From: Hallella bergensis DSM 17361
GTDB taxonomy: Bacteria; Bacteroidota; Bacteroidia; Bacteroidales; Bacteroidaceae
Assembly (NCBI RefSeq): GCF_000160535.1
Contig: NZ_GG704783.1
Coordinates: 89,486-153,485, forward strand
DNA: 64,000 nucleotides
Direction: 5' to 3'
Below, piece by piece: positions 1-64,000 of the stretch. Every line of letters begins with the position of its first letter. Within the stretch, counting starts at the first letter, position 1. A program made the translations under genes and the position numbers. The notes below the pieces were generated by a model. That model made no database searches, was not told the origin of the DNA, and worked only from the letters and a program-made list of their open reading frames with translations.

Positions 1-1749
1 ACAGCTACCGAACATGTAAAAACCATTCGTCAGTGCCGACAAATTCCAGTTAGAGGTGTCAAGAGATACCAAGTTTGAATAGCCATTAAATTTTAGACTT
101 GCGTCCGTGCATAGCGTCATATCCCAGTTCCTTACATCCAAGTGGCGAACATATTTATTTCCTGCCCAATCGTTCTCGCGTGTCGCCCCACTGAAATTGC
201 CTTTGACAACACGCTTGCCAAGATAATAATAGGTAATGGCATTCTTTGTCAGATTTCCCTCTGCCGGGCCGCTCTTTATCTCACCGTCGGTAGCATCCAG
301 CCACACATCCTGCGTTGGGTCTTTCGGTGCATTTTTAATCGCTTCGATCGCCCTTACCTCACGCTCGTACTCGTTTTCCTTGATGTACTTTTGTGCATTG
401 ACGTACTCAAGCGTGGACATGATTTCCTTGTCCGTCTCCACACGCTTTGTTTCGGCTTCTACTCTGAGCTGTTCTGCGCTTGCTCTCTTTGTTTCCGCTT
501 CAACCCTTAGCTTTTCAGCATCTGTGCGTGACTGTTCACTAACCAACCTTTCGTTCTCCTTTTCAGACCGTGCATTCTCTGCCTGCACTCTTTCACGTTC
601 AGCTTGCTGTCGTTTCGTCTCGCTGGCCGTCCGCAGCTGCTCATCCTTTACTCTTGCATCTTCCGCCTGCTGACGTGATGTTTCTTGCTGTACCCTTAGG
701 CGTTCAGCCTCTTTCCGCTGCTCTTCCGTGGCATTCCGCTGCTGTTCGGCTTTTATTCTTGCATCTTCATTTCCTTTCCTTGCTTTTTCCGAATTAACCC
801 TTTCAATCTCGGCTTTCTTGCGCTCTTCTTCGGCAGTCTGTCGCTGTGTTTCCGCCTGTGTGCGTCCCTCTTCCCATTTGAAACGCGCATTTTCTGAACC
901 AAACCTTTCCCGCTCATTTTCTCTACGTTGGTTCTCAGCTGTCTGTCGTGCCTGTTCCGTGCTGTTGCGTCGCTGTTCAGCATTTAATCGTTCTACCTCT
1001 GCGCTCGCACGATAGTTTTCAGCGGTAAATCTATTCAATTCCGCCTGTTGACGTTTTTCCTCGCTATTCTGTCGCTGCTGCTCATTCTTCACCCGCTCAT
1101 CCTCGGCAGTATTCACGCTGTCTTGTTTCCGCTGCCGTTCTGTTTCCGCCTTAGCTCTTTCTGTTTCAGCGTTAGCACGCAGTTTCTCAGCTTCCGTCAT
1201 TTCATCCAGCGTTCCCTTAATATTCTCTTTCAGATGACCAATCTCCGTAAAGGTGGCGTAATACTCGTCAATCGTACCCTTGTAGCCGTGTGCCTTAGCC
1301 AACTGGTAGGCATCAACCAAAGCAACAGGGATATTTGCTTTCACCACCGCACCGTCAAAGCGTGTGTTGTCCTTCACTAATACCACCGTACCCTCGGCAA
1401 TCGCCACGTTCAACCTTTTGCCGTCTGCATAGTTCGGGTCAGGCGTGTTCACCTTGACTTCCGCACGCAGTCCCCCCGGTGGCAAGCCATGTCCATCCAT
1501 GAAGCACCTTATCTTGTTGCCGTCCACCGCACACCGCTCGCACACGCCTGCCGTGCGCCCAACCGTGTAGCGGCTCGCCATGACCATGAAGTCTATCCTG
1601 AAGTCCTCATCACCCAATTGGTACGGCTTATCTCCAGCCAGCAGCTCCACCACTAACTCGAAGTCCTCCTTGTAGTTGATTCTTACTATTCCTTTTGCGC
1701 TCGAGGTATTTTCCTCTGTTCCGCAGCCACACATTTCGTTTGAGTTCAT
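1..1749 (-). CDS. Phage tail fibre with coiled-coil shaft and BspA-like leucine-rich repeats (partial)
   Basis: The frame stays open from ATG at 1749 to the left edge (583 codons), so the C-terminus is missing. Residues 1 to about 185 form a globular N-terminal part with a Cys-rich start (MCGCG), probably for attachment to the tail. About residues 190-460 are a highly repetitive E/R/Q/A-rich coiled coil with recurring 'AExxR' and 'AETxR' units, which suggests a rod-like shaft. From about residue 520 the sequence reads as DUF285/BspA-type leucine-rich repeats (LDVRNWD, then NLVSLDTSNWNLSALTNG, then a YMFGSC ending). BspA repeats are known adhesion modules in oral and gut Bacteroidetes; a role in receptor binding is inferred. 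It follows the 1600-aa tail gene by 36 bp. Confidence 0.8.
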   Translation of the reverse strand, partial: MNSNEMCGCGTEENTSSAKGIVRINYKEDFELVVELLAGDKPYQLGDEDFRIDFMVMASRYTVGRTAGVCERCAVDGNKIRCFMDGHGLPPGGLRAEVKVNTPDPNYADGKRLNVAIAEGTVVLVKDNTRFDGAVVKANIPVALVDAYQLAKAHGYKGTIDEYYATFTEIGHLKENIKGTLDEMTEAEKLRANAETERAKAETERQRKQDSVNTAEDERVKNEQQRQNSEEKRQQAELNRFTAENYRASAEVERLNAEQRRNSTEQARQTAENQRRENERERFGSENARFKWEEGRTQAETQRQTAEEERKKAEIERVNSEKARKGNEDARIKAEQQRNATEEQRKEAERLRVQQETSRQQAEDARVKDEQLRTASETKRQQAERERVQAENARSEKENERLVSEQSRTDAEKLRVEAETKRASAEQLRVEAETKRVETDKEIMSTLEYVNAQKYIKENEYEREVRAIEAIKNAPKDPTQDVWLDATDGEIKSGPAEGNLTKNAITYYYLGKRVVKGNFSGATRENDWAGNKYVRHLDVRNWDMTLCTDASLKFNGYSNLVSLDTSNWNLSALTNGFYMFGSC

Positions 1750-1785
1750 ATTTTTTAGTTTTTAGTTCACAAGTTGACGATTTTC

Positions 1786-4700
1786 TTATCTAATTGTCAA
1801 AAATCCTTTTACAACTCCTATATATTTAGCTCTCATGTCTCCAGACAGACTCGTCAGCTCCATTGGAACGAGCGGCACGAGCGCAACAAGTGTTGTCGTA
1901 CCATTGTCTGTAGCCATTTCCACACCTTCAATTGGCACACCAATCGCCCTAAACATAGCTCCAGGCTCTATTTCCACACGGACATTTAACGTTTTGTTCG
2001 GATGTGTTGTTTTTCCTGCAGCAAGCGTTGAATAAAACCATATCGTTTCAGTGGTGTAATTGTAGATATTTAATACAGCACCGTTAAGTTCGGAAGCGAG
2101 AACATATCTACCATTGATATTATCGCCCTTAGTGATATACCACGACAGTGACGGACTTGTCATTAACAAGTCAAACGACTTCTGCTCCACAAACGGCTGC
2201 GCTATCTTCTGTGCGGTGATACTTTCAGCGGATATGAGTTTTGCGTTGATGTGTCCGTTCTCATCCAACAAGAACGTCCATTCGCCCTTGTTGTTCTGCA
2301 CCATGAAGTTGTCGGTGGTAGCTATCATTTTCCTGTTCTTGATGTCCAAGCCACTCGCTAACAGTGCTTCTACCGTTCCGTCATACTCGCACCACGGTGT
2401 GGCCTTGTCACTCTCCTCCAGCTTGGGACGGCAGAGCCACATCAGGCTCTCGTCTGTGCCAGAGTGTGCAAATAGTACCGTAAGCAACGTTTTATCATTG
2501 GTTTTGAAAGTCCAGTGCCTGCGCTCCCATTGATTTATCTCGCCCAGATAATATTGGTTGTCGCTGCCCTCCATAAACGCTAATCCCTGTGAGCTTTCCG
2601 TCTCGATTACGCCGACATAAATCTGATTGACATCTTCTTTGTTAGGCTTAAACTTCACCCATGCACTCATCGTGTAGACCGTGTTTGGCTTTACCTTTAT
2701 TTTCTCCCACTTAATATTTGTCCAACGAGCGACACCGTCTTTTGATTTGAACATCAGGGCATCAGAGCCAGCCACACCACCACCTTTGAGATGTTGGAAA
2801 TATTCTTTACTATCCACCTTTATCTCTTCCATTTTTACGCCCAAATGCTTCTCGATGGCCACCTTGCACTCATTAACCCTATTCCTTGCAGTGTTTATCT
2901 CATTGTTGCAATCGTTTATCTGCTTCTGTAGGTCATTGCGCTTTGCCGTGTCATTGGTAGGAGTAGCATCCAACTGCCGTTGTAAATCTTCCTTTTTAGC
3001 TGTCTTTTGCTTAATAATATTACCATTGTCATAGGCAAGCTGTATCTTATTCTGCACCTCCGACAAATCAAGGTCGCTGCCCCACAGCAAGTTAGGACGT
3101 GTTCCATTATTCACGGTAAGACTAATTGCGTCTGACTTCATATTTAGCTGTGTGTACTGCTCATTCAGATCTCCAACCGTGGCTTTGGTCTGGTTGAGGT
3201 CCCGCTCAACAGAGTTTATTTTACCATTAGCAGCTTCAATCTGACTGGTAATTGTTCCATTCACCGTGTCAATATCGAACACCACGCTTGGCTTAAATGT
3301 GATAGGCACGATACGCTGGTCTACGATATTACTGCCTTTTGTCAGCGTGACAACGTATGTTTCGATGTTCTCCTCTTTGTATGGAATATTTTTTTTATCC
3401 AAGACATACGCACCGTCCGTTAACACGAATGTTTCAGTAATACCAACCACAGACAGCGTTATGCCCTCATCTCCGAGAGCTAATTCTTGAGTAACTTCAC
3501 CAACAGTTTTCTGTACTTTATACTTTAACAGCAATCTTACAAGTTTGTCTCCATTCTCCGCCTTGTATGCCACGGCTGCTTCCTGTATCGGTATCAGCTT
3601 GTAGCTCACGGCATCCTTGCCGGGCTTCCCGTCCATCGCCTCCGCATAGATGGTGTCTTGCGCCAGCGTGACGTCGGAGTCATTCCTAACGACACGAGCC
3701 ACAAGGTAACGCCTATAGCCATAGTTCGCCGTAAGGTAGTTCACACCGGGCTGCACACGAATCTCCATACCCATGTCGTCACTAAATAGCAGCAGGTCGG
3801 CACCGGCGGCAGAAAGGGCGGCACCATCTACCTCCTCGGCCTTGTCGCCCACGATGCGCACAACCTTCAGACTGAAAGTCTCACCTTGTTTTCCAGTGAT
3901 ATTGCGAATGGAAAACGATACGTTCCACATCTCCATGTTACTGTCAGATGCCAGCCCTTTCATGTAGTCCTCGATAGATTCCTCTCCTCCGTTATCACTC
4001 TGCACCTTGAAGTTGCCTGTCACCTGACTTCCATTTGCGGCAAACCAAGTGCGCTTGTACTTGGACAGTTCGTAGTTTTTCACACCCGTGTACTGCACCC
4101 AGTAGGGCGCCTCGAGGTCAGGGTCAAAGCTATTGTAGGCACACGTCATGATAACACTCTGCCTTTCCTTATTGTCAGGGTTTCCTATCTGAACGAGGTC
4201 GTCACCCACCTGTGGTATGTCAACGGTATTTTTGGAATGGTCAGTCTTGGACAGCACTATCTTCAGGCACTTTTCCTCCTTGCCGTTAATCGTGTGTGTC
4301 ACCACCTCTTTGGGTGCATCCGTCACCTTGCGCCAATAGAAGTGATTACCTTTTCCACCCTTGAGGATATTCATGCCGTTGGAGCACATCATCTGGTCGG
4401 ACACCTCGCACCTCTGCAACAGCTTCACACCGTCCTGCTCTGCTCGTTGGTAACACACATATCCGTCGGTGTCGGTTGCTTCCTCCACCGCATCTATATG
4501 GAAAGTACCAGCGGAGTGCACCGTCATACCACCTGCTGCCTTGGCCTTCTGAATCTCCAACTGGAAGAATGTGGCCTTTTCCGTTACCCTGAGGTTCCTC
4601 GTTACGATATCACCCGTGTTGATGATGTTGCCATTGTTCACGATGCCCTTGAAGTAGGAGACGGCTTGCGCCACCAAGCCCTTTAAGAACGTAATCAGAC

Positions 4701-6588
4701 CCCGTGCGGTGTCGTCTTGCAGCTTGGAGAGGAAATGCTTGCCTGTGTAGTTGCGGATAATATCAGACACCTGCCTTTCATTCAGTCCACCGCCACTGAA
4801 ATTGCCAGAAAGAATGTTTTTCACATCTTCCTTTAGCTGTGTGATGTTTCCCTTGACAGCTTGGTTACCCACGGTTATCTCCTGTATGATAGGATAGTCG
4901 AGCTTCGTGACCAATTTGATGACGCGGGTTGAAAGCTGATAGCCTTGCCCGTCGTCATAAGTCACTTGCTGCCCGATGTAGAGATTGGGATTCTTCTTCT
5001 CGAACTCCACGGCGTTGGACGGTGCGGTATAGTTGTTGTTATCCCGTGTCCTGCGTTCGATCTCCTTTATCGTCCGTGTGGCGAGCTCTTCCTGCGCAAG
5101 TGTTGTCTCGTACTCACCCATGACGATGTTGAACAGGATAACGATATTACAGGTAAGGTCGGGCAGTCTGTTTCCTCGTGGTATTAGTCCGTCCTCCTCG
5201 TTGGAGGGAATGATAACGTCCCCACTTTGATACTTGATAATCTCGTAGTCACCTTTTTGAACGGAGACACCACTGTCACCTGTTGTGCTGTTGGCAGGAA
5301 TGTCTCGGCTTTTTTCATGATAGGCAAACTCAAATCCATCCTGACCGTTGGGCTGACCGACCAGAGCCTGCGTGAGCGCGTCGTATTGGTTGTTCGTCGT
5401 GTGCGTATTGACCTTGAACGTCCCCATGAGCGAGTGCCCCTGCAAGACTTGTTTCTTCGGGTCGAGTTCATAATCGTACCAGTAGTGCGTGACCGGCTTC
5501 CCCTGCTCATCCTTGTCGGTGGTCGTATTGACGGGTGTCCTGGTAGCGTCTTTCTCTGTCGTGCAGTAGGCAAGTCGCATATACCAAATTGTGAAAACCT
5601 TGTCTTTCATGTACTCTCCCGTATCGCCGTTCTTGACGTACTGCGTGCGCTTACGTATGTTGTAAGCGTAGAGGTTGATATGCGGATATACGTCATCAAA
5701 GGACAGGGCGAGGGTCTGCCTGACGGCATTGGAGGCATCAAAAGCTGGTTTGGGAATGATTTTACCGTCTGTGCCAATGTAGATGCAGCCATCTGGGTAA
5801 TTATCCGTGTTCAGGCACAGTCGTGCGAGTGTAGCTACGTTCCCCGTTCCCACCTGAGCCTTGCTGGACATGTTCTTCGTTGAGCCTTGCGGATAGAAGC
5901 AGTTGTAGTAAGCCTCCTTGGAAGCCGTCACTGACGCAACCTGCAAGTTGCCATGCACCTTCAGCAGTGGCACGTCCTCGCCGAGATTGACAGATACCTG
6001 ACCGAAGTATAGTGTGCGGTGCTCCCATGACAGGTGCCCCTCGCAGCTGTTTGACTTGCATGCCTGTGCGATGAGGGAAATAACAGATAGAATATCATTG
6101 GAGGACACGGAGAAGTTCACCGAGCCGTCCACTGTTCCGCAGAGGGTATAGGTGAATTTGTCAGTTTCTGTAGTGAACCCGAATGCTTCGTTGATAGCAT
6201 CGCATACGTGCTGTAATGCCGTAGCGGTAAGTCCGTCAAACGACCAATCCTGCTGCTTGACAGGTGTCCCGCTCTGGTCTGTGGTTGAATAAAGGAACGG
6301 CACACGGGAGAGAATCATCAACGGGTGGTGGAACTCTGGCGCATACTTGAACTGCTTGCTGTCTTCTGATGGGGTGTAAGTATCAAGCAGGCGGTATTTC
6401 AGCCCGTCGTTAAACGGAATGATATATGCTCCTGCGGGGAGGGTGACTTTCTTGTCACTGTTCCATGACAGCCTGACAAGATTTGTCTTGCCAAGCTCTT
6501 CCTCGTGCTCACCTCCCTCTGTGAGGATGGCGTCGAGTAGTTTTGTGCCGTTGATGTTGTAGATGGTCATATCATCAAAGTTCGTCAA
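1786..6588 (-). CDS. Large phage tail protein, baseplate hub/tail-spike-like, 1600 aa
   Basis: Its place after the tape measure and distal-tail genes, together with its size, marks it as the large tail-tip protein. The first ~600 residues have the mixed composition of tail-associated hub proteins. Residues near 1130-1190 form a coiled coil (NGKINSVERDLNQTKATVGD). A region at about 1310-1400 resembles a CBM4_9/jelly-roll carbohydrate-binding module (NTVYTMSAWVKF, then WERRHWTF, then RPKLEESDKATPWCEYD), followed by a segment (FLLDENGHINAKLISAESI) common in Bacteroides phage tail proteins. No catalytic motif was recognised, so an enzymatic spike role is unproven. Glycan binding at the cell surface is inferred from the module. 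Confidence 0.72.
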   Translation of the reverse strand: MTNFDDMTIYNINGTKLLDAILTEGGEHEEELGKTNLVRLSWNSDKKVTLPAGAYIIPFNDGLKYRLLDTYTPSEDSKQFKYAPEFHHPLMILSRVPFLYSTTDQSGTPVKQQDWSFDGLTATALQHVCDAINEAFGFTTETDKFTYTLCGTVDGSVNFSVSSNDILSVISLIAQACKSNSCEGHLSWEHRTLYFGQVSVNLGEDVPLLKVHGNLQVASVTASKEAYYNCFYPQGSTKNMSSKAQVGTGNVATLARLCLNTDNYPDGCIYIGTDGKIIPKPAFDASNAVRQTLALSFDDVYPHINLYAYNIRKRTQYVKNGDTGEYMKDKVFTIWYMRLAYCTTEKDATRTPVNTTTDKDEQGKPVTHYWYDYELDPKKQVLQGHSLMGTFKVNTHTTNNQYDALTQALVGQPNGQDGFEFAYHEKSRDIPANSTTGDSGVSVQKGDYEIIKYQSGDVIIPSNEEDGLIPRGNRLPDLTCNIVILFNIVMGEYETTLAQEELATRTIKEIERRTRDNNNYTAPSNAVEFEKKNPNLYIGQQVTYDDGQGYQLSTRVIKLVTKLDYPIIQEITVGNQAVKGNITQLKEDVKNILSGNFSGGGLNERQVSDIIRNYTGKHFLSKLQDDTARGLITFLKGLVAQAVSYFKGIVNNGNIINTGDIVTRNLRVTEKATFFQLEIQKAKAAGGMTVHSAGTFHIDAVEEATDTDGYVCYQRAEQDGVKLLQRCEVSDQMMCSNGMNILKGGKGNHFYWRKVTDAPKEVVTHTINGKEEKCLKIVLSKTDHSKNTVDIPQVGDDLVQIGNPDNKERQSVIMTCAYNSFDPDLEAPYWVQYTGVKNYELSKYKRTWFAANGSQVTGNFKVQSDNGGEESIEDYMKGLASDSNMEMWNVSFSIRNITGKQGETFSLKVVRIVGDKAEEVDGAALSAAGADLLLFSDDMGMEIRVQPGVNYLTANYGYRRYLVARVVRNDSDVTLAQDTIYAEAMDGKPGKDAVSYKLIPIQEAAVAYKAENGDKLVRLLLKYKVQKTVGEVTQELALGDEGITLSVVGITETFVLTDGAYVLDKKNIPYKEENIETYVVTLTKGSNIVDQRIVPITFKPSVVFDIDTVNGTITSQIEAANGKINSVERDLNQTKATVGDLNEQYTQLNMKSDAISLTVNNGTRPNLLWGSDLDLSEVQNKIQLAYDNGNIIKQKTAKKEDLQRQLDATPTNDTAKRNDLQKQINDCNNEINTARNRVNECKVAIEKHLGVKMEEIKVDSKEYFQHLKGGGVAGSDALMFKSKDGVARWTNIKWEKIKVKPNTVYTMSAWVKFKPNKEDVNQIYVGVIETESSQGLAFMEGSDNQYYLGEINQWERRHWTFKTNDKTLLTVLFAHSGTDESLMWLCRPKLEESDKATPWCEYDGTVEALLASGLDIKNRKMIATTDNFMVQNNKGEWTFLLDENGHINAKLISAESITAQKIAQPFVEQKSFDLLMTSPSLSWYITKGDNINGRYVLASELNGAVLNIYNYTTETIWFYSTLAAGKTTHPNKTLNVRVEIEPGAMFRAIGVPIEGVEMATDNGTTTLVALVPLVPMELTSLSGDMRAKYIGVVKGFLTIR

Positions 6589-6741
6589 TTTATAACATTG
6601 TATGAAGTTTATTTAAATCTGAAATGTGACAATAGGTGAAATGTCATAAAAAACCATGTACAGAAGGGTGTGGTCAAATTATGGAAACCATGCCTATTCT
6701 GAAAATAGAATTGACAGTCATTAATAGTTACCCTGTTCTTA

Positions 6742-7161
6742 TTATTTTCTATTCCTTGGATTTGGCTCCATGAATTTCACGCCAACCTTGCAGAATGTCC
6801 GCTCCACGTTTTGTGCATACATGCCAGTAGTGTCTTTGAACTTAAGGTGGAAAACTTTTGCGCTGTTTTTTGGAACAGATAGAACTACGTCACCTTTGCT
6901 CAATTCTTCGTAAAACAAATCCTTTTTACTAATAAAGTCCGCTTGATTGTCACCCATGATTGTAAACGTGAGTGTCAACGTACGTTCGTTCATTTTAGGA
7001 ATTGACTTACAATATTCTATACCGTCCTTCGTGCGGTCATTGTTTGTGATATAATCTTTCAGCCCAGCCTTATCGCCAAGGGCGTCCAGAAATTTATCTC
7101 CCATATTGACACCAAACTCTTTATAAGCATCTTTCCCGTTGATAAATAATTCTCCTATCAT
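6742..7161 (-). CDS. Distal tail (Dit)-like protein, 139 aa
   Basis: The gene overlaps the tape measure stop by 4 bp (ATGATAG) and precedes the large tail protein, the usual position for a distal tail or adaptor protein. The sequence is short and beta-rich, beginning with an 'ELFINGKDAYKEFGV' strand pair typical of Dit N-terminal domains, and has no signal peptide or membrane segment. At 139 residues it is shorter than classical Dit proteins (about 250), so it may be only the ring domain. Assignment rests on position and N-terminal resemblance. The 153 bp between it and the next gene holds no recognisable promoter or terminator. Confidence 0.55.
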   Translation of the reverse strand: MIGELFINGKDAYKEFGVNMGDKFLDALGDKAGLKDYITNNDRTKDGIEYCKSIPKMNERTLTLTFTIMGDNQADFISKKDLFYEELSKGDVVLSVPKNSAKVFHLKFKDTTGMYAQNVERTFCKVGVKFMEPNPRNRK

Positions 7162-10100
7162 AGTTTATCCTTTATTAACCTGTTCATGCTGTTTATATTT
7201 TCATCTATCTGCGTGAGACACTTTGCCGAGACACCAGTATTTTCGTTTATCTCTTTTAATTCCATGTATGAGTTGGCAAGGATAGTCCTCGTCTCGTCGG
7301 CTATTGAAACAGTGTCTTTTCCTATCAAAGAGATACCAGAGAGTGACAAATCAATGGAGCTTAGCTTCTGCGACAGTAAAATATCCTTTATTTGGTCTCT
7401 TGATATGTTTCCTGCTGTGATAAGTGCAATAAGGTTTGTAGCCTGCTCGTAGGATATTTGCGACAATCCATTTGTGGTGGCTTTCTGGTCTATGGATACA
7501 CCAGTATAGCCTACACTCTTGGCAATGTTGTCACGCATAACTGCGAGTTCGTCACGTTTGGCATTCCATTCCTCTGCATAGCTATTCCAATCCGTTTGAG
7601 ACATAGTGCCACCCTTGACTTTGTTTGCCCACTTCTCCTGAAACTGTTTTAACCAACTGTCGAACTCGTCATTCAGTACGTTAGTGTTGATTAGGGATTT
7701 AAACAACATATTCTCAAACGCTTTGCTGAAATCACTTGCGTCGGAATCCATATCCATTAATGTATCAAGGAAACTATCCCTTAAACTACTGAATGATGTT
7801 TGCGTGAGGTTATTTTGTATCTGCTCTGTCAGTTCTGCGGCCTTTCCTGCTTGATCCACAACATCATCCCAATACTTGGACTTGTCATATTTACCAACAG
7901 TGGTAATGTAGTTCCACAGATCTGGAGCAAAGTCCTTAATAGCCTTGAGTTGTTCAGGGGTGAGATTGTAAATGGACTTCAAGCCGGATATGGTAGACAT
8001 ATCTACACCAGCTGCCTTAAATGCAAGTTGAGCGTCCCTGTTATAAGAAGCTATCTTCCTGTCGTCAGCATATTTAGCGTTAGAGTGATGGCTTCCGTGA
8101 TATCCCATTTGCATCTTTAGAATCTCCATCTGATTCTTATTGATTTCCTCCTGCGCTTTCAACGCCGTATTGTAAGCATTTACAGCCTTGGCACCTGCCG
8201 AGCTGCCTATCATTTTGGAAAGGTTATCTATGCGAGAGGCAAGAACTTCGTTCGACTTAGTTAATCGTTCTGTAGTCTCAGCTACCCGTTTTCGGTTTCC
8301 CTCGCCGATACCCAATGCGGAGCCAAAGGATTTGATGGCAGAGACGCTATTAAGAACAGCGCCGACATAATTACCAGTTGCGAAGTCAGCAGCCGCTCCT
8401 GCTGCACTATTAACTCCGTCAAGCCCTTTTGCTATTTTATCGCCTGCCTTGCCAAGACCGACAGAATCTAATAAATCTGGTATTTGGTCAATACCTTTTT
8501 TATCAATGAACTCTTGTACACCGCTGAACCAGTCGGAAACCGCTTGGGCTTGCTTTCGCTTTGCAGCGTCTTCTGCCTGCTTAGCCTTGTTCGTTGCATT
8601 GGCCGTTTTCTTCCTTGCCTCTGTGAGTTTCCCCTCTGCAACTGCCAGCTTTTGCAGGAGCGGAACCAGGTCCTTAAACTTTTCGTCCGCGAGGTCAATC
8701 TTTCCGTTTAAGGAGGCGGTGGAAATATCTTTTATATCAAGATTTACGCCTTTTGATGCGAGTTCTTTTTGAACATTTGATTGAGCAGAAAATACATCAA
8801 GATTAGCCTTAACTTCCTCACTTCTTGCAATATTTAATCTTTCCTGTGCATCAGCTGCTTCTTTTAGCAATCTGTTGTGCTCACGAGTTCTTTCTCCGAT
8901 GAAATCCCAAATACCCTGCTGCTTTCCAAGTTCATCGTCAATAGTATTTATTTTATCGGAGATAACCTGCATCTGGTCAATAGGAAGGTCTCCCGTGTTG
9001 AGCAAATCCTGTAATTGTTTACGCAAACCTTGTAGGTATTGCTTGGTATGCCCCTGTAAATCAGAAAATACGCCATTCCAGTCGATAGAACTTTGCAAGT
9101 CGTCATTCTTTATTTTTTCTATCTCCTTATCACGTTGCATTTCAAGAATAGCCTTTTCACCGACAGAACTTGCCTTTCGGATTCTGTCTTCATATTCCTG
9201 TGTAATAGCGAGTTTCTTTTCCTCAAACGTACCATACTCCTTCAGGTAGCCATTGAGGGATTCTGTCTGCTTCCTTTGGTACTCCTTATCTTCGTTGGCG
9301 TGCTTCTTGAGGGTGTCGGAACGCATCTTGTCGAATTTGTCCTGCTCATCCTGTGTCAGCGTTACAGATGATGCGTTGAACTTCTTCCCTTTGTTCTTTG
9401 GGTCTGCCTCGAATATCTGCTTGGCGTCACTGATTTTCTTTTGCAAGAAGTCACGTTTGTACTTTTCCAAGTCGTCAAGCTCTTTCTTATGGTTGAGTTC
9501 TCGCTGCTTCTTTTCTTTCTCATAACCATTTTGCAAGGAATCTATGTACGCCTGTGATGATTTATCAGCAAGTTCTCTCTCTGCGTCTGAACGCTCACGG
9601 GCGAGTTTGTCGTAGTCTATTTGTTTGGAAGTAACATTATTCTTATTGTTTTCTACTTTTCTTTTTGGGCTTTCAATTTTGTTTGTCGACTTAGTATTTC
9701 CCTCTATTAATTTATTGAATTTATCATCTGAAATCTCATATTTATCTTTGTAATCAGATATAACCTTATCGAATGCAGCTTTCGAGCTATATATATCCTC
9801 ACGCAGGTCATCAACACTCGCTCTGAAATCAACAATTCCATCTTTTGCATTTTTCCCCCATCTTATATCCCAAAATGATGTTTTTTGAAGTTTACCTATA
9901 TCACCAACACTTAAACTTCCTTTTTTCCCGAGAATTGTTTCCCTATAAAGATTGTGGTAAAGTCTTGAGCCTTCATCTTCGCCATATTTCTTTTTTAACG
10001 AAGAATAAGCTTTTTCAAGTTTTGAAGAAACGGTCTTGTCATAATTAGAAAGTTCTTGGTCATAAAAAGCTTTAAGTCCCCTTGCTCCAATAGAGCGTTT

Positions 10101-11834
10101 AATACTTTCCACTAATTGTTCATATACAGAAGAAAGATTACCAACCTTTTCGATTTCTGCGTCTATCCCATTAAAATACCGCCCGTATTGGTCTACAATC
10201 TCTTTTTTTACGGCTTTGTATTCAGCGCTCCCCTTTGTTGTTTCTTGAAGCCTTTTGTTAAGTTTGTCAAGTTTCTCAATTTCACTCAACACCTGGCCTT
10301 CATTAGATTTGATAGTTTTATTTAGTCTTTCTTGTGCTTTATCAAACTCATCACTTGCTGTTGAAGCCATATAAACAGCCCCTCCTAAAGCAACAATAGC
10401 GGCTGCGGCAAGTGCATAAGGGTTGGCAAGTATGGTAGCATAGAGAGACTTAAATTTTGTTTTCAGTACATCAACAGAAAATCCTGTAACGGTCATATTA
10501 GCGGCGTGTGCTTTTTCAGCAAGCATCGTTATTAAAACTGCTGTCTTGTAAGTTCCGTATGTTGCTACCAACCCTGCCAAAACTTTGCCTGTTTGCTCGT
10601 AATGTTCAACAAGGTAGGTTCCTGCCTTTACAGCATACATCACAACTCCTTCACCCTTTTGTCCAATCTCGTTGAACATCATATCAAAGCTCTCCTGAAG
10701 CATGGAAATCTGTCCGTTGAGAGTTTTCGCTCCCTCTTGTGACATACCAAAAAACTTACCACCTGCGCTCGTGGCGGAGATGAAAGCATCCTGAACCATC
10801 TTGGAAGAGATAGCACCCTTGGACATTTCCTCTTTGAGTTCTCCTATTGATTTACCTGTCTTACGTGCAATTTCCTCCAATGGGTTAAAGCCAGCATTGA
10901 CCATTTGCATCAAATCCTGTCCCATTAACTTTCCAGCACTGCTCATCTGAGAGAACGCCAACGCAAGGGAATTGAATTTTCCTGTATCGCCCATTGAAAT
11001 ATCTCCAATGGCTTTAAGGAAGTCGATGGATTTCTCTGCTTCAATACCAAAAGAAGTCATCATCTGTACGGCACCGACCATATCCTTTGTATTCAGAGGA
11101 GAAGCAAGGGCATACTCTTTGATTTGCCCCATGATAGTGTTCAGTTTTTCTTGGCTGCCGCCCAAAAGGACTTTAAGCGATGTTTCCATACTCTCGAACT
11201 CGGATCGGACAGAGATAATCCTGCTTGCAAGCTCTTTCAAGCCAATACCACCAAAAACGGCAACCCCCATCTGCTTCATCTTTGAAGTAAGCAGGTTCAT
11301 TGTTTCAGCTGTCCCACCGTCCTCTTTTCTTAGTGAGGCATACTCATCACGGAGTTTCTTCACTGATAAACGAGCATTCGCCTGTTCTTGAGTTATTCCG
11401 AATAATGCAGCTTTTTCCTCTTCCAACGTACGCTTGGCAGCTTTCCATTCGGCAAGTTTCCCGTCTGCTGACATCGGGCTATACCTCTTGGCTTCACGGT
11501 AAGATTCGCCAAGCCTCCTTACGTCAGCAGCAACATCTTTAACAACGGCTTTTTGCGCAATAATTTTTTCGGTGAACCCATTTACAGTTTGGGATGCTGC
11601 ATAAATTTTCCGTCTGAAGTCTGTCTCCATTGTAGCGGAAGCCTGCGCAATCTTTCCCGTAACGCTGCTAAGCTCTTTTCCTGTTTGCTGCAACTTGCTG
11701 TTCAGTTTGTTGAACGCAGTAGGATTCTGAATAGCGTCAGTTTTTCCTATCTCCTGCTTCAACTTTGCTATTTCCTCTCTAAGTCGCTGAACTTTATCCC
11801 ATTCTGCTTGAATCTTGAAACTAAGCTGTGCCAT
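7158..11834 (-). CDS. Tape measure protein, 1558 aa
   Basis: The length, the coiled coils and the position directly after the tail chaperones identify the tape measure. Residues 1-180 are coiled coil. About 215-400 match the conserved N-terminal tape-measure domain (FESMETSLKVLLGG; SPLNTKDMVGAVQMMTSFG; MGQDLMQMVNAGFNPL; LNGQISMLQESFD). About 470-490 form an Ala/Gly-rich hydrophobic segment (YALAAAAIVALGGAVYMA), as expected for a protein that enters the host envelope. The rest is long charged coiled coil with further helical C-terminal regions. At about 1.5 angstrom per residue the tail would be roughly 230 nm (inference). It starts 4 bp after the stop of the frameshifted chaperone. Confidence 0.93.
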   Translation of the reverse strand: MAQLSFKIQAEWDKVQRLREEIAKLKQEIGKTDAIQNPTAFNKLNSKLQQTGKELSSVTGKIAQASATMETDFRRKIYAASQTVNGFTEKIIAQKAVVKDVAADVRRLGESYREAKRYSPMSADGKLAEWKAAKRTLEEEKAALFGITQEQANARLSVKKLRDEYASLRKEDGGTAETMNLLTSKMKQMGVAVFGGIGLKELASRIISVRSEFESMETSLKVLLGGSQEKLNTIMGQIKEYALASPLNTKDMVGAVQMMTSFGIEAEKSIDFLKAIGDISMGDTGKFNSLALAFSQMSSAGKLMGQDLMQMVNAGFNPLEEIARKTGKSIGELKEEMSKGAISSKMVQDAFISATSAGGKFFGMSQEGAKTLNGQISMLQESFDMMFNEIGQKGEGVVMYAVKAGTYLVEHYEQTGKVLAGLVATYGTYKTAVLITMLAEKAHAANMTVTGFSVDVLKTKFKSLYATILANPYALAAAAIVALGGAVYMASTASDEFDKAQERLNKTIKSNEGQVLSEIEKLDKLNKRLQETTKGSAEYKAVKKEIVDQYGRYFNGIDAEIEKVGNLSSVYEQLVESIKRSIGARGLKAFYDQELSNYDKTVSSKLEKAYSSLKKKYGEDEGSRLYHNLYRETILGKKGSLSVGDIGKLQKTSFWDIRWGKNAKDGIVDFRASVDDLREDIYSSKAAFDKVISDYKDKYEISDDKFNKLIEGNTKSTNKIESPKRKVENNKNNVTSKQIDYDKLARERSDAERELADKSSQAYIDSLQNGYEKEKKQRELNHKKELDDLEKYKRDFLQKKISDAKQIFEADPKNKGKKFNASSVTLTQDEQDKFDKMRSDTLKKHANEDKEYQRKQTESLNGYLKEYGTFEEKKLAITQEYEDRIRKASSVGEKAILEMQRDKEIEKIKNDDLQSSIDWNGVFSDLQGHTKQYLQGLRKQLQDLLNTGDLPIDQMQVISDKINTIDDELGKQQGIWDFIGERTREHNRLLKEAADAQERLNIARSEEVKANLDVFSAQSNVQKELASKGVNLDIKDISTASLNGKIDLADEKFKDLVPLLQKLAVAEGKLTEARKKTANATNKAKQAEDAAKRKQAQAVSDWFSGVQEFIDKKGIDQIPDLLDSVGLGKAGDKIAKGLDGVNSAAGAAADFATGNYVGAVLNSVSAIKSFGSALGIGEGNRKRVAETTERLTKSNEVLASRIDNLSKMIGSSAGAKAVNAYNTALKAQEEINKNQMEILKMQMGYHGSHHSNAKYADDRKIASYNRDAQLAFKAAGVDMSTISGLKSIYNLTPEQLKAIKDFAPDLWNYITTVGKYDKSKYWDDVVDQAGKAAELTEQIQNNLTQTSFSSLRDSFLDTLMDMDSDASDFSKAFENMLFKSLINTNVLNDEFDSWLKQFQEKWANKVKGGTMSQTDWNSYAEEWNAKRDELAVMRDNIAKSVGYTGVSIDQKATTNGLSQISYEQATNLIALITAGNISRDQIKDILLSQKLSSIDLSLSGISLIGKDTVSIADETRTILANSYMELKEINENTGVSAKCLTQIDENINSMNRLIKDKL

Positions 11835-11837
11835 ATT

Positions 11838-12418
11838 CTATTTTTTATTTCTACGTTTTGCCATATCCTTACCGCTGATGGTTTTCACCATATCTCCATA
11901 CACCTCATGCTGTTTGTCTTTCTGCATAATGATAAGATTGCGATAAGGGATTTCATTAACTACTTCATCATACGTAAGATGCAAGCTATCCATGAATGAT
12001 GTTATCTGCCCCAAAAGGGTACGGTTGCCGGCTATCTCGGACTTGCTGCCAGCAGGCTTGCGTTCCTCGTCAAACTGGCAGCTTTCAAGAAAGGGGTTAC
12101 ACCAACCAAGTCAAATGCCGACGAAAGCGCGTCTACAACCTCCTCGAACGTTCCTTTGGATAGTTCAGCACTCAACGACTGATTTCCCTTTATAAACCAC
12201 GACAGAGCCTTTGCGTATGCTTTGCAATCTTTAGCGGAAAGCAACATATCCTTTAACGTCGCATTATCGCCTAAATCTAAATTGCTGATACATGATATTG
12301 ATCCTGCAAGAGTTTTGATTGTAGGAGGATGTATCGTATAGGCCTTGCTATTCACATAGACAATAGAAAAGTCATTTCCTATGATGGCATCTGAAACTAT
12401 TTTACTTGCTTTGCTCAT
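11838..12418 (-). CDS. Tail assembly chaperone, -1 frameshift (G-T-like) fusion product
   Basis: The short chaperone (12032-12418) can be extended by a -1 shift at CCCTTTC (12089-12095, minus strand). The shifted frame is open for about 83 codons to TAG at 11838-11840, giving a product of about 193 residues whose tail reads ESCQFDEERKPAG, then LTYDEVVNEIPYRNL, ending KDMAKRRNKK. Such paired products are the rule for long-tailed phages (lambda gpG/gpGT) and bind the tape measure before tube assembly. The shifted frame fills the otherwise empty space before the tape measure start at 11834. The frameshift is inferred from the heptamer, frame and position; efficiency cannot be read from sequence. 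Confidence 0.8.
12032..12418 (-). CDS. Tail assembly chaperone (unshifted product), 128 aa
   Basis: A small gene between tail tube and tape measure, equivalent in position to lambda G. The protein is helical, beginning with a beta hairpin (IIGNDFSIVYVNSKAYTIHPPTIKTLAG) and continuing with acidic/amphipathic helices. It contains a -1 slippery heptamer near codons 109-110, after which the normal frame ends within about 19 codons. It should keep the tape measure soluble during tail assembly. A strong terminator-like hairpin lies immediately upstream (12421-12466), so its expression is probably lower than that of the tail tube gene. Confidence 0.78.
   Translation of the reverse strand: MSKASKIVSDAIIGNDFSIVYVNSKAYTIHPPTIKTLAGSISCISNLDLGDNATLKDMLLSAKDCKAYAKALSWFIKGNQSLSAELSKGTFEEVVDALSSAFDLVGVTPFLKAASLTRNASLLAASPR
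12089..12095 (-). promoter_or_regulatory. -1 ribosomal frameshift slippery heptamer CCCTTTC
   Basis: The heptamer reads C CCT TTC in the chaperone frame, fitting the X XXY YYZ rule exactly. After slippage, reading continues in a frame open to 11838. No obvious downstream pseudoknot was identified by eye. Confidence 0.78.
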
Positions 12419-12420
12419 AT

Positions 12421-12466
12421 CAAAAACAAAAAGGGTGAGAGGTGGTCTAAGCCACTTCCCACCCTA
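12421..12466 (-). terminator. Intrinsic terminator between tail tube and tail chaperone genes
   Basis: On the minus strand GGGTGGGAAGTGG pairs with CCACCTCTCACCC around a short CTTAGA loop, followed by TTTTTGTTTTT. It ends just before the chaperone ATG at 12418. Read-through would be needed for downstream tail genes, so it is probably a partial terminator that makes tail tube mRNA more abundant (inference). Confidence 0.75.
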
Positions 12467-12488
12467 CGTTATACATTCGGTTACTTTA

Positions 12489-13025
12489 TTAGCCTGCCTT
12501 TACAACAGAAGAATCAAACCAATATTCAGGAGCCACTCCATCTACTGTTGGTTCGAGCTCTGTTCCTACTACAGGCAATCCCACAGCCTTGTCCGTTGTT
12601 GCCTCACGAGCAACAATGTCGGCACGAGGAATGACGATATACTGGTCATCCTCTGTCAGTCCAACAAGGCACTTCTCGATGTTGACCTTTCCCGCAGCAC
12701 GCTCCCATGATGTTTCTGTAGCTGTACCACCCAACATGTCCGCCTTGGTCTGATAATCGTACTCGCCAAGTGTGAAGTTCATGGCAACGTCGCCCATTTC
12801 CTTGTCGGAACGATACGTCTTTCCAGTGAGTTGATTCTTGTAATTAGTCTTGCTTGCCTCGGCCTCTTCCAGTGTCCATGTGTCCTGATGAACATTCTTT
12901 ACTTCAGTGAGTTGCTTTAGCATTGCAAACAGCGTCTGTCCTGTAATCTTGGCTGTAATCTTTGATGTGTCGCCGTACCACAGTTTTTTTATATTGACGG
13001 CTGTAATAGTCTTTCCCATAATCAA
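12489..13025 (-). CDS. Major tail tube protein, 178 aa
   Basis: Position (after a tail-terminator-sized gene, before the chaperone pair) and size fit a major tail protein. The sequence is beta-rich, with 'TAVNIKKLWYGDTSKITAKITGQTLFAMLKQL' at the start and a middle segment 'NFTLGEYDYQTKADMLGG'. It reads like the Bacteroides phage tail-tube family, but no fold-specific motif was confirmed. It is followed directly by an intrinsic terminator, which would favour high expression of a multi-copy structural protein. Its start overlaps the stop of the upstream gene by 4 bp. Confidence 0.75.
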   Translation of the reverse strand: MIMGKTITAVNIKKLWYGDTSKITAKITGQTLFAMLKQLTEVKNVHQDTWTLEEAEASKTNYKNQLTGKTYRSDKEMGDVAMNFTLGEYDYQTKADMLGGTATETSWERAAGKVNIEKCLVGLTEDDQYIVIPRADIVAREATTDKAVGLPVVGTELEPTVDGVAPEYWFDSSVVKAG

Positions 13026-13438
13026 ATCGTATTTAAAACATTAAACAATAATCTACAATTAACAAAATGGCACTTCAAAGCTGTGTCCGCTTCAATAGAG
13101 ATAGTATGTACCTCATAGTGATATGTTGTGTTTTTATACCTGCCAGTTACGCTTCTAAAGTCAGCTTTAGCCTTACGTTCAAGCTCTCTCAGCCGTATGA
13201 AATTGGCAACAGTGTCTATCACATTGCATGCGGTGCTGTCTGTCAGGTCAGGAACACATAAGTTGACTTCCACAAAGCATTTTTCCCAGTATTTTTCTGG
13301 CGTCTGCCCTTTGACATGGATAGCGATGCGCTCATCGGGCAGTTCCCCTGTGAGGGTTTTCCCGAAAGGCACAATCTTTATTCCAAAGCATTTGCAATCT
13401 CTGTAGAGAATATCAGCTATGTCGGTGGTTACTATCAT
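13022..13438 (-). CDS. Probable tail terminator/completion protein, 138 aa
   Basis: This small gene lies between the gp10-like gene and the tail tube gene and overlaps both by 4 bp. The protein begins 'MIVTTDIADILYRDCKCFGI' and contains a beta-rich core with the pattern of tail-terminator proteins (IAIHVKGQTPEKYWEKCFVEVNLCVPDL). There is no signal peptide or membrane helix. By synteny it should cap the finished tail and join it to the head neck. Assignment is positional. Confidence 0.5.
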   Translation of the reverse strand: MIVTTDIADILYRDCKCFGIKIVPFGKTLTGELPDERIAIHVKGQTPEKYWEKCFVEVNLCVPDLTDSTACNVIDTVANFIRLRELERKAKADFRSVTGRYKNTTYHYEVHTISIEADTALKCHFVNCRLLFNVLNTI

Positions 13439-13731
13439 TCAAATACCTCTTTCAGTTTCTTTTCCGCTCTTAACGCAGAACCGCTCAATACGTCAAATCC
13501 CTTTGCCTCTACATAAGAAGCATAGTCGGCAGTATTGCTTAGCGTGAGTCCATCCTTATCGGTTTCGTACTTATTGGAAGATTCGAGATTCTTCGTTCGG
13601 TTCTTGTAGGTGTGGTTTGCTTTGGCATCCTCAACGGCTTCTTCGCCAACATTAGCAATTGTACTTTCCACCTCTCGCTCGCCGTCCTCAAAGTATTTAT
13701 CTACATCAGAAAAATCGCCGTCTATAACCAT
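13435..13731 (-). CDS. HK97 gp10-like neck protein, 98 aa
   Basis: The N-terminus 'GDFSDVDKYFEDGEREVESTIANVGEEAVEDAKAN' followed by 'YKNRTKNLESS' and a C-terminal 'YASYVEAKGFDVLSGS' matches the order of features in HK97 gp10/minor-capsid families: a helix, a 'G-LrxSi' strand, then a 'YaxyvE.G' motif. These proteins act at the head-tail junction. The gene overlaps its neighbours on both sides (4 bp downstream, 10 bp upstream). Confidence 0.7.
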   Translation of the reverse strand: MVIDGDFSDVDKYFEDGEREVESTIANVGEEAVEDAKANHTYKNRTKNLESSNKYETDKDGLTLSNTADYASYVEAKGFDVLSGSALRAEKKLKEVFE

Positions 13732-14045
13732 AATTCAGAATAATTGAAATAGTTGGTTTTCTTGGGGATATAGACCTTTCCCTCTCCACGCACGCAATTG
13801 CCTTCGAGACATCTTACCTCTGTTCCAGCTTTTATATTTACACGCATTTCGCATACTACATGATAATTCGGTCGGTACACTTCTCCATTGGCAGATTTGA
13901 ACTCCTTTGTGGAGTTGTCATCACAACGACATTTGCACAACGTCTTCCAACTAACACCACCCGTATTAGGGATAGGATGCCCAAATTCATCCTCTTGAAG
14001 AGGTGTCACTACTTTTACCTGTAGAATGTGTGGAGCATACATCAT
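13722..14045 (-). CDS. Probable head-closure protein, 107 aa
   Basis: A short beta-rich protein in the head-tail connector slot. It begins 'MMYAPHILQVKVVTPLQEDEFGHPIPNTGG' and ends with a strand-rich stretch (GEGKVYIPKKTNYFNYSELWL). It has four cysteines (KCRCDD, VCEMR, RCLEGNCV), possibly structural. Overlaps of 4 and 10 bp with neighbours show translational coupling. Assignment as head-closure is by position only. Confidence 0.5.
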   Translation of the reverse strand: MMYAPHILQVKVVTPLQEDEFGHPIPNTGGVSWKTLCKCRCDDNSTKEFKSANGEVYRPNYHVVCEMRVNIKAGTEVRCLEGNCVRGEGKVYIPKKTNYFNYSELWL

Positions 14046-14359
14046 AAGAATCGTATTTTAGGACTATTTGCATCAAGTTCGTTTCTCAATCCATATCGCT
14101 TGCACATTGCGTTATAGAAGCTCAAAAGCGCATCCTTGTCCCATGACATTGAGAACCCGCTTTCGCTGACTGACGACGGTCTGCTCATCAAGAAAGGAAC
14201 ATATTGCACCAAAGCAACAATGACATTCTCCAAGTTATCGAAACTTATGCAATCATCGAGTATCACATTGGCGCTGAATGATATATCTAACAAGTCAGCC
14301 TCCGACACCTGTATGCCGAAAGACTGAAACTTGTTTGATATATATTCCTTGATAGTCAT
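14042..14359 (-). CDS. Probable head-tail connector protein, 105 aa
   Basis: Predicted helical protein beginning 'MTIKEYISNKFQSFGIQVSEADLLDI', directly after the major capsid gene with a 1-bp shared position. The motif 'PSSVSESGFSMSWDKDALLSFYNAMCKRYGL' resembles the Bacteroidetes phage DUF6706-type connector family (from memory of the family, not verified). Role in the gp6/gp15-like adaptor ring is inferred from position and helical content. Confidence 0.55.
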   Translation of the reverse strand: MTIKEYISNKFQSFGIQVSEADLLDISFSANVILDDCISFDNLENVIVALVQYVPFLMSRPSSVSESGFSMSWDKDALLSFYNAMCKRYGLRNELDANSPKIRFL

Positions 14360-15480
14360 TAACCCAGTTTTGAAAGGTCGGCGATAGCCATTTTGTTAGG
14401 AATGTTGATGTCAGGGATAGCCTCGAAACCATATTCCATAAAACGCCCCTCGTCAGTTCTCTTAGAGGAGATGAAGCCTCTTCCGCCTTCAATATCTTGA
14501 TAAGCACGGCCGTCATTGACCTTGTCGGTCATTTCGTAAGGTTTCTTCCAGCGCATGTAGCCGAGCCGTGTTCTGTCGTTCATAAACGGCAGGAACGAAA
14601 TCCTATCATCGGGGACGATATTCACGGACTCACTTTCGGAAACCTGTACATACTCATCCTTGATACGCACACGGAACGGCATGCCGACCGATTCGATAAG
14701 ACGGTTCACCATATCCGGGGTAACAATACCTCCGGTGTTGAACTCCATGTCGCCAAACTTCATAGTGAACTTGCTTTGGAACTCCTTAGAAGCGGCAATG
14801 CGGGTGTTGAAAGTATGTCTGTTCATCTCTGCGGTGGCGAAAAGCATACCCTTTGTACGCACTTTGTCCACGAACTCCGTTTCAAGCCAAGAAAGAATGT
14901 TATCCTTGTCGGCAGAAGCGGCTGCCTTTGTGTAGATAGGCAATTTCATGTCGGAAACGGATACACCCTGCTTGTTAGCCTTGCCGTCTACCTTGGTAGC
15001 ACCTTTGAAACGAAGCTCACCGAGCATGATGTCAAGGCGTTTCATTGGGGCAAGCATACACTGCCGCACATCGTCAGCCAAGAAGTCCACAATCTCGTCC
15101 ATTTTGGCAGAGATTGCATCTCCATTGGTGGATTGGATATTCAGGGCGTTATACTCCTCAATAAGGACAGACAGACGCTCAAGACGGGTATTATCCATCT
15201 GATAGGCATCGCCCAAGCAAGCTACCTCGCCAAAACCTCTCGTGAGGGCATGACGCTTCCGAACAGGCTTTCCTGCGTATCGGTCGATAACAGTACCTGC
15301 GATGACACCGACCTGCGTCCCCATGTAGGTTTTGAAAGAACCGTCTGGGTTTGCTTTCTCGTAGACAAGATAGTCTTTCCAAAAAACCTTGTCAAGCTCG
15401 CCCATAGTAACAAGAGCACGGTCGATAACCGCCTTGATGAACTTCGGGCTGTTAAGTAATGAATCTATTGTGAATAACAT
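14359..15480 (-). CDS. Major capsid protein (candidate), 373 aa
   Basis: Size and position between the scaffold-like gene and the connector genes fit the major capsid protein. Residues of note are an N-terminal helix (MLFTIDSLLNSPKFIKAVIDRALVTM), a central segment with 'NILSWLETEFVDKVRTKGMLFATAEMNRHTFN', and a beta-rich C-terminal half with 'GRGFISSKRTDEGRFMEYGFEAIPDINIPN'. The last part resembles the closing P-domain strand of phage coat proteins. No protease gene of the HK97 type is visible nearby. Alternative: a different coat family (E-like), since HK97 motifs are not clear by eye. Confidence 0.75.
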   Translation of the reverse strand: MLFTIDSLLNSPKFIKAVIDRALVTMGELDKVFWKDYLVYEKANPDGSFKTYMGTQVGVIAGTVIDRYAGKPVRKRHALTRGFGEVACLGDAYQMDNTRLERLSVLIEEYNALNIQSTNGDAISAKMDEIVDFLADDVRQCMLAPMKRLDIMLGELRFKGATKVDGKANKQGVSVSDMKLPIYTKAAASADKDNILSWLETEFVDKVRTKGMLFATAEMNRHTFNTRIAASKEFQSKFTMKFGDMEFNTGGIVTPDMVNRLIESVGMPFRVRIKDEYVQVSESESVNIVPDDRISFLPFMNDRTRLGYMRWKKPYEMTDKVNDGRAYQDIEGGRGFISSKRTDEGRFMEYGFEAIPDINIPNKMAIADLSKLG

Positions 15481-15495
15481 ATAACACTCCTTTCC

Positions 15496-16089
15496 TTAGA
15501 TAAACATGAAACGTTCAGTGAGGGATGCCTTATCTTCCTCTGTGAAAGGAATGTAAAGGTTGTCCTCAATGATTGAATATGCACAACCAACCAACGCAAC
15601 GGTATTCTCTTTTGCCAGGTTGCGCCAGCCGAAAGAAGCAAAGTTTGCCACATTCCTTGCTTTTGGGTCAGATGCGCCCTTTGCTTCCGGAAGCACCTTG
15701 CCGACCTCCAAGTCGGCTTTTGTTGCTGCCGTGGCGGTGATAACATCATAATCCTCGTTGGAAGTGTCCACAGACTTCACGGTAATAACATTCGTCCCGT
15801 CTGAGAGGAACATTCCTGCCTTGATGAAATCCAAGAACGGACACTTTGCTACTTTGATGGTCGTTGCGCCCGTGGTAGCTTTTTCTACCACCTTAACACG
15901 TAGACACACCGTTGCCTTGCGCTCTTTCTTGTCTCGGAAAAGAGGTGCAAGTTCGGGCAACCAACCCTTTGCGGGGAGATTACTCATATCCAAGTCCATA
16001 CCACCGTCTGTGAGACGATAGACGGACTTCTCATCACATACCTCCCTTTCGATGGGAGGTGCTGATTCAAAATGAAATCCTGCTGCCAT
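15496..16089 (-). CDS. Capsid-cluster protein of unknown function (possible decoration/head fibre base), 197 aa
   Basis: The gene sits between the scaffold-like gene and the coat gene, with 15 bp to the coat start. The sequence is beta-rich, with 'ATTGATTIKVAKCPFLDFIKAGMFLSDGTNVITVKSVD' resembling decoration-protein strands, and a C-terminal 'AYSIIEDNLYIPFTEEDKASLTERFMFI'. There is no signal sequence or membrane helix. Position suggests a head decoration or stabilising protein, but no family was recognised with certainty. Confidence 0.55.
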   Translation of the reverse strand: MAAGFHFESAPPIEREVCDEKSVYRLTDGGMDLDMSNLPAKGWLPELAPLFRDKKERKATVCLRVKVVEKATTGATTIKVAKCPFLDFIKAGMFLSDGTNVITVKSVDTSNEDYDVITATAATKADLEVGKVLPEAKGASDPKARNVANFASFGWRNLAKENTVALVGCAYSIIEDNLYIPFTEEDKASLTERFMFI

Positions 16090-16095
16090 AATGAT

Positions 16096-16758
16096 TTACT
16101 TTTTTTCGTTTTCTGTTTTGATAGCCTCGGTGCGCTTGTTGATGCCCTCCAATACACTATCCATTTCATCTTTGTGCCCACCGTTTCCCTCTTCGGGAGA
16201 CTTGGCGAACTGGAAACCGCTGTTCTGCATCTCCTGTTTCAAGTCCGTGAAGTACTGGTTAAGATCTGCGTCTTCAGCGATTTGCTTGCCCTCATAGGCA
16301 AACTTAGGAATACCAAACGACTTCGCCACATTCTCAATCTGCTGACTACGGGTGTCCGCCTTTGTCTTAGCTTCCATGGCTGCCAACTTATCTCTCAAAG
16401 TATTATTGGAGTCAATAAGTCTCTGCGCCCATGCTGGCACTTCTTCTGCTGGCTTAGGTTGCGGAGTAGGTGCAGGCGTTTGTGATTGCTGTGGTTTGGT
16501 TTCCTCAATAGGCTTACCGTCCTTGATGTTGTGCTTCTTCTCGTAATTTGAAATTGCGGTCTTCTGCGCTCCATCAGCCCGATAGTCGCCATAACTGGTC
16601 AAAACGTCCTGAAAGGAGATACCCTCAACGATAGAGTTTACCTTGCTCTCGTCCGTTACTCCCTCCGACTTCTTGCTTGCAATCCGTTGGAGGGTGGCAT
16701 CCTCAACCCCCTGGAACTTGGTTTTGAGACCTGCCAAAATTTGTTCGTAAATGTTCAT
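16096..16758 (-). CDS. Probable scaffolding protein, 220 aa
   Basis: Charged, mostly helical protein with a Pro/Gln/Thr-rich linker in the middle (TKPQQSQTPAPTPQPKP), then a coiled coil (AQRLIDSNNTLRDKLAAMEAKTKADTRSQQIENVAKSFGIP) and a basic/acidic tail ending KTENEKK. This composition and the position just before the coat gene are typical of phage scaffolds. The start at 16758 (MNIYEQILAGL) is preferred over the longer frame start at 16794, because a -7 box (TAATTTTG, 16792-16799 minus) overlaps the latter. Upstream is the terminator of the portal gene, so this gene probably starts a separate transcript. Confidence 0.7.
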   Translation of the reverse strand: MNIYEQILAGLKTKFQGVEDATLQRIASKKSEGVTDESKVNSIVEGISFQDVLTSYGDYRADGAQKTAISNYEKKHNIKDGKPIEETKPQQSQTPAPTPQPKPAEEVPAWAQRLIDSNNTLRDKLAAMEAKTKADTRSQQIENVAKSFGIPKFAYEGKQIAEDADLNQYFTDLKQEMQNSGFQFAKSPEEGNGGHKDEMDSVLEGINKRTEAIKTENEKK

Positions 16759-16869
16759 ACTTAAAGTGTTATCCTGAAACAATCTTTTGCTCAAAATTAC
16801 ACTTTATATCAAGGATTTTCGTGTTTCCAGAGTAGTTAAAAATGACAATTACTTTATTGTCATAAAATA

Positions 16870-16905
16870 GCACAAAAAATACCCCTGACACTAACGCATC
16901 AGGGG
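16870..16905 (-). terminator. Intrinsic terminator after the portal gene
   Basis: CCCCTGA (16882-16888) pairs perfectly with TCAGGGG (16899-16905) across a 10-nt loop. On the minus strand it is followed by TATTTTTTG. It lies 25 bp after the portal stop. Confidence 0.78.
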
Positions 16906-16929
16906 TTTCCGATTGATATTTTCAGACGG

Positions 16930-18447
16930 TTAAACTTCTTCTCCTTTTGGTTTTGATTCGGCAGGGCGTGTCTGTTGCCCCGTCTTTTGCCTTTGTTCTT
17001 CCTTGATTTGCTGAAGCTCGTCTTGCAACTCTCCATAGTTGGAACAGTAAGCAATTCCATGTTCAAGAGACCATACTCCACCGCTCACGGCAGCGGCTGC
17101 GGTGTTTACCTTGTCGCTCTCGCTGTCTATCATGAACGGCACAATCTCCGTCTCTATGTCAATGGTATGGCTGGCTTCTTCAAGCGATGCGTTCAATGCG
17201 CCAATGGCGGAAGTGAGGAAGTTCACACGTCGTTGGAAAAACGAGCCAAGCTCCTCCGCATGATTCTGCACTGCCATGTGTGCCGCCATGAAGACGTATC
17301 GAAACGCTGTTCCGCTCAATGCGTTGCCTACGCCTTTAAGCTGGTCGAAGGAGATGCGTGGCGTGTTGGTCAATCCGTATATCTGATTAAAGTATGTCTC
17401 AATCTCCACCTTGATAGGGTCGCTCGACTGGTTCCATGTGAGGTATTGAGCATTTGCACCATCCCCCGTGAGCTGCATCATGCGGTTTCTTGCATCGCCT
17501 GTAATGCTGTCGGGCTGCAAGTCACCAAAGAGCATAAGGAGTGGGAAAAAATGGTTGTCGATGCAGTCGGCATAACCGCTGAGACACTTTTCCAACCTCA
17601 TGCGAAGCTGACGTACTTTTGCGCATAATGGCTCGGAGCGACTGGCATAGACGACTGGAAGTTTAGGCAGGTTGTGGGCAAATGAGCGTTCGGCATTTGC
17701 TTCCCACGTCTTGTCCAAGTTCCACTGATAAACCATCTTATCGGTGATAGTCATGAACACCTTGTGCTTGTTGCCATTGATGTCTGTCTTCTCATATTCA
17801 CGGGAGAAAGCCACCATGTCGCCGCTGTTGTCAAAGAAAGGATAGAGTGTATCACCACGAAACGGAGACCACACCTGCGACTTCAAACGGTATTTCGGCA
17901 GCGTCTTGCCAAATAATCCTGCAACTTTTCGCTTGAGCTTCGCCCAAAAGCCATCGTCCTTAACGACAAACCAATATTCCGCCACATCCTGCTCTGCGAG
18001 CCACGAGCGTACAATCTTCCTATTTTGATATTTCAGCTTATTCTTCTTGAATACTTGTTTGATAGCTTCAAACACACCCTTTTCCTTATTATCCTCTGGC
18101 AGGCAGTCCAACGTAGGCTCTGTTCCGACAGTAAACGCAGTATGAATGTTTACGATATCCTGCTCGATGGGGAGTGCGATGCGGTTAGGCTCTTTCATCT
18201 CGTATTTGGCAGGAGTTTTAATTGACTTCCCTGTCTCGGGGTCAAACTTAACATCCTCCATTTTGACCAGCACCTTTATCTTCGGATAGAGTTCTGGCTT
18301 CATGATGTCATGGAGTTTTGGATTCCAGTCTGCGAGATTCTTGCCTGTGTCTGGCAGCGATGTGCGCCTGCCTTTCTTGAGATAGGCTATCTTTTGGTCG
18401 ATGTCCTCAAGTGCGAGGATTTCATCTAATGTCTTTGGTGCTTCCAT
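16930..18447 (-). CDS. Phage portal protein, 505 aa
   Basis: Length and order (terminase, portal, scaffold, coat) identify the portal, the dodecameric DNA channel at one capsid vertex. The N-terminal wing begins 'TLDEILALEDIDQKIAYLKKGRRTSLPDTG'. The central part contains 'WFVVKDDGFWAKLKRKVAGLFG' and the stem-like 'PRISFDQLKGVGNALSGTAFRYVFMAAHMAVQNHAEELGSFFQRR', the region most like SPP1-type portal proteins. The Ala-rich 'NTAAAAVSGGVWSLEHGIAYCSN' resembles the hinge that precedes the C-terminal tail. It starts four bases after the stop of the small gene 18452-18589. Confidence 0.88.
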   Translation of the reverse strand: MEAPKTLDEILALEDIDQKIAYLKKGRRTSLPDTGKNLADWNPKLHDIMKPELYPKIKVLVKMEDVKFDPETGKSIKTPAKYEMKEPNRIALPIEQDIVNIHTAFTVGTEPTLDCLPEDNKEKGVFEAIKQVFKKNKLKYQNRKIVRSWLAEQDVAEYWFVVKDDGFWAKLKRKVAGLFGKTLPKYRLKSQVWSPFRGDTLYPFFDNSGDMVAFSREYEKTDINGNKHKVFMTITDKMVYQWNLDKTWEANAERSFAHNLPKLPVVYASRSEPLCAKVRQLRMRLEKCLSGYADCIDNHFFPLLMLFGDLQPDSITGDARNRMMQLTGDGANAQYLTWNQSSDPIKVEIETYFNQIYGLTNTPRISFDQLKGVGNALSGTAFRYVFMAAHMAVQNHAEELGSFFQRRVNFLTSAIGALNASLEEASHTIDIETEIVPFMIDSESDKVNTAAAAVSGGVWSLEHGIAYCSNYGELQDELQQIKEEQRQKTGQQTRPAESKPKGEEV

Positions 18448-18451
18448 ATCG

Positions 18452-18589
18452 TTATCCTAACTCTACTTTTGTAGTTTTTGCTAATTGTTTCGTATTCAAA
18501 GCTGCAATATCATCCATGCTAATAGCAACGGCTTTTAAAACATTGCCAACATTTTCTGCATATTTTAGTGCTAAAATATCCTGATCCAT
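18452..18589 (-). CDS. Small phage protein, 45 aa, unknown
   Basis: Translation gives a 45-residue helical protein (starts MDQDILALKYAENVGNVLKA, ends TTKVELG). The stop TAA is part of the repeated junction GGATAACGATATG that leads straight into the portal start. The tight, repeated junctions with its neighbours argue that it is translated. No family recognised. Confidence 0.6.
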   Translation of the reverse strand: MDQDILALKYAENVGNVLKAVAISMDDIAALNTKQLAKTTKVELG

Positions 18590-18593
18590 ATCG

Positions 18594-18731
18594 TTATCCT
18601 TTCTTAATTATCCTGTATCGCTTACCATAGGTGTGTTCTAAATCTTTCATATACGAAAATGCTATATGTGGATGATTTGCTGAAAACTCATCACGGAAGC
18701 CAAATAAATCTTTGCTTTGAACTATATACAT
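18594..18731 (-). CDS. Small phage protein, 45 aa, unknown
   Basis: The frame encodes a 45-residue basic protein (starts MYIVQSKDLFGFRDEF, ends RYRIIKKG). The spacing stop-to-start is identical to its neighbours (GGATAACGATATG on both sides). No signal peptide or membrane segment. No family recognised; the position between terminase and portal is a common site for small packaging or structural accessories. Confidence 0.58.
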   Translation of the reverse strand: MYIVQSKDLFGFRDEFSANHPHIAFSYMKDLEHTYGKRYRIIKKG

Positions 18732-18735
18732 ATCG

Positions 18736-18885
18736 TTATCCTGCTAATGTTACACTTTCAATACTATCAAAACGGTAATAAACTCTTACGGCTTGCCTTG
18801 CATCTTCTTCCGATTCGGCTTCAACTCTCGTTATCCTTTGCTTCCCATGTGCGGAAGACCAAGATTTCACTATATATTCCTTCAT
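18736..18885 (-). CDS. Small phage protein, 49 aa, unknown
   Basis: The frame encodes 49 residues (starts MKEYIVKSWSSAHGKQRITR, then EAESEEDARQAVRVYYRF). The pattern of a basic beta-strand, an acidic 'AESEEDARQAV' helix and a final strand resembles small beta-alpha-beta phage proteins. It begins 13 bp after the large terminase stop, behind GGGTAACGATATG, a one-base variant of the junction used by the next three genes. Confidence 0.6.
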   Translation of the reverse strand: MKEYIVKSWSSAHGKQRITRVEAESEEDARQAVRVYYRFDSIESVTLAG

Positions 18886-18898
18886 ATCGTTACCCTGT

Positions 18899-20170
18899 TT
18901 ATCTGGCGAACGCTGCTGCGATGTCGCCCTTTGGTTTTTGTATCTTACCTAAAAGTGTTGCTAAAACCCAGTAGCGAGTAGCATCAATTCCGTGATTCCA
19001 TGCGTCTATCGGTTGGTTGATATAGTTTCCGTCCTTGTCTTTGTCCCAAACATAATTCAGAAACTCTTTTCTAAGATTGTACGACCTTTCGGTGACAAAG
19101 ATATTAAGTGACTTCATTTTGTCTATTCCTGCGATGATTGAGCCTGCGCCCTTTTCAACAGGGTATATCTTTATACCTCCGTTATGTATTTCTTGCACAA
19201 GTCGTGGGTCTGCGCTGTCTGAAAAGACTTTCATCTCATATCTGTGCAAAGCCTTAATTAGGTCGGAAGAGAGCATACTTGTCCGATAAAACAACTCGTC
19301 AACATAAAGGTTGTCGTCTATCATTCCGCACATCATGGCAGCACTCACATCGTTCGTATAGCCAAAATCAAGACCGATTGCCACTTTTTTGCACCACTTC
19401 GGAAACTCCTTAACGACACCGATATGCTTGAATACTGCACCCTCTGCAACGTCTGCCCACCTACCCATGACGGTGTGAGCATACTTTTCGGGGTTGTTGG
19501 CTTTCATGTCTTCCACCTCGTTGATAAACTCCTGCGATAAATTCTCAAGGTTATCCAAGTAGGTGGTATGGATGTGCAACACATTAGGATGGGTGCTTAT
19601 CTGGACAGGAACGCCGTCATACATCACCTCCTTATGCGTGTTTTCTATGAAACGTTTGTAAACCCAGTGGTTGTTGTCCGTTGGATTCATAACGATGATG
19701 ATGCGGTTCTGTATTCCTTTTTGGCGTATGGAGAGCATAATGGTCTCGAATTCTTTCTCCGAAACCCATTCCTCTGCCTCGTCTACAACAAAGGTGGTAA
19801 TTCCGTGAATGGACTTTAACTTTGCCGTCTGGTTGCCAGAACTTGTCTTGAGTCCTCGAAACATCACAGTACTGCCAGTCATTCGGTTGGTCACATCGGA
19901 ACGGGTGGAACGGAAATACTTTTGTGTGCCGTCCAATTCAGCCTTTTCCAGGAATTCAGGGATAATGGAAATATTGGCGGAAACCATTGTGTAGCGGGTA
20001 TAAAGAATCTGGTGCACGATCTTATCTATTGGTGTCATCTCAAACGTCAGGCGTTCAAGGAATGAAGACACAAAATGTGACTTACCACTGGCACGCCCAC
20101 CTGTAATAAGGATGATGAACTTATCCTTGTTGGAGTATATAGGGTAGTAGACCTTATGCGTCTTTATCAT
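18899..20170 (-). CDS. terL: Terminase large subunit, 423 aa
   Basis: Motor ATPase and nuclease that packages DNA into the prohead. The Walker A loop is TGGRASGKS (about residues 24-32). Walker B with catalytic acid is FVVDEAEEW (about 131-139), and the coupling motif is VMNPTDN (about 160-166). The C-terminal RNase H-like nuclease starts with GLDFGYTNDVSA (about 262-273), whose first Asp is the expected metal ligand, with further acids at SDSADPRLV. Size and motifs fit the Terminase_3/PBSX family. It overlaps the small subunit gene by 17 bp. Confidence 0.95.
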   Translation of the reverse strand: MIKTHKVYYPIYSNKDKFIILITGGRASGKSHFVSSFLERLTFEMTPIDKIVHQILYTRYTMVSANISIIPEFLEKAELDGTQKYFRSTRSDVTNRMTGSTVMFRGLKTSSGNQTAKLKSIHGITTFVVDEAEEWVSEKEFETIMLSIRQKGIQNRIIIVMNPTDNNHWVYKRFIENTHKEVMYDGVPVQISTHPNVLHIHTTYLDNLENLSQEFINEVEDMKANNPEKYAHTVMGRWADVAEGAVFKHIGVVKEFPKWCKKVAIGLDFGYTNDVSAAMMCGMIDDNLYVDELFYRTSMLSSDLIKALHRYEMKVFSDSADPRLVQEIHNGGIKIYPVEKGAGSIIAGIDKMKSLNIFVTERSYNLRKEFLNYVWDKDKDGNYINQPIDAWNHGIDATRYWVLATLLGKIQKPKGDIAAAFAR

Positions 20171-20696
20171 CGCTCACCTCCTTTTCTATCCACTTGCCAA
20201 TATCTATTCCATGGGTGATGTCCGTCGGAATATCGCTGTTTTCCTCCGCCTCCAGCTTCCCACTCTCTATACTTCGGTACATCTGCGAATGGTGTCTTAA
20301 CCACATCTGCAAGGCATTGAGGTTGGGAGGGAGCTTGTGGACGGTTATCCTTTGCTCGTCCTGTATTTTGTCGCCTATCTTGTCAAAGGTGATGTCCTGT
20401 GCCTGTACTTTTCCAAGCCCCATTTCGAGTACCATCCTCCACACTTCAGGCTCTACACTCGCACGGGCGCGCGATAATACGTTGTTTATTTGTTCACTTC
20501 TTCTTTCGTTTTCCTCTTTCGACCATTGAGGGTAGCACCCACTTTTCATTGCGGAGAAAACGCTGGACTCCAAATCGATATCCTTTGCTATGACCTTATC
20601 CCAAATGATATGATTCTCCTGCATCTGCCTATCCGCACTCTCCCTGATGCGCTGGTAGAAGTAATCGCTGTCGTAATCATATTTTGGTTTTGCCAT
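20154..20696 (-). CDS. terS: Terminase small subunit, 180 aa
   Basis: Position directly before and overlapping terL, plus size, identify the DNA-recognition subunit. The protein is helical with charged segments (SKEENERRSEQINNVLSRARASVEPEVWRMVLEMGLGKVQAQDI), and its middle may form the oligomerisation coiled coil. A C-terminal acidic tail (TDITHGIDIGKWIEKEVSDDKDA) probably contacts terL. The DNA-binding helix-turn-helix is not obvious by eye. The start is ATG at 20696; upstream lies a plus-strand small RNA. Confidence 0.78.
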   Translation of the reverse strand: MAKPKYDYDSDYFYQRIRESADRQMQENHIIWDKVIAKDIDLESSVFSAMKSGCYPQWSKEENERRSEQINNVLSRARASVEPEVWRMVLEMGLGKVQAQDITFDKIGDKIQDEQRITVHKLPPNLNALQMWLRHHSQMYRSIESGKLEAEENSDIPTDITHGIDIGKWIEKEVSDDKDA

Positions 20697-20714
20697 AACT
20701 TTTAACGTTTAATG

Positions 20715-20746
20715 TTTGTTATTATCGAATGTTTCGTTTATATTTG
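20715..20746 (+). promoter_or_regulatory. Consensus Bacteroidetes promoter for the 20748-20850 RNA
   Basis: TTTG at 20715-20718 and TATATTTG at 20739-20746, separated by exactly 20 bp, match the TTTG/TAnnTTTG consensus. Start of transcription is expected at about 20750-20753. No protein gene follows on this strand. Confidence 0.75.
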
Positions 20747-20747
20747 T

Positions 20748-20850
20748 AGTGTAAAATTCAGCATGGTAGAGACATGATAGTTTGGAACAGAGGAGGCGAA
20801 AGCCTTATGAGGGTGTCGATAGCCCCGCCATGCTGAGTTTTATACTTTTG
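20748..20850 (+). ncRNA. Candidate structured small RNA in prophage
   Basis: GTGTAAAATTCAGCATGG (20749-20766) pairs with CCATGCTGAGTTTTATAC (20828-20845), an 18-bp closing stem containing two G-U wobbles. Both wobbles would become A-C mismatches on the other strand, so the RNA is plus-strand. Inside are AGGC-GAAA-GCCT (20794-20805, GNRA loop), GACA/TGTC (20771-20774 with 20814-20817) and GGG/CCC options, giving a branched core. It lies between the ParB-like and small terminase genes, antisense in direction to all neighbours, and has its own promoter. No Rfam family was recognised; hammerhead, pistol, hatchet and SRP signatures are absent. Confidence 0.65.
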
Positions 20851-20888
20851 AGTATTTTCTTAACTTAAATTCCTTTGCATCATATTTA

Positions 20889-21683
20889 TTATTCTCCAAA
20901 TTCTATTTTATGTGCGAACTCTTCTCCGTCCACATATTTATCTTCCTCCGTATATCCAAACTCTGCCATAAAACGTATTCTCGCTTCTGGAGTAGGGAAA
21001 GACAATACGACATAACTCAATGCTCCTCCATCTGAAGATTTCTGATTATTAATTCTGTCTTTAATCTTCTTTATTTCATTATGCCGCTTAATTTGGTTCT
21101 CTGGAGTGTCCTCGTAGAAGTTAACACTCCTGTCTGTCTTTCTATCCTCCTCCCCATCTTTTGAAGTGAATGCAAGATTTTGAAGATTGTTATTTTCTGC
21201 CGTTTCGGATTCATCCCAAGACAAGTCTGATATATCGGTTTCTTCAATGTCACCTACTCCAAGCATCTGCAAATCGAATTCATCAAGACCCGCGTTAGAG
21301 AAGTCAATATCCGACAACATTGTTTCCAGCATATCAGTATCAAATTCTCCCTGAACGCTACGGTTGTTCATGAAAATATTCTGTTCCTTTTCCGTCTTCT
21401 CGTCCAGTTCAACAACCTCAACCCTTATTTCATAGTCATTACGTCCGTCCTCATATTTGTTTACGTCATCCATGACAGACACACGCTGATGTCCACTGAC
21501 AAGATTCCCAGTCGTCTTATTCCAAACAATTCCTCCAAGAAGTCCGATACGCTTTAAATTCGCTTTTAATTGCATCCTTGCTTCATTAGATATTTTTCTT
21601 GGATTGTAGTGAGCAAAGTTTATCTCGCTACGATTAATCGTTATTTGCTGCGGTTGTTTTATTTTGTTCTCTTTCATAATCAA
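20889..21683 (-). CDS. ParB/sulfiredoxin-fold protein, IbrB-like, 264 aa
   Basis: The N-terminal half is a ParB-N/Srx domain: 'INFAHYNPRKIS' is followed by 'LKRIGLLGGIVWNKTTGNLVSGHQRVSVM', with the GHQR motif at about residues 69-72. The C-terminal part is acidic. In phages this domain often sits beside a PAPS-reductase-like gene, as in the IbrA/IbrB pair; here the two genes overlap by 50 bp (21634-21683), strong coupling. IbrAB were described as regulators of immunoglobulin-binding protein expression in E. coli; the biochemical reaction is not settled. In ParB-like proteins the GxxR box binds CTP/ATP; whether this one does is inference. An alternative start is ATG at 21677. Confidence 0.8.
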   Translation of the reverse strand: MIMKENKIKQPQQITINRSEINFAHYNPRKISNEARMQLKANLKRIGLLGGIVWNKTTGNLVSGHQRVSVMDDVNKYEDGRNDYEIRVEVVELDEKTEKEQNIFMNNRSVQGEFDTDMLETMLSDIDFSNAGLDEFDLQMLGVGDIEETDISDLSWDESETAENNNLQNLAFTSKDGEEDRKTDRSVNFYEDTPENQIKRHNEIKKIKDRINNQKSSDGGALSYVVLSFPTPEARIRFMAEFGYTEEDKYVDGEEFAHKIEFGE

Positions 21684-22341
21684 ATATCAGTTTTTCCGCA
21701 AATGGAAATTTCATTAACGTCTTTTTGTAGTCATTTGGATACTTCTTTTTCAACATAAGTAGCGTTGGCAGGTTTACACCAAACCCTTGGCTCACTTTCC
21801 CTTCTTCATATACAAATGGCATGATAAGATTTTTCCGATCAATATACCTTAGGACTTCTTTGTTAGTCCATAATGCAATAGGGTAAACCATTCCCTTGTC
21901 TGTGATATAGCCTGTTTTAGCGAACTTTTTAAGGCGCATACGCTTCATATAGCCGTCCACGCCTTTCATTCCGCTGAAACCATACTTTATTCCTGTTTGA
22001 TCTCTCACATACTGCTCTACATCACCTACACTTCTTGTTTTAATATTTTCGTTAGGCTCACAGAAAAGCCCATATTTTTCAAAATAGTCGCTCTGATAGT
22101 GCTTTATCGTCCTAACTTCAACATTTTTATAGTGGACGTATGCCCAATGAATATAAGGGCGTATATGATCTAAGTTAGGTATGATGTACATATAATAGCA
22201 TATCACCTTATTGAATTCATGTGCCAACATATCCAATAAAGCGATACCATCCTTGCCCCCAGCTGAATAGTATAATACGGCAGTGTCAGTTTCCTGCCTG
22301 ACACGCCGTATTATCTCAATTGTCTGCAAGTACTTGTTCAT
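21634..22341 (-). CDS. PAPS reductase-like (adenine nucleotide alpha hydrolase) protein, IbrA-like, 235 aa
   Basis: Residues about 21-34 (TAVLYYSAGGKDGI) form a variant of the SGGKDS P-loop that binds adenine nucleotides, with the usual first Ser kept and the last Ser replaced by Gly. 'MRLKKFAKTGYITDKGMVYPIALWTNKEVLRYIDRKNL' matches the part after the loop in PAPS reductase/IbrA proteins. The C-terminal cysteine used by true PAPS reductases is not evident, so sulfate reduction is unlikely. Partner: the overlapping ParB-like gene downstream. Possible roles are nucleotide-dependent regulation or DNA modification; none is proven. Confidence 0.8.
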   Translation of the reverse strand: MNKYLQTIEIIRRVRQETDTAVLYYSAGGKDGIALLDMLAHEFNKVICYYMYIIPNLDHIRPYIHWAYVHYKNVEVRTIKHYQSDYFEKYGLFCEPNENIKTRSVGDVEQYVRDQTGIKYGFSGMKGVDGYMKRMRLKKFAKTGYITDKGMVYPIALWTNKEVLRYIDRKNLIMPFVYEEGKVSQGFGVNLPTLLMLKKKYPNDYKKTLMKFPFAEKLIFDYEREQNKTTAANND

Positions 22342-22460
22342 TAGCCACCTGCACCAAAGGCAGCACGTAAATCTGTCCGTCTCATTTCACGGCTACCGAG
22401 TTGCGATCCTACGCCTCTACGGTTTGCCACAAGTCTTCCACCTAAACCTGCGCCATTCAT
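22341..22460 (-). CDS. Small Gly/Arg-rich phage protein, 39 aa
   Basis: A 39-codon frame (starts MNGAGLGGRLVANRRGVGSQ, ends AAFGAGG) ends in TAATG, sharing one base with the PAPS reductase-like start, which implies coupled translation. The composition is basic with many glycines. A stop lies 14 codons upstream of the ATG. No family recognised; a non-ATG start further upstream is possible. Confidence 0.45.
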   Translation of the reverse strand: MNGAGLGGRLVANRRGVGSQLGSREMRRTDLRAAFGAGG

Positions 22461-22519
22461 ATTACGGCGAGGTCCTGCGATTCTGTTAATTCTTGCTTTG
22501 ACTCAGCTAAATATTTAAG

Positions 22520-22909
22520 TTAAACATTCTCAGTATCGAGTATTTTTCCAAGATGGTACCATACTTGACACCCTACATATTCAATCCCATTTTCTTCATA
22601 TATTATATCATTGCCGTTTTCATCAGTAAAGATAATGAATTCGGCACGCTCTACCTCTACCGTAAGACGTGGCGCATCCTTACGTCTGCCGTTGATAAGA
22701 TACAATGCGTCATACTCAATCGGCTGTACTTCAATATCCACCTCATCATCTGGTATGTCATCTTGTGAATCGTACACCTTGCCGTCGCATTTGAACTTCA
22801 CATACTTCTTTTGATTACTTGGGTATACATAGCGATGTTCTACTTTCTGCTCACCTTTCATGATTGCCAGAAAGCTCTCTTTGTTGATTTGTAATGTCAG
22901 TTTTTTCAT
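22520..22909 (-). CDS. ASCH/PUA-like domain protein, 129 aa
   Basis: The start 'MKKLTLQINKESFLAIMKGEQKVEHRYVYPSNQKKYVKF' matches the opening of ASCH domains (a strand, then 'f..il.GeKkvE.R'). A middle strand 'YDALYLINGRRKDAPRLTVEVERAEFIIF' and a C-terminal 'YVGCQVWYHLGKIL' complete the beta-barrel pattern. ASCH proteins are thought to bind RNA or modified nucleobases; Bacteroides phages commonly carry such a gene. It lies between the tRNA-Val and the IbrAB-like genes. Substrate unknown. Confidence 0.65.
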   Translation of the reverse strand: MKKLTLQINKESFLAIMKGEQKVEHRYVYPSNQKKYVKFKCDGKVYDSQDDIPDDEVDIEVQPIEYDALYLINGRRKDAPRLTVEVERAEFIIFTDENGNDIIYEENGIEYVGCQVWYHLGKILDTENV

Positions 22910-22968
22910 TTTCTTTTTCTGTAAAATTACTTAAAGTATTTGAGATTACCAACATCTTTGCATCTTAG

Positions 22969-23041
22969 TTGCGGGGGTGCGAATCGAACGCACGACCTTC
23001 GCCAAGTCAAAGCGACGAGCTTCCCACTGCTCTACCCCGCG
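22969..23041 (-). tRNA. tRNA-Val (anticodon GAC), prophage-encoded
   Basis: On the minus strand the cloverleaf folds as acceptor CGCGGGG/CCCCGCA (first pair mismatched), D-stem GAGC/GCTC, anticodon stem TCGCT/GGCGA with loop TTGACTT (anticodon GAC), and T-arm GTGCG-TTCGATT-CGCAC. No CCA is encoded. It has its own promoter, and no protein gene overlaps it. The imperfect first acceptor pair leaves some doubt about full function. Confidence 0.75.
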
Positions 23042-23049
23042 ATTTGATA

Positions 23050-23081
23050 CAAAGATACGGTTTATAATACTGGTTAATAAA
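23050..23081 (-). promoter_or_regulatory. Promoter for tRNA-Val
   Basis: Minus-strand -7 box TATCTTTG (23050-23057) and near-consensus TTTA (23078-23081) are 20 bp apart. Expected start is about two bases before the tRNA 5' end. Confidence 0.65.
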
Positions 23082-23118
23082 CAATCCGCTTGTTGATATA
23101 TGACAATAAGCGGATTGT
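23081..23118 (-). terminator. Stem-loop terminator between early genes and tRNA-Val
   Basis: ACAATCCGCTT (23081-23091) and AAGCGGATTGT (23108-23118) form a perfect 11-bp stem with a 16-nt loop. The minus-strand exit is TTTATT, a modest U tract; the plus-strand exit reaches TTTTTG after four bases. It probably ends transcripts from the upstream early genes, and its edge touches the tRNA promoter. Confidence 0.6.
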
Positions 23119-23158
23119 CAGGTTTTTGTTTTATTAGAATGCTTGTATAGGCGGTTTG

Positions 23159-23410
23159 TCAAATAACCTTATACTGACTCTCGCTGAAGGTCATGTCGAT
23201 ACTTTCAGTCATAAGCTCATTTATAAGGTTTTTCATTATCACATAACCACTTGCGATCTTGTCATCGAATCCGCTTTCATAGCCAATGATATCTTCGTGT
23301 ACCTTGGCAAGCTTGTCGTAACACTCATCAAGCATCTGCTTGCAGTTAAACAACTCTGCTGTTTCTTCGCTGAGTGCAATAGTTCTCGGGGTCATATCTT
23401 TTGTTGCCAT
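23159..23410 (-). CDS. Hypothetical phage protein, 83 aa
   Basis: Small, acidic, helical protein (starts MATKDMTPRTIALSEETAELF; middle KQMLDECYDKLAKVHEDIIGYE). No signal peptide or membrane helix; no family recognised. The start context AATTATACAnCnATGG is shared with the gene at 25107-25439 and supports the chosen ATG. Part of the leftward early gene set. Confidence 0.65.
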   Translation of the reverse strand: MATKDMTPRTIALSEETAELFNCKQMLDECYDKLAKVHEDIIGYESGFDDKIASGYVIMKNLINELMTESIDMTFSESQYKVI

Positions 23411-23449
23411 AGATGTATAATTGTTAGTGTAAGTTTTTTGTGATAAATA

Positions 23450-23833
23450 TTAGCCTCTCTTGTTAATCATGTCACTCATTTTATATGGGTCTCTCATTAA
23501 AGCGTGAGCATTCCATGTAATATTAAATCCCTCACTTGCCTCACTGAAGGCCTTAGAAGTGTCATTGTCACGAATAGCCAACATAGCATTATAGAATTTT
23601 TTGCCTATCTTGCATACTGTTCCCATTGAGACAACAACTGGCAGGTCTTTTAATCTAACCTCATAGTCTTCTATGTTGCTTTCTTTTGCTTTTTCTGTAG
23701 GTTTGCCGTATGCGTCCATCAAACCCTCATCAATCAGGCTTATTAACACTTCGTCTATCGTCATGTTGTTTTCTTGCGAGAGCTGCGGTATAGACAACAC
23801 CACGCCTTTTTTGGCATTTATGTTTATTTTCAT
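23450..23833 (-). CDS. Hypothetical phage protein, 127 aa
   Basis: The gene follows the KilA-N antirepressor by 8 bp, so the two are probably one transcript. The protein begins with a lysine-rich strand (MKININAKKGVVLSIPQLSQE) and contains 'LPVVVSMGTVCKIGKKFYNAMLAI' and a C-terminal 'NITWNAHALMRDPYKMSDMINKRG'. It has no recognisable catalytic motif, signal sequence or membrane segment. Linkage to an antirepressor hints at a role in the early lytic decision, but this is inference. Confidence 0.65.
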   Translation of the reverse strand: MKININAKKGVVLSIPQLSQENNMTIDEVLISLIDEGLMDAYGKPTEKAKESNIEDYEVRLKDLPVVVSMGTVCKIGKKFYNAMLAIRDNDTSKAFSEASEGFNITWNAHALMRDPYKMSDMINKRG

Positions 23834-23841
23834 AGTTTATT

Positions 23842-24651
23842 TTATTTGATAGTTACTAATTGTGGTTCTGTCATGCGACCGCCGAACAAGTGGTTTATGT
23901 AGGCAAGCCCTTTCTGTGTTACAAGAACCTTTGCAACAACCTTTATAAGCTCGCCGTTATTATCGTATATGGGGTGTTCGGTCATCTCGAAATACTTGGC
24001 ATCTACAAATCTCTGTTTTGGCTCGTTCTTCGATGCAAAGAATACCCCCGTCTCACGCAGGTTCTTGAATAAGGTGTTTCTGCCAAATCCAAGATTGAGA
24101 ATTTTTGCAGCCATGCCGACATCCACCTTGTCTTTCATGTCAAACGCTTTTTCTGCAAAGGCGGCTTTTGGTTGCAGTTTCTTGATCTGATTGTCCTTTT
24201 GCTTGCTTTCAGCTTCAAGCCGTGCTTTTTCCGCACGCTCTTGTTTGAGCTGTGTAGCCATTCTGATAACAAGGCCTGGGTTATCCAGCATTTCGTCAAG
24301 CGTTGGCTGCGTGGCTGTCATACCGTATTTCAACAACTCTTTGATGCGGTCGTTGCACCATATTGCAAATGCAGGGCTAAGCCAGCGGGCAAATTCTAAG
24401 GCAACATCTTCGTGCATCCAAGTGCCACCACCACCATTGATACCACCCTTTTCAGTCTGAATTAGAGCGAAGTCCGATTTTCGGACATCGGTTAAAGTGG
24501 ATAAAAACTCTTTTGTAGATGGCAGTTCTAACCACTTTGCAGGGCGTTTATCGAATGATTTTGCCATTTCAGTTGCATTTACCATTACATTCTTTCCGTT
24601 GGCAAAAGAAATCTTACTACCTTTGTAATCGTAAACAATTGGTGTATTCAT
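23842..24651 (-). CDS. KilA-N/ANT-type phage antirepressor, 269 aa
   Basis: Residues about 1-110 are a KilA-N domain: NATEMAKSFDKRPAKWLELPSTKEFL and GGTWMHEDVALEFARWLSPAFAIWCNDRIKELL are hallmark segments. A coiled-coil linker (about 130-165, 'QLKQERAEKARLEAESKQKD') leads to a C-terminal ANT (antirepressor) domain ending 'TQKGLAYINHLFGGRMTEPQL'. Such proteins bind DNA or repressor and promote induction. It is preceded by a 165-nt structured leader and a consensus promoter (24823-24854). Confidence 0.88.
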   Translation of the reverse strand: MNTPIVYDYKGSKISFANGKNVMVNATEMAKSFDKRPAKWLELPSTKEFLSTLTDVRKSDFALIQTEKGGINGGGGTWMHEDVALEFARWLSPAFAIWCNDRIKELLKYGMTATQPTLDEMLDNPGLVIRMATQLKQERAEKARLEAESKQKDNQIKKLQPKAAFAEKAFDMKDKVDVGMAAKILNLGFGRNTLFKNLRETGVFFASKNEPKQRFVDAKYFEMTEHPIYDNNGELIKVVAKVLVTQKGLAYINHLFGGRMTEPQLVTIK

Positions 24652-24818
24652 ATTTGAATATTTTGTTTATATTTGGGTGGTGTGGTCAGGCACCACCCTT
24701 TCTTTTTATAAAACAGGGGCAAAAACTAAGAAGTCTTGTTGTGGTATTCAGACCTCGAAGTTAATGCCCCTTTAAATTTCTTCTCTCTACCGCCGAATAC
24801 CACTAAGGCGGGTTGTTT
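24652..24818 (-). promoter_or_regulatory. Structured 5' leader of the antirepressor mRNA (loop-loop kissing candidate)
   Basis: Expected transcription start is about 24816, so the leader is about 165 nt. Hairpin B (24790-24794/24807-24811, CCGCC/GGCGG) has a 12-nt loop whose GAATACCAC is complementary to GTGGTATTC (24741-24749). The latter sits in the apical loop of hairpin A, formed by GGGGCA/TGCCCC (24716-24721/24765-24770), AACT/AGTT (24724-24727/24759-24762) and GTCT/AGAC (24733-24736/24750-24753). Hairpin C (GGGTGGTG/CACCACCC, 24675-24682/24691-24698) lies 24 nt before the ATG. The set suggests control by RNA folding; the ligand or partner is unknown. Confidence 0.6.
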
Positions 24819-24822
24819 ATTG

Positions 24823-24869
24823 CAAAATTAGCCTTTGCCCTAACAGGTGCCAAATTTCACTTAGATAAA
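24823..24869 (-). promoter_or_regulatory. Antirepressor promoter with upstream CTTAGATAAA box
   Basis: Minus-strand -7 box TAATTTTG (24823-24830) and TTTG (24851-24854) are 20 bp apart. Directly upstream is TTTCACTTAGATAAA (plus-strand reading), which is also found at the promoter of the 27949-28353 gene. Confidence 0.75.
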
Positions 24870-24876
24870 CGTTGCG

Positions 24877-24984
24877 TTAAATATTCTTAATTCGCTTTGG
24901 TTTCTTACTCTTCTTCTCTGTTTCGATTGCGTGGTCTACTATCTTATCCACCCACGCTGCTGTTTTTTCTAAATTCTTATCCAT
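24877..24984 (-). CDS. Very small phage protein, 35 aa
   Basis: A 35-codon frame encodes a lysine-rich helical peptide (starts MDKNLEKTAAWVDKIVDHAI, ends KPKRIKNI). The region otherwise lacks a gene and lies in the leftward early direction, 23 bp before the antirepressor promoter. No family recognised; it may be a real regulator or a chance frame. Confidence 0.4.
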   Translation of the reverse strand: MDKNLEKTAAWVDKIVDHAIETEKKSKKPKRIKNI

Positions 24985-25004
24985 GTTATTTCATTTTAGT
25001 TTGT

Positions 25005-25105
25005 TACCTTTGTCGTGATTATTGTGCGTACGCTGTAGTGCGCCATAGTCGTATGAAAAATTGTTTATACGGTGGGCAGTGCGTGAGCATCGCCCACCAT
25101 TTTAT
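25005..25105 (+). ncRNA. Candidate plus-strand small RNA
   Basis: A -7 box TACCTTTG (25005-25012) precedes about 90 nt with hairpins. The main one is GGTGGGC/GCCCACC (25071-25077/25092-25098) capped by GTGC-GTGA-GCAT with a GNRA loop. One G-U pair (25079-25090) fits only plus-strand RNA. A smaller stem GTAT/ATAC (25051-25054/25067-25070) precedes it. The -33 box is poor and the terminal U tract short (ATTTTAT), so confidence is limited. Confidence 0.4.
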
Positions 25106-25106
25106 A

Positions 25107-25439
25107 TCATGCCAGCCTTAAAAGGTTTGCAATTTTGAAACACCGCCATTCGTCCTTTTCTGTATCAAAGTACACCTGTACGCTATCGTTGCGCTTGCGG
25201 TTGTCAGTGCCTGCAACAGGCGGGATCTTATCACTTGCGAGCGTGCCGTATGCCTCTCTTATCTCACCGTTTACCTTGGTGAAGTAAAACTTGACGATAC
25301 GCTTGCCCAGCTCTTTCTTTAACTTGGCATTGAGCCATGCCTGTTTCAAACCCTCGCTCATGGTGAATCCATACTTGCGAACAAATATCCACGCCATTCG
25401 CATGATGTTGCTTAACTGATTTTTGAATGTTGTTGCCAT
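25107..25439 (-). CDS. DUF2693 (SH3-like) protein, 110 aa
   Basis: The sequence matches the DUF2693 pattern: an N-terminal helix region 'SNIMRMAWIFVRKYGFTMSEGLKQAWLNAKLKKEL', then 'RIVKFYFTKVNGEIREAYGTLASDKIPPV', then 'NDSVQVYFDTEKDEWRCFKIANLL', predicted as an SH3-like barrel. The family is common in Bacteroidetes phages and conjugative elements; its function is unknown. It lies 12 bp downstream of the 75-aa early gene, so they share a transcript. The start context is ATTATACAACCATGG. Confidence 0.8.
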   Translation of the reverse strand: MATTFKNQLSNIMRMAWIFVRKYGFTMSEGLKQAWLNAKLKKELGKRIVKFYFTKVNGEIREAYGTLASDKIPPVAGTDNRKRNDSVQVYFDTEKDEWRCFKIANLLRLA

Positions 25440-25451
25440 GGTTGTATAATT

Positions 25452-25679
25452 TTAAAGGTTCATGTTTAGCTTTTCAATATCTCTTGCGAGCCTGTCGGCT
25501 CTCTGCTGTTCATTGTCGGCAAATTCATCATTACCTATGCTTCTATAATAGTCTGCGTTTGCCGTTGCGTTTTCAAATGCTTTCTCTTTCTCTGTTATCA
25601 TATGTGCGATAGCTTCTTTTCTGCTGCTTTTGATAACTTCTGTGAGCATGTCTGACTTTACAAGTTTTATTGTTGCCAT
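25452..25679 (-). CDS. Early phage protein, 75 aa
   Basis: First gene of the leftward early transcript. A longer frame begins at 25763, but the start MATIKLVKSDML at 25679 fits the local start context (ATACTATTATGGC) and the promoter at 25800-25831. The protein is a charged helical hairpin (EKEKAFENATANADYYRSIGNDEFADNEQQRADRLARDIEKL) likely to form a coiled coil. No family recognised. Being first behind an operator-controlled promoter suggests a Cro-like or early regulatory role, but no HTH is visible. Confidence 0.65.
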   Translation of the reverse strand: MATIKLVKSDMLTEVIKSSRKEAIAHMITEKEKAFENATANADYYRSIGNDEFADNEQQRADRLARDIEKLNMNL

Positions 25680-25799
25680 AATAGTATGTATTAAATGTTT
25701 GACTTTGTTTCTTGCTCTTTCAGTCGTTTTTCTTTTAAGTGAGAAAGGCTCAAAGGCTTGCACGAAAATCTGTAACTCACTTGTGAACTAATCACATTG

Positions 25800-25831
25800 C
25801 AAATATATATCATAATTTTGATATAAACAAG
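25800..25831 (-). promoter_or_regulatory. Leftward early promoter
   Basis: Minus-strand -7 box TATATTTG (25800-25807) and near-consensus CTTG (25828-25831) are 20 bp apart. The spacer is filled by operator 1, so repressor binding would block it. Confidence 0.7.
25806..25825. promoter_or_regulatory. Operator 1 (TATATC-N8-GATATA)
   Basis: Inverted repeat with an 8-bp gap lying inside the spacer of the leftward promoter. It matches operators 2 and 3 in layout. Confidence 0.7.
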
Positions 25832-25846
25832 TAAATTGCAAATAAA

Positions 25847-25866
25847 TGTATCAATTTTTAGATACA
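25847..25866. promoter_or_regulatory. Operator 2 (TGTATC-N8-GATACA)
   Basis: The best palindrome of the three; the match extends to AATGTATC/GATACATT (25845-25868). It lies between the two divergent promoters. Confidence 0.72.
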
Positions 25867-25915
25867 TTAAGAATATGACTAAGATCTGATAGTTAAATTA
25901 AATGTTGTTAATAAA

Positions 25916-25935
25916 TATATCTTATATATGATACA
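25916..25935. promoter_or_regulatory. Operator 3 (TATATC-N8-GATACA)
   Basis: Same half-sites and gap as operators 1 and 2. It overlaps the -33 position of the rightward repressor promoter, consistent with autoregulation. Confidence 0.7.
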
Positions 25936-25958
25936 TTCTAAAACCTTTGCTATCTTTG
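25927..25958 (+). promoter_or_regulatory. Rightward repressor promoter
   Basis: TATG (25927-25930, one base from TTTG) and TATCTTTG (25951-25958) are 20 bp apart. The XRE gene starts 24 bp downstream. Confidence 0.68.
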
Positions 25959-25981
25959 CAACAAATCTAATATATTAGAAT

Positions 25982-26299
25982 ATGGATATATACATTAAAG
26001 ATGTCATTAAAGCTAAAGGATTGCAATTACAACAAGTTGCGGAAAGGATTGGATATAAATCCTTACCCTCATTTTATAGGCAAATCAATTCTCCAGAAAG
26101 CATATCAATGAAGACGTTACTCAAAATTGCAGATTCTGTTGGATGTAAGGTTAATGATTTCTTCTTCCCGCCATCGGAGAAAATAGTAAATCGTAATAAT
26201 TTCCTTGCCATTGTCAAGTACAACGGCGAGCTAAAGGAGGTTACTTCGGTGGAGGAGCTGGAAAAAATTGTCGGGGATCTGAAAAAAGAGGAGAAATAG
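25982..26299 (+). CDS. XRE-family repressor, 105 aa
   Basis: Residues about 5-60 form a helix-turn-helix (VIKAKGLQLQQVAERIGYKSLPSFYRQINSPESISMKTLLKIADSVGCKVNDFF). The short C-terminal part (NNFLAIVKYNGELKEVTSVEELEKIVGDL) is probably a dimerisation strand. No peptidase domain exists, so it is not a RecA-cleaved repressor; release must come from another factor such as the KilA-N antirepressor. It is divergent from the early genes across a region with three operators that it probably binds (inference). The downstream membrane protein gene starts 62 bp later and is probably cotranscribed. Confidence 0.88.
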   Translation: MDIYIKDVIKAKGLQLQQVAERIGYKSLPSFYRQINSPESISMKTLLKIADSVGCKVNDFFFPPSEKIVNRNNFLAIVKYNGELKEVTSVEELEKIVGDLKKEEK

Positions 26300-26361
26300 T
26301 TGCACTTATGGAGCATAATCCTTACATTTGCGGAGTAAACGATTAACTAAAACCTTAAGTT

Positions 26362-27063
26362 ATGTGTTATCTCTTATTATTTGTATTCTTTATTGCAATA
26401 TGTTTTATTGTAGGATGGAATACATTAGGATGGGCTCTTGTTGCTGGCACTGTTGGAACGGTTCTCCTTATGATTATATTTGCTGTCCAGGACTCGGATA
26501 AGAAGAAAAAAGAGCAGGAGGAATTAAAGAAGCGGAATGCAGAACTTGCCAAACAAAAAGAACTGAAAAGACAAGAATATGAACAATTAAAGTCCGAACT
26601 TGTTGGAAAATATGGGCAGATAGACAAAGAAATAATCTTATCAGAATATAATTCAGACAATGCTATTTTAGCTTTTTCTAAGGGTTCAAGAATATGGCTC
26701 GCAGGAAATGATTTACCAATGAACAGCATTTTAAGTTGCAATCTCTCTGACAATAGCAAAACAATAAAAGGAAAGACTACAATACAATCTAAGACCAATA
26801 CTGGTAATATGGCAAAAAGAGCTGTTGTAGGTGGAGTTTTATTAGGTGGGGCAGGAGCTTTGGCTGGTGGCGTAACAGCAAAAAAAGACGGAACTATCGT
26901 AAGTGAAGATGACAAAGTTTTTCACGATTATACAGTATTAGTTAATATCGATGACTTTTCAACCCCGATAGTTCGCCTGCATTGTGGCCAAAATGGGACA
27001 CTTGCAAATGATATTATAGGATTACTAAATGTCATTATAAATCGAAACAGGAGCAGTCACTAA
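26362..27063 (+). CDS. Membrane-anchored coiled-coil protein with glycine-zipper segment, 233 aa
   Basis: Two hydrophobic helices at the N-terminus (MCYLLLFVFFIAICFIVGW and WALVAGTVGTVLLMIIFAV) are followed by a charged coiled coil (about 48-90). A soluble domain then leads to a Gly/Ala-rich segment (GGVLLGGAGALAGG) resembling a glycine zipper, and a final beta-rich part with 'VLVNIDDFSTPIVRLHCGQN'. It is expressed with the repressor in the lysogen-on direction. By context it could be a superinfection-exclusion or other lysogenic conversion protein, but no family was named and this is inference. Confidence 0.7.
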   Translation: MCYLLLFVFFIAICFIVGWNTLGWALVAGTVGTVLLMIIFAVQDSDKKKKEQEELKKRNAELAKQKELKRQEYEQLKSELVGKYGQIDKEIILSEYNSDNAILAFSKGSRIWLAGNDLPMNSILSCNLSDNSKTIKGKTTIQSKTNTGNMAKRAVVGGVLLGGAGALAGGVTAKKDGTIVSEDDKVFHDYTVLVNIDDFSTPIVRLHCGQNGTLANDIIGLLNVIINRNRSSH

Positions 27064-27110
27064 GACTACCCTTTGCTATTCCTCAATCTTTTCCGCATCT
27101 CGCAAAATTA

Positions 27111-27133
27111 CTTATCTAATTCGCTTATCTAAG
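27111..27133. repeat. Tandem CTTATCTAA motif
   Basis: CTTATCTAA at 27111-27119 and 27124-27132 (13-bp spacing); the second is part of the palindrome CGCTTA-TC-TAAGCG. The reverse complement is the TTAGATAA box found at two phage promoters. Confidence 0.5.
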
Positions 27134-27196
27134 CGGTTTACGTTAAATTATGGTTAATTCCACGCCCATTTATAGTTAAATATATGATAAAATATA

Positions 27197-27237
27197 TTAT
27201 TTGATTTATTATATCGTATATTTGCGACATCAAATAA
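27197..27237 (+). promoter_or_regulatory. Promoter with flanking inverted repeat
   Basis: A -7 box TATATTTG (27217-27224) is flanked by a 9-bp inverted repeat TTATTTGAT (27197-27205) and ATCAAATAA (27229-27237). No good -33 box is present. The repeat may be an operator for the following two genes. Confidence 0.5.
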
Positions 27238-27250
27238 ATTATCATAAGTT

Positions 27251-27376
27251 ATGGGCAACCTTATATTAAAGCAGCAAAAAGATGCCAAAGGGGATAAAAA
27301 CACCTTTGTATTGTCTGACGTGTCTAAGGATGAACTTAACAAGAGAAGAATATCCGTCTATCAATACTTGTTGTGA
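27251..27376 (+). CDS. Small phage protein, 41 aa
   Basis: ATG at 27251 opens a 41-codon frame (starts MGNLILKQQKDAKGDKNTFV, ends ISVYQYLL). Its TGA stop lies in GTGA together with the GTG start of the next gene, so the two are translationally coupled. The peptide is charged with no membrane helix. No family recognised. Confidence 0.5.
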   Translation: MGNLILKQQKDAKGDKNTFVLSDVSKDELNKRRISVYQYLL

Positions 27377-27897
27377 ATATCCTCCCTGATTCTTATCCGT
27401 TCTGTCATATAAAAAATGAGAATATCAACAGGAATGGACATATACGAGACCTTTTGTATCACTTCAAATCAACTAAATCGAATTTAATGTATATCGTGCT
27501 TGTGGAACAATACAAGTATGATGTTTTTGCAGTGAAGTTTTATCCAAAGAAATGGAGAAACTCAAAAAACAAATACAGGCTATTAACAAAAACTTATGAG
27601 CCAAGGAGAATTATAAATACTTGTATTAACATTATGTTGAGTATTTATGATAAGAACAAAAATGCTTCATTCGGATTTGTTGGTGCTAACAGAATCGGCG
27701 AAAGTATTAAGGAAACGAAGAGATACAAAGTATATTCCACCATTATTGCCACATATTTCAGCGATCAGCTTTTTTACCATAAGGAAAACAAGGATAAAAG
27801 TGCATATTTGCTTATAAATAACAACTCGCTATCCAAGAATCCGTCACTGATAAGAGACATAGAGGAGTTTTTCATAGATCAATATAATTTTGACTAA
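27373..27897 (+). CDS. Hypothetical protein, 174 aa, GTG start
   Basis: Starts with GTG at 27373, overlapping the preceding stop by four bases. The protein begins 'NILPDSYPFCHIKNENINRNGHIRDLLYHFKS', contains an aromatic/basic core (YKYDVFAVKFYPKKWRNSKNKYRLLT) and a segment 'ASFGFVGANRIGESIKETKRYKVYSTIIATYF'. It has no signal peptide, membrane helix or known catalytic motif. Similar proteins occur in Bacteroidetes genomes, but I know no assigned function. Plus-strand position near the integrase fits a lysogen-expressed accessory gene. Confidence 0.6.
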   Translation: MNILPDSYPFCHIKNENINRNGHIRDLLYHFKSTKSNLMYIVLVEQYKYDVFAVKFYPKKWRNSKNKYRLLTKTYEPRRIINTCINIMLSIYDKNKNASFGFVGANRIGESIKETKRYKVYSTIIATYFSDQLFYHKENKDKSAYLLINNNSLSKNPSLIRDIEEFFIDQYNFD

Positions 27898-27948
27898 AAT
27901 ATTGTAGGTTAAAATTTTTAATGAGTACTAAAATATAAGGCTGCCTTT

Positions 27949-28353
27949 TTACTTTCCCAACCTCTCCATCACCTCGTTCAGCAATGTATCCACATTGTGC
28001 CTAAAATCATCATAGGTTGTGTAAAGAATGAGCAGCTCTGTGCAGTTGTTCGATATAGAGGTTACAGAATACACTCCAGTTGTCTTTGCTATGGCATTAC
28101 GTAGTCCTTTTGGCATCTTTCCCCCAAAAAACTTATTGGGGGAATACAGATAAATAGCCACAAATATAAACTCCTTGCGGTCATTCACCGTAATATCATC
28201 TCCCTTGATCCCCTTAAATATCTCATAAATCTTTGGTATTAAAGCCAAGTCTTTCAGTCGTGGAGATGTTGCCAATTCATTGTCTACAATAGCCTGACGA
28301 AGTGCTGTGCGTGCCTTTTCAATTCTCTTAATGGTCTCGATTATTTGTTCCAT
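27949..28353 (-). CDS. Hypothetical phage protein, 134 aa
   Basis: The start MEQIIETIKRIEKARTALRQ at 28353 is chosen because a consensus promoter (28370-28400) overlaps the longer frame start at 28407. The N-terminus is a basic helix; the rest contains 'KEFIFVAIYLYSPNKFFGGKMPKGLRNAIAKTTGVYSVTSISNNCTELLILYTTY', resembling a Bacteroidetes helix-rich protein found near phage integrases. No DNA-binding fold is certain. Its promoter shares an upstream box with the antirepressor promoter, suggesting common control. Confidence 0.65.
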   Translation of the reverse strand: MEQIIETIKRIEKARTALRQAIVDNELATSPRLKDLALIPKIYEIFKGIKGDDITVNDRKEFIFVAIYLYSPNKFFGGKMPKGLRNAIAKTTGVYSVTSISNNCTELLILYTTYDDFRHNVDTLLNEVMERLGK

Positions 28354-28369
28354 AGATTGCGGTTTTCCA

Positions 28370-28416
28370 CAAAAATATGGCAAACAATCAATACTGCAAA
28401 ATTTCACTTAGATAAA
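28370..28416 (-). promoter_or_regulatory. Promoter with upstream CTTAGATAAA box
   Basis: Minus-strand -7 box TATTTTTG (28370-28377) and TTTG (28397-28400) are 19 bp apart. The adjoining CAAAATTTCACTTAGATAAA (plus reading, 28397-28416) is nearly identical to 24851-24869. Confidence 0.72.
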
Positions 28417-28463
28417 TCTTGCATTATTCTATTGAAATACAATAACAAAAATTGAGCAATAAG

Positions 28464-28587
28464 GTGTGTTATCTACTGTGTTACCTGCTGTGTTACCTTT
28501 TTAATTTAATCTCTGCAACTATCTTGTTTCTATATAATTATAAATGTGCTTACTGTGTTAACTGCTGTGTTAGTTGCTGTGTTAACT
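28464..28587. repeat. Two clusters of 12-bp iterated repeats (CTGTGTTA core)
   Basis: CTGTGTTA-type units begin at 28464 (first base changed), 28476 and 28488, then 28553, 28565 and 28577, an exact 12-bp period in each cluster. The last unit overlaps the integrase stop codon. The 65-bp stretch between the clusters is AT-rich. Confidence 0.7.
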
Positions 28588-29787
28588 CGTTTTTAATACA
28601 TAGTCTAAAACTTTTATATTTGCTTCATTGATAGCCTTAAAGTCCTTTTTGATATACAGCTCTGTCACTCTTAAGGCTGGGTCGGTGTGGTTGAGCATAT
28701 CATTGACAATATACTTGCTTATCCCCACGTCATTCACTGCTATGGTTGCGAGCGAATGTCTTGCAGCATAGAATTGCAGGTTATCTACTCCTACTTCACG
28801 GCCAACTTCCTTTAGTCCAATATTAACAGCTTTATTGAATGATTTCATGTCGTAATACCGCTTGTGGAACTCAAAGATACGTTCGTCATCACGATATTTA
28901 TTAACTATGTGCATTATGCAGGGCGGTACATCTACCTGTATTTCAGCTTGGTCACTTCTCCTGTCCTTTGTCTTTGTACGGTTATATATAATGGTCTTTC
29001 CATCAAAATTCGTGGCGTTATAAAGGTCTGCAGTGTTGATTCCCAACAGACAAAATGATAATTTAAAGCAATCGAGTGCCAAGTCACGCCTGTTATATAT
29101 TCTTTTTACACCCTTGCATTCATAGGAAAGTGCAAATATACGTCTTATAGTGTCCACGTCCAGCGCTCTTTTCTTGGCTACGCTCTGACGGACAGGCTTA
29201 TATCTGTTCAGAGAGTGTTTGATACGTATGATACCATTGTCCTCGTCGTTATAATACTCTCTTGCGGCATTGAATATCACTTTGATATATAAGGGATAAG
29301 AGGATTGTGCTCTTGGGCGGTCTTTAAGGCTGCTCTCAAAGGATTTCATGGACTTCGTTGTAACTTCTTGGCATAGGATATCTTCACGTCCACAGAAAGC
29401 CTTAAATGCGTTTAATGCTGTCTTGTAATTCAATATTCCTTTCTTGTCCGAGTGGGTATCCATCCAAATTTCTGCGAAATCAGTAAAAGAGATATCACCA
29501 ACTTCCCTCTTTTTCAACATATAATCGATAATCGTATCAATGTCAATATCATTAAATTCGAGGTTAAGCTCATTTACCCGTTCTCTGAATACTTTAATTA
29601 TTTCATTGCACTTATCAAGGATAACAGCATTTTTTATTTTATAAGATGCTGTCATATCTTTTTTGGTCACATACATTGTCGTAGGTATAAACCTAACTTT
29701 CCCACTATGTGTGAAGCGAATAACAACGTTCCATGTGCCGTCTGCACGTTTGTTTCCTCTTTTTATAACAGCTTTTAGTGTTGCCAT
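28582..29787 (-). CDS. int: Tyrosine recombinase (phage integrase), 401 aa
   Basis: Domain order: an N-terminal arm-binding strand region (LKAVIKRGNKRADGTWNVVIRFTHSGKVRFIPT), a SAM-like core-binding domain (about 105-200), and a catalytic domain. The catalytic Arg-His box is RHSLATIA; the later His is in LNHTDPALRVTE and the nucleophile is Tyr in TELYIKKD. The first Arg, normally found as L-R-G-M, aligns with L in 'SFCLLGINTADLYN', so Arg I appears replaced, as in IntDOT-type recombinases. It should integrate and excise this phage at the neighbouring tRNA-Met (inference). Confidence 0.92.
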   Translation of the reverse strand: MATLKAVIKRGNKRADGTWNVVIRFTHSGKVRFIPTTMYVTKKDMTASYKIKNAVILDKCNEIIKVFRERVNELNLEFNDIDIDTIIDYMLKKREVGDISFTDFAEIWMDTHSDKKGILNYKTALNAFKAFCGREDILCQEVTTKSMKSFESSLKDRPRAQSSYPLYIKVIFNAAREYYNDEDNGIIRIKHSLNRYKPVRQSVAKKRALDVDTIRRIFALSYECKGVKRIYNRRDLALDCFKLSFCLLGINTADLYNATNFDGKTIIYNRTKTKDRRSDQAEIQVDVPPCIMHIVNKYRDDERIFEFHKRYYDMKSFNKAVNIGLKEVGREVGVDNLQFYAARHSLATIAVNDVGISKYIVNDMLNHTDPALRVTELYIKKDFKAINEANIKVLDYVLKTS

Positions 29788-30023
29788 ATCTATTCAGTTA
29801 ATTTTAAGTCAATATTCAGTCAATATTTTTAATCTACTTGTGTGTTTTAAAACCTACTTGTACAGTTCATGATAATAACATTAGGAGAATATAAGCTTAT
29901 GTTTTTTTGCTTCTTGCGTATCATTTTATATAAAAAAAAGAGACGGAAATCCTTTATTATTAAGAACTTCCGCCTCTTGTGTATCATCATGGACTCTAAC
30001 TGTGAATACCATGATTTTCAGTG
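29788..30023. other. Region between integrase and tRNA-Met: probable att zone
   Basis: No gene. Short direct repeats TATTCAGT (twice near 29793-29822) and CTACTTGT (twice near 29835-29860) lie beside the integrase and may be arm-binding sites. A second pair, CTTGCGTATCAT (29913-29924) and CTTGTGTATCAT (29975-29986), lies closer to the tRNA. The prophage/chromosome border is probably here. Confidence 0.35.
29930..29977 (-). terminator. Intrinsic terminator after tRNA-Met
   Basis: On the minus strand AGAG-CGGAA pairs with TTCCG-CTCT around an A/T-rich loop, followed by a run of eight T residues (29932-29939). Confidence 0.75.
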
Positions 30024-30097
30024 TGGACCAGCCTGGGCTTGAACCAGGGACCTCCAGATTATGAGTCTGTTGCTCTAACCAACTGAGCTACAAGTCC
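30024..30097 (-). tRNA. tRNA-Met (anticodon CAT)
   Basis: Cloverleaf on the minus strand: acceptor GGACTTG/CTGGTCC (one mismatch), D-arm GCTC...GAGC with AGTTGGTTA loop, anticodon loop CTCATAA, T-arm CCTGG-TTCAAGC-CCAGG, discriminator A. No CCA is encoded. It could also be the lysidine-modified tRNA-Ile2, which has the same gene anticodon. Its 3' end faces the prophage and is the likely integration target. Confidence 0.9.
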
Positions 30098-30149
30098 AAA
30101 TTTCTAATAATGCGCAGTCAATAGTTGATGACTGACCAGTTTAGTGGTG

Positions 30150-30181
30150 CAAAGGTATTGTTTTTTAACTGAAAAGCCAAA
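30150..30181 (-). promoter_or_regulatory. Promoter for tRNA-Met
   Basis: Minus-strand TACCTTTG (30150-30157) and TTTG (30178-30181), exactly 20 bp apart. Confidence 0.85.
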
Positions 30182-30353
30182 CTTTTTTGCTAAAAAGTAG
30201 CTAAATAAGATTTAAGGACGACAGAATGTCGAAAGTGTGTCATTAACAGGTCGGATTCATCTGAGCGATTCCATTAACGAAAAAGGGTAGGAGAATCGTA
30301 ACCAAACGATATTTGGATAATTATCTTTCATATCAGGTGTGCGAAAATAACTT

Positions 30354-30384
30354 AAGGTCGCATGTCCAGAGGACATACGACCTT
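30354..30384 (-). terminator. Hairpin after rpsT
   Basis: AAGGTCG/CGACCTT with inner ATGTCC/GGACAT and an AGA loop. The minus-strand exit AAGTTATTTT is only weakly U-rich. Confidence 0.55.
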
Positions 30385-30413
30385 GTATAGTGTAACCAGC
30401 AAGAAGCTAGAGT

Positions 30414-30668
30414 TTATCCGAGTTTGCTGATGTGGAGAGACAGGCTTGATTTCAGGTTGGAAGCCTTGTTGGCATGGATTACATTGGTCTTGGCCAACTT
30501 GTCCAACATCTTCTGAACAGCCGGGAACAGCTTGGCAGCCTCGTCCTTGTCTGTGGTTGCGCGAAGCTTGCGCACGGCATTACGCATGGTCTTTGCATAG
30601 TATTTATTGTGCAAAGTTCTCGTCTTAGTCTGACGAATTCTCTTTACTGATGATTTGTGATTTGCCAT
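30414..30668 (-). CDS. rpsT: 30S ribosomal protein S20
   Basis: The 84-residue basic protein begins [21 protein letters not shown] and ends LSLHISKLG, a full match in length and layout to bacterial S20, which binds 16S rRNA and helps early 30S assembly. A longer frame starts inside the upstream tRNA-Glu and is rejected; ATG at 30668 is the conserved start. It lies 28 bp after tRNA-Glu and shares its promoter, so tRNA and mRNA are probably processed from one transcript. Confidence 0.97.
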
Positions 30669-30696
30669 CTTAAATTTTTTCTTTTTATTTCTGTTG

Positions 30697-30768
30697 TAGT
30701 CGGTACGGGACTCGAACCCGTGTGGCAAGAATGAAAATCTTGAATCCTAACCTCTAGATGAACCGACC
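30697..30768 (-). tRNA. tRNA-Glu (anticodon TTC)
   Basis: Acceptor GGTCGGT/ACCGACT, anticodon stem CAAGA/TCTTG with loop TTTTCAT (anticodon TTC), and a T-arm with loop TTCGAGT. Minus strand, directly before rpsT. Confidence 0.93.
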
Positions 30769-30790
30769 GTTGGGGTTTATTAAGCGGGTG

Positions 30791-30822
30791 CAAAGTTAAG
30801 GCTTTTTGTTCATTTTGCCAAA
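30791..30822 (-). promoter_or_regulatory. Promoter for tRNA-Glu and rpsT
   Basis: Minus-strand TAACTTTG (30791-30798) and TTTG (30819-30822) with a 20-bp spacer. Confidence 0.85.
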
Positions 30823-30861
30823 CTTTTTTCAATATATTTTCTCTAAATGCCTGACTTTTCG

Positions 30862-30869
30862 TAATTTTG
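30862..30869 (+). promoter_or_regulatory. recO -7 box
   Basis: TAATTTTG ends six bases before the recO ATG (30876). The expected transcription start is at or next to the start codon, so a leaderless mRNA is likely. The -33 position reads TTTC. Confidence 0.6.
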
Positions 30870-30875
30870 CCCTGT

Positions 30876-31598
30876 ATGGAAGTCAAAACCAGAGCTTTGG
30901 TGCTTCATGCACTCAAATTTGGGGATTCGCAGATGATCGTTGATCTGCTTACCCGGGAACAAGGGCGTGTGTCGTTTATTTGTTACATCCCCAAAACGGG
31001 CAGGGGCAAGGTGAAGAAGCAGTTTTTCCAGCCACTTACCTTGCTAAACCTTGTATATACCTACAAGCCGAATCATAGCTTGCAACGCTTTTCTGAGATT
31101 AGTATCTCGCAACCCTATGGTTCGTTGCCGTTTGATGCCTACAAGCTTTCGATAACGCTTTTCATATCAGAGTTTCTTACCTATGCCACACGTGGCGAAC
31201 AGGAAAACACGCATTTGTATGACTATATAGAGAGTAGCATGATGTGGCTTGACAATGTGTCGCGGTCGTTTGCAAACTTCCATTTGGTGTTCATGATGCA
31301 TCTTTCCCGTTTCATTGGGTTTTTCCCCAATCTTTCGGACAATGTGCGCGGGGCGTGGTTCGACCTTCGCGATGGCAGCTTTTCGCTTGTTTGCCCTTCT
31401 CACGGCGACTACCTCAGCCCAAAGGAGGCTTCCGTTATCGGACTGCTCATGCGCATGAACTATGACAACATGCACCTTTTCCGTATGTCGCAGGCCGAGC
31501 GCAACCGTTGTGTTGAAATTATATTGTATTATTATCGGTTGCATGTCCCTAACTTTCCGGAATTAAAGTCGTTTGAAGTGCTCAGGACTTTGTTTTAA
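30876..31598 (+). CDS. recO: DNA repair protein RecO, 240 aa
   Basis: RecO helps load RecA onto SSB-coated DNA in the RecFOR pathway. The N-terminal OB-fold begins MEVKTRALVLHALKFGDSQMIVDLLTREQGRVSFICYIPK, the family opening. A helical C-terminal half follows (HLVFMMHLSRFIGFFPN, then a domain in which the Cys zinc ligands of many RecO proteins are not evident). Length fits. ATG at 30876 is preferred to an upstream in-frame TTG, because the -7 box overlaps the TTG. It diverges from the tRNA-Glu/rpsT operon. Confidence 0.92.
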   Translation: MEVKTRALVLHALKFGDSQMIVDLLTREQGRVSFICYIPKTGRGKVKKQFFQPLTLLNLVYTYKPNHSLQRFSEISISQPYGSLPFDAYKLSITLFISEFLTYATRGEQENTHLYDYIESSMMWLDNVSRSFANFHLVFMMHLSRFIGFFPNLSDNVRGAWFDLRDGSFSLVCPSHGDYLSPKEASVIGLLMRMNYDNMHLFRMSQAERNRCVEIILYYYRLHVPNFPELKSFEVLRTLF

Positions 31599-31800
31599 TA
31601 GTTGGTTATGGGTGTACATCCCTGAATAATTTATTTTTGTCACATTAACCAATTATTTTTATTCGATTTGACGACAAATGATTTGTCACGGGTGTTTCAT
31701 ATGCTAATCATTTGCAGATAGATGCTTTATTCCATAAATGCTAATGTCCTGCAAATCTTGCATGCGCGGTTGCCTTTCTAAGCTTATTTTATAGTGTATT

Positions 31801-31888
31801 GCGTTCGAAGTACAAGTGGCGTGCGTCCGAAGAACAAGCGTATCGCGTTCGGAATACAAGTGTATTGCGTTCGATATACGCTGGCATT
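31801..31888. repeat. 22-bp degenerate tandem repeat, 4 units (GCGTTCGAA type)
   Basis: Units start at 31801, 31823, 31845 and 31867 with GCGTTCGA, GCGTCCGA, GCGTTCGG and GCGTTCGA; the second part is near AATACAAGTGTATT, itself an inverted repeat. The period is exactly 22 bp. Confidence 0.8.
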
Positions 31889-31905
31889 TTAAGAAGCAAT
31901 ATATT

Positions 31906-31958
31906 CAAACAGAGGCCATCCATTTGGGTTATGCCCGTTAATGGATGGCCTCTGTTTG
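31906..31958. terminator. Perfect 18-bp inverted repeat between convergent genes
   Basis: CAAACAGAGGCCATCCAT (31906-31923) pairs with 31941-31958 around a 17-nt loop that could close further (GGG/CCC). It lies between recO and the opposing small gene and probably ends transcription from both sides; U tracts are weak. Confidence 0.6.
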
Positions 31959-32060
31959 TGATTGTGTTCATTTTACCCGCATGTTTTATGATGAGCGGGT
32001 GTCGCTCCGTGGTTCTATATGGCAAGGATCGACTTGGAAAGTAGGGCTTGCTCAATAGAC

Positions 32061-32240
32061 CTATTCGGCCGGAGCCCACTTGCAACGCACGGGAGAAACG
32101 ATGGCGTTCTCCTTTTTCAGCTGAGTGAAGGCCTTGTCTACTTCCTTGCGGTCAATACCTGATGTTTTGGCCACTTCGCCGGCTGACATCGGCTTGCCGG
32201 CCTCACGCATAACTTGTAATACTTGTTCTTTTGTTTCCAC
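32061..32240 (-). CDS. Small winged-helix DNA-binding protein, 59 aa, GTG start
   Basis: The frame from GTG at 32240 encodes [20 protein letters not shown] followed by [30 protein letters not shown] and CKWAPAE. Helix 1, the '[24 protein letters not shown]' helix-turn-helix and a final wing fit a minimal winged-helix domain. It follows yqeY by 43 bp on the same strand and is probably at the end of that transcript. A role in transcription is inferred; the target is unknown. Confidence 0.7.
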
Positions 32241-32283
32241 AATTATTGAATAACTACAAGATAATTGTTTTTTACTGGCACGA

Positions 32284-32739
32284 CTATGCCAATAATTTCC
32301 GAACGATAGCGGATATGGTTTTGCCGTCAGCCTTGCCCGCCATTAGTTTGGTGGCCATGCCCATGACCTGACCCATCTGCTTCATGTCGGTGGCACCTAT
32401 CTTGGTAATAATGTCCTTGATTTGTGTCTCTATTTCCTCTTCCGAAAGTGGCTGGGGGAGATATTCCTTGATGACGGCTACTTGCGCCAACTCGGCATCG
32501 GCAAGGTCTTGCCTGCCGGCACTGGCGTAGGTGGCTGCACTGTCTTCTCCTTGCTTGGCCAGCTTCTGAAGAATTTTTAGGGCGGCGCTGTCTTCTAAGG
32601 TGTCGTTGGCACCGGGGGCAGTTTTGGCCTCTATAAAATATTTTTTGATGTTGCGTAAGGCTTCCGTGCGCACTTTGTCGCGTGCCTTCATTGCCGTGCG
32701 GATGCCGCTGCTGACTTGGTCGAAGAGTAGGGTAGACAT
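32284..32739 (-). CDS. yqeY: GatB/YqeY domain protein, 151 aa
   Basis: The protein begins '[38 protein letters not shown]', then '[47 protein letters not shown]', then '[32 protein letters not shown]'. This is the full YqeY pattern (about 150 residues), homologous to the tail of the GatB amidotransferase subunit that contacts tRNA. Its own role is not settled. It lies 53 bp downstream of ftsZ in the same direction. Confidence 0.9.
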
Positions 32740-32792
32740 ATTTTTTTGTTCTAAGGGTTATCAAATTAAAGGAGAGGGATGACGAATTCTGC

Positions 32793-34148
32793 CTATACAA
32801 AGCTTATCACTCCCTGTACGGTGTCTTGTCCGGATTCGCTTTCCGGCTTGACGTTGTTGCCGCTTGCCTGGTCACGAATTTCGTTGAGCATCTGGCGTGT
32901 ACGCTTGTAGGTTGGCGAATTGTCCACGGCCAGTATCACGTCTTCATTGTCAAGGTCGTCCTGACTGAAAATGTAGATATGCGGACGGCGCTTGTATTGA
33001 GTGGTGCCGGTGTCGCTGCCATAGTATCGGTTGCGGCGCTCTTGGCGCTCGGCTGCCTTTTCCTCTTCCTCGGCAATGCGGTTGGCTTCTTCCTGCGAGT
33101 GGCGCCCACGGCATTCGATGGGTTCCACATCTTCGACGCCGAAGCCGGTGGCAAGGATGGTCACCTTCACTTTCTTCCCAAGTTCCGGGTCGGTGGCTAC
33201 ACCCCATTTTATTTCAAAGTCGTCGCCAAACTTAGCCATGAAGTCGTTCACGTCGTTCATCTCCTCCATCATAAGACCTTGCTTGTCTTGCTTCTCATCA
33301 CAGAAGTTGATGGAAAGCAGGATTTTCTTGGAGTTGAACACGTTGTTGTCGTTGAGTAGCGGCGAGTTGAGCGCATCCTCAATAGCTTTGCGCACCCGGC
33401 CGTCACCTTCGCCAAATCCGGTGCTCATGATGGCCACGCCGCCGTCTTTCAACACTGTCTTCACATCGTTGAAGTCGAGGTTGATGAGTCCATGAATGGT
33501 GATAATTTCAGCAATGCTCTTGGCTGCCACGCTCAGAGTGTCGTCGGCCTTGCCAAAGGCATCAATAAGGGTGAGGTCGGGATAGATTTCGCGCAGTCGT
33601 TCATTGTTGATAACGAGTAGCGCGTCTACATGCTTGGACATTTCCTCTACGCCGTCGAGAGCCTGGTCTATTTTCTTCGGCCCTTCGAAACGGAACGGTA
33701 TGGTCACGATTCCAACGGTCAGAATATCCATTTCCTTGCTGACCTGGGCAATGATCGGGGCGGCGCCCGTACCTGTGCCACCGCCCATTCCGGCGGTGAT
33801 GAAAGTCATTTTCGTCCCGTCGCTGAGCATTCTTCGGATATCGTCTATGCTGTCGAGTGCAGCTTCACGCGCACGTGCCGGCCGGTTTCCTGCCCCCAGT
33901 CCTTCCTTGCCCAACTGCAGATGGACGGGCACAGGAGAGTCGTTGAGAGCCTGGGCGTCGGTGTTGCACAGCACGAACGATACGTCGTGGATGCCCTCGC
34001 GATACATGTGGTTCACGGCGTTGCCGCCACCCCCGCCTACACCAATAACCTTGATAATACTGTTTTCTTTTTCCGGGTCACCAAAATCAAGGATTGACGG
34101 CTTTTTATTCTCGGTGTTATTGTTATTGTCTGGCATAGTTTCTATCAT
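32793..34148 (-). CDS. ftsZ: Cell division GTPase FtsZ, 451 aa
   Basis: Tubulin-like protein that polymerises into the Z ring at midcell. Key motifs are IKVIGVGGGGGNAVNHM (residues about 32-48), the signature GMGGGTGTGAAPIIA (about 120-134) and the T7-loop segment NLDFNDVKTVL. The GTPase body ends near residue 345; the tail is long and charged (EEEKAAERQERRNRY) and carries RRPHIYIFSQDDLDNE plus a C-terminal 'DNSPTYKRTRQML' near the expected partner-binding peptide. The start at 34148 or the downstream ATG at 34136 are both possible. Last division gene of the dcw cluster. Confidence 0.97.
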   Translation of the reverse strand: MIETMPDNNNNTENKKPSILDFGDPEKENSIIKVIGVGGGGGNAVNHMYREGIHDVSFVLCNTDAQALNDSPVPVHLQLGKEGLGAGNRPARAREAALDSIDDIRRMLSDGTKMTFITAGMGGGTGTGAAPIIAQVSKEMDILTVGIVTIPFRFEGPKKIDQALDGVEEMSKHVDALLVINNERLREIYPDLTLIDAFGKADDTLSVAAKSIAEIITIHGLINLDFNDVKTVLKDGGVAIMSTGFGEGDGRVRKAIEDALNSPLLNDNNVFNSKKILLSINFCDEKQDKQGLMMEEMNDVNDFMAKFGDDFEIKWGVATDPELGKKVKVTILATGFGVEDVEPIECRGRHSQEEANRIAEEEEKAAERQERRNRYYGSDTGTTQYKRRPHIYIFSQDDLDNEDVILAVDNSPTYKRTRQMLNEIRDQASGNNVKPESESGQDTVQGVISFV

Positions 34149-34160
34149 ATTCTTTGTTCT

Positions 34161-35603
34161 TTATTTGTCATCTTCCTCATCGTCTACCATTTTCTTGAAG
34201 AAGCTCTTGAGTCCCTTCAATGATTTGTTGACGATGGAGTTCTCACGTTTGGCCTGGCGTATGGCCTCTTCCTCGGCTTCCCGCTGTTGCTCCCTTTCGC
34301 GTTCTTCTGCCTGTTTCTGCTTGCGTTCCTCTTCAGCAGCTTTCTCTGCTTCGGTCTGCACAATGCCCTTGCCGGATATCTCGCTCAGTGAGCGTGGTTC
34401 CTTGGAGGTCTCGGGTTGTGCTGGTTTGGTATCTCCGCCAAATAGGTCTTTGCTGAACTCGTCGCCTGCACAGTTCATGTCTCCTTTGATTAACAGTCCC
34501 ATCACGGTGCACAAGGTGCTATTCTTAGCGGTGATGGCAGGGTTGTTGGAGTTCACGGTGTGGTTTACAAAGTTTGCGTTTCTGATTTTCTCAATACGTG
34601 TGTAGTTGCGGAAAGCCTGCTCGATATTGTGCAGGTTTGAGCCACCGCCGGTGAGGATGATACCTCCAAGCAGCTTGTCGTAGTATTCGTTGGGCACTTG
34701 ATGCCACACGTTTTCGATAATCTCCTGCACGCGGCTCTCCACGATATCGACGAAGGTGCTCATGTCTACATTGCGTTCTGCATCGATGGAGTAGGTTTTG
34801 TTCTTGTCTATGTCGTTGGCATCGGTGTATGCGCTTCCATATTTCAGCTTCATCTTCTCGGCATCGCGGTCCTCCATTTGCAGGGAAGAGATGTCCTTGG
34901 TGATGTTGTTGCCCCCAAGGGGAATGACGGCGAGATGGCGCAAAATATTCTTGTAATACACGCAAACGGTTGTGGTGTCGGCCCCCAAATCTACCAACAC
35001 CGACCCACCGCGCCGCTCGGCATCGGTTAGCACGGCATCGGCAAGGGCGAGGGGCGAGAGATACATTTCAGCAATGGCTATGCCTGCATTGTCGAAGCAT
35101 TTGTTGATATTGCGGTAAAAAGTCTTGCGCCAGAGAATGTTCAGGAAGTTGCCTTCAAGGCGCGAGCATTGTATGCCTACGGGGTCGGTTTGATACTGGT
35201 TGTCGAGTTTGTACTCTTGTGTGATGGCATCGAGAATCTCTTGGTCGGGATACTGCATGCTGCGGTTGGCATCCATCAGTTCGTTCACCATGTCCTGGGT
35301 CACGATAGTGTCTTGTGGCAGTTCCTTGACGTTTGTGTTTCTGATGCTTCGGATCGACTGTCCGCCAACACCAACATATACGAGTGCAATCTTCGCTTTG
35401 AGCGTTGTTTCCAGCTTTTTCACGATGTTGGTGAGCTTCTGAACGGTCTTGTCGATGTTGTAGACTACACCTTTGCGTATGCAGGTGGAGGAGTCCTCCT
35501 TCACAACGGCAAGCACGCTGATGCTTCCGTCGAGGTTTTTCCTGCCTGCAATGCCGGTCATCTTGGATGAGCCTAATTCAATTGCTACTATAAATTCTGC
35601 CAT
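34161..35603 (-). CDS. ftsA: Cell division protein FtsA, 480 aa
   Basis: Actin-like protein that tethers FtsZ to the membrane. The N-terminus MAEFIVAIELGSSKMTGIAGRK is the phosphate-1 loop of the actin fold; 'GSVLVDLGADTTTVCVYY' is the phosphate-2 loop and 'GGIILTGGGSNLHNIEQAF' the adenosine motif. The C-terminus has a charged coiled-coil insertion (EEERKQKQAEEREREQQREAEEEA) followed by an amphipathic helix (VNKSLKGLKSFFKKMV), the expected membrane anchor, then an acidic tail. Longer than E. coli FtsA (420) because of that insertion. It ends 12 bp before ftsZ. Confidence 0.95.
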   Translation of the reverse strand: MAEFIVAIELGSSKMTGIAGRKNLDGSISVLAVVKEDSSTCIRKGVVYNIDKTVQKLTNIVKKLETTLKAKIALVYVGVGGQSIRSIRNTNVKELPQDTIVTQDMVNELMDANRSMQYPDQEILDAITQEYKLDNQYQTDPVGIQCSRLEGNFLNILWRKTFYRNINKCFDNAGIAIAEMYLSPLALADAVLTDAERRGGSVLVDLGADTTTVCVYYKNILRHLAVIPLGGNNITKDISSLQMEDRDAEKMKLKYGSAYTDANDIDKNKTYSIDAERNVDMSTFVDIVESRVQEIIENVWHQVPNEYYDKLLGGIILTGGGSNLHNIEQAFRNYTRIEKIRNANFVNHTVNSNNPAITAKNSTLCTVMGLLIKGDMNCAGDEFSKDLFGGDTKPAQPETSKEPRSLSEISGKGIVQTEAEKAAEEERKQKQAEEREREQQREAEEEAIRQAKRENSIVNKSLKGLKSFFKKMVDDEEDDK

Positions 35604-35620
35604 GGGTATATAATAATTAT

Positions 35621-36412
35621 CTATTCAATGTGTTTCTTACAAATGATTTGGTTGTCGAACTCGATGTTGATATACTTATATTTGTTCCACCCGGCTTGTG
35701 AGAGTCCATATTTGTAGAACTTCTCCAAGCGATCCATTTTCTTGTTTACATAGTCGGCGATGAGTTTCTGCCGCATGTTCACATATTTGGTTTCGGGCAG
35801 CTGGCCGATGTACACGATATGGTTTCCTATGCGCGGAACAAGTTCCACACCCCTGTCGGGCAGTACGTTTATTTGTACGATCTGGTTTTTCCACAATTCG
35901 TTCGACATCAGACATTCGGCCAGATATGAAATATAGTGACGTGCATACCACTTGCTGATATAACCCGTTGTGATGATCAGGTCGCTCGTATAGTTCGAGT
36001 TAGGCATCACGCTGTGTTTGTCGTCGATGTAATAGTCTTCACCGTTAATAGCTTTGATGCGCAGTATGGGCATGCGCTGCGTCAGTGAGATGACCACGTG
36101 CCCATCCTCTGTCTTGTAGCACTCTGCATTTTTTACGAATGGACTTTGCTCAAGGGTCTCCTCAATGACTCGGGTATTAACGTCTTGCATGAGTTTCGAC
36201 AGTGGGTAGAGTCGATTCTTCTCGAGTCGGTTCTTGATTTCTGCAGCACTGATAAACCCGTTGGTGGCCTCATCCTGGATGTTGATATTCACCTTGGTGC
36301 ATACCCGCTGAACCACATTCGGCTTGCCGAAGGCGGAAAAGGCAACGATGAGATAGCCTCCCAGGATAATATCGGCTGTGACGATGAAGGTTTTTTTCCA
36401 GTTGATATGCAT
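35621..36412 (-). CDS. ftsQ: Cell division protein FtsQ, 263 aa
   Basis: Bitopic protein: a short cytoplasmic end, one transmembrane helix (FIVTADIILGGYLIVAFSAFG), then a periplasmic POTRA-like segment (about 40-110; NRLYPLSKLMQDVNTRVIEETLEQSPFVKNAECYKTEDGHVVISLTQRMPILRI) and the FtsQ beta domain. It links early and late division proteins. The position between murC and ftsA and the 17-bp spacing to ftsA fit the dcw order. Sequence conservation is low, as usual for FtsQ. Confidence 0.88.
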   Translation of the reverse strand: MHINWKKTFIVTADIILGGYLIVAFSAFGKPNVVQRVCTKVNINIQDEATNGFISAAEIKNRLEKNRLYPLSKLMQDVNTRVIEETLEQSPFVKNAECYKTEDGHVVISLTQRMPILRIKAINGEDYYIDDKHSVMPNSNYTSDLIITTGYISKWYARHYISYLAECLMSNELWKNQIVQINVLPDRGVELVPRIGNHIVYIGQLPETKYVNMRQKLIADYVNKKMDRLEKFYKYGLSQAGWNKYKYINIEFDNQIICKKHIE

Positions 36413-36508
36413 GGTTTGTATTGAGGATGGGGTTTGTGCATTGGGTAAGTTGCGAGGTGGGGCATTTGTTCGAATCCCTGACTATCCTAACTTTTTGTTC
36501 CCTAAGCC

Positions 36509-37888
36509 TTATTTCCTTTTTTCTATAATCTGTGCGATTTGTGTCGCATAGTTCTCCAAGTCTCCGGCTCCCAGTATGACGAGCACATCGAAATCTCGGT
36601 TCTTCACGAAGTCGGGGAAATCTTCCTTGCGAATCATTTGTTTCTCCACGCCCGGTTTGATGTTGTCGAATATGATTTTCGATGTGATGCCGGGGATGGG
36701 CTGTTCGCGTGCTGGGTAGATATCGGTGAGTATCACTTCGTCGAAATGGCTGAGCGAATTGGCAAAGTCCTGGTAGAAGTCTCGGGTACGGGTGTAGAGG
36801 TGGGGTTGAAAAATTGCAGTAATCTTTCGGTTGCCATACAGTTCTTTCAGGCTTTTGGCGCTTTGCAGAATTTCCTTCGGGTGGTGTGCGTAGTCAGTGA
36901 GGAACACGTGTTTGTCATTGCGAACCTTGAAGTCGAAACGACGATCCACGCCACGATAGGTCTCCATGCCGTATTTAAGTTCGTTGGCTGTACAGCCGTT
37001 GAGTTGTGCCATAGCCATGGCTGCCACACCGTTCTCGATGTTGATGGGTATGGGATGTCCGGGTTTTATGCCCGTGATATTTTCAATGGGGGATACGAAG
37101 TCGAACGTAATCTCTCCGTCCTCAATCACGATATTCTCTGCGTGAAAGTCTCCCTTGTCGCGACTGTAGGTGTATGTCTTTACCCCGTCCTGCACGTTGG
37201 CCTTCATCTCCAGATCTGTATGGATAATGAGTGCGCCGCCCGGTCTGATCAGTTCTGTGTAGTGTCTGAAACTTTCTAAGTAGGCCTCTTTGGTGCCATA
37301 GATGTCGAGGTGGTCGGGGTCGGTGGACGTAATGACCGTCATCCAGGGTGAGAGCCAGTGGAACGAACGGTCGAACTCATCCGCCTCAATGACCACGAAG
37401 TCGCTCGAGTCTGAGAGAATATAGTTGGTGCCGTAGTTTTTGGAAATTCCGCCCAGAAATGCATTGCATTCCACGTGGCTCTGGTGCATGATGTGCGCAC
37501 ACATGGTCGACGTGGAAGTCTTGCCGTGTGTGCCAGCCACGCACAGCCCCTTGTGGGTGCGCGTGAGTGTGCCCAGCACTTGGGCGCGTTTCTGAACCTC
37601 AAACCCATTGTTGCGGAAATAGAGTAGTTCCTTGTGGTTGTCAGAGACAGCCGGGGTGTAGACAACCAGACAAGTCTCCTTGTTTCGGCAGGCGTGAGGG
37701 ATGTCGTCCACGTTTTCTTCATAGTGAATGAGCATGCCTTCATTTTCCAGTTGGCGTGTCAGGGCAGAGGAAGTCCTGTCATATCCGGCAACGACCATAC
37801 CCTTGCGGATGAAGTATCTGGCGATGGCACTCATGCCGATGCCACCGGCTCCTATGAAATAAACGGCTTTGATATCTTTAATTTCCAT
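36509..37888 (-). CDS. murC: UDP-N-acetylmuramate-L-alanine ligase MurC, 459 aa
   Basis: Adds L-Ala to UDP-MurNAc. The N-terminal Rossmann motif is YFIGAGGIGMSAIARYF; the ATP P-loop AGTHGKTSTSTMCAHIM has the Mur ligase GxHGKTxT signature, and the Glu-Asp segment 'VIEADEFDRSFHWLSP' follows. The C-terminal part holds LTDYAHHPKEI and FQPHLYTRTRDF. The start MEIKDIKAVYFIGAGG (37888) is preferred over an upstream ATG that overlaps murG. Confidence 0.96.
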   Translation of the reverse strand: MEIKDIKAVYFIGAGGIGMSAIARYFIRKGMVVAGYDRTSSALTRQLENEGMLIHYEENVDDIPHACRNKETCLVVYTPAVSDNHKELLYFRNNGFEVQKRAQVLGTLTRTHKGLCVAGTHGKTSTSTMCAHIMHQSHVECNAFLGGISKNYGTNYILSDSSDFVVIEADEFDRSFHWLSPWMTVITSTDPDHLDIYGTKEAYLESFRHYTELIRPGGALIIHTDLEMKANVQDGVKTYTYSRDKGDFHAENIVIEDGEITFDFVSPIENITGIKPGHPIPINIENGVAAMAMAQLNGCTANELKYGMETYRGVDRRFDFKVRNDKHVFLTDYAHHPKEILQSAKSLKELYGNRKITAIFQPHLYTRTRDFYQDFANSLSHFDEVILTDIYPAREQPIPGITSKIIFDNIKPGVEKQMIRKEDFPDFVKNRDFDVLVILGAGDLENYATQIAQIIEKRK

Positions 37889-37904
37889 TGTCTTTGTTTG
37901 CAAA

Positions 37905-39017
37905 TTATTCCGCCCAGGCAAGCTTCACCACCTCGTCGGCTATGATAGCAGCCGAATCCTTCAGCCCCAGCTTCTTGATGTTTTGGCTTAGAGACTCGAG
38001 CTTGGCGTCGTCTGTCACGATGTTGAGAGCTGTCTGCAACAGGGTGTCGGGAGCATCGGTATCCTTAACATAGACTGCTGCATCTTTGTTGACCAGAGCC
38101 ATGGCGTTCTTCGTTTGGTGGTCTTCGGCCACATTGGGACTGGGAACGAGAATCACGGGTGTGCCCAACAGGCAGAACTCGCTGATTGAACTGGCTCCCG
38201 CACGACTGATAACCAGGTCGGCTGCCTTGTATGCTGCTCCCATCTCACTGATAAAGTCCAAGACCTTGAGGTTAGGAATCGCACCGAAGTTGCTCACGGC
38301 CTTGTTCACCTCCTCGTTGTAATATTTACCCGTTTGCCAGATAAACTGCACGTCAGAAGCTTTCACTTGGGCAAGGTGTCGCCGTATGCTTTCGTTCAGG
38401 GTACGTGCACCAAGGCTTCCTCCCACTAAGAGTATCGTCTTCTTGTCGGGTTCAAGGCCGAACGATTGTCGTGCCTCCTCCCGGCTCATGTTGCATTCCA
38501 GGACATTTTGTCTCACCGGATTACCGGTCATGATAATCTTGTCGGCTGGGAAGAATCGGTCCATACCCTCGTAGGCCACGCATATTTTGTTGGCCTTTTT
38601 AGCCAGCAACCGATTGGTCACGCCGGCATAACTGTTCTGCTCCTGAATCAGGCAGGGAATGCCTTTCGATTCGCACACGTTGAGCATGGGGCCACTGGCA
38701 TATCCGCCAACTCCTACTGCAACCATCGGTTTGAAGTCGCGGATAATGGCTTTGGCCATGTGCTGACTCTTGCGGATTCTGAACAACACAGCAATATTCT
38801 TGAAAAGATGCTTGCGGTCGAAACCGGAGATGGGAAGTCCCTTTATTTCGTATCCGGCTGCCGGCACGCGTTGCATTTCCATACGCCCGAGGGCTCCGAC
38901 AAACAGAATCTTGGCATCAGGGTATTTGTCCTTGATGGCATTGGCTATTGAGACGGCCGGAAAAATATGGCCACCTGTTCCACCTCCGCTGATGATGATT
39001 CTTAATTCCTTGTTCAT
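37905..39017 (-). CDS. murG: UDP-GlcNAc:lipid I transferase MurG, 370 aa
   Basis: Makes lipid II by transferring GlcNAc to lipid I at the inner membrane face. N-terminal G-loop 1 SGGGTGGHIFPAVSIANAI and G-loop 2 region GVGGYASGPMLNVCESKGIPCLIQEQNSYAGVTNR are conserved. The C-terminal donor site has LVGGSLGARTLNESI and SRAGASSISEFCLLGTPVILVPSPNVAEDHQTKNA. The start at 39017 (MNKELRIIISGGG) is preferred over the longer frame. It ends 16 bp before murC. Confidence 0.96.
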   Translation of the reverse strand: MNKELRIIISGGGTGGHIFPAVSIANAIKDKYPDAKILFVGALGRMEMQRVPAAGYEIKGLPISGFDRKHLFKNIAVLFRIRKSQHMAKAIIRDFKPMVAVGVGGYASGPMLNVCESKGIPCLIQEQNSYAGVTNRLLAKKANKICVAYEGMDRFFPADKIIMTGNPVRQNVLECNMSREEARQSFGLEPDKKTILLVGGSLGARTLNESIRRHLAQVKASDVQFIWQTGKYYNEEVNKAVSNFGAIPNLKVLDFISEMGAAYKAADLVISRAGASSISEFCLLGTPVILVPSPNVAEDHQTKNAMALVNKDAAVYVKDTDAPDTLLQTALNIVTDDAKLESLSQNIKKLGLKDSAAIIADEVVKLAWAE

Positions 39018-39124
39018 GTGAACGATATTATCTTTGGCAAAATTAATCAAAAAAAATCGCTTTAGGCCATATTCTCACCACTTTATTTGTGTCTTTGTCG
39101 TGTCAAGCCGTACTCCTTCCAACC

Positions 39125-40396
39125 CTATTCGCCAGCTATTGCCGGTATCGGTTTGTCGTTGGGTTCGATATTCTTTTTGGCCGTGCGGCTCACGCTCAGT
39201 ATCACTCCGATGTAAACACAGTTGATGATAGACGATGTTCCGCCCTTGCTGATGAGGGGCAGTGGCTGACCGGTAACGGGAGCTAAGCCAACAGCTACGC
39301 ACATGTTGAACAGAGCTTGGGTCACGAGCAGCAATGCCAGTCCCATGGCCAGGAAGGCCGGAAAGTTGTTCTCGCACCGATTGGCTATCCTGCCTGTACG
39401 AAACAGCAGGATAATATAGAGCATGGCGACAAAAAAAGCCCCTGCTATACCCAGTTCCTCAATGATGATGGCATAGATGAAGTCGGAAAAGGCCTGCGAG
39501 AGGAAGTCGCGTTCCACCGAGTTCCCAGGTCCCTTCCCGATGATGTTCGATGAAACGATGGCAATATTGGCATGAGCCACCTGCGCATCTTTGTCGAGAT
39601 CCACCTCATTGGGTTCAACCTCCTTGCTGTTGAGAAACTTGTCGATACGCGATTTCCACGTGTCAAAGCGGTGCAGAACACCTCCGCTCCGGGTACTTCC
39701 TTCTTTTTCCCCGGCCAAGACCACTTGTTCCGTAAGATTGTTTTTATTGTTCTCCGACTGTTGGTCTTTTCCCAACACCATGACCAGGGTTACTACGCCC
39801 ACGATGAATATAGTCACCACGCCCATGAGTTTGCCTAACTGTTGAGCCGGCACACGCCCCACGACCATCATCAGGAAAATCACGGCACACAGCAACGCTG
39901 CCGTAGAGAGGTTTTCGGCACCAATCAGTGGGATTATCACGGCACACACGATGAGGATGAACTTCATGGCATGTTTGTCTGCACCGTTGTCGGTTTGCAT
40001 CGCACTGAGAATCTGGGCTGTGGCCAATACCATGGTGCCCTTGGCTATCTCGGAAGGTTGAAACTGTATGCCGAGAATCGTAATCCAGCGCTGGGCGTCG
40101 TTGGTGGAATGCCCGACAAAATACACCCAAATCAGTGCCGCGACCGAAATGATGAGCAGTATGGGCGTGGCAATTTTGAAATACTTGCACTTGATGTTCA
40201 GTGTCACGACCATAAAGAATACGCCGACGGCCAGAATCAGGATATGTTTGATGATAGGTGCCAGATAGTTACCCCCTTTGTAGGTCAGCCCGGACGAAGC
40301 AGAGAACACCTCTACGATGCTGATCAGGCAAAGGAAGAAGAATACCATCCAAATGACTTTGTCGCCTTTGAAAATATTTCCGAGTTTTTTATTCAT
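39125..40396 (-). CDS. ftsW: SEDS glycosyltransferase FtsW, 423 aa
   Basis: Septal peptidoglycan polymerase that works with FtsI. Multiple hydrophobic helices; conserved SEDS segments include NDAQRWITILGIQFQPSEIAKGTM and the late 'DFIYAIIIEELGIAGAF', with the catalytic-type Asp before FIYA. A non-conserved loop (about 205-285, rich in charged residues such as SENNKNNLTEQVVLAGEKEGS) is an insertion compared with E. coli FtsW. The C-terminal tail is basic and cytoplasmic. Its stop is 107 bp before murG. Confidence 0.95.
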   Translation of the reverse strand: MNKKLGNIFKGDKVIWMVFFFLCLISIVEVFSASSGLTYKGGNYLAPIIKHILILAVGVFFMVVTLNIKCKYFKIATPILLIISVAALIWVYFVGHSTNDAQRWITILGIQFQPSEIAKGTMVLATAQILSAMQTDNGADKHAMKFILIVCAVIIPLIGAENLSTAALLCAVIFLMMVVGRVPAQQLGKLMGVVTIFIVGVVTLVMVLGKDQQSENNKNNLTEQVVLAGEKEGSTRSGGVLHRFDTWKSRIDKFLNSKEVEPNEVDLDKDAQVAHANIAIVSSNIIGKGPGNSVERDFLSQAFSDFIYAIIIEELGIAGAFFVAMLYIILLFRTGRIANRCENNFPAFLAMGLALLLVTQALFNMCVAVGLAPVTGQPLPLISKGGTSSIINCVYIGVILSVSRTAKKNIEPNDKPIPAIAGE

Positions 40397-40462
40397 TCAT
40401 TCGTTTCCTATTTAAGGTTTGCAGAGGTTGAGAAGTCGATTCTTGTGCCCACCCCAAACTTG

Positions 40463-41794
40463 TTACAGGTTGCGCACCAATGCCTTGAATTGGTCTCCCC
40501 GATCCTCCATGTTGTTGAAGAGATCGAAGCTGGCGCAGCATGGTGAAAGCAGCACGGTGTCTCCGGTCTTGGCCATTTTGTAGCAGGCCTCTACACAGTC
40601 TTTCATTGAATGGGTGTCGGCCACGGGAATCCCCAGGTCGTCGAAGTTGTCGTGCAGTTTCTTGTTGTCGGCTCCGAGATAGACCAGTCCCACGCATTTC
40701 TGCTTCACCAGCTCTTTGATGGCATCATAGTTGTTACCCTTGTCCCTGCCTCCAATGATCAATATTGTGGGTGTGGTCATGCTTTCGAGGGCATACCAGC
40801 AGGCATCGACGTTGGTTGCCTTGGAGTCGTTAATATAGTGCACCCCGGCTACATCGCACACCTTTTCGAGTCGGTGTTCCACGCCGGGGAAGTCGCTGAG
40901 GCTCTTGCGTATCTGCTCTTTCCTGATGCCGCTGATGTTGGAGGCCAGTCCGGCAGCCAACGAGTTGTAAATGTTGTGCTTGCCGGTGAGCGACAGGCGT
41001 TCCTGCTCCATGTTGAAGGGCACGGGATATTCGAGTTTGTATTGACCCTCTTCGATATATCCGATGCTCCCTTTTTCCTTGAGTTCGGAGAACGGGCACT
41101 GCACGGCATGGATGTCGTATTTCTCCAGCTCCTTCTTCACCACAGGATCATCGTTCCAATAGATAAAGCTATCCTCCTCGGTCTGATTCCTGATAATGCG
41201 CATCTTGGCATCGACATAGTTCTGGAACTTATAGTCGTAGCGATCGAGATGGTCGGGAGTGATGTTGAGCAAGATGGCAATGTTGGCACGGAAGTCATAC
41301 ATATTGTCGAGCTGAAACGAGCTTAGCTCAATGATGTAGTAGGCGTGCGGGTCCTCTGCCACTTGCAGGGCCAGACTTCGGCCGATATTTCCTGCCAGTC
41401 CCACGTCATAACCAGCATTCTTGAAAATATGATATATTAGTGATGTGGTTGTGGTCTTGCCATTACTTCCGGTGACGCAAATCATCTTGGAATGGGTATA
41501 CCGCCCGGCAAACTCTATTTCACTGATGATGCGTGTACCCTGTGCAATGAGCTTCTGAACCATAGGCGCCTGGTCGGGGATGCCGGGACTCTTGATCACT
41601 TCGTCGGCATTGAGAATTTTGGCTTCGGTATGTCCGCCTTCCTCCCATGCAATGCCATGATCGTCAAGTATCTGCTTATAGTGTTCCTTGATTTGGACGG
41701 AGTCGGAAACGAAGACGTCGAAGCCATCCTTCCTTGCGAGTACGGCGGCTCCGGCTCCGCTTTCTCCTGCTCCCAAAACTACGATTCTTTTCAT
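40463..41794 (-). CDS. murD: UDP-MurNAc-L-Ala:D-Glu ligase MurD, 443 aa
   Basis: Adds D-Glu. N-terminal nucleotide motif MKRIVVLGAGESGAGAAVLA; ATP P-loop VTGSNGKTTTTSLIYHIF; acid/His segment 'YIIELSSFQLDNMYDF' and 'ILLNITPDHLDRYDYKFQNYVDAK'; C-terminal FPGVEHRLEKV and NDSKATNVDACWYALESM. A longer frame upstream (to 41956) is His/Asp/Arg-rich and not conserved; ATG at 41794 is the family start. 104 bp separate it from mraY. Confidence 0.96.
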   Translation of the reverse strand: MKRIVVLGAGESGAGAAVLARKDGFDVFVSDSVQIKEHYKQILDDHGIAWEEGGHTEAKILNADEVIKSPGIPDQAPMVQKLIAQGTRIISEIEFAGRYTHSKMICVTGSNGKTTTTSLIYHIFKNAGYDVGLAGNIGRSLALQVAEDPHAYYIIELSSFQLDNMYDFRANIAILLNITPDHLDRYDYKFQNYVDAKMRIIRNQTEEDSFIYWNDDPVVKKELEKYDIHAVQCPFSELKEKGSIGYIEEGQYKLEYPVPFNMEQERLSLTGKHNIYNSLAAGLASNISGIRKEQIRKSLSDFPGVEHRLEKVCDVAGVHYINDSKATNVDACWYALESMTTPTILIIGGRDKGNNYDAIKELVKQKCVGLVYLGADNKKLHDNFDDLGIPVADTHSMKDCVEACYKMAKTGDTVLLSPCCASFDLFNNMEDRGDQFKALVRNL

Positions 41795-41898
41795 ATCTTT
41801 TCCAATTTTTTTCTTGTTGTTGTGTGAGGTGCGGGTGAGGATGGATTGCAGCTCCAGACATTCCCGGGCTTTTTCTCCCCTCGCTCCTTGTTCTCCTT

Positions 41899-43167
41899 TT
41901 ATCTTATCTTCAGCGTGATGATGGTCATTGCGGCGAGGATTATCGTGATGATCCAAAAGCGGATGGTAATTTTTGCCTCGTGCTTAGCCGAATGTGGAGC
42001 CTTGATGAGATAAGTGCAGTCGCTGTCGAGCTGATCATCGGTTACGCGGAAATTGTCGTGTATGGGGGTACGTTTGAAGATGCGCTGCTTAACGCCCTTG
42101 CGCTTGCCCAACTTGAAATACCACACCTGCATGATGACGCTGAGGCTCTCGACGAAAAATATGCCGCAAAGGATGGGCAGCAGCAGCTCCTTGTGGATGA
42201 TGATGGCACATACGGCAATAATGCCGCCGATAGTGAGCGACCCGGTGTCGCCCATGAACACCTGCGCGGGGTAGGCGTTATACCATAGAAATCCGATGAG
42301 AGCACCCACGAAAGCCGACATAAATACCACCAGCTCCTGAGACCCGGGAATGTACATGATGTTAAGATAGGCGGCAAATTCCATGTGCGAGCTGACGTAT
42401 GCCAGTATGCCCAAGACTATCCCGATAATGGCGGAGTTTCCCGCCGCCATGCCATCCATGCCATCGTTGAGGTTGGCTCCATTACTCACAGCCGTCACAA
42501 CAATAATGGTCATGATAACAAAGAGTATCCACCCTGCCGCCACTTTGTGCTTGCCACAGAACGACATGATATAGGAGTAGTCAAGGTTATGCCCCTTGAC
42601 AAAGGGGATTGTAGTCTTGAGCGTCTTCCTGGCATCTGCCCTGTGCTTCACCACAACCTCCTGTCCTTGGCGTTCGAGCACGATATTCTCGTTCGATTTC
42701 ACATCGGGCGATGCCCATAGCACCAACCCGACGATAAGTCCAATGCTCAGTTGTCCCACAATCTTATACTTGCCTTTCAATCCCTCCTTGTTGCGGCGGA
42801 ATATCTTGATAAAGTCGTCCATACCACCCAGAAAGCCCAACCACAGGGTTGTGATGATCATCAGGATGAGGTAAATGTTTCTCAGGCGACCAAGAAGGAG
42901 CACCGGAACCAGAATCGAAACGATGATGATGATGCCTCCCATGGATGGCACGCCGATCTTCTTGATGCCGAAGGGGTCGATTTTCTCATCACGCTGGGTC
43001 TCCGTAATCTGTTTTTTCTTCAGATACTTGATGAATCTCTCGCCAAACCATGCGGATATGGCGAGCGACAATATCAGTGCCAGCAGGGCGCGGAACGATA
43101 TGTATCCCCATATACGTGCGCCTGAAATGCCAAACTGTTCTAAGAATCTAAAAAGATAATACAGCAT
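41899..43167 (-). CDS. mraY: Phospho-MurNAc-pentapeptide translocase MraY, 422 aa
   Basis: Forms lipid I on the inner membrane. Ten-helix integral protein with signature segments 'IDPFGIKKIGVPSMGGIIIIVSILVPVL', 'GFLGGMDDFIKIFRRNKEGLKGKYKIVGQ' and 'SNGANLNDGMDGMAAGNSAIIG', and the late 'AYPAQVFMGDTGSLTIGGI' with the catalytic Asp and Gly. It is about 60 residues longer than E. coli MraY because of a polar insertion (about 170-225, 'KSNENIVLERQGQEVVVKHRADARKTLKT') typical of Bacteroidetes. It ends with a basic tail and follows murE by 24 bp. Confidence 0.96.
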   Translation of the reverse strand: MLYYLFRFLEQFGISGARIWGYISFRALLALILSLAISAWFGERFIKYLKKKQITETQRDEKIDPFGIKKIGVPSMGGIIIIVSILVPVLLLGRLRNIYLILMIITTLWLGFLGGMDDFIKIFRRNKEGLKGKYKIVGQLSIGLIVGLVLWASPDVKSNENIVLERQGQEVVVKHRADARKTLKTTIPFVKGHNLDYSYIMSFCGKHKVAAGWILFVIMTIIVVTAVSNGANLNDGMDGMAAGNSAIIGIVLGILAYVSSHMEFAAYLNIMYIPGSQELVVFMSAFVGALIGFLWYNAYPAQVFMGDTGSLTIGGIIAVCAIIIHKELLLPILCGIFFVESLSVIMQVWYFKLGKRKGVKQRIFKRTPIHDNFRVTDDQLDSDCTYLIKAPHSAKHEAKITIRFWIITIILAAMTIITLKIR

Positions 43168-43191
43168 GTTTATAAATTTCTATAGTTCCCT

Positions 43192-44646
43192 TTATTGGGC
43201 GATACCGAATATTTCGCGGATCACTTCTCGGTCGTCAAAGTGATGCTTCACGCCCTTGATTTCCTGATAGTTCTCGTGTCCTTTCCCGGCCACGAGAACC
43301 ACGTCACCCTTCTTGGCCAGCATACAGGCCGTTTTGATGGCCTCGCGTCGGTCGGCAATGCTGACAACCTTTTTCATCTGTTGGGTGTTCAGTCCGGCGA
43401 GCATGTCGTCGATGATATCCTGCGGCTCCTCAAACCGGGGATTGTCGCTGGTGATGATCACACGGTCGCTTTGCTTCACCGCCTCCTGCGCCATCAACGG
43501 TCGCTTGCCCTTGTCACGGTTTCCGCCTGCACCGCAGACGGTGATGATTTGTCCCGTTTTATCAACTTCGCGAATGGCATTGAGCACATTGGCCAGGGCA
43601 TCGGGGGTGTGGGCATAGTCCACAATGGCCGTTACGCCTTCCGACGACTGTATCGGCTCCAATCGTCCACTCACGCTGTGGAGTGTGCTCAGGGTCACCA
43701 AGATATCCTCCGGCTGTTTACCCAGCATTCGGGCAGCCCCGTAAACAGCCAGCAGGTTGCTCACGTTGAACTTGCCTATAAACTGCACCCCCACGTCGTT
43801 GCCGTCCACGTTGAGATACATGCCTGCAAAGTGCATCTCGATGATGCGTGCACGGAAGTCGGCCATGCGCTCCATCGAGTAAGTCTTGATGGTAGCCTTG
43901 GTGTTCTGCACCATAAACATTCCGTTCTTATCATCGGCATTGGTGATGGCAAAGGCCGACTTGGGCAGATCGTCGAAAAACATCTTCTTCGCATTGCGAT
44001 AGTTCTCGAAGGTGCCGTGATAATCGAGATGGTCGCGCGTGAGGTTGGTAAACAGCGCACCGGTAAATGTCAGTCCGCCAATGCGCCTTTGGGCTATGGC
44101 ATGGCTCGAACACTCCATGAAGACATATTCGCAGCCGGCATCCACCATTTTGGCCAGCAGTTCGTTCAGTTCGATGGCATCGGGCGTGGTATGGTCGGCG
44201 GGTAGAACCTCGTCCTCGATGTAGTTGCACACGGTGGACAGAAGTCCGCACCGGTGTCCCATTTTGCGGAACATGTTATATAATAAGGTGGCAATGGTGG
44301 TTTTTCCATTTGTGCCCGTCACCCCCACCAGTTTCAGTTTCTTCGACGGATAGCCATAGAAGGCCGTGGCCAACTTGCCCACTGCCTCTGCCGTCGACGC
44401 CACCTGCACATAGGTCACACCATCCGTTCGGTCTTCGGGCATGTCTTCACAGAGTATGGCTTTTGCGCCCAGTTCTATGGCTTTGGGTATGAATTGGTGT
44501 CCATCAACCTGTGTTCCCTTCATGGCAACAAAGGCATGGCCGTTGCTAATTTTGCGTGAGTCGATGTTCACGCCTGTAATGTCAACATCGGTATCGCCGA
44601 TGATGGCAAGAGATTTGATGCTTTTCAGCAGCTCTTGTAAATTCAT
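43192..44646 (-). CDS. murE: UDP-MurNAc-tripeptide ligase MurE (meso-DAP adding), 484 aa
   Basis: Adds the third peptide residue. N-terminal [32 protein letters not shown] loop [20 protein letters not shown], and '[41 protein letters not shown]' are conserved. The C-terminal specificity motif is [13 protein letters not shown] is the signature of meso-diaminopimelate selection (lysine enzymes carry D-D/NPA), so the wall is of the DAP type. The neighbouring murF gene expected in many bacteria is absent from this cluster. Confidence 0.96.
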
Positions 44647-44685
44647 ATGATTATTGTTTATTATTTTTCACTCATGAAGTCTTCC

Positions 44686-46854
44686 TTATTCCAAGGTCAG
44701 CATGCACACATCTCCTTTTTGGATACAATGGCCGGCCGGGAGACTTTGTCCAACCACTTTGCCGCGGCCCCTCACACGGCATCGCACCCCGCGTTTCTCT
44801 ATCAGGTAGACGGCATCGCGCGCACCCATGCCTGTCACGTCGGGAATAAACTTGTTGCCCAGCTCTTTCTTCCTAACTAATGTAATGTGGTTGGCATTTT
44901 TCTCCACGGTGCCCCAAACCGGCTTCTTCATAGGAGCCTGACTTCTGAAGTCGGCATTCGTCCGGATGCCCAGATGAGACAGCACATAGTCTGCCGAGAG
45001 GATGTTTCCACCCTTCACGTCGGGCACAAAAATGGAGGTGGAGTCTCTCGCATCGCTCACGTCGAGGCGAATGTCCTTGGCCATGATGCCCTCGGCAATA
45101 TGGTGGAACACCACTCCGCTCATTCCGCCGCCCGAAGCCGGCAGTCCTGACTTCTGAATGCATACGATGCAACTGTATCGTGGAGCATCGGCTGGGAAGA
45201 AGCCTGCAAACGACAGCAGATAGTTCATGCGGCCGCTTTTGTAGCCGGCAGCACCTTGCGAAATCTGTGCCGTCCCGGTTTTTCCGGCCACGGCAAACGA
45301 TCGGGAGCCTGCTTTCCTGCCCAGCCCCTCGCTCACCACCTTGGTCAGCATTTCCTGCATCCATTTGATAACCTTGGGCGACGCTATTTGCTCATGTCCG
45401 GCAACCACCTGTGGAGGAAATTCCTCGATGACTTGTCCGTTTTTGATCGCCGCTTTGACAAAGCGTGGCTGCATCATTTTCCCATCATTGGCAATGGCAT
45501 TGTAGAAGGCAAGGGTAGAGATGGGCGGAATCTGGGTTTCATAGCCGATGCTCATCCAAGGCAGGGCTGTGTTGCTCCAGTTGATCCATTCTCCCCGTTT
45601 GTTCTTTTTAGGCATGCGGACAATACCTGAGGCTGCCCCCACGATGGGGATGTGCAGGTCGGCGGTGATGCCCGAGCGACGAACACCCTCCACAAACTTT
45701 TCAGGATTGGCGTGATAATACTCGTCGACAATCCGACTGACACCGATGTTGGAGCTCACCTTCAGGGTCTTGGGCAGGTTCATCATGCCATATCCGCCCC
45801 GCCTCCAGTTGTGGTCCTTCATCTGTCTGCCGTACATCGGCCATATGCCGCCTCCGGTATCCACAGTCTTGGTGGTGTCGCACATGCCGTCTTCCAGCAC
45901 GGTCATGATCGATATGGGCTTAAACACGGAGCCTGGCTCGAGCAGGTCGCTCACGGCATGGTTCTTGATTTCTCGATACTCGCCGTCGATACATTTTTCC
46001 ATGTTCACGATGGCCTTGATGTCTCCGGTCTTCACCTCCATGACGATGGCCACACCCACATTGCCGTTGATTTCCCTCAGCTCGTCGATCACGGCGCGCT
46101 CGGCCAGGTCTTGCATTTCCACGTCGATGGTGGTTACAATGTCAGATCCGGCTATGGGCGGCGTGTCCATGATGTCGAGAAACTTGTTGAGCACTTTGCG
46201 GCGATGTTTGATGCCCGTGGTGCCCCGGAGCAGGGAGTCGTACGACAGCTCCAAGCCGCAACGCGGTGTGCGACCGCCGTCCATGGCCGCATACATATCG
46301 CCTACGGTTCGTCCGGCGAGTGTTCCATAGGGTCGTTCGCGCGAGTTGAGCTCGTCCCAGTGGAATCCGCTCTTGAATTTTGAGAGGCAGAACACGGGCA
46401 GCTGCTTCACCCGCGAATAGGTGTTGTAATCGATGCGCTTGGGCCATATAGGCCAGTGGCGCTTCATCTCCCTGCGCCCCTGTTCCAGGTTGGCCTTGAA
46501 TGCCGCGGCGCTACGCTCGGGGAAGATGTGGCTCAGTCCCATGCAGATACTGTCGACCTTCTCGTCCCACAGGCTGTCGGTCTGGGCAATGTGAAGCTGT
46601 TTAAAGTCCATATAGACCTTGAACTCAGGCAGCGATGAGGCCAGCAGCTGACCGTCGCAGCTCAGAATGTTGCCGCGCGTGGGTATCACCTCCACGCTGT
46701 CCTTTTTCACGCGGTTGGCCACCTTGAGCCAATAGTCGCGCTTGGCGGTCATGATATAGCTTGCCTTGGCCACCACAGCCAGTGCAATCAGTGTCATCAA
46801 TACGGCGATGGCACTGTATCTCGGCATAATTTTGTTATAATCGAACTTGCTCAT
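44686..46854 (-). CDS. ftsI: Penicillin-binding protein FtsI (PBP3-type) with PASTA domains, 722 aa
   Basis: Septal transpeptidase, partner of FtsW. One N-terminal membrane helix (AIAVLMTLIALAVVAKASYIM), a dimerisation region with RGNILSCDGQLLASS and ERPYGTLAGRTVG, and a transpeptidase domain whose three boxes are SVFK in EPGSVFKPISIM, SSN in KVSSNIGVSRIV, and KTGT in FAVAGKTGTAQ. The C-terminal 120 residues contain two PASTA-like repeats (FVPDVKGGNILSADYVLSHLG and FIPDVTGMGARDAVYLIEKRG), uncommon in E. coli FtsI but known in Bacteroidetes. Six bases separate it from ftsL. Confidence 0.95.
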   Translation of the reverse strand: MSKFDYNKIMPRYSAIAVLMTLIALAVVAKASYIMTAKRDYWLKVANRVKKDSVEVIPTRGNILSCDGQLLASSLPEFKVYMDFKQLHIAQTDSLWDEKVDSICMGLSHIFPERSAAAFKANLEQGRREMKRHWPIWPKRIDYNTYSRVKQLPVFCLSKFKSGFHWDELNSRERPYGTLAGRTVGDMYAAMDGGRTPRCGLELSYDSLLRGTTGIKHRRKVLNKFLDIMDTPPIAGSDIVTTIDVEMQDLAERAVIDELREINGNVGVAIVMEVKTGDIKAIVNMEKCIDGEYREIKNHAVSDLLEPGSVFKPISIMTVLEDGMCDTTKTVDTGGGIWPMYGRQMKDHNWRRGGYGMMNLPKTLKVSSNIGVSRIVDEYYHANPEKFVEGVRRSGITADLHIPIVGAASGIVRMPKKNKRGEWINWSNTALPWMSIGYETQIPPISTLAFYNAIANDGKMMQPRFVKAAIKNGQVIEEFPPQVVAGHEQIASPKVIKWMQEMLTKVVSEGLGRKAGSRSFAVAGKTGTAQISQGAAGYKSGRMNYLLSFAGFFPADAPRYSCIVCIQKSGLPASGGGMSGVVFHHIAEGIMAKDIRLDVSDARDSTSIFVPDVKGGNILSADYVLSHLGIRTNADFRSQAPMKKPVWGTVEKNANHITLVRKKELGNKFIPDVTGMGARDAVYLIEKRGVRCRVRGRGKVVGQSLPAGHCIQKGDVCMLTLE

Positions 46855-46860
46855 TACTGT

Positions 46861-47358
46861 TTATTCCGGAACGCTGATGATATAGGGTGGTTGATTGGCC
46901 ATTTTCAGCACGCTGTCACCACTGTTTTTCAAGAGATTCAACACATTGCTCTGCCGACTCTTCTCGGTGAGCTGACTGGTACTCGAGAGGGCTCTGTACT
47001 TGGCATCCTGCAGTTCGGCCTGGAGCCGGTCTATCTCGATGATATCCTGCTGGCAACTGTATCGGTTGGAGATATAGAGTATCAGGAAGAACACGATAAG
47101 CACAAACAGCCATATTTGCCGGCGTATGGCGGCCGTGTTCAGGATGTCGCCACCGAGAACCTTGCGCAGGGAGAGGTAGCGCGACTGTGGCGCTTCGCCT
47201 TCGATGGCCTGCTCCTGAATGACCGCTTTCAGCGAGAGCCCTTCGTCGTCATTTTCCGTATCAGGACTTTGGGTGCCCTTTTCGGGTTCGGTCTCGGACG
47301 GGGTGTTAACGACCTGTTGCTTGGGATCCTGGATGTTTTTGTTGTTGTCTTCGTTCAT
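46861..47358 (-). CDS. ftsL: FtsL-like division protein, 165 aa
   Basis: Small bitopic protein between rsmH and ftsI, the ftsL position. A disordered acidic N-terminus (NNKNIQDPKQQVVNTPSETEPEKGTQSPDTENDD) is followed by a membrane helix (IWLFVLIVFFLILYISNRY) and a short periplasmic coiled coil (DIIEIDRLQAELQDAKYRALSSTSQL). FtsL/FtsB-type proteins support FtsW-FtsI. Its ATG at 47358 overlaps the rsmH stop (ATGA), showing translational coupling; a longer frame inside rsmH is rejected. Confidence 0.85.
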   Translation of the reverse strand: MNEDNNKNIQDPKQQVVNTPSETEPEKGTQSPDTENDDEGLSLKAVIQEQAIEGEAPQSRYLSLRKVLGGDILNTAAIRRQIWLFVLIVFFLILYISNRYSCQQDIIEIDRLQAELQDAKYRALSSTSQLTEKSRQSNVLNLLKNSGDSVLKMANQPPYIISVPE

Positions 47359-48368
47359 TTCTTTTCGGCTATTCTGAGTTTTGCACTTCGGCTTCTTGGG
47401 TTTCTCGCCAGTTCCTCGTCGCTTGGAACAATGACTTTGTTGTTCACTAACCTGAAGGGGCATTCCACCCTTCCAAAGAAGTCCTGCCGGAGCTTTCCCT
47501 CTGCATTTCCGGTTTTCATCATGTTTTTCACCATCCGGTCCTCCAGCGAGTGGTAGGTGATGACGCTCAGTCTTCCTCCCGGAGCCAGCAGGTCGGTGGC
47601 TGCGGTGAGCATTTCCCGGAGTGCAGCCATCTCCTGATTCACCTCGATGCGGAGTGCCTGAAACAGTTTGGCCATGTCTTTCTTCTCGCGCCCCCGCCTG
47701 AAGAGAGGTTGCACGGCATTGACGAAATCCTGGGTGGTGAGAATCTTTCCTTGATTTCTTTCTTTCACCAGTACGGACGCGATGCGCCGTGAGGATTTCA
47801 GTTCGCCGTAGAGATAGAAAATATCGGCCAGCTGCTCCTCTTCGTAGTTGTTCACCACGTCGGCAGCCGTTTGCCCACCACGCTTGTTCATGCGCATGTC
47901 TAACGGGGCATCGAAGCGGAACGAGAATCCGCGGGCCTCATCGTCAAAATGATGACTCGACACGCCGAGGTCAGCCAGAAGTCCGTCGATATGCTCCACC
48001 CCGTAATAGCGCATCCAGTTCTTCAGGTATCGAAAATTGGAGCGCACAAAGGTGAAGTTGTCTAAAGTCTCCCCGCTGCCCGACAGGTTTTGTTCGGCAT
48101 CCGCGTCCTGGTCGAAGCTGTAGAGATGGCCGTCCTGATGGAGTCGTGAGAGAATTTCGCGCGAATGGCCGCCCCCGCCGAAGGTGACGTCCACATAGGT
48201 GCCGTCGGGTTTGATGTCAAGCCCGTCTACACTCTCTTTCAGTAATACCGGAACGTGGTATTTCTCTGCTTTAATAACCATTCTTGCTTTTTCAAAATTT
48301 CTCAAACTGTCATCAGCGTTTTGCGTCATGCTTGCTTCTGCCTGCCGAAACGGCTTGTGCTCATTCAT
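47355..48368 (-). CDS. rsmH: 16S rRNA (cytosine-1402 N4)-methyltransferase RsmH, 337 aa
   Basis: SAM-dependent enzyme of the dcw cluster. The SAM-binding motif is VDVTFGGGGHSREIL (about 60-74), with YHVPVLLKESVDGL before it and the family motifs 'GLLADLGVSSHHFDDEARGFSFRFDAPLDMRMN' and 'ITYHSLEDRMVKNMMK' after. The ATG at 48368 overlaps the mraZ stop (ATGA), which supports this start although the first 30 residues are not conserved. An alternative start is MVIKAEKYHVPVLL at 48281. Confidence 0.95.
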   Translation of the reverse strand: MNEHKPFRQAEASMTQNADDSLRNFEKARMVIKAEKYHVPVLLKESVDGLDIKPDGTYVDVTFGGGGHSREILSRLHQDGHLYSFDQDADAEQNLSGSGETLDNFTFVRSNFRYLKNWMRYYGVEHIDGLLADLGVSSHHFDDEARGFSFRFDAPLDMRMNKRGGQTAADVVNNYEEEQLADIFYLYGELKSSRRIASVLVKERNQGKILTTQDFVNAVQPLFRRGREKKDMAKLFQALRIEVNQEMAALREMLTAATDLLAPGGRLSVITYHSLEDRMVKNMMKTGNAEGKLRQDFFGRVECPFRLVNNKVIVPSDEELARNPRSRSAKLRIAEKK

Positions 48369-48835
48369 TCAGTGGCGTTGGCATCGTGGTTTGGACTCAT
48401 CAGTTTTTCCAGAGCCGACCCAAACTCTTCTTTGTCCATCAGGGGTAGAGCCTCTTGGGGCTTGTTGGGCCATATTTCGATGGTGTCGCCCATGCCCACG
48501 AAGCGCAGCGACTGGGTGATGCCTGCTGCTTGCAGGAAATCCCGGGGAATGAGAATGCGTCCGTTGGCGTCCATCGTTATGCTGGTCACACCGCTCACGA
48601 AGGTGCGGAAAACCATCTGTTGCTGGCGATCCCAGCGCGACAGCCGGGCACGCATCTCGTCCATGAGCGAGTTCCACACCGATTCGGGATAGATGATCAG
48701 CGTGTCTTCGAAGATGTCCTGACGCAACACAAGTCCGCTCTCGCCAGGTGCCATAAGCATCTTGCGAAATTGTGCGGGGAGGAAAGCCCTGCCTTTCGAA
48801 TCGATTTTTGCCTCAATATTACCTAAAAAGCGCAT
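48365..48835 (-). CDS. mraZ: Transcriptional regulator MraZ, 156 aa
   Basis: Two SpoVT/AbrB-like repeats: MRFLGNIEAKIDSKGRAFLPAQFRKML and GVTSITMDANGRILIPRDFLQAAGI. The family binds repeats upstream of itself and regulates the dcw cluster. It has the usual length (about 150) and is the first gene of the operon. A -7 box lies 29 bp upstream. Direct mraZ-binding repeats (TGGGN-type) are not clearly visible in the upstream gap, though GGGG/CCCC runs such as TTCCCCACTTTCC and TTTTCCCCAC occur (48882-48908). Confidence 0.96.
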   Translation of the reverse strand: MRFLGNIEAKIDSKGRAFLPAQFRKMLMAPGESGLVLRQDIFEDTLIIYPESVWNSLMDEMRARLSRWDRQQQMVFRTFVSGVTSITMDANGRILIPRDFLQAAGITQSLRFVGMGDTIEIWPNKPQEALPLMDKEEFGSALEKLMSPNHDANATE

Positions 48836-48863
48836 GCGAACATCTTTATTGTAAATTTGCCTT

Positions 48864-48871
48864 CAAAGATA
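48864..48871 (-). promoter_or_regulatory. mraZ -7 box
   Basis: Minus-strand TATCTTTG, an exact TAnnTTTG match, ends 29 bp before the mraZ ATG. The region 20 bp upstream lacks a clear TTTG. The C-rich CCCCACTTTCC and CCCCAC repeats just upstream could be operators. Confidence 0.5.
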
Positions 48872-49214
48872 CACAAAATTCCCCACTTTCCACCACTTTT
48901 CCCCACTAAATTTTAATTTCACCCTTGATTTGATGATATTGTGGCTTTTTGGCACTTTTTTGCGCGTACGGGTCAACGAACAGATTTGGTCTGGCAGATG
49001 CCCAATGACGCCGTGGGAAGCGGAAGTATGAGCGTTCTCGTAAGGTTGAAAATTACTTGTATAAAAGTTTACAAAGTTGTTCAAATTCTGCGTCTATTCA
49101 TAAATGGATTTTGCTTTTTTCTAAATTTGCTCAAATAAATGAGTTTTCTACAAACTATTGATTGATGGGGTGTTGTATTTATTTTAGAATTATCGTCTCC
49201 GTAAAGTTTCCCAA

Positions 49215-49346
49215 GTGCCTTGCGATAAGGGCTTAAACGCAGGATGAAAAGGCTTCGGTCGCGTGATGTTCAGGCTGCAATCGCACGGCGAAAGAGGCTT
49301 TGTCGCAGGGTCATCAGGACTTGATCGCAGCATTCCGACGGCATAA
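49215..49346. repeat. 22-bp degenerate tandem repeat, 6 units (TCGCA...AGGCTT type)
   Basis: Units start at 49215, 49237, 49259, 49281, 49303 and 49325. Most start TCGCA and end near AGGCTTnnA, with variable middles. The period is exactly 22 bp. Confidence 0.8.
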
Positions 49347-49638
49347 AAGGACTGCTTTTGATTCTTTGTTTACAAATCGAGATGATTTTCATGCTGGAAG
49401 AGATGGCGTGCCAGGCCTGTTTTTTGGGATATATATTTTACAGGTTGATGACTCCCTGCACCGATTCATGAGCGGGTGCGCATGCATGACGGCAGTTACA
49501 GATAGGTAGCGACGGACAGGAAAGAGCGGTGGGGGAACGTGGGATGGTTTCTGTCGGAGACGGCATAGAACGCATGGGATGATGTTTTGTTTCGTTTAGA
49601 TTTCATTTCATGCAAATGCCAAACTTTTTCGCACTAAA

Positions 49639-49671
49639 TTTGAGTATTTAGAAAAAGATGTGTTATTTTTG
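49639..49671 (+). promoter_or_regulatory. Promoter of the glsA-like gene
   Basis: TTTG (49639-49642) and TATTTTTG (49664-49671) are 21 bp apart. The ATG at 49696 follows after about 20 nt of leader, which rules out an upstream ATG at 49660. Confidence 0.72.
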
Positions 49672-49695
49672 CAATTGCTTACTATATTGCGAACG

Positions 49696-50550
49696 ATGAG
49701 TGAAAGCATGGAAAAAACAATTGACATTGACCAGATATTGAGGAGCAAGATGGGCAGCAAGGCGAAGTATTTGCCGGGATTTGTTGTCAATTGGCTGAAA
49801 CGGTTGGTTCACGAGGACGAAGTGAATAAGTTCTTGTGGGAGAGCCGTGGCAAGCAGGGTACGGAATGGCTCGAGGAGTGTGTGAAGTATCTCGACATGC
49901 ATGTCACCATCGAAGGAAAGGAAAACCTGCCCGACAAGAACGACGGTAAACTCTACACGTTTGTGTCCAACCACCCCTTGGGAGGGCAGGATGGCGTTTG
50001 TCTGGGTGCCATCATCGGCAAGCATTATGACGGCAAATTCCGCTACCTTGTCAACGATTTACTGATGTTTCTTCCCGGTTTGAAGCCCGTGAGCATTGGT
50101 ATTAACAAAACCGGAAGGCAGGGGCGAAACTTTCCCCGAATGGTGGAGGAAGGTTTCAATAGCGACAACCATATATTGATGTTCCCGGCAGGATTGAACT
50201 CTCGCGATATCGACGGCGTTATCCGAGATTTGCCTTGGAAGAAAACATTCATCACCAAAAGTGTGGAACACCATCGTGACGTGGTGCCCATCTATTTCAG
50301 CGGGCGCAATTCCAAGCGATTTTACCGACTGGCCAAATGGCAGAAGAAGCTGGGGCTGAAGGTGAATATAGCCATGCTCTTCTTAGTTGACGAAATGTAT
50401 AGGAACGTCCACAAGAATTATCGTATTGTCATTGGAAAGCCTATTCCATGGCAGACGTTTGATGAGAGCAAAACACCGATGGAATGGGCACAATTTGTAC
50501 AAGATAGGGTTTACGACCAAGCCGGACCGGCCGGCTTGCGTGCGGAGTAG
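49696..50550 (+). CDS. glsA: Phospholipid-type O-acyltransferase, GlsA-like, 284 aa
   Basis: PlsC-like acyltransferase: the HX4D motif is NHPLGGQDGVCLG (His-Pro-Leu-Gly-Gly-Gln-Asp), followed by MFPAGLNSRDIDGVIRDLPWKKTF, the glycerol-acyltransferase block that holds the second motif. In Bacteroides thetaiotaomicron, glsA adds a second fatty acid to acyl-glycine to form glycine lipid, and glsB lies beside it. Here the next gene, 12 bp downstream, is glsB-like, so glycine lipid synthesis is inferred. The start at 49696 is set by the promoter; ATG at 49708 is another option. Confidence 0.8.
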   Translation: MSESMEKTIDIDQILRSKMGSKAKYLPGFVVNWLKRLVHEDEVNKFLWESRGKQGTEWLEECVKYLDMHVTIEGKENLPDKNDGKLYTFVSNHPLGGQDGVCLGAIIGKHYDGKFRYLVNDLLMFLPGLKPVSIGINKTGRQGRNFPRMVEEGFNSDNHILMFPAGLNSRDIDGVIRDLPWKKTFITKSVEHHRDVVPIYFSGRNSKRFYRLAKWQKKLGLKVNIAMLFLVDEMYRNVHKNYRIVIGKPIPWQTFDESKTPMEWAQFVQDRVYDQAGPAGLRAE

Positions 50551-50562
50551 CCCCAACCAATA

Positions 50563-51549
50563 ATGATTATGCAAGAAGAAATTATCAAACCGATAAGCAA
50601 GGATTTACTGAAGAGTGAGCTGCCCCCCGATCGTTTGCTCCGCACGACCAATAAGAGTCACAACGACATATATATCGTCAGTGCTCACACGGCACCCCAT
50701 GTGATGCAGGAAATCGGACGTCTGCGCGAGATTGCTTTCCGCACGGCAGGCGGAGGAACGGGCAAGTCGGTGGATATCGATGAGTTTGACACGATGGAAA
50801 ACGGATGCATGCAACTCATTGTGTGGAATCCGGAGGCCGAGGAAATCATAGGTGGTTATCGCTACTTGTTCGGCGACAGGTGGCGGCTGGATGCCGATGG
50901 ACAGCCTAATTTAGCCATGAATCACATGTTCAGGTTTTCCGAGAAGTTTATGAAGGAGTATGCTCCCTATACGGTAGAACTTGGACGCTCGTTTGTCTCG
51001 CTGGAATATCAGAATGTAAGAAAGAATACCAAGTCCATCTTTGCTTTGGACAATCTGTGGGATGGATTGGGGGCGCTGACTGTCATCAATCCCGACTGTA
51101 AGTATTTTCTTGGCAAGATGACGATGTATCCGTCGTTCGTGCGTCGTGGCCGGGATATGATTCTATACTTCCTTAACAAGCATTTTGGCGACGACGAACA
51201 GCTTGTTGTCCCGATAGAACCGCTGAAAACAGAGTCTTCCCGGGAGGAGTTCGAACATTTGTTATGTGAGGATGATTTCAGGAAAGATTACCGAATCCTG
51301 AATCGTGAGGTGCGTAACTTGGGGTTTAATATTCCTCCGCTTATCAATGTCTACATGAATCTAAGCCCCACCATGAAGTTTTTTGGCACGGCCATCAACT
51401 ATGAGTTTGGCGATGTGGAGGAGAGCGGAATCCTGATAGCCATGGACGAAATATTCGAAGAGAAGCGCATTCGTCATGTCAACAGTTTCGTCAAGGAGCA
51501 CCCCGAAGCCCTCAAGCTGCCGGGAAGACCCAACAACGTGATGTTCTAG
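50563..51549 (+). CDS. glsB: GNAT-type N-acyltransferase, GlsB-like, 328 aa
   Basis: Hemolysin-type N-acyltransferase: 'IGRLREIAFRTAGGGTGKSVDIDEFDTMENGCMQLIVWNPEAEEIIGGYRYLFG' and 'ELGRSFVSLEYQNVRKNTKSIFALDNLWDGLGALTVINPDCKYFLGKMTMYPSF' match the Bacteroides glsB family, which acylates glycine with 3-hydroxy fatty acids. Length fits. It shares a transcript with the preceding glsA-like gene. In B. thetaiotaomicron loss of glsB removes glycine lipids and weakens stress tolerance; the same role is inferred here. Confidence 0.82.
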   Translation: MIMQEEIIKPISKDLLKSELPPDRLLRTTNKSHNDIYIVSAHTAPHVMQEIGRLREIAFRTAGGGTGKSVDIDEFDTMENGCMQLIVWNPEAEEIIGGYRYLFGDRWRLDADGQPNLAMNHMFRFSEKFMKEYAPYTVELGRSFVSLEYQNVRKNTKSIFALDNLWDGLGALTVINPDCKYFLGKMTMYPSFVRRGRDMILYFLNKHFGDDEQLVVPIEPLKTESSREEFEHLLCEDDFRKDYRILNREVRNLGFNIPPLINVYMNLSPTMKFFGTAINYEFGDVEESGILIAMDEIFEEKRIRHVNSFVKEHPEALKLPGRPNNVMF

Positions 51550-51573
51550 GGTTTGCCTGCAAGTCGCAGCCCG

Positions 51574-52911
51574 CTACACAATCGGTAGCGACAGACCGTT
51601 TATTTTCTGATAGATGTCGAGTGCATAGACATCTGTCATGCCACTGATGTAGTCGAGAACAGCCATAATTCGTGTTTCAAGGTTCTCGCTTTGGATTTCA
51701 TATTGACTACTGAATCGCTCGATAAGTTGCTTGCTGTGAAACTGGTCGGGTTTTACGGCGGCTTCGATGAGCCGCTGCATCAACGTTTCCATAATTTTGT
51801 AACCGCTCAGTTCCACGTCGAGTACGGGTTTACTGCGATAAATTCTCTTGTAGGCAAGCTCGGCACAACGTTTGTAAGCCATGCGCTGTGGGTAGGCGAT
51901 GTTCTCGATGAGACTGCCCCGGAACGTGCCGTTTAGGATTTCCTCTTCGTGTTCCAGAAATGTTTTCACACACTCGTTTTGCAAGATACCCACGGCGCAG
52001 GCGCGCATGTAGACAATCTGTTCGTTGATATCGCTGACGCCTTCTTCATCCAAACGTTTGCGTATGGAGGTTTGCGTAGGCTGATCGAAGAAGCTCAGGA
52101 GCAGATCCGCAGTTTCTCCATGTGACAGGATCTTGAGCTTGTGGGAGTCTTCAATGTCCATGATTTGGTAACAGATGTCGTCAGCGGCCTCCATCAAATA
52201 GACCAGCGGATGGCGCACGTAGGCAGGTGGTTCGCCGGGCTTGGAGGTGCGAATAATGCCCAATTCATCGGCTATTTTTTGATAAATGTCGGCTTCCGAT
52301 GAGAAGAATCCGAACTTGCCGTGCTTGCCTGCGGCACCGCTTGCGAACGGATATTTCACGATAGACGCCAGTGTGGAGTAGGTCATGACAAAGCCGCCGG
52401 CCCTGCGACCCCTGAAACGATGGGTCAATAGTCGGAAGGCATTGGCATTTCCCTCGAAGTGTGTGATGTCTTCCCAAAACTCCGGCGACACCTTGTCCTG
52501 AAGGAACATTCCCTCGCCTTCGGTGAAATAGGTCTGTATGGCTTTCTCGCCGGAATGGCCAAACGGTGGATTGCCCATGTCGTGAGCCAAGCCTGCGGTG
52601 TGAACGATGGTGCCGATTTCCTCAAAGAGTGTACCTCGAAGTTCCGGGTATTTTTTGACAAGGCGGCTTGCTACGTCATCACCTAATGATTTGCCGAGTG
52701 ATGAAACCTCGAGGGAGTGGGTGAGTCGGTTGTGTACAAACACGCTTCCGGGGAGCGGGAAAACCTGAGTCTTGTTTTGTAGGCGGCGGAACGGAGCCGA
52801 ATAGATGAGACGGTCGCCGTCTCGCTTGAATTCAGAGCGGTCGTCAAGACGTGTGGGGTGCCGGTCTTCCTGTCCAAATCTTTTGTTGGAGATGAGTTGT
52901 TTCCAGTTCAT
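51574..52911 (-). CDS. dgt: dGTP triphosphohydrolase (dGTPase), 445 aa
   Basis: HD-domain enzyme that hydrolyses dGTP to deoxyguanosine and triphosphate. 'DRDRLIYSAPFRRLQNKTQVF'-type segment (here DGDRLIYSAPFRRLQNKTQV), NRLTHSLEVSSLGKSL (first His), and the HD pair in TAGLAHDMGNPPFGHSGEKAI are family hallmarks, followed by EGNANAFRLLTHRF. ATG at 52911 (MNWKQLISNKRFGQEDRHP) is chosen; the longer frame upstream is antisense to dut and lacks conservation. It converges with the glsAB-like pair. Confidence 0.93.
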   Translation of the reverse strand: MNWKQLISNKRFGQEDRHPTRLDDRSEFKRDGDRLIYSAPFRRLQNKTQVFPLPGSVFVHNRLTHSLEVSSLGKSLGDDVASRLVKKYPELRGTLFEEIGTIVHTAGLAHDMGNPPFGHSGEKAIQTYFTEGEGMFLQDKVSPEFWEDITHFEGNANAFRLLTHRFRGRRAGGFVMTYSTLASIVKYPFASGAAGKHGKFGFFSSEADIYQKIADELGIIRTSKPGEPPAYVRHPLVYLMEAADDICYQIMDIEDSHKLKILSHGETADLLLSFFDQPTQTSIRKRLDEEGVSDINEQIVYMRACAVGILQNECVKTFLEHEEEILNGTFRGSLIENIAYPQRMAYKRCAELAYKRIYRSKPVLDVELSGYKIMETLMQRLIEAAVKPDQFHSKQLIERFSSQYEIQSENLETRIMAVLDYISGMTDVYALDIYQKINGLSLPIV

Positions 52912-53052
52912 AACACTAATGTTGGTATGTGTGGTGTCTTTATTGTCGATAGGGGTATCTGTTACAAAGTTACCGCTTATTCTCCTATTTTCTTTCTTTT
53001 TAATAATTAAAATGTAGTAATGTGCCCATAATTCATTACTTTTGCATTCTAT

Positions 53053-53490
53053 ATGGTAAAGATAAAAGTTGTAAACAAAGGGCATCAGCCACTTCCGGCG
53101 TATGCTACTGCGCAAAGTGCGGGCATGGATCTGCGTGCGAGTCTCGACGAGTCGGTTGTGCTGAAACCGATGGAACGTCGCCTGATTCCCACGGGCTTGC
53201 ACATCGCTTTGCCCGAGGGATTTGAGGCGCAGGTACGCCCGAGAAGCGGACTGGCGCTGAAACGAGGCATCACGGTGTTGAATTCGCCCGGAACAATCGA
53301 TGCTGATTACAGGGGCGAGGTGATGGTGTTGCTCGTCAATTTCTCGCAGGAAGACTTTACAGTCAACGATGGCGAGCGCATTGCACAGATGGTGATTGCT
53401 CGTTATGAGCAGGCTGAAATGGAAGTTGTCGAAGTGCTCGATGAAACGGAGAGAGGCACGGGAGGATACGGTCACACGGGTGTGAAATGA
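53053..53490 (+). CDS. dut: Deoxyuridine 5'-triphosphate nucleotidohydrolase (dUTPase), 145 aa
   Basis: Trimeric dUTPase that removes dUTP and makes dUMP. Motifs: [24 protein letters not shown] (residues 60s), [45 protein letters not shown]. All five are present and in order. A -7 box TACTTTTG (53037-53044) lies nine bases before the ATG, implying a very short leader. dgt (divergent) and dut together both affect dNTP pools. Confidence 0.97.
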
Positions 53491-53500
53491 TAATGGGAAT

Positions 53501-55291
53501 ATGAGAAAACTGCGTAGACATCTGGCTTTTGTTCTCTTGGCCATGCTGGTGCTGACTGGCGTGGTTCGGCCTGCCACAGCCTTGGCTGTGAAAGGTGGGG
53601 CGTCATCGGGTTTGAAAGATGCCAAAGTCGATATGACGGGTTATACGGGTTATACGGATCGTATGCGGTATAACTACTTTTTCCTGGAGGCGGTGCGTTG
53701 TCAGAATGCCGGACAATATGCAGCAGCATTCGATTTGCTGAACCATTGCTTAGAAATCAATCCCGGAGCGGCGGAAGCTTACTATATGCGTGCTCGCTAT
53801 TTCTCCCAGCTTCGTAAAGACAGCCTGGCTTTAAACGATCTGGAAACAGCCGCCCAACTGAGGCCGAACAATGACACCTATCAGGAAAAGGTGGCTCAGT
53901 TCTATATCGGCATGGGCAACTATGACAAGGCCGTTGAGACATACGAGCGGTTGTATGCGGTGCAACGCGACCGCAGCGATGTGTTGAATATCCTCGTCCA
54001 ACTCTACAAACAGCAGAAGGAATATGACAAAATGCTCCATACCATCGATCGGTTGGAGCGCATAGAGGGGGAGAATGAGCAGTTTGCTTTGGCCAGAATG
54101 AGTGTTTATGAACTCAAGGGAGATACCAAAAACGCATACAAAACCCTCAAGAAGTTGGCCGATACTCATCCCAATGACTTGACATACAGTATTATGTTGG
54201 GCAATTGGCTCATGCACAACAAAAAGAAAAAAGAGGCATATCGGCTTTTCAGCAAGGCCTTGGAAGCTGAGCCTGAGAACACGTATGCACAAAGTTCGAT
54301 GTACGACTACTATCGTGCGGCAGGACAAGACGAGCAGGCTAATGAGATGATGGAGCGTATATTGTTGGGCAAGGACACTCCTGCTGACAGTCGGATGCAG
54401 TTTATTCGTCAGGCCATTCGGGAAAATGAGCAGCAGGGCGGTGACTCCCTGAAGATGATCGGGCTCTTCGATCGTATGCAGCAGGCACTACCGAAAGATG
54501 CTGCCGTGGCCGAAATGAAAGTGGCTTACTATACGCTCAAAAAGATGCCTGAGGATGAAATCAACCAAGCCCTGACCGATTTGCTGGAGCTTGCACCGGA
54601 TAATGGCGGGGCGCGATTCCAGTTGATACAGAATAAATGGGCCAAGCAAAACTGGAAGGAAGTGGCCGAACTGAGCGAGCCGGGAATGCTGTATAATCCC
54701 GATGAAATGGCCTTTTATTACTTCACAGGACTTGCCCGTTATTATCAAAAGGATGATGCGGGAGCACTTGATGCCCTGCAGCGGGGGACAGCGGAAATCA
54801 ATTCCAAGAGCGATCCATCCATTGTGAGCGACTTCTATGCCATCATGGGAGATATATACCACAGCCGTGGAGAAAAAGAAAAAGCCTATGCGGCCTTTGA
54901 CAGTTGCCTGCAATGGAAGCCTGACCATATCATGACGCTCAACAACTATGCCTACTACCTCTCGATAGAAGGTGGTGACTTGAAGCGGGCGGAGGAAATG
55001 AGTGCCAAGGCGGTGAAGGCAGAGCCAAAGAACCCAACCTATCTCGACACATACGCTTGGGTACTTTATTGCCAGAAGCGATATGAAGAAGCCCGGATTT
55101 ATATTGACCAGGCATTGAAATACAGCGAGGATTCGACGTTCAGCGCCGATGTTCTGGAACATGCCGGAGATATTTATATCAAGACGGGACACACCGAAGA
55201 GGCATTGCAAATGTGGCAAAAGGCCATCGACGCCGGGGGAAATGCAACGGTGTTGAATGAAAAAAGAAAACGTTATACCAAGAGCAAATGA
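53501..55291 (+). CDS. Tetratricopeptide-repeat protein with signal peptide, 596 aa
   Basis: N-terminal signal peptide (LRRHLAFVLLAMLVLTGVVRPATALA), then repeated 34-residue helical pairs such as YDKAVETYERLYAVQRDRSDVLNILVQLYKQQKEYDKM, ALEAEPENTYAQSSMYDYYRAAGQDEQANEM and EKAYAAFDSCLQWKPDHIMTLNNYAYYLSI. It is thus exported to the periplasm and works as a protein-binding scaffold. It overlaps the DUF4292 lipoprotein gene by 4 bp, which overlaps the EnvC-like gene by 4 bp: one coupled envelope operon. The partner is unknown. Confidence 0.85.
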   Translation: MRKLRRHLAFVLLAMLVLTGVVRPATALAVKGGASSGLKDAKVDMTGYTGYTDRMRYNYFFLEAVRCQNAGQYAAAFDLLNHCLEINPGAAEAYYMRARYFSQLRKDSLALNDLETAAQLRPNNDTYQEKVAQFYIGMGNYDKAVETYERLYAVQRDRSDVLNILVQLYKQQKEYDKMLHTIDRLERIEGENEQFALARMSVYELKGDTKNAYKTLKKLADTHPNDLTYSIMLGNWLMHNKKKKEAYRLFSKALEAEPENTYAQSSMYDYYRAAGQDEQANEMMERILLGKDTPADSRMQFIRQAIRENEQQGGDSLKMIGLFDRMQQALPKDAAVAEMKVAYYTLKKMPEDEINQALTDLLELAPDNGGARFQLIQNKWAKQNWKEVAELSEPGMLYNPDEMAFYYFTGLARYYQKDDAGALDALQRGTAEINSKSDPSIVSDFYAIMGDIYHSRGEKEKAYAAFDSCLQWKPDHIMTLNNYAYYLSIEGGDLKRAEEMSAKAVKAEPKNPTYLDTYAWVLYCQKRYEEARIYIDQALKYSEDSTFSADVLEHAGDIYIKTGHTEEALQMWQKAIDAGGNATVLNEKRKRYTKSK

Positions 55292-56178
55292 AGATAACGA
55301 GCAGAATACTATTGATGTGTGTGGCCTTGCTGATGGCTTCTTGCGGTGCCAAGAAGGCCATGGTCAAAGATTCCTCCGTTGGGGAAGCGGGTGTGGCAAC
55401 CAAGGGCACGTCTGCCATTTCGCGTGAATTGGCCTTTGTTCAGAAGGTGAGCGACCAGAAGATATATGCCAAGAACATAGTTGCCGACATGAGATTTACT
55501 GCCCAAATGGGAAGTCGCAACATTTCTGTGCCGGGTGCTCTCCGTATGCGAAAAGATGAGGTGATACGGTTGCAACTGTTTATTCCGCTGCTTGGCAGTG
55601 AGGTGGGAAGACTGGAATTCACACCCGACTATGTGCTTGTGATAGACAGAATACATAAGCAATACGTTAAGGGAGACTACAATCAGATTGATTTTTTAAA
55701 AGCTAACGGACTGAACTTCTATTCATTACAGGCTTTGTTTTGGAACCAATTGCTGTTGCCAGGAGTTGCACAAGTGCGTGAAGGTGACTTGAGAAAATTC
55801 AAGGTCGAACTCCAAGAAGCGGGGCAGGAAGTGCCTGTGAGCCTGCAGAATGGTAACATGAACTATGTGTGGAAAGCCAATCGCGAGAGTGGGCTCATCA
55901 ATGAAGCAATGGTGAGCTACAACAGTGCACGTCACGGCAAATCGGATTTGCTGTGGAAATATGCAGACTTTCTGCCGATAGGGTCGAAGAAATTCCCCGG
56001 AAATCAGGAGTTTTCGTTTGAGACGACATCAACTGATAAACTGCAGAAGATGACTGTGAAGCTGGAAATGGATAAACTGAGGACCTCGGATGACTGGGAA
56101 ACCCGTAGCACGGTTTCCACCAGATATAAGGAGATGGATGCCAAGCAGATCCTTGGCAAACTACTTGATATGCAATGA
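55288..56178 (+). CDS. DUF4292 outer-envelope lipoprotein, 296 aa
   Basis: Lipoprotein signal with lipobox LLMASCG (ILLMCVALLMASCGAKKAM), so the Cys is lipidated. The rest is LolA/LolB-like beta structure (VADMRFTAQMGSRNISVPGALRMRKDEVIRLQLFIPLLGSEVGRLEFTPDYVLVIDRIHKQYVKG), typical of the Bacteroidetes DUF4292 family. Function is not established; a lipid- or lipoprotein-handling role is suggested by fold. It is translationally coupled on both sides. Confidence 0.85.
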   Translation: MKITSRILLMCVALLMASCGAKKAMVKDSSVGEAGVATKGTSAISRELAFVQKVSDQKIYAKNIVADMRFTAQMGSRNISVPGALRMRKDEVIRLQLFIPLLGSEVGRLEFTPDYVLVIDRIHKQYVKGDYNQIDFLKANGLNFYSLQALFWNQLLLPGVAQVREGDLRKFKVELQEAGQEVPVSLQNGNMNYVWKANRESGLINEAMVSYNSARHGKSDLLWKYADFLPIGSKKFPGNQEFSFETTSTDKLQKMTVKLEMDKLRTSDDWETRSTVSTRYKEMDAKQILGKLLDMQ

Positions 56179-57911
56179 GAAGAATACTGACTATACTTTT
56201 AGCCTTGTCACTTGTCGCAGCCACGGGAGCCCAAACCCGTAAGCGGACGACAAGAAAAGCTGTATCCACAACAAAGACGAATAAGAGTACGCCGCAAAGA
56301 AAAAACACTCGGAAGACGACTACATATAGCAATTCGTCTATTCGGGGATTGCAAAACCAACGTTCGGCCATTCAGAAAAAAATACGGGAGCAGGAACGCG
56401 CGCTGAAATCCAACAAGGCCGACGTGGAGAAACGATTGCGCAATTTGATGATACTGAATAGGGAAATTGACCAGCGGCAGAAGAATATAGAAGGAATACA
56501 AAGTGATATTCAGTATATTGAGGGGAACATAGGAATACTGAATACGCAACTTCAGACCTTGGAACAGCAACTCAAGGATCGTCAGGCCAAGTATATCAAG
56601 TCTATGAAATACATGGCGCGGCATCGCTCCGTGCAGAACAAGCTGATGTTTATCTTCTCTGCAAAAAACCTCTATCAGATGTATCGGCGCCTTCGTTTTG
56701 TGCGTGAATATGCACAGTATCAACGGGCGCAAGGTGAAGCTGTGAGAGCCAAGCAGGCCGAGGTGAACAACAAGCATCGCCAATTGCAAAATGTCAGAGG
56801 ACAAAAGAATAATCTGCTTTCCAAGGGACAGCAGGAAAAGCAGAAGTTAGAGACCAACAAGACCGAGCAGCAACAAATGGTGCAGGGGTTGCAGAAACAG
56901 CAGAAAACCATCCAGTCTGTCATTGCCGACCAGCACAAGAGAGATGCCGCGCTTAATGCACAGATAGACCGCTTGGTTGAAATAGAAATTCAGAAAGCCC
57001 GCGCCCGTGCAGAGGCTGAAGCCAAACGCAAGGCAGCTGCGGCCGAGGCAGCCAAGCGACGTGCGGCCGAGTTGGCTCGTAAGAAGGCCGAAGCCGAAGC
57101 TGCTGCCCGGGAAAATGCCCGCCGGATAGCCGAAGCCAAGGCTCGCGAGGAAAAGTTGAAAGAAGAGGCGCGTCGGGCAGCTGCGACCGAGGCTGCTGCC
57201 CGGAAAGCCCGTGCTGAAGCTGCCGAGGCAGCACGCAAGAAGGCTGCCGAACAAGCGATGGAAAATGAACGAGCTGCCCAGCAGGCCGCAGCCCGTGAAC
57301 TTGCCGAGAAGGCTGCACGCGCCGCAGAAGTACAGCGTGCTGCAGAAGCCCGAAAGGCGGCTGCAGACCAAGCGGCACGCGAAGCCGAGTCGATGCGCCG
57401 CGCTGCTGAGCGTAAAGAAGTTGCCGATGCCGCACGGGCCAAGCAGGAAATAGCAGAGGCAAGGCAGGACGTGGAGGAGGTCAAGAAATTCTCCACGGTA
57501 GACCGAATGATGAACAACGGATTCGAGGCCAACCGTGGCCGTTTGCCCATGCCAATCACCGGTAGTTATAAAATTGTGAGTCACTTTGGACAATATAATG
57601 TGGAGGGCCTGAGAGGTGTGACGCTTGACAACAAGGGTATCAACATCATGGGAAACAACGGTTGTCAGGCACGATCGGTATACGACGGCGAGGTGAGTGC
57701 GGTGATCAGCTATGCGGGGACAGCGGTTGTGATGGTTCGCCACGGCGCCTACATCTCTGTATATTGCAACCTCAAATCGGTCAGCGTGAGCAAGGGACAG
57801 AAGGTGTCTACGGGGCAGGCACTCGGCTCGGTGGGTACGGACAATATCCTGCAGTTCCAGCTTCGTAAGGAAAGGACGAAGCTGAACCCCGAGGCATGGC
57901 TCAGAAAATAA
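56175..57911 (+). CDS. EnvC-like murein hydrolase activator with degenerate LytM domain, 578 aa
   Basis: Signal peptide (RRILTILLALSLVAATGAQ), then two long coiled coils (about 50-270, and an Ala/Arg/Glu-rich 270-435 with 'AEAKRKAAAAEAAKRRAAELARKKAEAEA'). The C-terminal 110 residues are a LytM (M23) domain: NKGINIMGNNGCQARSVYDGEVSAVISYAGTAVVMVRHG...SVGTDNILQFQLRK. The zinc ligands HxxxD and HxH are replaced (N-K-G-I-N and L-Q-F), so it should not cut peptidoglycan but activate amidases at the septum, as EnvC does. Coupled with the upstream lipoprotein gene. Confidence 0.88.
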   Translation: MRRILTILLALSLVAATGAQTRKRTTRKAVSTTKTNKSTPQRKNTRKTTTYSNSSIRGLQNQRSAIQKKIREQERALKSNKADVEKRLRNLMILNREIDQRQKNIEGIQSDIQYIEGNIGILNTQLQTLEQQLKDRQAKYIKSMKYMARHRSVQNKLMFIFSAKNLYQMYRRLRFVREYAQYQRAQGEAVRAKQAEVNNKHRQLQNVRGQKNNLLSKGQQEKQKLETNKTEQQQMVQGLQKQQKTIQSVIADQHKRDAALNAQIDRLVEIEIQKARARAEAEAKRKAAAAEAAKRRAAELARKKAEAEAAARENARRIAEAKAREEKLKEEARRAAATEAAARKARAEAAEAARKKAAEQAMENERAAQQAAARELAEKAARAAEVQRAAEARKAAADQAAREAESMRRAAERKEVADAARAKQEIAEARQDVEEVKKFSTVDRMMNNGFEANRGRLPMPITGSYKIVSHFGQYNVEGLRGVTLDNKGINIMGNNGCQARSVYDGEVSAVISYAGTAVVMVRHGAYISVYCNLKSVSVSKGQKVSTGQALGSVGTDNILQFQLRKERTKLNPEAWLRK

Positions 57912-57935
57912 GCGTGATTCTTAATTCATACCATA

Positions 57936-57990
57936 CAACTCATCATTTGTCCTTCCTATCAACTATTGTTTGATGACAAATGATGAGTTG
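57936..57990. terminator. 16-bp perfect inverted repeat between convergent genes
   Basis: CAACTCATCATTTGTC (57936-57951) pairs with GACAAATGATGAGTTG (57975-57990) around 23 nt; TACCAT/ATGGTA flank it for further pairing. It lies between the EnvC-like and ArgE-like genes and probably ends both transcripts. Confidence 0.6.
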
Positions 57991-58001
57991 CAAATGGTAG
58001 C

Positions 58002-59072
58002 TTATGGCATTCCAAGAAGTTTGACATAGGTGTCAAAAGCGTGTTCTATTTCACTTATCCTGATATATTCATCGGCGCTGTGCGAGCGTGACGATTCGCC
58101 GGGTCCCAACTTCAGTGAGGGGAACGGCATAAGTGACTGGTCGCTCAACGTAGGTGAGCCGAAGGGCGTCATGCCCAGAGAGACACAGCGACGCACCAAT
58201 GGATGTTCAAGGTCGATGTGCGAAGAGTGCAGACGGAAGGAGCGGGCACTGACCTCTGACTTGACGTGCCGGCAGACAATGTTGTAGACTTCCTCATTGG
58301 TATAACATTCGTTGGTGCGTATGTCAACAACCATAGAGCAGGTGTCCGGTATGACGTTGTGCTGTGTGCCGGCGTTCACCATGGTGAGTGACATTTTTAC
58401 CGAACCGAGCAGCCGACTCGTCTTCTTGAACCGGTAGTTGCGAATCCACTGCATATCCTCAAGTGCTTCGTAGATGGCATTCACCCCCTCGTTTCGTGCG
58501 GCGTGCCCACTCTTGCCATGGGCCTTCAGATCGAGCACCATCAGTCCTTTTTCGGCAACAGCTGGTTGCATGCCAGTGGGTTCGCCCACGATGGCCACAT
58601 CTATTTTGGGTAGCCGTGGCAATACGCGACTGATGCCGTTTTTGCCTGATACTTCCTCCTCGGCCGAAGCCAAATAGATCAAATTAAAGGCACGGTGGGA
58701 GCGGGCAGCATCCGTGCAAAAACGACGGAACACCTGCAACAGAGTCACCAATCCGCCTCCACAATCATTGCTGCCTAACCCATAGAGCATGTCGCCTTCG
58801 ATTGTCGGGATGAAGGGGTCGTGTTGCCACGACTTCACTGGCTTCACCGTGTCGATGTGGGCATTGAGCAGCACGGTGGGACGGGCGTCGTCGAACCAAG
58901 GGTCAACGACCCACAGGTTGTTGGCTTCGCGATGTGTTTCGAAACCGTAACCGGCGATGGTTTGCTCCATGATGGTAGCGGCTTCACTTTCGCTGCGACT
59001 TACCGATGGGGTGGCAACCAAGCGGCAGAGTAGGGTGATGGCATCCTGGGTGTATTGTTCTCGTCGTTCCAT
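58002..59072 (-). CDS. argE: M20 family deacylase, ArgE-like, 356 aa
   Basis: Zinc-dependent amidohydrolase. The M20 motifs are LLNAHIDTVKP (first zinc ligands), GLGSNDCGGGLVTLLQVF, ASAEEEVSGKNGI (catalytic Glu pair) and VGEPTGMQPAVAEKGLMVLDLKAHGKSGHAARNEGVNAIYEAL. Close relatives in Bacteroides act as N-acyl-L-citrulline/ornithine deacylases in arginine synthesis, so that role is inferred; the other family choice, succinyl-DAP desuccinylase, cannot be excluded. ATG at 59072 (MERREQYTQDAIT) replaces a longer cysteine-rich frame. Confidence 0.85.
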   Translation of the reverse strand: MERREQYTQDAITLLCRLVATPSVSRSESEAATIMEQTIAGYGFETHREANNLWVVDPWFDDARPTVLLNAHIDTVKPVKSWQHDPFIPTIEGDMLYGLGSNDCGGGLVTLLQVFRRFCTDAARSHRAFNLIYLASAEEEVSGKNGISRVLPRLPKIDVAIVGEPTGMQPAVAEKGLMVLDLKAHGKSGHAARNEGVNAIYEALEDMQWIRNYRFKKTSRLLGSVKMSLTMVNAGTQHNVIPDTCSMVVDIRTNECYTNEEVYNIVCRHVKSEVSARSFRLHSSHIDLEHPLVRRCVSLGMTPFGSPTLSDQSLMPFPSLKLGPGESSRSHSADEYIRISEIEHAFDTYVKLLGMP

Positions 59073-59214
59073 GTTACAAAAGTAACCTTTTTTTGAACAT
59101 GCGCATAGTTTGCAGTATATAAAAATAAAATCGCAAACATACATCTTCCATGAGCAGTAATTATGGGCATAAAGGTAACGTGCCGGTCTGATTTAGCCCT
59201 ATAGTGTCCGCTTT

Positions 59215-59302
59215 GCGGCCGTTGTCCATTCGTTTTGCGGCCGTAGTACGATTGTCTGTCGGCCGCGATGCACCTGTCTGTCGGCCGACATATGCTGGCC
59301 AA
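59215..59302. repeat. 22-bp degenerate tandem repeat, 4 units (GCGGCCG type)
   Basis: Units start at 59215, 59237, 59259 and 59281 with GCGGCCG, GCGGCCG, TCGGCCG and TCGGCCG; the middle and end are variable. The exact 22-bp period matches the other two host arrays. Confidence 0.8.
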
Positions 59303-59436
59303 GGGTCGTGAATGTGTATCGACGCCAGATGGATTCATCGTGGTAGTCAGCGTGTAGCAAGGACGCTAAGCTACACGTTTATCAAGTTGTTTGAGGCATA
59401 GGTCTGATCAATCTGACGGAAAAAAGCGGTGATATT

Positions 59437-59468
59437 TTTGTTTTAGTACCTAATTTACGTTATCTTTG
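59437..59468 (+). promoter_or_regulatory. Promoter of the acyl-CoA ligase gene
   Basis: TTTG (59437-59440) and TATCTTTG (59461-59468) with a 20-bp spacer; the ATG at 59492 follows. Confidence 0.85.
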
Positions 59469-59491
59469 CATATATTAATTCCCTTCATGCT

Positions 59492-61300
59492 ATGCAGAAT
59501 AAAAGTCATTTGTCGATACTTGTTCATGAGCAGGCCAAGAAATATGGATCTCGTCCTGTCTTGACATTCAGGAACTTTGGAAGTTTGAAATGGAAGACGG
59601 TGTCATGGAAACAATTCTCCCTGCGCGTCAAGCAGGTGAGCAATGCTATGCTCAACTTTGGTGTAAAGCCGCAGGAGAATATTGCAGTTTTTTCCCAAAA
59701 CTGTATTCAGTATCTGTATACCGACTTTGGTGCATACGGCATTCGAGCTTGTTCCATTCCCTTTTATGCAACAAGTTCGGAGCAGCAGATACAGTACATG
59801 ATCAACGATGCACAAGTACGAGTGCTTTTCGTGGGTGAACAGGAGCAATATGACAAGGCTCACCGGGTGTTCCCGCTGTGCACCTCATTGGAACGTATCA
59901 TTGTTTTCGACGACAGTGTGCGCATCAGTTCTCACGACCCCAACACACTTTATTTCCAAGATTTTCTGAAACTCGGCGAACAACTCCCGAGACAGCAGGA
60001 AGTGGAAGAGCGGTGGGCGGAAGCCAATGATGACGATCTCTGCAATATACTTTATACAAGTGGAACGACCGGGGAAAGCAAAGGAGTGATGCTCACCTAT
60101 GGACAATATTCAGCTGCCTTTAAGGCCAATGAAGTGTGGGTGCCGGTTGGGGAGAAAGATAGGGTGATGAACTTTTTGCCTTTCACCCATATTTTTGAAC
60201 GTGCATGGGCTTACTTAGCGCTGACCAAGGGCGCACAGCTCATCATCAACACCTATCCGCATGAAATCCAAGAGTCTATGCGCGAGACAAAACCCACGAG
60301 CATGTCGAGCGTGCCGAGATTCTGGGAAAAAGTGTACCAAGCAGTACATGAGAAAATCGACCGTTCCAACCCCATCCAGCAGAAGATGTTCAAACACGCC
60401 TTGGATGTAGGGAGGAGACATAATATAGAATATCTTATGAATGGTAAGCGCCCTCCTATGGCCTTGGCCTTGGAGTATAAGGTCGTCAATTCGACATTGT
60501 TCAGTTTGGTGCGTAAGCAGTTGGGGTTGCAGAATCCTCACATATTCCCCACGGCAGGGGCAAGTGTGTCGCCCAAAGTGGAAGAATTTATCCATTCCAT
60601 CGGGATTATGATGATAGTCGGGTATGGACTCACCGAAAGCCTTGCGACCGTTTCTTGTGACCATATGGGCAAAAAGTGTACCCTCGGCTCTGTCGGTCGA
60701 CTTATACCGGGGATAGAAATGAAGATTGGCGAAAATGACGAGATACTGCTGAAGGGTCCGACGATCACCAAAGGATATTACAAGCGCGACGCCATTACAG
60801 CTCAATCTTTTGACAAGGATGGATTTTTCCATACGGGCGATGCAGGATATGTTCAGGATGGAGAGCTTTTCCTGAAGGAACGTATCAAAGATTTGTTCAA
60901 AACCAGCAATGGCAAATACATTTCCCCACAGATGGTGGAATCGATATTGTTGGTTGACAAGTTTGTCGACCAAGTGGCAGTTGTGGCAGACGAGCGAAAG
61001 TTTGTTTCGGCCTTAGTTGTTCCAGAGTTTCGTCTGGTTGAAGAATGGGCGCACGACAACGGTGTCGTCTTTGAGACCCGTGATGAACTCTGCGCTAACG
61101 ACAAGGTGTATCAAATGATGATGGAACGAATCAAGACGTTGCAGCAGTCGCTTGCTCACTACGAACAAATCAAGCGCATCACGCTCTTGCCCCATCATTT
61201 CTCGATGGAATCGGGAGAATTGACCAATACGCTGAAGCTCCGCCGCCCCATCATCCATCAGAATTACAAGGAGATCATCGACAAAATGTACGAGGATTAA
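59492..61300 (+). CDS. fadD: Long-chain fatty acid-CoA ligase (AMP-binding), 602 aa
   Basis: ANL-superfamily enzyme activating fatty acids with ATP to acyl-AMP then acyl-CoA. The P-loop-like motif ILYTSGTTGESKGVMLTYGQY (about 185-205), the A5-type motif IMMIVGYGLTESLATVSCD, the HTGDAGYVQDGELFLKERIKDLFKTSNGKYISPQMVES block and the terminal NTLKLRRP are conserved. Length is usual (about 600). It is alone behind a consensus promoter, with prfB 33 bp downstream, probably cotranscribed. Confidence 0.92.
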   Translation: MQNKSHLSILVHEQAKKYGSRPVLTFRNFGSLKWKTVSWKQFSLRVKQVSNAMLNFGVKPQENIAVFSQNCIQYLYTDFGAYGIRACSIPFYATSSEQQIQYMINDAQVRVLFVGEQEQYDKAHRVFPLCTSLERIIVFDDSVRISSHDPNTLYFQDFLKLGEQLPRQQEVEERWAEANDDDLCNILYTSGTTGESKGVMLTYGQYSAAFKANEVWVPVGEKDRVMNFLPFTHIFERAWAYLALTKGAQLIINTYPHEIQESMRETKPTSMSSVPRFWEKVYQAVHEKIDRSNPIQQKMFKHALDVGRRHNIEYLMNGKRPPMALALEYKVVNSTLFSLVRKQLGLQNPHIFPTAGASVSPKVEEFIHSIGIMMIVGYGLTESLATVSCDHMGKKCTLGSVGRLIPGIEMKIGENDEILLKGPTITKGYYKRDAITAQSFDKDGFFHTGDAGYVQDGELFLKERIKDLFKTSNGKYISPQMVESILLVDKFVDQVAVVADERKFVSALVVPEFRLVEEWAHDNGVVFETRDELCANDKVYQMMMERIKTLQQSLAHYEQIKRITLLPHHFSMESGELTNTLKLRRPIIHQNYKEIIDKMYED

Positions 61301-61333
61301 TAATTCCTGACATTCATATAACAAACATTGTAC

Positions 61334-62458
61334 ATGATAACATCAGACCAACTGAAAGACGTGTTGGAGCGTACGACCAAGCTTCACCATTATCTCAATA
61401 TCGACAAGAAACAAATAGAATTTGAAGAAGAACAACTTCGCACGCAGGCTCCCGACTTTTGGGATGACCCGAAGCGTGCAGAGGCTCAAATGAAGAAGGT
61501 AAAAGGCCTTCAGAACTGGCTCAAGGACTACAGTGATGTTGAATTGCTGGCCAATGAATTGGAGTTGGCTTTCGATTATTACAAGGAAGAACTTGTTACT
61601 GAAGAGGAGGTGGATGCCGATTATGCGAAGGTGATCAAGGCCATAGAAGATTTGGAATTCAAAAACATGCTTCGGTCGGAGGAGGACTCCATGGATGCTG
61701 TGCTGAAAATCAACTCTGGCGCCGGTGGAACCGAGAGTCAGGACTGGGCGCAAATGTTGATGCGCATGTATATGCGCTGGTGCGAATCGCATGGCTATAA
61801 GGTGACCATCACCAACCTTCAGGATGGCGATGAGGCCGGTATCAAGAGTGTGACGATGACTGTCGAGGGGGGCGAGTTTGCCTATGGATATTTGAAGAGT
61901 GAGAATGGTGTTCATAGACTGGTTCGCGTGTCACCATACAACGCTCAGGGTAAACGCATGACGAGTTTTGCGAGTGTGTTTATCTCTCCCCTTGTCGATG
62001 ACACCATTGAGGTGTATGTCGACCCGGCGCGTCTGAGTTGGGATACATTCCGGTCGAGCGGAGCAGGAGGTCAAAATGTGAATAAAGTGGAGTCTGGCGT
62101 GCGACTTCGCTATCAATATGAAGATCCAGACACCGGCGAGAAGGAGGAAATTCTGATTGAGAATACCGAGACGCGCGACCAGCCGAAGAATAAGGCCAAG
62201 GCCATGCTCCTCCTGAAAAGCCAACTCTATGACCGCGAAATGAAGAAACGCCTGGAGGCTCAGGCTAAGATTGAGGCTGGCAAGAAGAAGATTGAATGGG
62301 GAAGTCAGATTCGTAGTTATGTATTTGATGACCGTCGTGTGAAGGATCATCGCACCAACTACCAAACCTCGGATGTGGATGGTGTGATGGATGGGGATCT
62401 TGACGGTTTTATTAAAGCCTACCTGATGGAATATTCAGGAGGTGAGCAGGAGGCATAG
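61334..62458 (+). CDS. prfB: Peptide chain release factor 2, 374 aa, no programmed frameshift
   Basis: Recognises UAA/UGA and triggers peptide release. GGQ motif in SSGAGGQNVNKVESGVRL; discriminator loop VRVSPYNAQGKRMTSF (SPY rather than the SPF of E. coli); final WGSQIRSYVFDDRRVKDHRT. The frame is open from ATG at 61334 through HHYLNIDKKQIEFEEE, where E. coli prfB has its in-frame stop and +1 shift; here codons read TAT CTC AAT ATC, so the autoregulatory frameshift is absent. An upstream TTG at 61328 is rejected. Confidence 0.96.
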   Translation: MITSDQLKDVLERTTKLHHYLNIDKKQIEFEEEQLRTQAPDFWDDPKRAEAQMKKVKGLQNWLKDYSDVELLANELELAFDYYKEELVTEEEVDADYAKVIKAIEDLEFKNMLRSEEDSMDAVLKINSGAGGTESQDWAQMLMRMYMRWCESHGYKVTITNLQDGDEAGIKSVTMTVEGGEFAYGYLKSENGVHRLVRVSPYNAQGKRMTSFASVFISPLVDDTIEVYVDPARLSWDTFRSSGAGGQNVNKVESGVRLRYQYEDPDTGEKEEILIENTETRDQPKNKAKAMLLLKSQLYDREMKKRLEAQAKIEAGKKKIEWGSQIRSYVFDDRRVKDHRTNYQTSDVDGVMDGDLDGFIKAYLMEYSGGEQEA

Positions 62459-62553
62459 CCGTATTGAGTAGATTCCTCCGACGGATTTGGAATTGACCAG
62501 ACTGCCTTACAAAAGTTAAGATATCGATAAATAAAAACCTAAAAAGAACTATT

Positions 62554-62742
62554 ATGACTAAAAAGAAAAGAAATCCACAGGAGCCTGTGCGTGAAATTAA
62601 CGCTGTTGCCAGGGAGGTCAAGCGAGAAAAACGAGAGGTCAAGCAGAAAATCCAAGGCGACAGTGTGGTGAAATGGATATTTGGTGCCTTACTCGTCCTG
62701 GCTATTCTTTATATGGTTTGGACCATGACAATTGTGGGATGA
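62554..62742 (+). CDS. Small membrane protein, 62 aa
   Basis: Basic, charged N-terminal helix (TKKKRNPQEPVREINAVAREVKREKREVKQKI) followed by one membrane helix (WIFGALLVLAILYMVWTMTIVG). Its TGA stop overlaps the CYTH gene start (ATGA), so the two are coupled. No family named; small tail-anchored proteins like this are common in Bacteroidetes. Confidence 0.7.
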   Translation: MTKKKRNPQEPVREINAVAREVKREKREVKQKIQGDSVVKWIFGALLVLAILYMVWTMTIVG

Positions 62743-63239
62743 GCGGACTGGAAATAGAGCGCAAGTTCCTTGTTAAGAAAGGCGGTGCGTATAAGCGCGC
62801 CGCTTTTTCGTCAAGCCATATTCAACAGGGTTATATTCCTGCCGATGGCGCAACCGTGCGCATTCGCGTGCGGGATGAGCAGGCATTCTTGACGATTAAG
62901 AGCAGAAGTGTTGACGGAGGCCTGACGCGTTATGAGTTTGAAAAGGAGATATCGCTCAATGAAGCCGGCCACCTTCTGAAACTGTGTCGGGGCGGAGTGA
63001 TAGACAAACATCGGTACTTGGTGAAAAGTGGCACCCATGTGTTTGAGGTTGACGAGTTTCATGGTGACAACGAGGGGCTGGTGATAGCAGAGGTTGAACT
63101 CGGAAACAACGCGGAATCTTACGAAAAACCCGATTTCATCGGGCCGGAAGTTACGGGTGATGCACGTTTCTACAACTCCCATATGCTTAGGAATCCTTAT
63201 TTCGTTTGGAAATCATCAGTGCCAGAGGAATACCGATAG
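62739..63239 (+). CDS. CYTH domain protein (triphosphatase-like), 166 aa
   Basis: The CYTH signature MSGLEIERKFLVKK opens the protein, followed by acidic/basic tunnel strands VRIRVRDEQAFLTIKSRSVDGGLTRYEFEKEI and VFEVDEFHGDNEGLVIAEVEL. The family binds and hydrolyses triphosphates (inorganic triphosphatase) or makes cAMP in some relatives; the short form suggests tripolyphosphatase. ATG at 62739 is the conserved start; a longer frame inside the upstream gene is rejected. Its last 53 bases overlap the convergent VanZ-like gene. Confidence 0.9.
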   Translation: MSGLEIERKFLVKKGGAYKRAAFSSSHIQQGYIPADGATVRIRVRDEQAFLTIKSRSVDGGLTRYEFEKEISLNEAGHLLKLCRGGVIDKHRYLVKSGTHVFEVDEFHGDNEGLVIAEVELGNNAESYEKPDFIGPEVTGDARFYNSHMLRNPYFVWKSSVPEEYR

Positions 63240-63582
63240 CAGCACCCAATAGCACGCCGATGGCGTCGGCAATAAAGTCTATGAAATCGCCACTTCTATT
63301 ACCTCCGGTACAGGTTTGCTGAACAATTTCGATCAGTCCGCCCATTAAAATGGGGAAAATGATGGCATAGGGGATAGTCCGTTTCATGTTGATTACCTGG
63401 TGATGCAATCCGTATTCCAACCAGAGCACAGTGCACCAGCCGCCAAACATCACGATATGCGTCCACTTGTCTACCATGTTGATTTGGCTCAGGGGCGTTT
63501 CAGGAATGGGCACAAGACATAATATCCATATCACAACCATGCAGATGAAGGATAGGGTGTATTGCTTAATGAAATGCATCAT
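63187..63582 (-). CDS. VanZ-like membrane protein, 131 aa
   Basis: Four hydrophobic helices: LSFICMVVIWILCLVPIPE, KWTHIVMFGGWCTVLWLEYG, IPYAIIFPILMGGLIEIVQQ, and FIADAIGVLLGAAIGIPLALMI. The motif 'DKWTHIVMFG' with the following Glu-Gln pair (LIEIVQQ) and 'DFIDFIADAIGVLLG' is the VanZ pattern. VanZ-type proteins are linked to teicoplanin resistance in enterococci, but in Bacteroidetes the function is unknown. It converges with and overlaps the CYTH gene by 53 bp. Confidence 0.82.
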   Translation of the reverse strand: MMHFIKQYTLSFICMVVIWILCLVPIPETPLSQINMVDKWTHIVMFGGWCTVLWLEYGLHHQVINMKRTIPYAIIFPILMGGLIEIVQQTCTGGNRSGDFIDFIADAIGVLLGAAIGIPLALMISKRNKDS

Positions 63583-63610
63583 GGCTTTATATTTACTTTC
63601 AAATTGTGTG

Positions 63611-63638
63611 CAAAAGTAGATATTTTTTTATACTTTTG
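63611..63638. promoter_or_regulatory. Back-to-back -7 boxes between vanZ-like and symporter genes
   Basis: Minus-strand TACTTTTG (63611-63618) and plus-strand TACTTTTG (63631-63638) form a perfect inverted repeat, consistent with divergent promoters. Clear TTTG boxes at -33 were not found. Confidence 0.45.
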
Positions 63639-63661
63639 CCATCAAATAGCATTTAAATTGT

Positions 63662-64000
63662 ATGTCTGACAAAAGGGCAAACTTTGGAAGTAAGCTTGGA
63701 ATGATTCTTGCCACAGCCGGTGGAGCTGTTGGCTTGGGCAATGTTTGGCGCTTTCCCTATATGGTTGGAGAGAACGGGGGTGCAGCTTTCATTCTCATTT
63801 ATTTGGGCTGCGTGCTGCTGTTGGGTATCCCATGTATGGTTTCCGAATTCATTATTGGTCGCCACGGAGCCTCCAACACCTATCGTGCATACGCCCGTGT
63901 GAGTGGTGGGAAAGCATGGAAGTTCGTCGGTTTGCTCGGCGTGCTTACCGGATTTCTAATCACGGGGTATTATGCGGTTGTCTCGGGATGGTGTTTGCAA
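63662..64000 (+). CDS. Sodium:neurotransmitter symporter family (NSS) transporter, N-terminal part
   Basis: The first 113 codons are visible; the gene runs off the right edge. The start MSDKRANFGSKLGMILATAG is followed by GGAVGLGNVWRFPYMVGENGGAAFILIYLGCVLLLGIPCMVSEFIIGRHG, the conserved TM1-TM2 block of LeuT-type carriers. The GLGNVWRFP loop binds sodium and substrate. Sodium-coupled amino acid uptake at the inner membrane is expected; the exact substrate cannot be told. It starts 23 bp after a -7 box. Confidence 0.9.
   Translation, partial: MSDKRANFGSKLGMILATAGGAVGLGNVWRFPYMVGENGGAAFILIYLGCVLLLGIPCMVSEFIIGRHGASNTYRAYARVSGGKAWKFVGLLGVLTGFLITGYYAVVSGWCLQ

Follow-up and report, generated by a model that had tools for sequence, protein, structure and literature searches.

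A predicted structured RNA gene beside terS in a Prevotella-group prophage and its possible kinship with tRNA-like RNAs

Between the terminase small-subunit gene (terS) and a ParB-like gene of a prophage in the 64-kb window, the whole stretch of DNA analysed here, a promoter match points away from terS and against the neighbouring genes, which raises the question of what, if anything, is made from it. A first-pass annotation had proposed that a promoter of its own drives a small structured RNA here; the support for this in the sequence is good, and we regard the locus as probably a genuine small RNA (sRNA) gene. TerL (PF04466, PF17288), TerS, an SPP1-like portal (PF05133), the ParB-like protein and a PAPS-reductase-domain protein are encoded on the opposite strand. 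As described there, the RNA lies beside the terminase genes and antisense to the late operon; it is placed just upstream of terS. Our best reading, with a probability of about 0.4, is that of an accessory, free-standing sRNA gene that makes a tRNA mimic.

Table 1. Coordinates of the candidate RNA gene, its predicted parts and its neighbours (window positions unless a locus is named)
Feature	Position	Strand	Remarks
TerS, terminase small subunit	20154..20696	-	phrog_309, E 5e-16
Promoter	20715..20746	+	TTTG (-33 box) 20715-20718, 20-nt spacer, TATATTTG (-7 box) 20739-20746
170-bp segment missing in a relative	20724..20893		TTATT direct repeats 20719-20723, 20889-20893
Structured RNA, predicted extent	about 20748..20846	+	fold z -6.16; R3 match at 20758-20842
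Closing stem, 5' arm (acceptor-like)	20748..20767	+	20-bp stem in predicted fold
Hairpin 1, 4 bp, 6-nt loop AUGAUA	20770..20783	+	placed by R3 as D-arm; weak
Hairpin 2, GAGGC-GAAA-GCCUU	20793..20806	+	anticodon-arm position; no anticodon loop
Hairpin 3, GGGU-GUCGAUA-GCCC	20811..20825	+	T-arm-like; 7-nt NUCRANN loop beside closing stem
Closing stem, 3' arm	20827..20846	+	followed by U-rich tail
ParB-like protein	20889..21683	-	phrog_9353, E 1e-93; phrog_620, E 1.3e-17
Sense-strand tRNA-like RNA	L049 4227-4302; L050 3338-3412	terS strand	upstream of terS

Promoter and predicted fold

The promoter fits the Bacteroidota consensus of a -33 TTTG and a -7 TAnnTTTG box, as set out in PMC7366714, and both boxes, with their 20-bp spacing, lie where they had originally been placed. 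The strict pattern TTTG-N18..21-TAnnTTTG occurs at eight sites in the 64-kb window, including the promoter of the RNA, and the tRNA genes at 30023-30097 and 30696-30768 are each preceded by one of the other sites.

The 106-nt stretch that contains the RNA has a minimum free energy (MFE) of -41.7 kcal/mol (z -6.16), which none of 200 shuffles equalled. For the exact 99 nt, the MFE is -41.2 kcal/mol on the plus strand vs. -26.7 kcal/mol on the minus strand, in keeping with the plus-strand orientation assigned earlier. Among 56 distinct strict-promoter sites of the window and its relatives (mean z -0.82), the window RNA has the lowest value (-6.34). In a plain scan of 100-nt segments (step 10, GC-corrected MFE), the highest listed segment that covers the RNA, shifted from it by 3 nt, ranks only 19th among the 26 rows listed. 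The 18-bp stem previously drawn at 20749-20766/20828-20845 is real and grows to 20 contiguous pairs, three of them G-U. The GNRA hairpin described for the core also stands (GAAA loop at 20798-20801), but the three-way junction does not, as the closing stem and three hairpins make a four-way one. No intrinsic-terminator-like site was found after the RNA, only a U-rich tail, and a 20-codon ORF inside it (ATG at 20774) is unremarkable.

The terS-side site in related phages

Relatives by TerL comprised 48 viral loci, 11 genome loci and 5 of 398 genus genomes, the prophage's own included. When the region upstream of terS was compared by eye in 24 viral loci (L numbers), a promoter with a structured RNA antisense to terS was recognised in four: L039, which is the window's phage, L058, L071 and L062. 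RNAs of the L071 type are also present in L099 (H. shahii; L106 probably duplicates that record) and in L122. The window, L058, L071 and L106 can be aligned from the terS start to the far end of the promoter, and the alignment is lost after about +8. Relative to the window promoter, substitutions in L058 and L071 are confined to the spacer or the nn positions of TAnnTTTG; in L062 the boxes are present and the spacer is different. The window, L058 and L071 types each have an RNA body of their own, and the gene on the far side of the RNA is of three different kinds in the four loci.

The window RNA is single-copy in its own genome. The only other copy found (L002/L032/L039), an exact match to the core in IMG/VR, is identical across the 338 compared bases, as are TerS and TerL, and probably represents the same phage; as this type offers no pair changes, the covariation check suggested in the first-pass annotation was made on the L071-type RNAs. 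Between L071 and L099, no change occurs over 194 nt (L071 4188-4381) including the RNA body, while identity is 66-80% in 9 of the 11 bins of 50 bp into which terS was divided; instead of constraint, a recent exchange of this piece could account for the difference.

Three loci, L033, L066 and L098, represent one contig or phage of Hoylesella buccalis (TerS 87% and TerL 98% vs. the window) and lack exactly the 170-bp segment of Table 1, between the TTATT repeats; the stop codon of the ParB-like gene sits at the border of this segment. They retain TTTGTTATT, with which the promoter begins in the window, L058 and L071, and on that ground we take the RNA gene to have been lost, not the site to be ancestrally empty. 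L040 and L091 (TerL 98-99%) carry different DNA at the RNA site. Because it is absent in phages with near-identical TerL, the RNA gene is dispensable, which argues against the packaging role that the first-pass annotation had offered as one option; its other suggestion of a ribozyme-like element found no support. L121 shows another break at the site, with a broken MGEGIL ORF and no RNA. The place next to terS is possibly a hot spot at which phages carry RNA cargo.

The uncharacterised MGEGIL ORF, named for the first residues of its product (~160 aa), lies between the ParB-like gene and the RNA in L071 (3789-4286), L099 (3789-4286) and L062 (3803-4282). It has no Pfam match, and its structural model (mean pLDDT 53) no significant PDB match; a second model, of the L062 ORF, had a mean pLDDT of 39. 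A BFVD search returned one 90%-identical uncharacterised phage protein. A reading of the ORF as a BECR-type nuclease was unsupported by Pfam, Foldseek and VIA-align and was dropped, and the comparison with 6cp9 (CdiA toxin complex) gave only E 0.46 and Z 3.2. On the minus strand of L062, at 7800-7930, a strict promoter stands before a very long hairpin, its MFE being -64 over 130 nt, opposite late genes.

A tRNA-like RNA family and its possible relation to the window RNA

The RNA of L071 defines a family that includes L071, L099, L122 and L124-L131, with L132 and L139 more divergent. The L071 RNA is predicted to fold into an acceptor-like stem, a D-like arm (AUCGGUA loop), a middle hairpin, a T-arm (UUCAACU) and a GC-rich hairpin with a U tail; no anticodon is conserved in the family, and the closing stem is about 8 bp in aligned members. 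The MFE of L071 is unremarkable against shuffles in two sub-stretches, both without the 5' arm. ARAGORN leaves the L071 RNA uncalled at default and calls it at 90% of threshold (0/1000 shuffles), and calls the L122 RNA at 80% and not at 90%. In a MAFFT alignment of L071, L099 and L122, both partners are replaced in 4 of the 21 pairs, a count that 7 of 500 shuffles reach. The 14-row alignment A8 (13 distinct rows, the weak L132 and L049/L096 included) has 14 of 21 pairs so changed and 96.9% of cells paired (0/500 shuffles), with far lower values in slid controls; A8 was fitted to the model, and its result therefore leans toward it. Together these alignments indicate strong compensatory changes in RNAs of the L071/L099/L122 type and a clear structural constraint on them.

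Members also occur more widely. Model R2 had matches in 10 of the 398 genus genomes, the L099-type phage among them, and none in G000. TAnnTTTG stands just upstream of the RNA in six of the nine loci L124-L132, and the window RNA likewise has its own Bacteroidota promoter just upstream; at the RNAs of these nine loci, no Rfam cut-off was reached and ARAGORN called no tRNA. L124 and L125 keep the terS-side upstream sequence, and no terS or terL match was found in the 2.6-3.1 kb fetched. The best Rfam model for L122 was tRNA-Sec (21.4 bits vs. a cut-off of 47), and the L129 RNA had weak matches to phage tRNA regions and none to plasmids. The L071-type RNA was not taken to encode a peptide, since on inspection by eye the frame is not kept from member to member. 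L049, L050, L074 and L096 have their tRNA-like RNA in sense orientation to terS, immediately upstream of that gene; L096, with the same RNA as L049, comes from a Muribaculaceae genome. At L125 1037-1119, copies of the direct repeat GTTTGCTAATGCAAAGATACT stand on either side of a solo tRNA-like RNA, which looks as though it had been inserted or had remained after a deletion.

Does the window RNA belong with these? The motif of hairpin 3 (7-nt NUCRANN loop, 4 bp, next to the closing stem), a T-arm motif chosen after L071 was seen, arose in 4 of 20,000 interior dinucleotide shuffles of the window RNA; the corresponding test gave 38/20,000 for L071 (UUCAACU) and 13/20,000 for L062 (CUCGAAA), and the motif is absent in L058. 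Hairpins with a 7-nt NUCRANN loop on 4 bp number 28 on the two strands of the 64-kb window, so that the place and context of hairpin 3 matter. In tRNA, the D-loop GG and the T-loop UUCRA are conserved; the first base of the hairpin 3 loop GUCGAUA is G, not U, and the hairpin 1 loop has no GG.

With filters off, R3, a covariance model of the family, scored the window RNA at 21.1 bits (full model, right register; E 1.3e-5 over 401 nt, or about 0.1 when scaled by length to the whole genome), the antisense strand sharing the stem at 6.6 bits, L062 at 14.0 bits and L058 at most at 3.2 bits; the L058 RNA, with the most similar promoter, shows no tRNA-likeness. R3 acts as a general tRNA detector, with matches in 55 of 203 order genomes and scores of 15-43 bits for true tRNAs. 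At 29 of the 30 matched order-genome loci that were examined, ARAGORN found a true tRNA (tRNA-Met at 23), and five of its six matches in the own genome are tRNAs. Its training set took in L049 and L096; L050 and L074 were outside the set, being close in sequence nonetheless. R3 searches with default filters, that of the own genome included, did not report the window RNA, and R2, searched up to E 10, found nothing in the window. ARAGORN made no plus-strand call of the window RNA down to 40% of threshold and a minus-strand call at 60% and 40%. The Rfam models for tRNA and YrlA were absent at E up to 10 (cmscan), and the family core GAUGGUCGCA and GCAUAU are not recognisable in the window RNA. 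From this comparison, we put the tRNA-likeness of the window RNA at roughly even odds, and consider its membership of the L071-type family likely rather than proven.

Database searches bore on both RNA types. Rfam found two true tRNAs in the window and, at the window RNA, no family over cut-off, the best being a plant microRNA model far below cut-off (E 0.057); in Rfam 15, no family reaches cut-off at any scanned RNA of the window or sister type. Blastn of the window RNA returned no phage record and one plasmid record (41 query bases, E 0.04). Short blastn matches (E up to 1) in 167 of 199 relatives, the best of 29 bases apart from the own copy, were read as noise. The window-type model R1, run over 393 order and 398 genus genomes, matched two places beyond the own copy: in L037 nothing more than a hairpin, and in L038 (G077) a hairpin rich in repeats. 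Both were rejected as chance, although L038 has a TTTG.AACAGAGGAG stretch in common with the window and one compensatory-looking pair. A scan for the core pattern hit five other contigs, with the fold in none, and in a promoter pattern scan L087 and L089 precede an apparent tRNA gene (by eye) and L090 seems unrelated. The L058 promoter region had weak matches to 22 phage records, and both of those inspected are DNA before annotated coding genes. A limited literature search, of sources available in part, found nothing on the window RNA.

Among known systems, tRNA (RF00005) resembles the window RNA in cloverleaf order (closing stem plus three hairpins), in the 7-nt NUCRANN loop by the closing stem and in being aligned by R3. 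Unlike tRNA, the window RNA has a 20-bp closing stem, a degenerate D-arm and no anticodon, with a 5-bp stem and GAAA tetraloop in place of an anticodon arm with its 7-nt loop, and it lacks the RF00005 match and plus-strand ARAGORN call of a tRNA. With the L071-type family it has in common the phage site and alignable promoter region (L071/L099) and a predicted cloverleaf-like fold with no conserved anticodon, and it differs in its core and in a closing stem of 20 rather than ~8 bp. In the bacterial Y RNA YrlA, a long stem closes a tRNA-like module, an arrangement that the window RNA recalls. A Y RNA was nevertheless rejected: the YrlA model (RF02553) does not match the window RNA, its three matches in the host genome are all under cut-off and away from the RNA, and no TROVE/Ro60 match was found in that genome. 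The DonS-like cis-antisense RNAs of Bacteroides are near 100 nt and antisense to an operon, as is the window RNA, but they face susC homologues (PMC7366714), whereas the window RNA faces the terS leader and is strongly structured. tRNA-like sRNAs are a known kind; the window RNA, if one of them, would be new in combining the lack of an anticodon with an own promoter at a putative phage hot spot.

Proposed mechanism and competing readings

In the reading as a tRNA mimic, a Prevotella-group prophage (SPP1-like portal, Terminase_3 large subunit) would carry the RNA gene as an accessory, and a host-type promoter facing away from terS would yield an RNA of about 100 nt. This RNA would adopt a tRNA-like cloverleaf in which the acceptor-like stem is lengthened to 20 bp and the D-arm is degenerate, with an anticodon-less hairpin and a T-arm-like hairpin besides. 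We conjecture that it is expressed and that, as a stable mimic, it may engage a tRNA-handling protein as a decoy or inhibitor, rather than serve in decoding. A bolder and rather doubtful extension would place the window RNA at the extreme of a new mobile family whose members are promoter-driven tRNA mimics lacking an anticodon, found in Prevotella-group phages beside terS and also outside that context, with acceptor-like stems of ~8 to 20 bp and a role in phage-host conflict via the tRNA-handling machinery.

The main rival, which we hold to be unlikely, is a cis-antisense regulator complementary to the late mRNA between the ParB-like gene and terS, controlling terS/terL by duplex formation, RNase III cleavage or polymerase collision. 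Such an RNA could vary freely in sequence while its promoter and place are kept, as in the window, L058 and L071, and in all four loci promoter and RNA lie just upstream of terS and are directed away from it despite the three kinds of far-side gene. However, the RNA does not cover the start codon of terS, as it begins about 53 nt upstream of that codon, it folds better on the plus strand, sister-family members are also found without such a terS or terL nearby, and in L049/L096/L050/L074 a tRNA-like RNA shares the strand of terS. Similarly unlikely is a relic without present function, either the decayed remains of a tRNA gene of the phage or a neutral promoter with its hairpin, stranded by recombination at a hot spot between terS and the upstream genes. 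The lineage-specific RNA bodies, the clean absence in L033/L066/L098 and the other break in L121 speak for it, as do the tRNA-Val genes called near the terminase genes in 20 of the 39 scanned loci related by TerL, not all of which are distinct phages; yet a 20-bp stem with all plus-strand pairs kept and an intact consensus promoter would not be expected of a relic, and the sister RNAs are under clear structural constraint.

Less probable still is a trans-acting sRNA of the lysogen that pairs through single-stranded segments with mRNAs of the host or of superinfecting phages. An own promoter, this size and a U-rich tail are ordinary for Bacteroides sRNAs as described in PMC7366714, but the fold leaves few long unpaired segments, and exact complementarities to other places within the window are only 10-11 nt. 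That the RNA is the partner of a toxin-like MGEGIL ORF, in a type III toxin-antitoxin-like system or as the inhibitor of a nuclease, is suggested by their adjacency in L071, L099, L062 and L122 (ORF broken) and strikes us as very improbable. No such ORF lies beside the window RNA (tblastn found none in the window, best E 0.72), the loci L124-L132 lack it save for a 24-residue match in L126, and L121 has the broken ORF and no RNA. The ORF has no Pfam match and its model no significant PDB match, and the L071-type and L062 versions are only 22-25% identical, with a BLASTP alignment of the first 10 residues only. The least credible reading is a packaging element, whether a pRNA-like RNA or pac-site DNA: it would suit the position adjoining terS, given that the phage has an SPP1-like portal and Terminase_3, but it is at odds with the absences in L066, L040 and L091 at 98-99% TerL identity and with a host-type promoter pointing against the late operon.

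With strong covariation, promoter-like boxes before many members and none over the Rfam 15 cut-off, the sister family is a good find at one phage locus, and it is testable now, even if the window RNA is a plain sRNA. Should these RNAs prove to be tRNA mimics that take no part in decoding, they would offer a direct handle on the contest between Bacteroidota phages and their hosts over tRNA and translation, and would mark the terS side as a hot spot for phage RNA cargo.

Three other elements of the window deserve mention. ARAGORN calls a phage tRNA-Val(GAC) at 22968-23041 on the minus strand, upstream of the terminase genes. At 24660-24823, also on the minus strand, a strict promoter precedes the leader of a KilA-N/KilAC antirepressor gene; this leader is strongly structured (z -4.3), the opposite strand carries a TATATTTG box, and L033 has a similar leader (z -2.9). 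It is possibly an RNA-regulated antirepressor switch. The plus-strand stretch at 25000-25110, near the promoter-like TTACCTTTG, is structured as well (MFE -40 in 100 nt, with a GC-rich hairpin at its end) and is a possible further sRNA; the ParB-like protein of Table 1, for its part, has phrog matches and none in Pfam.
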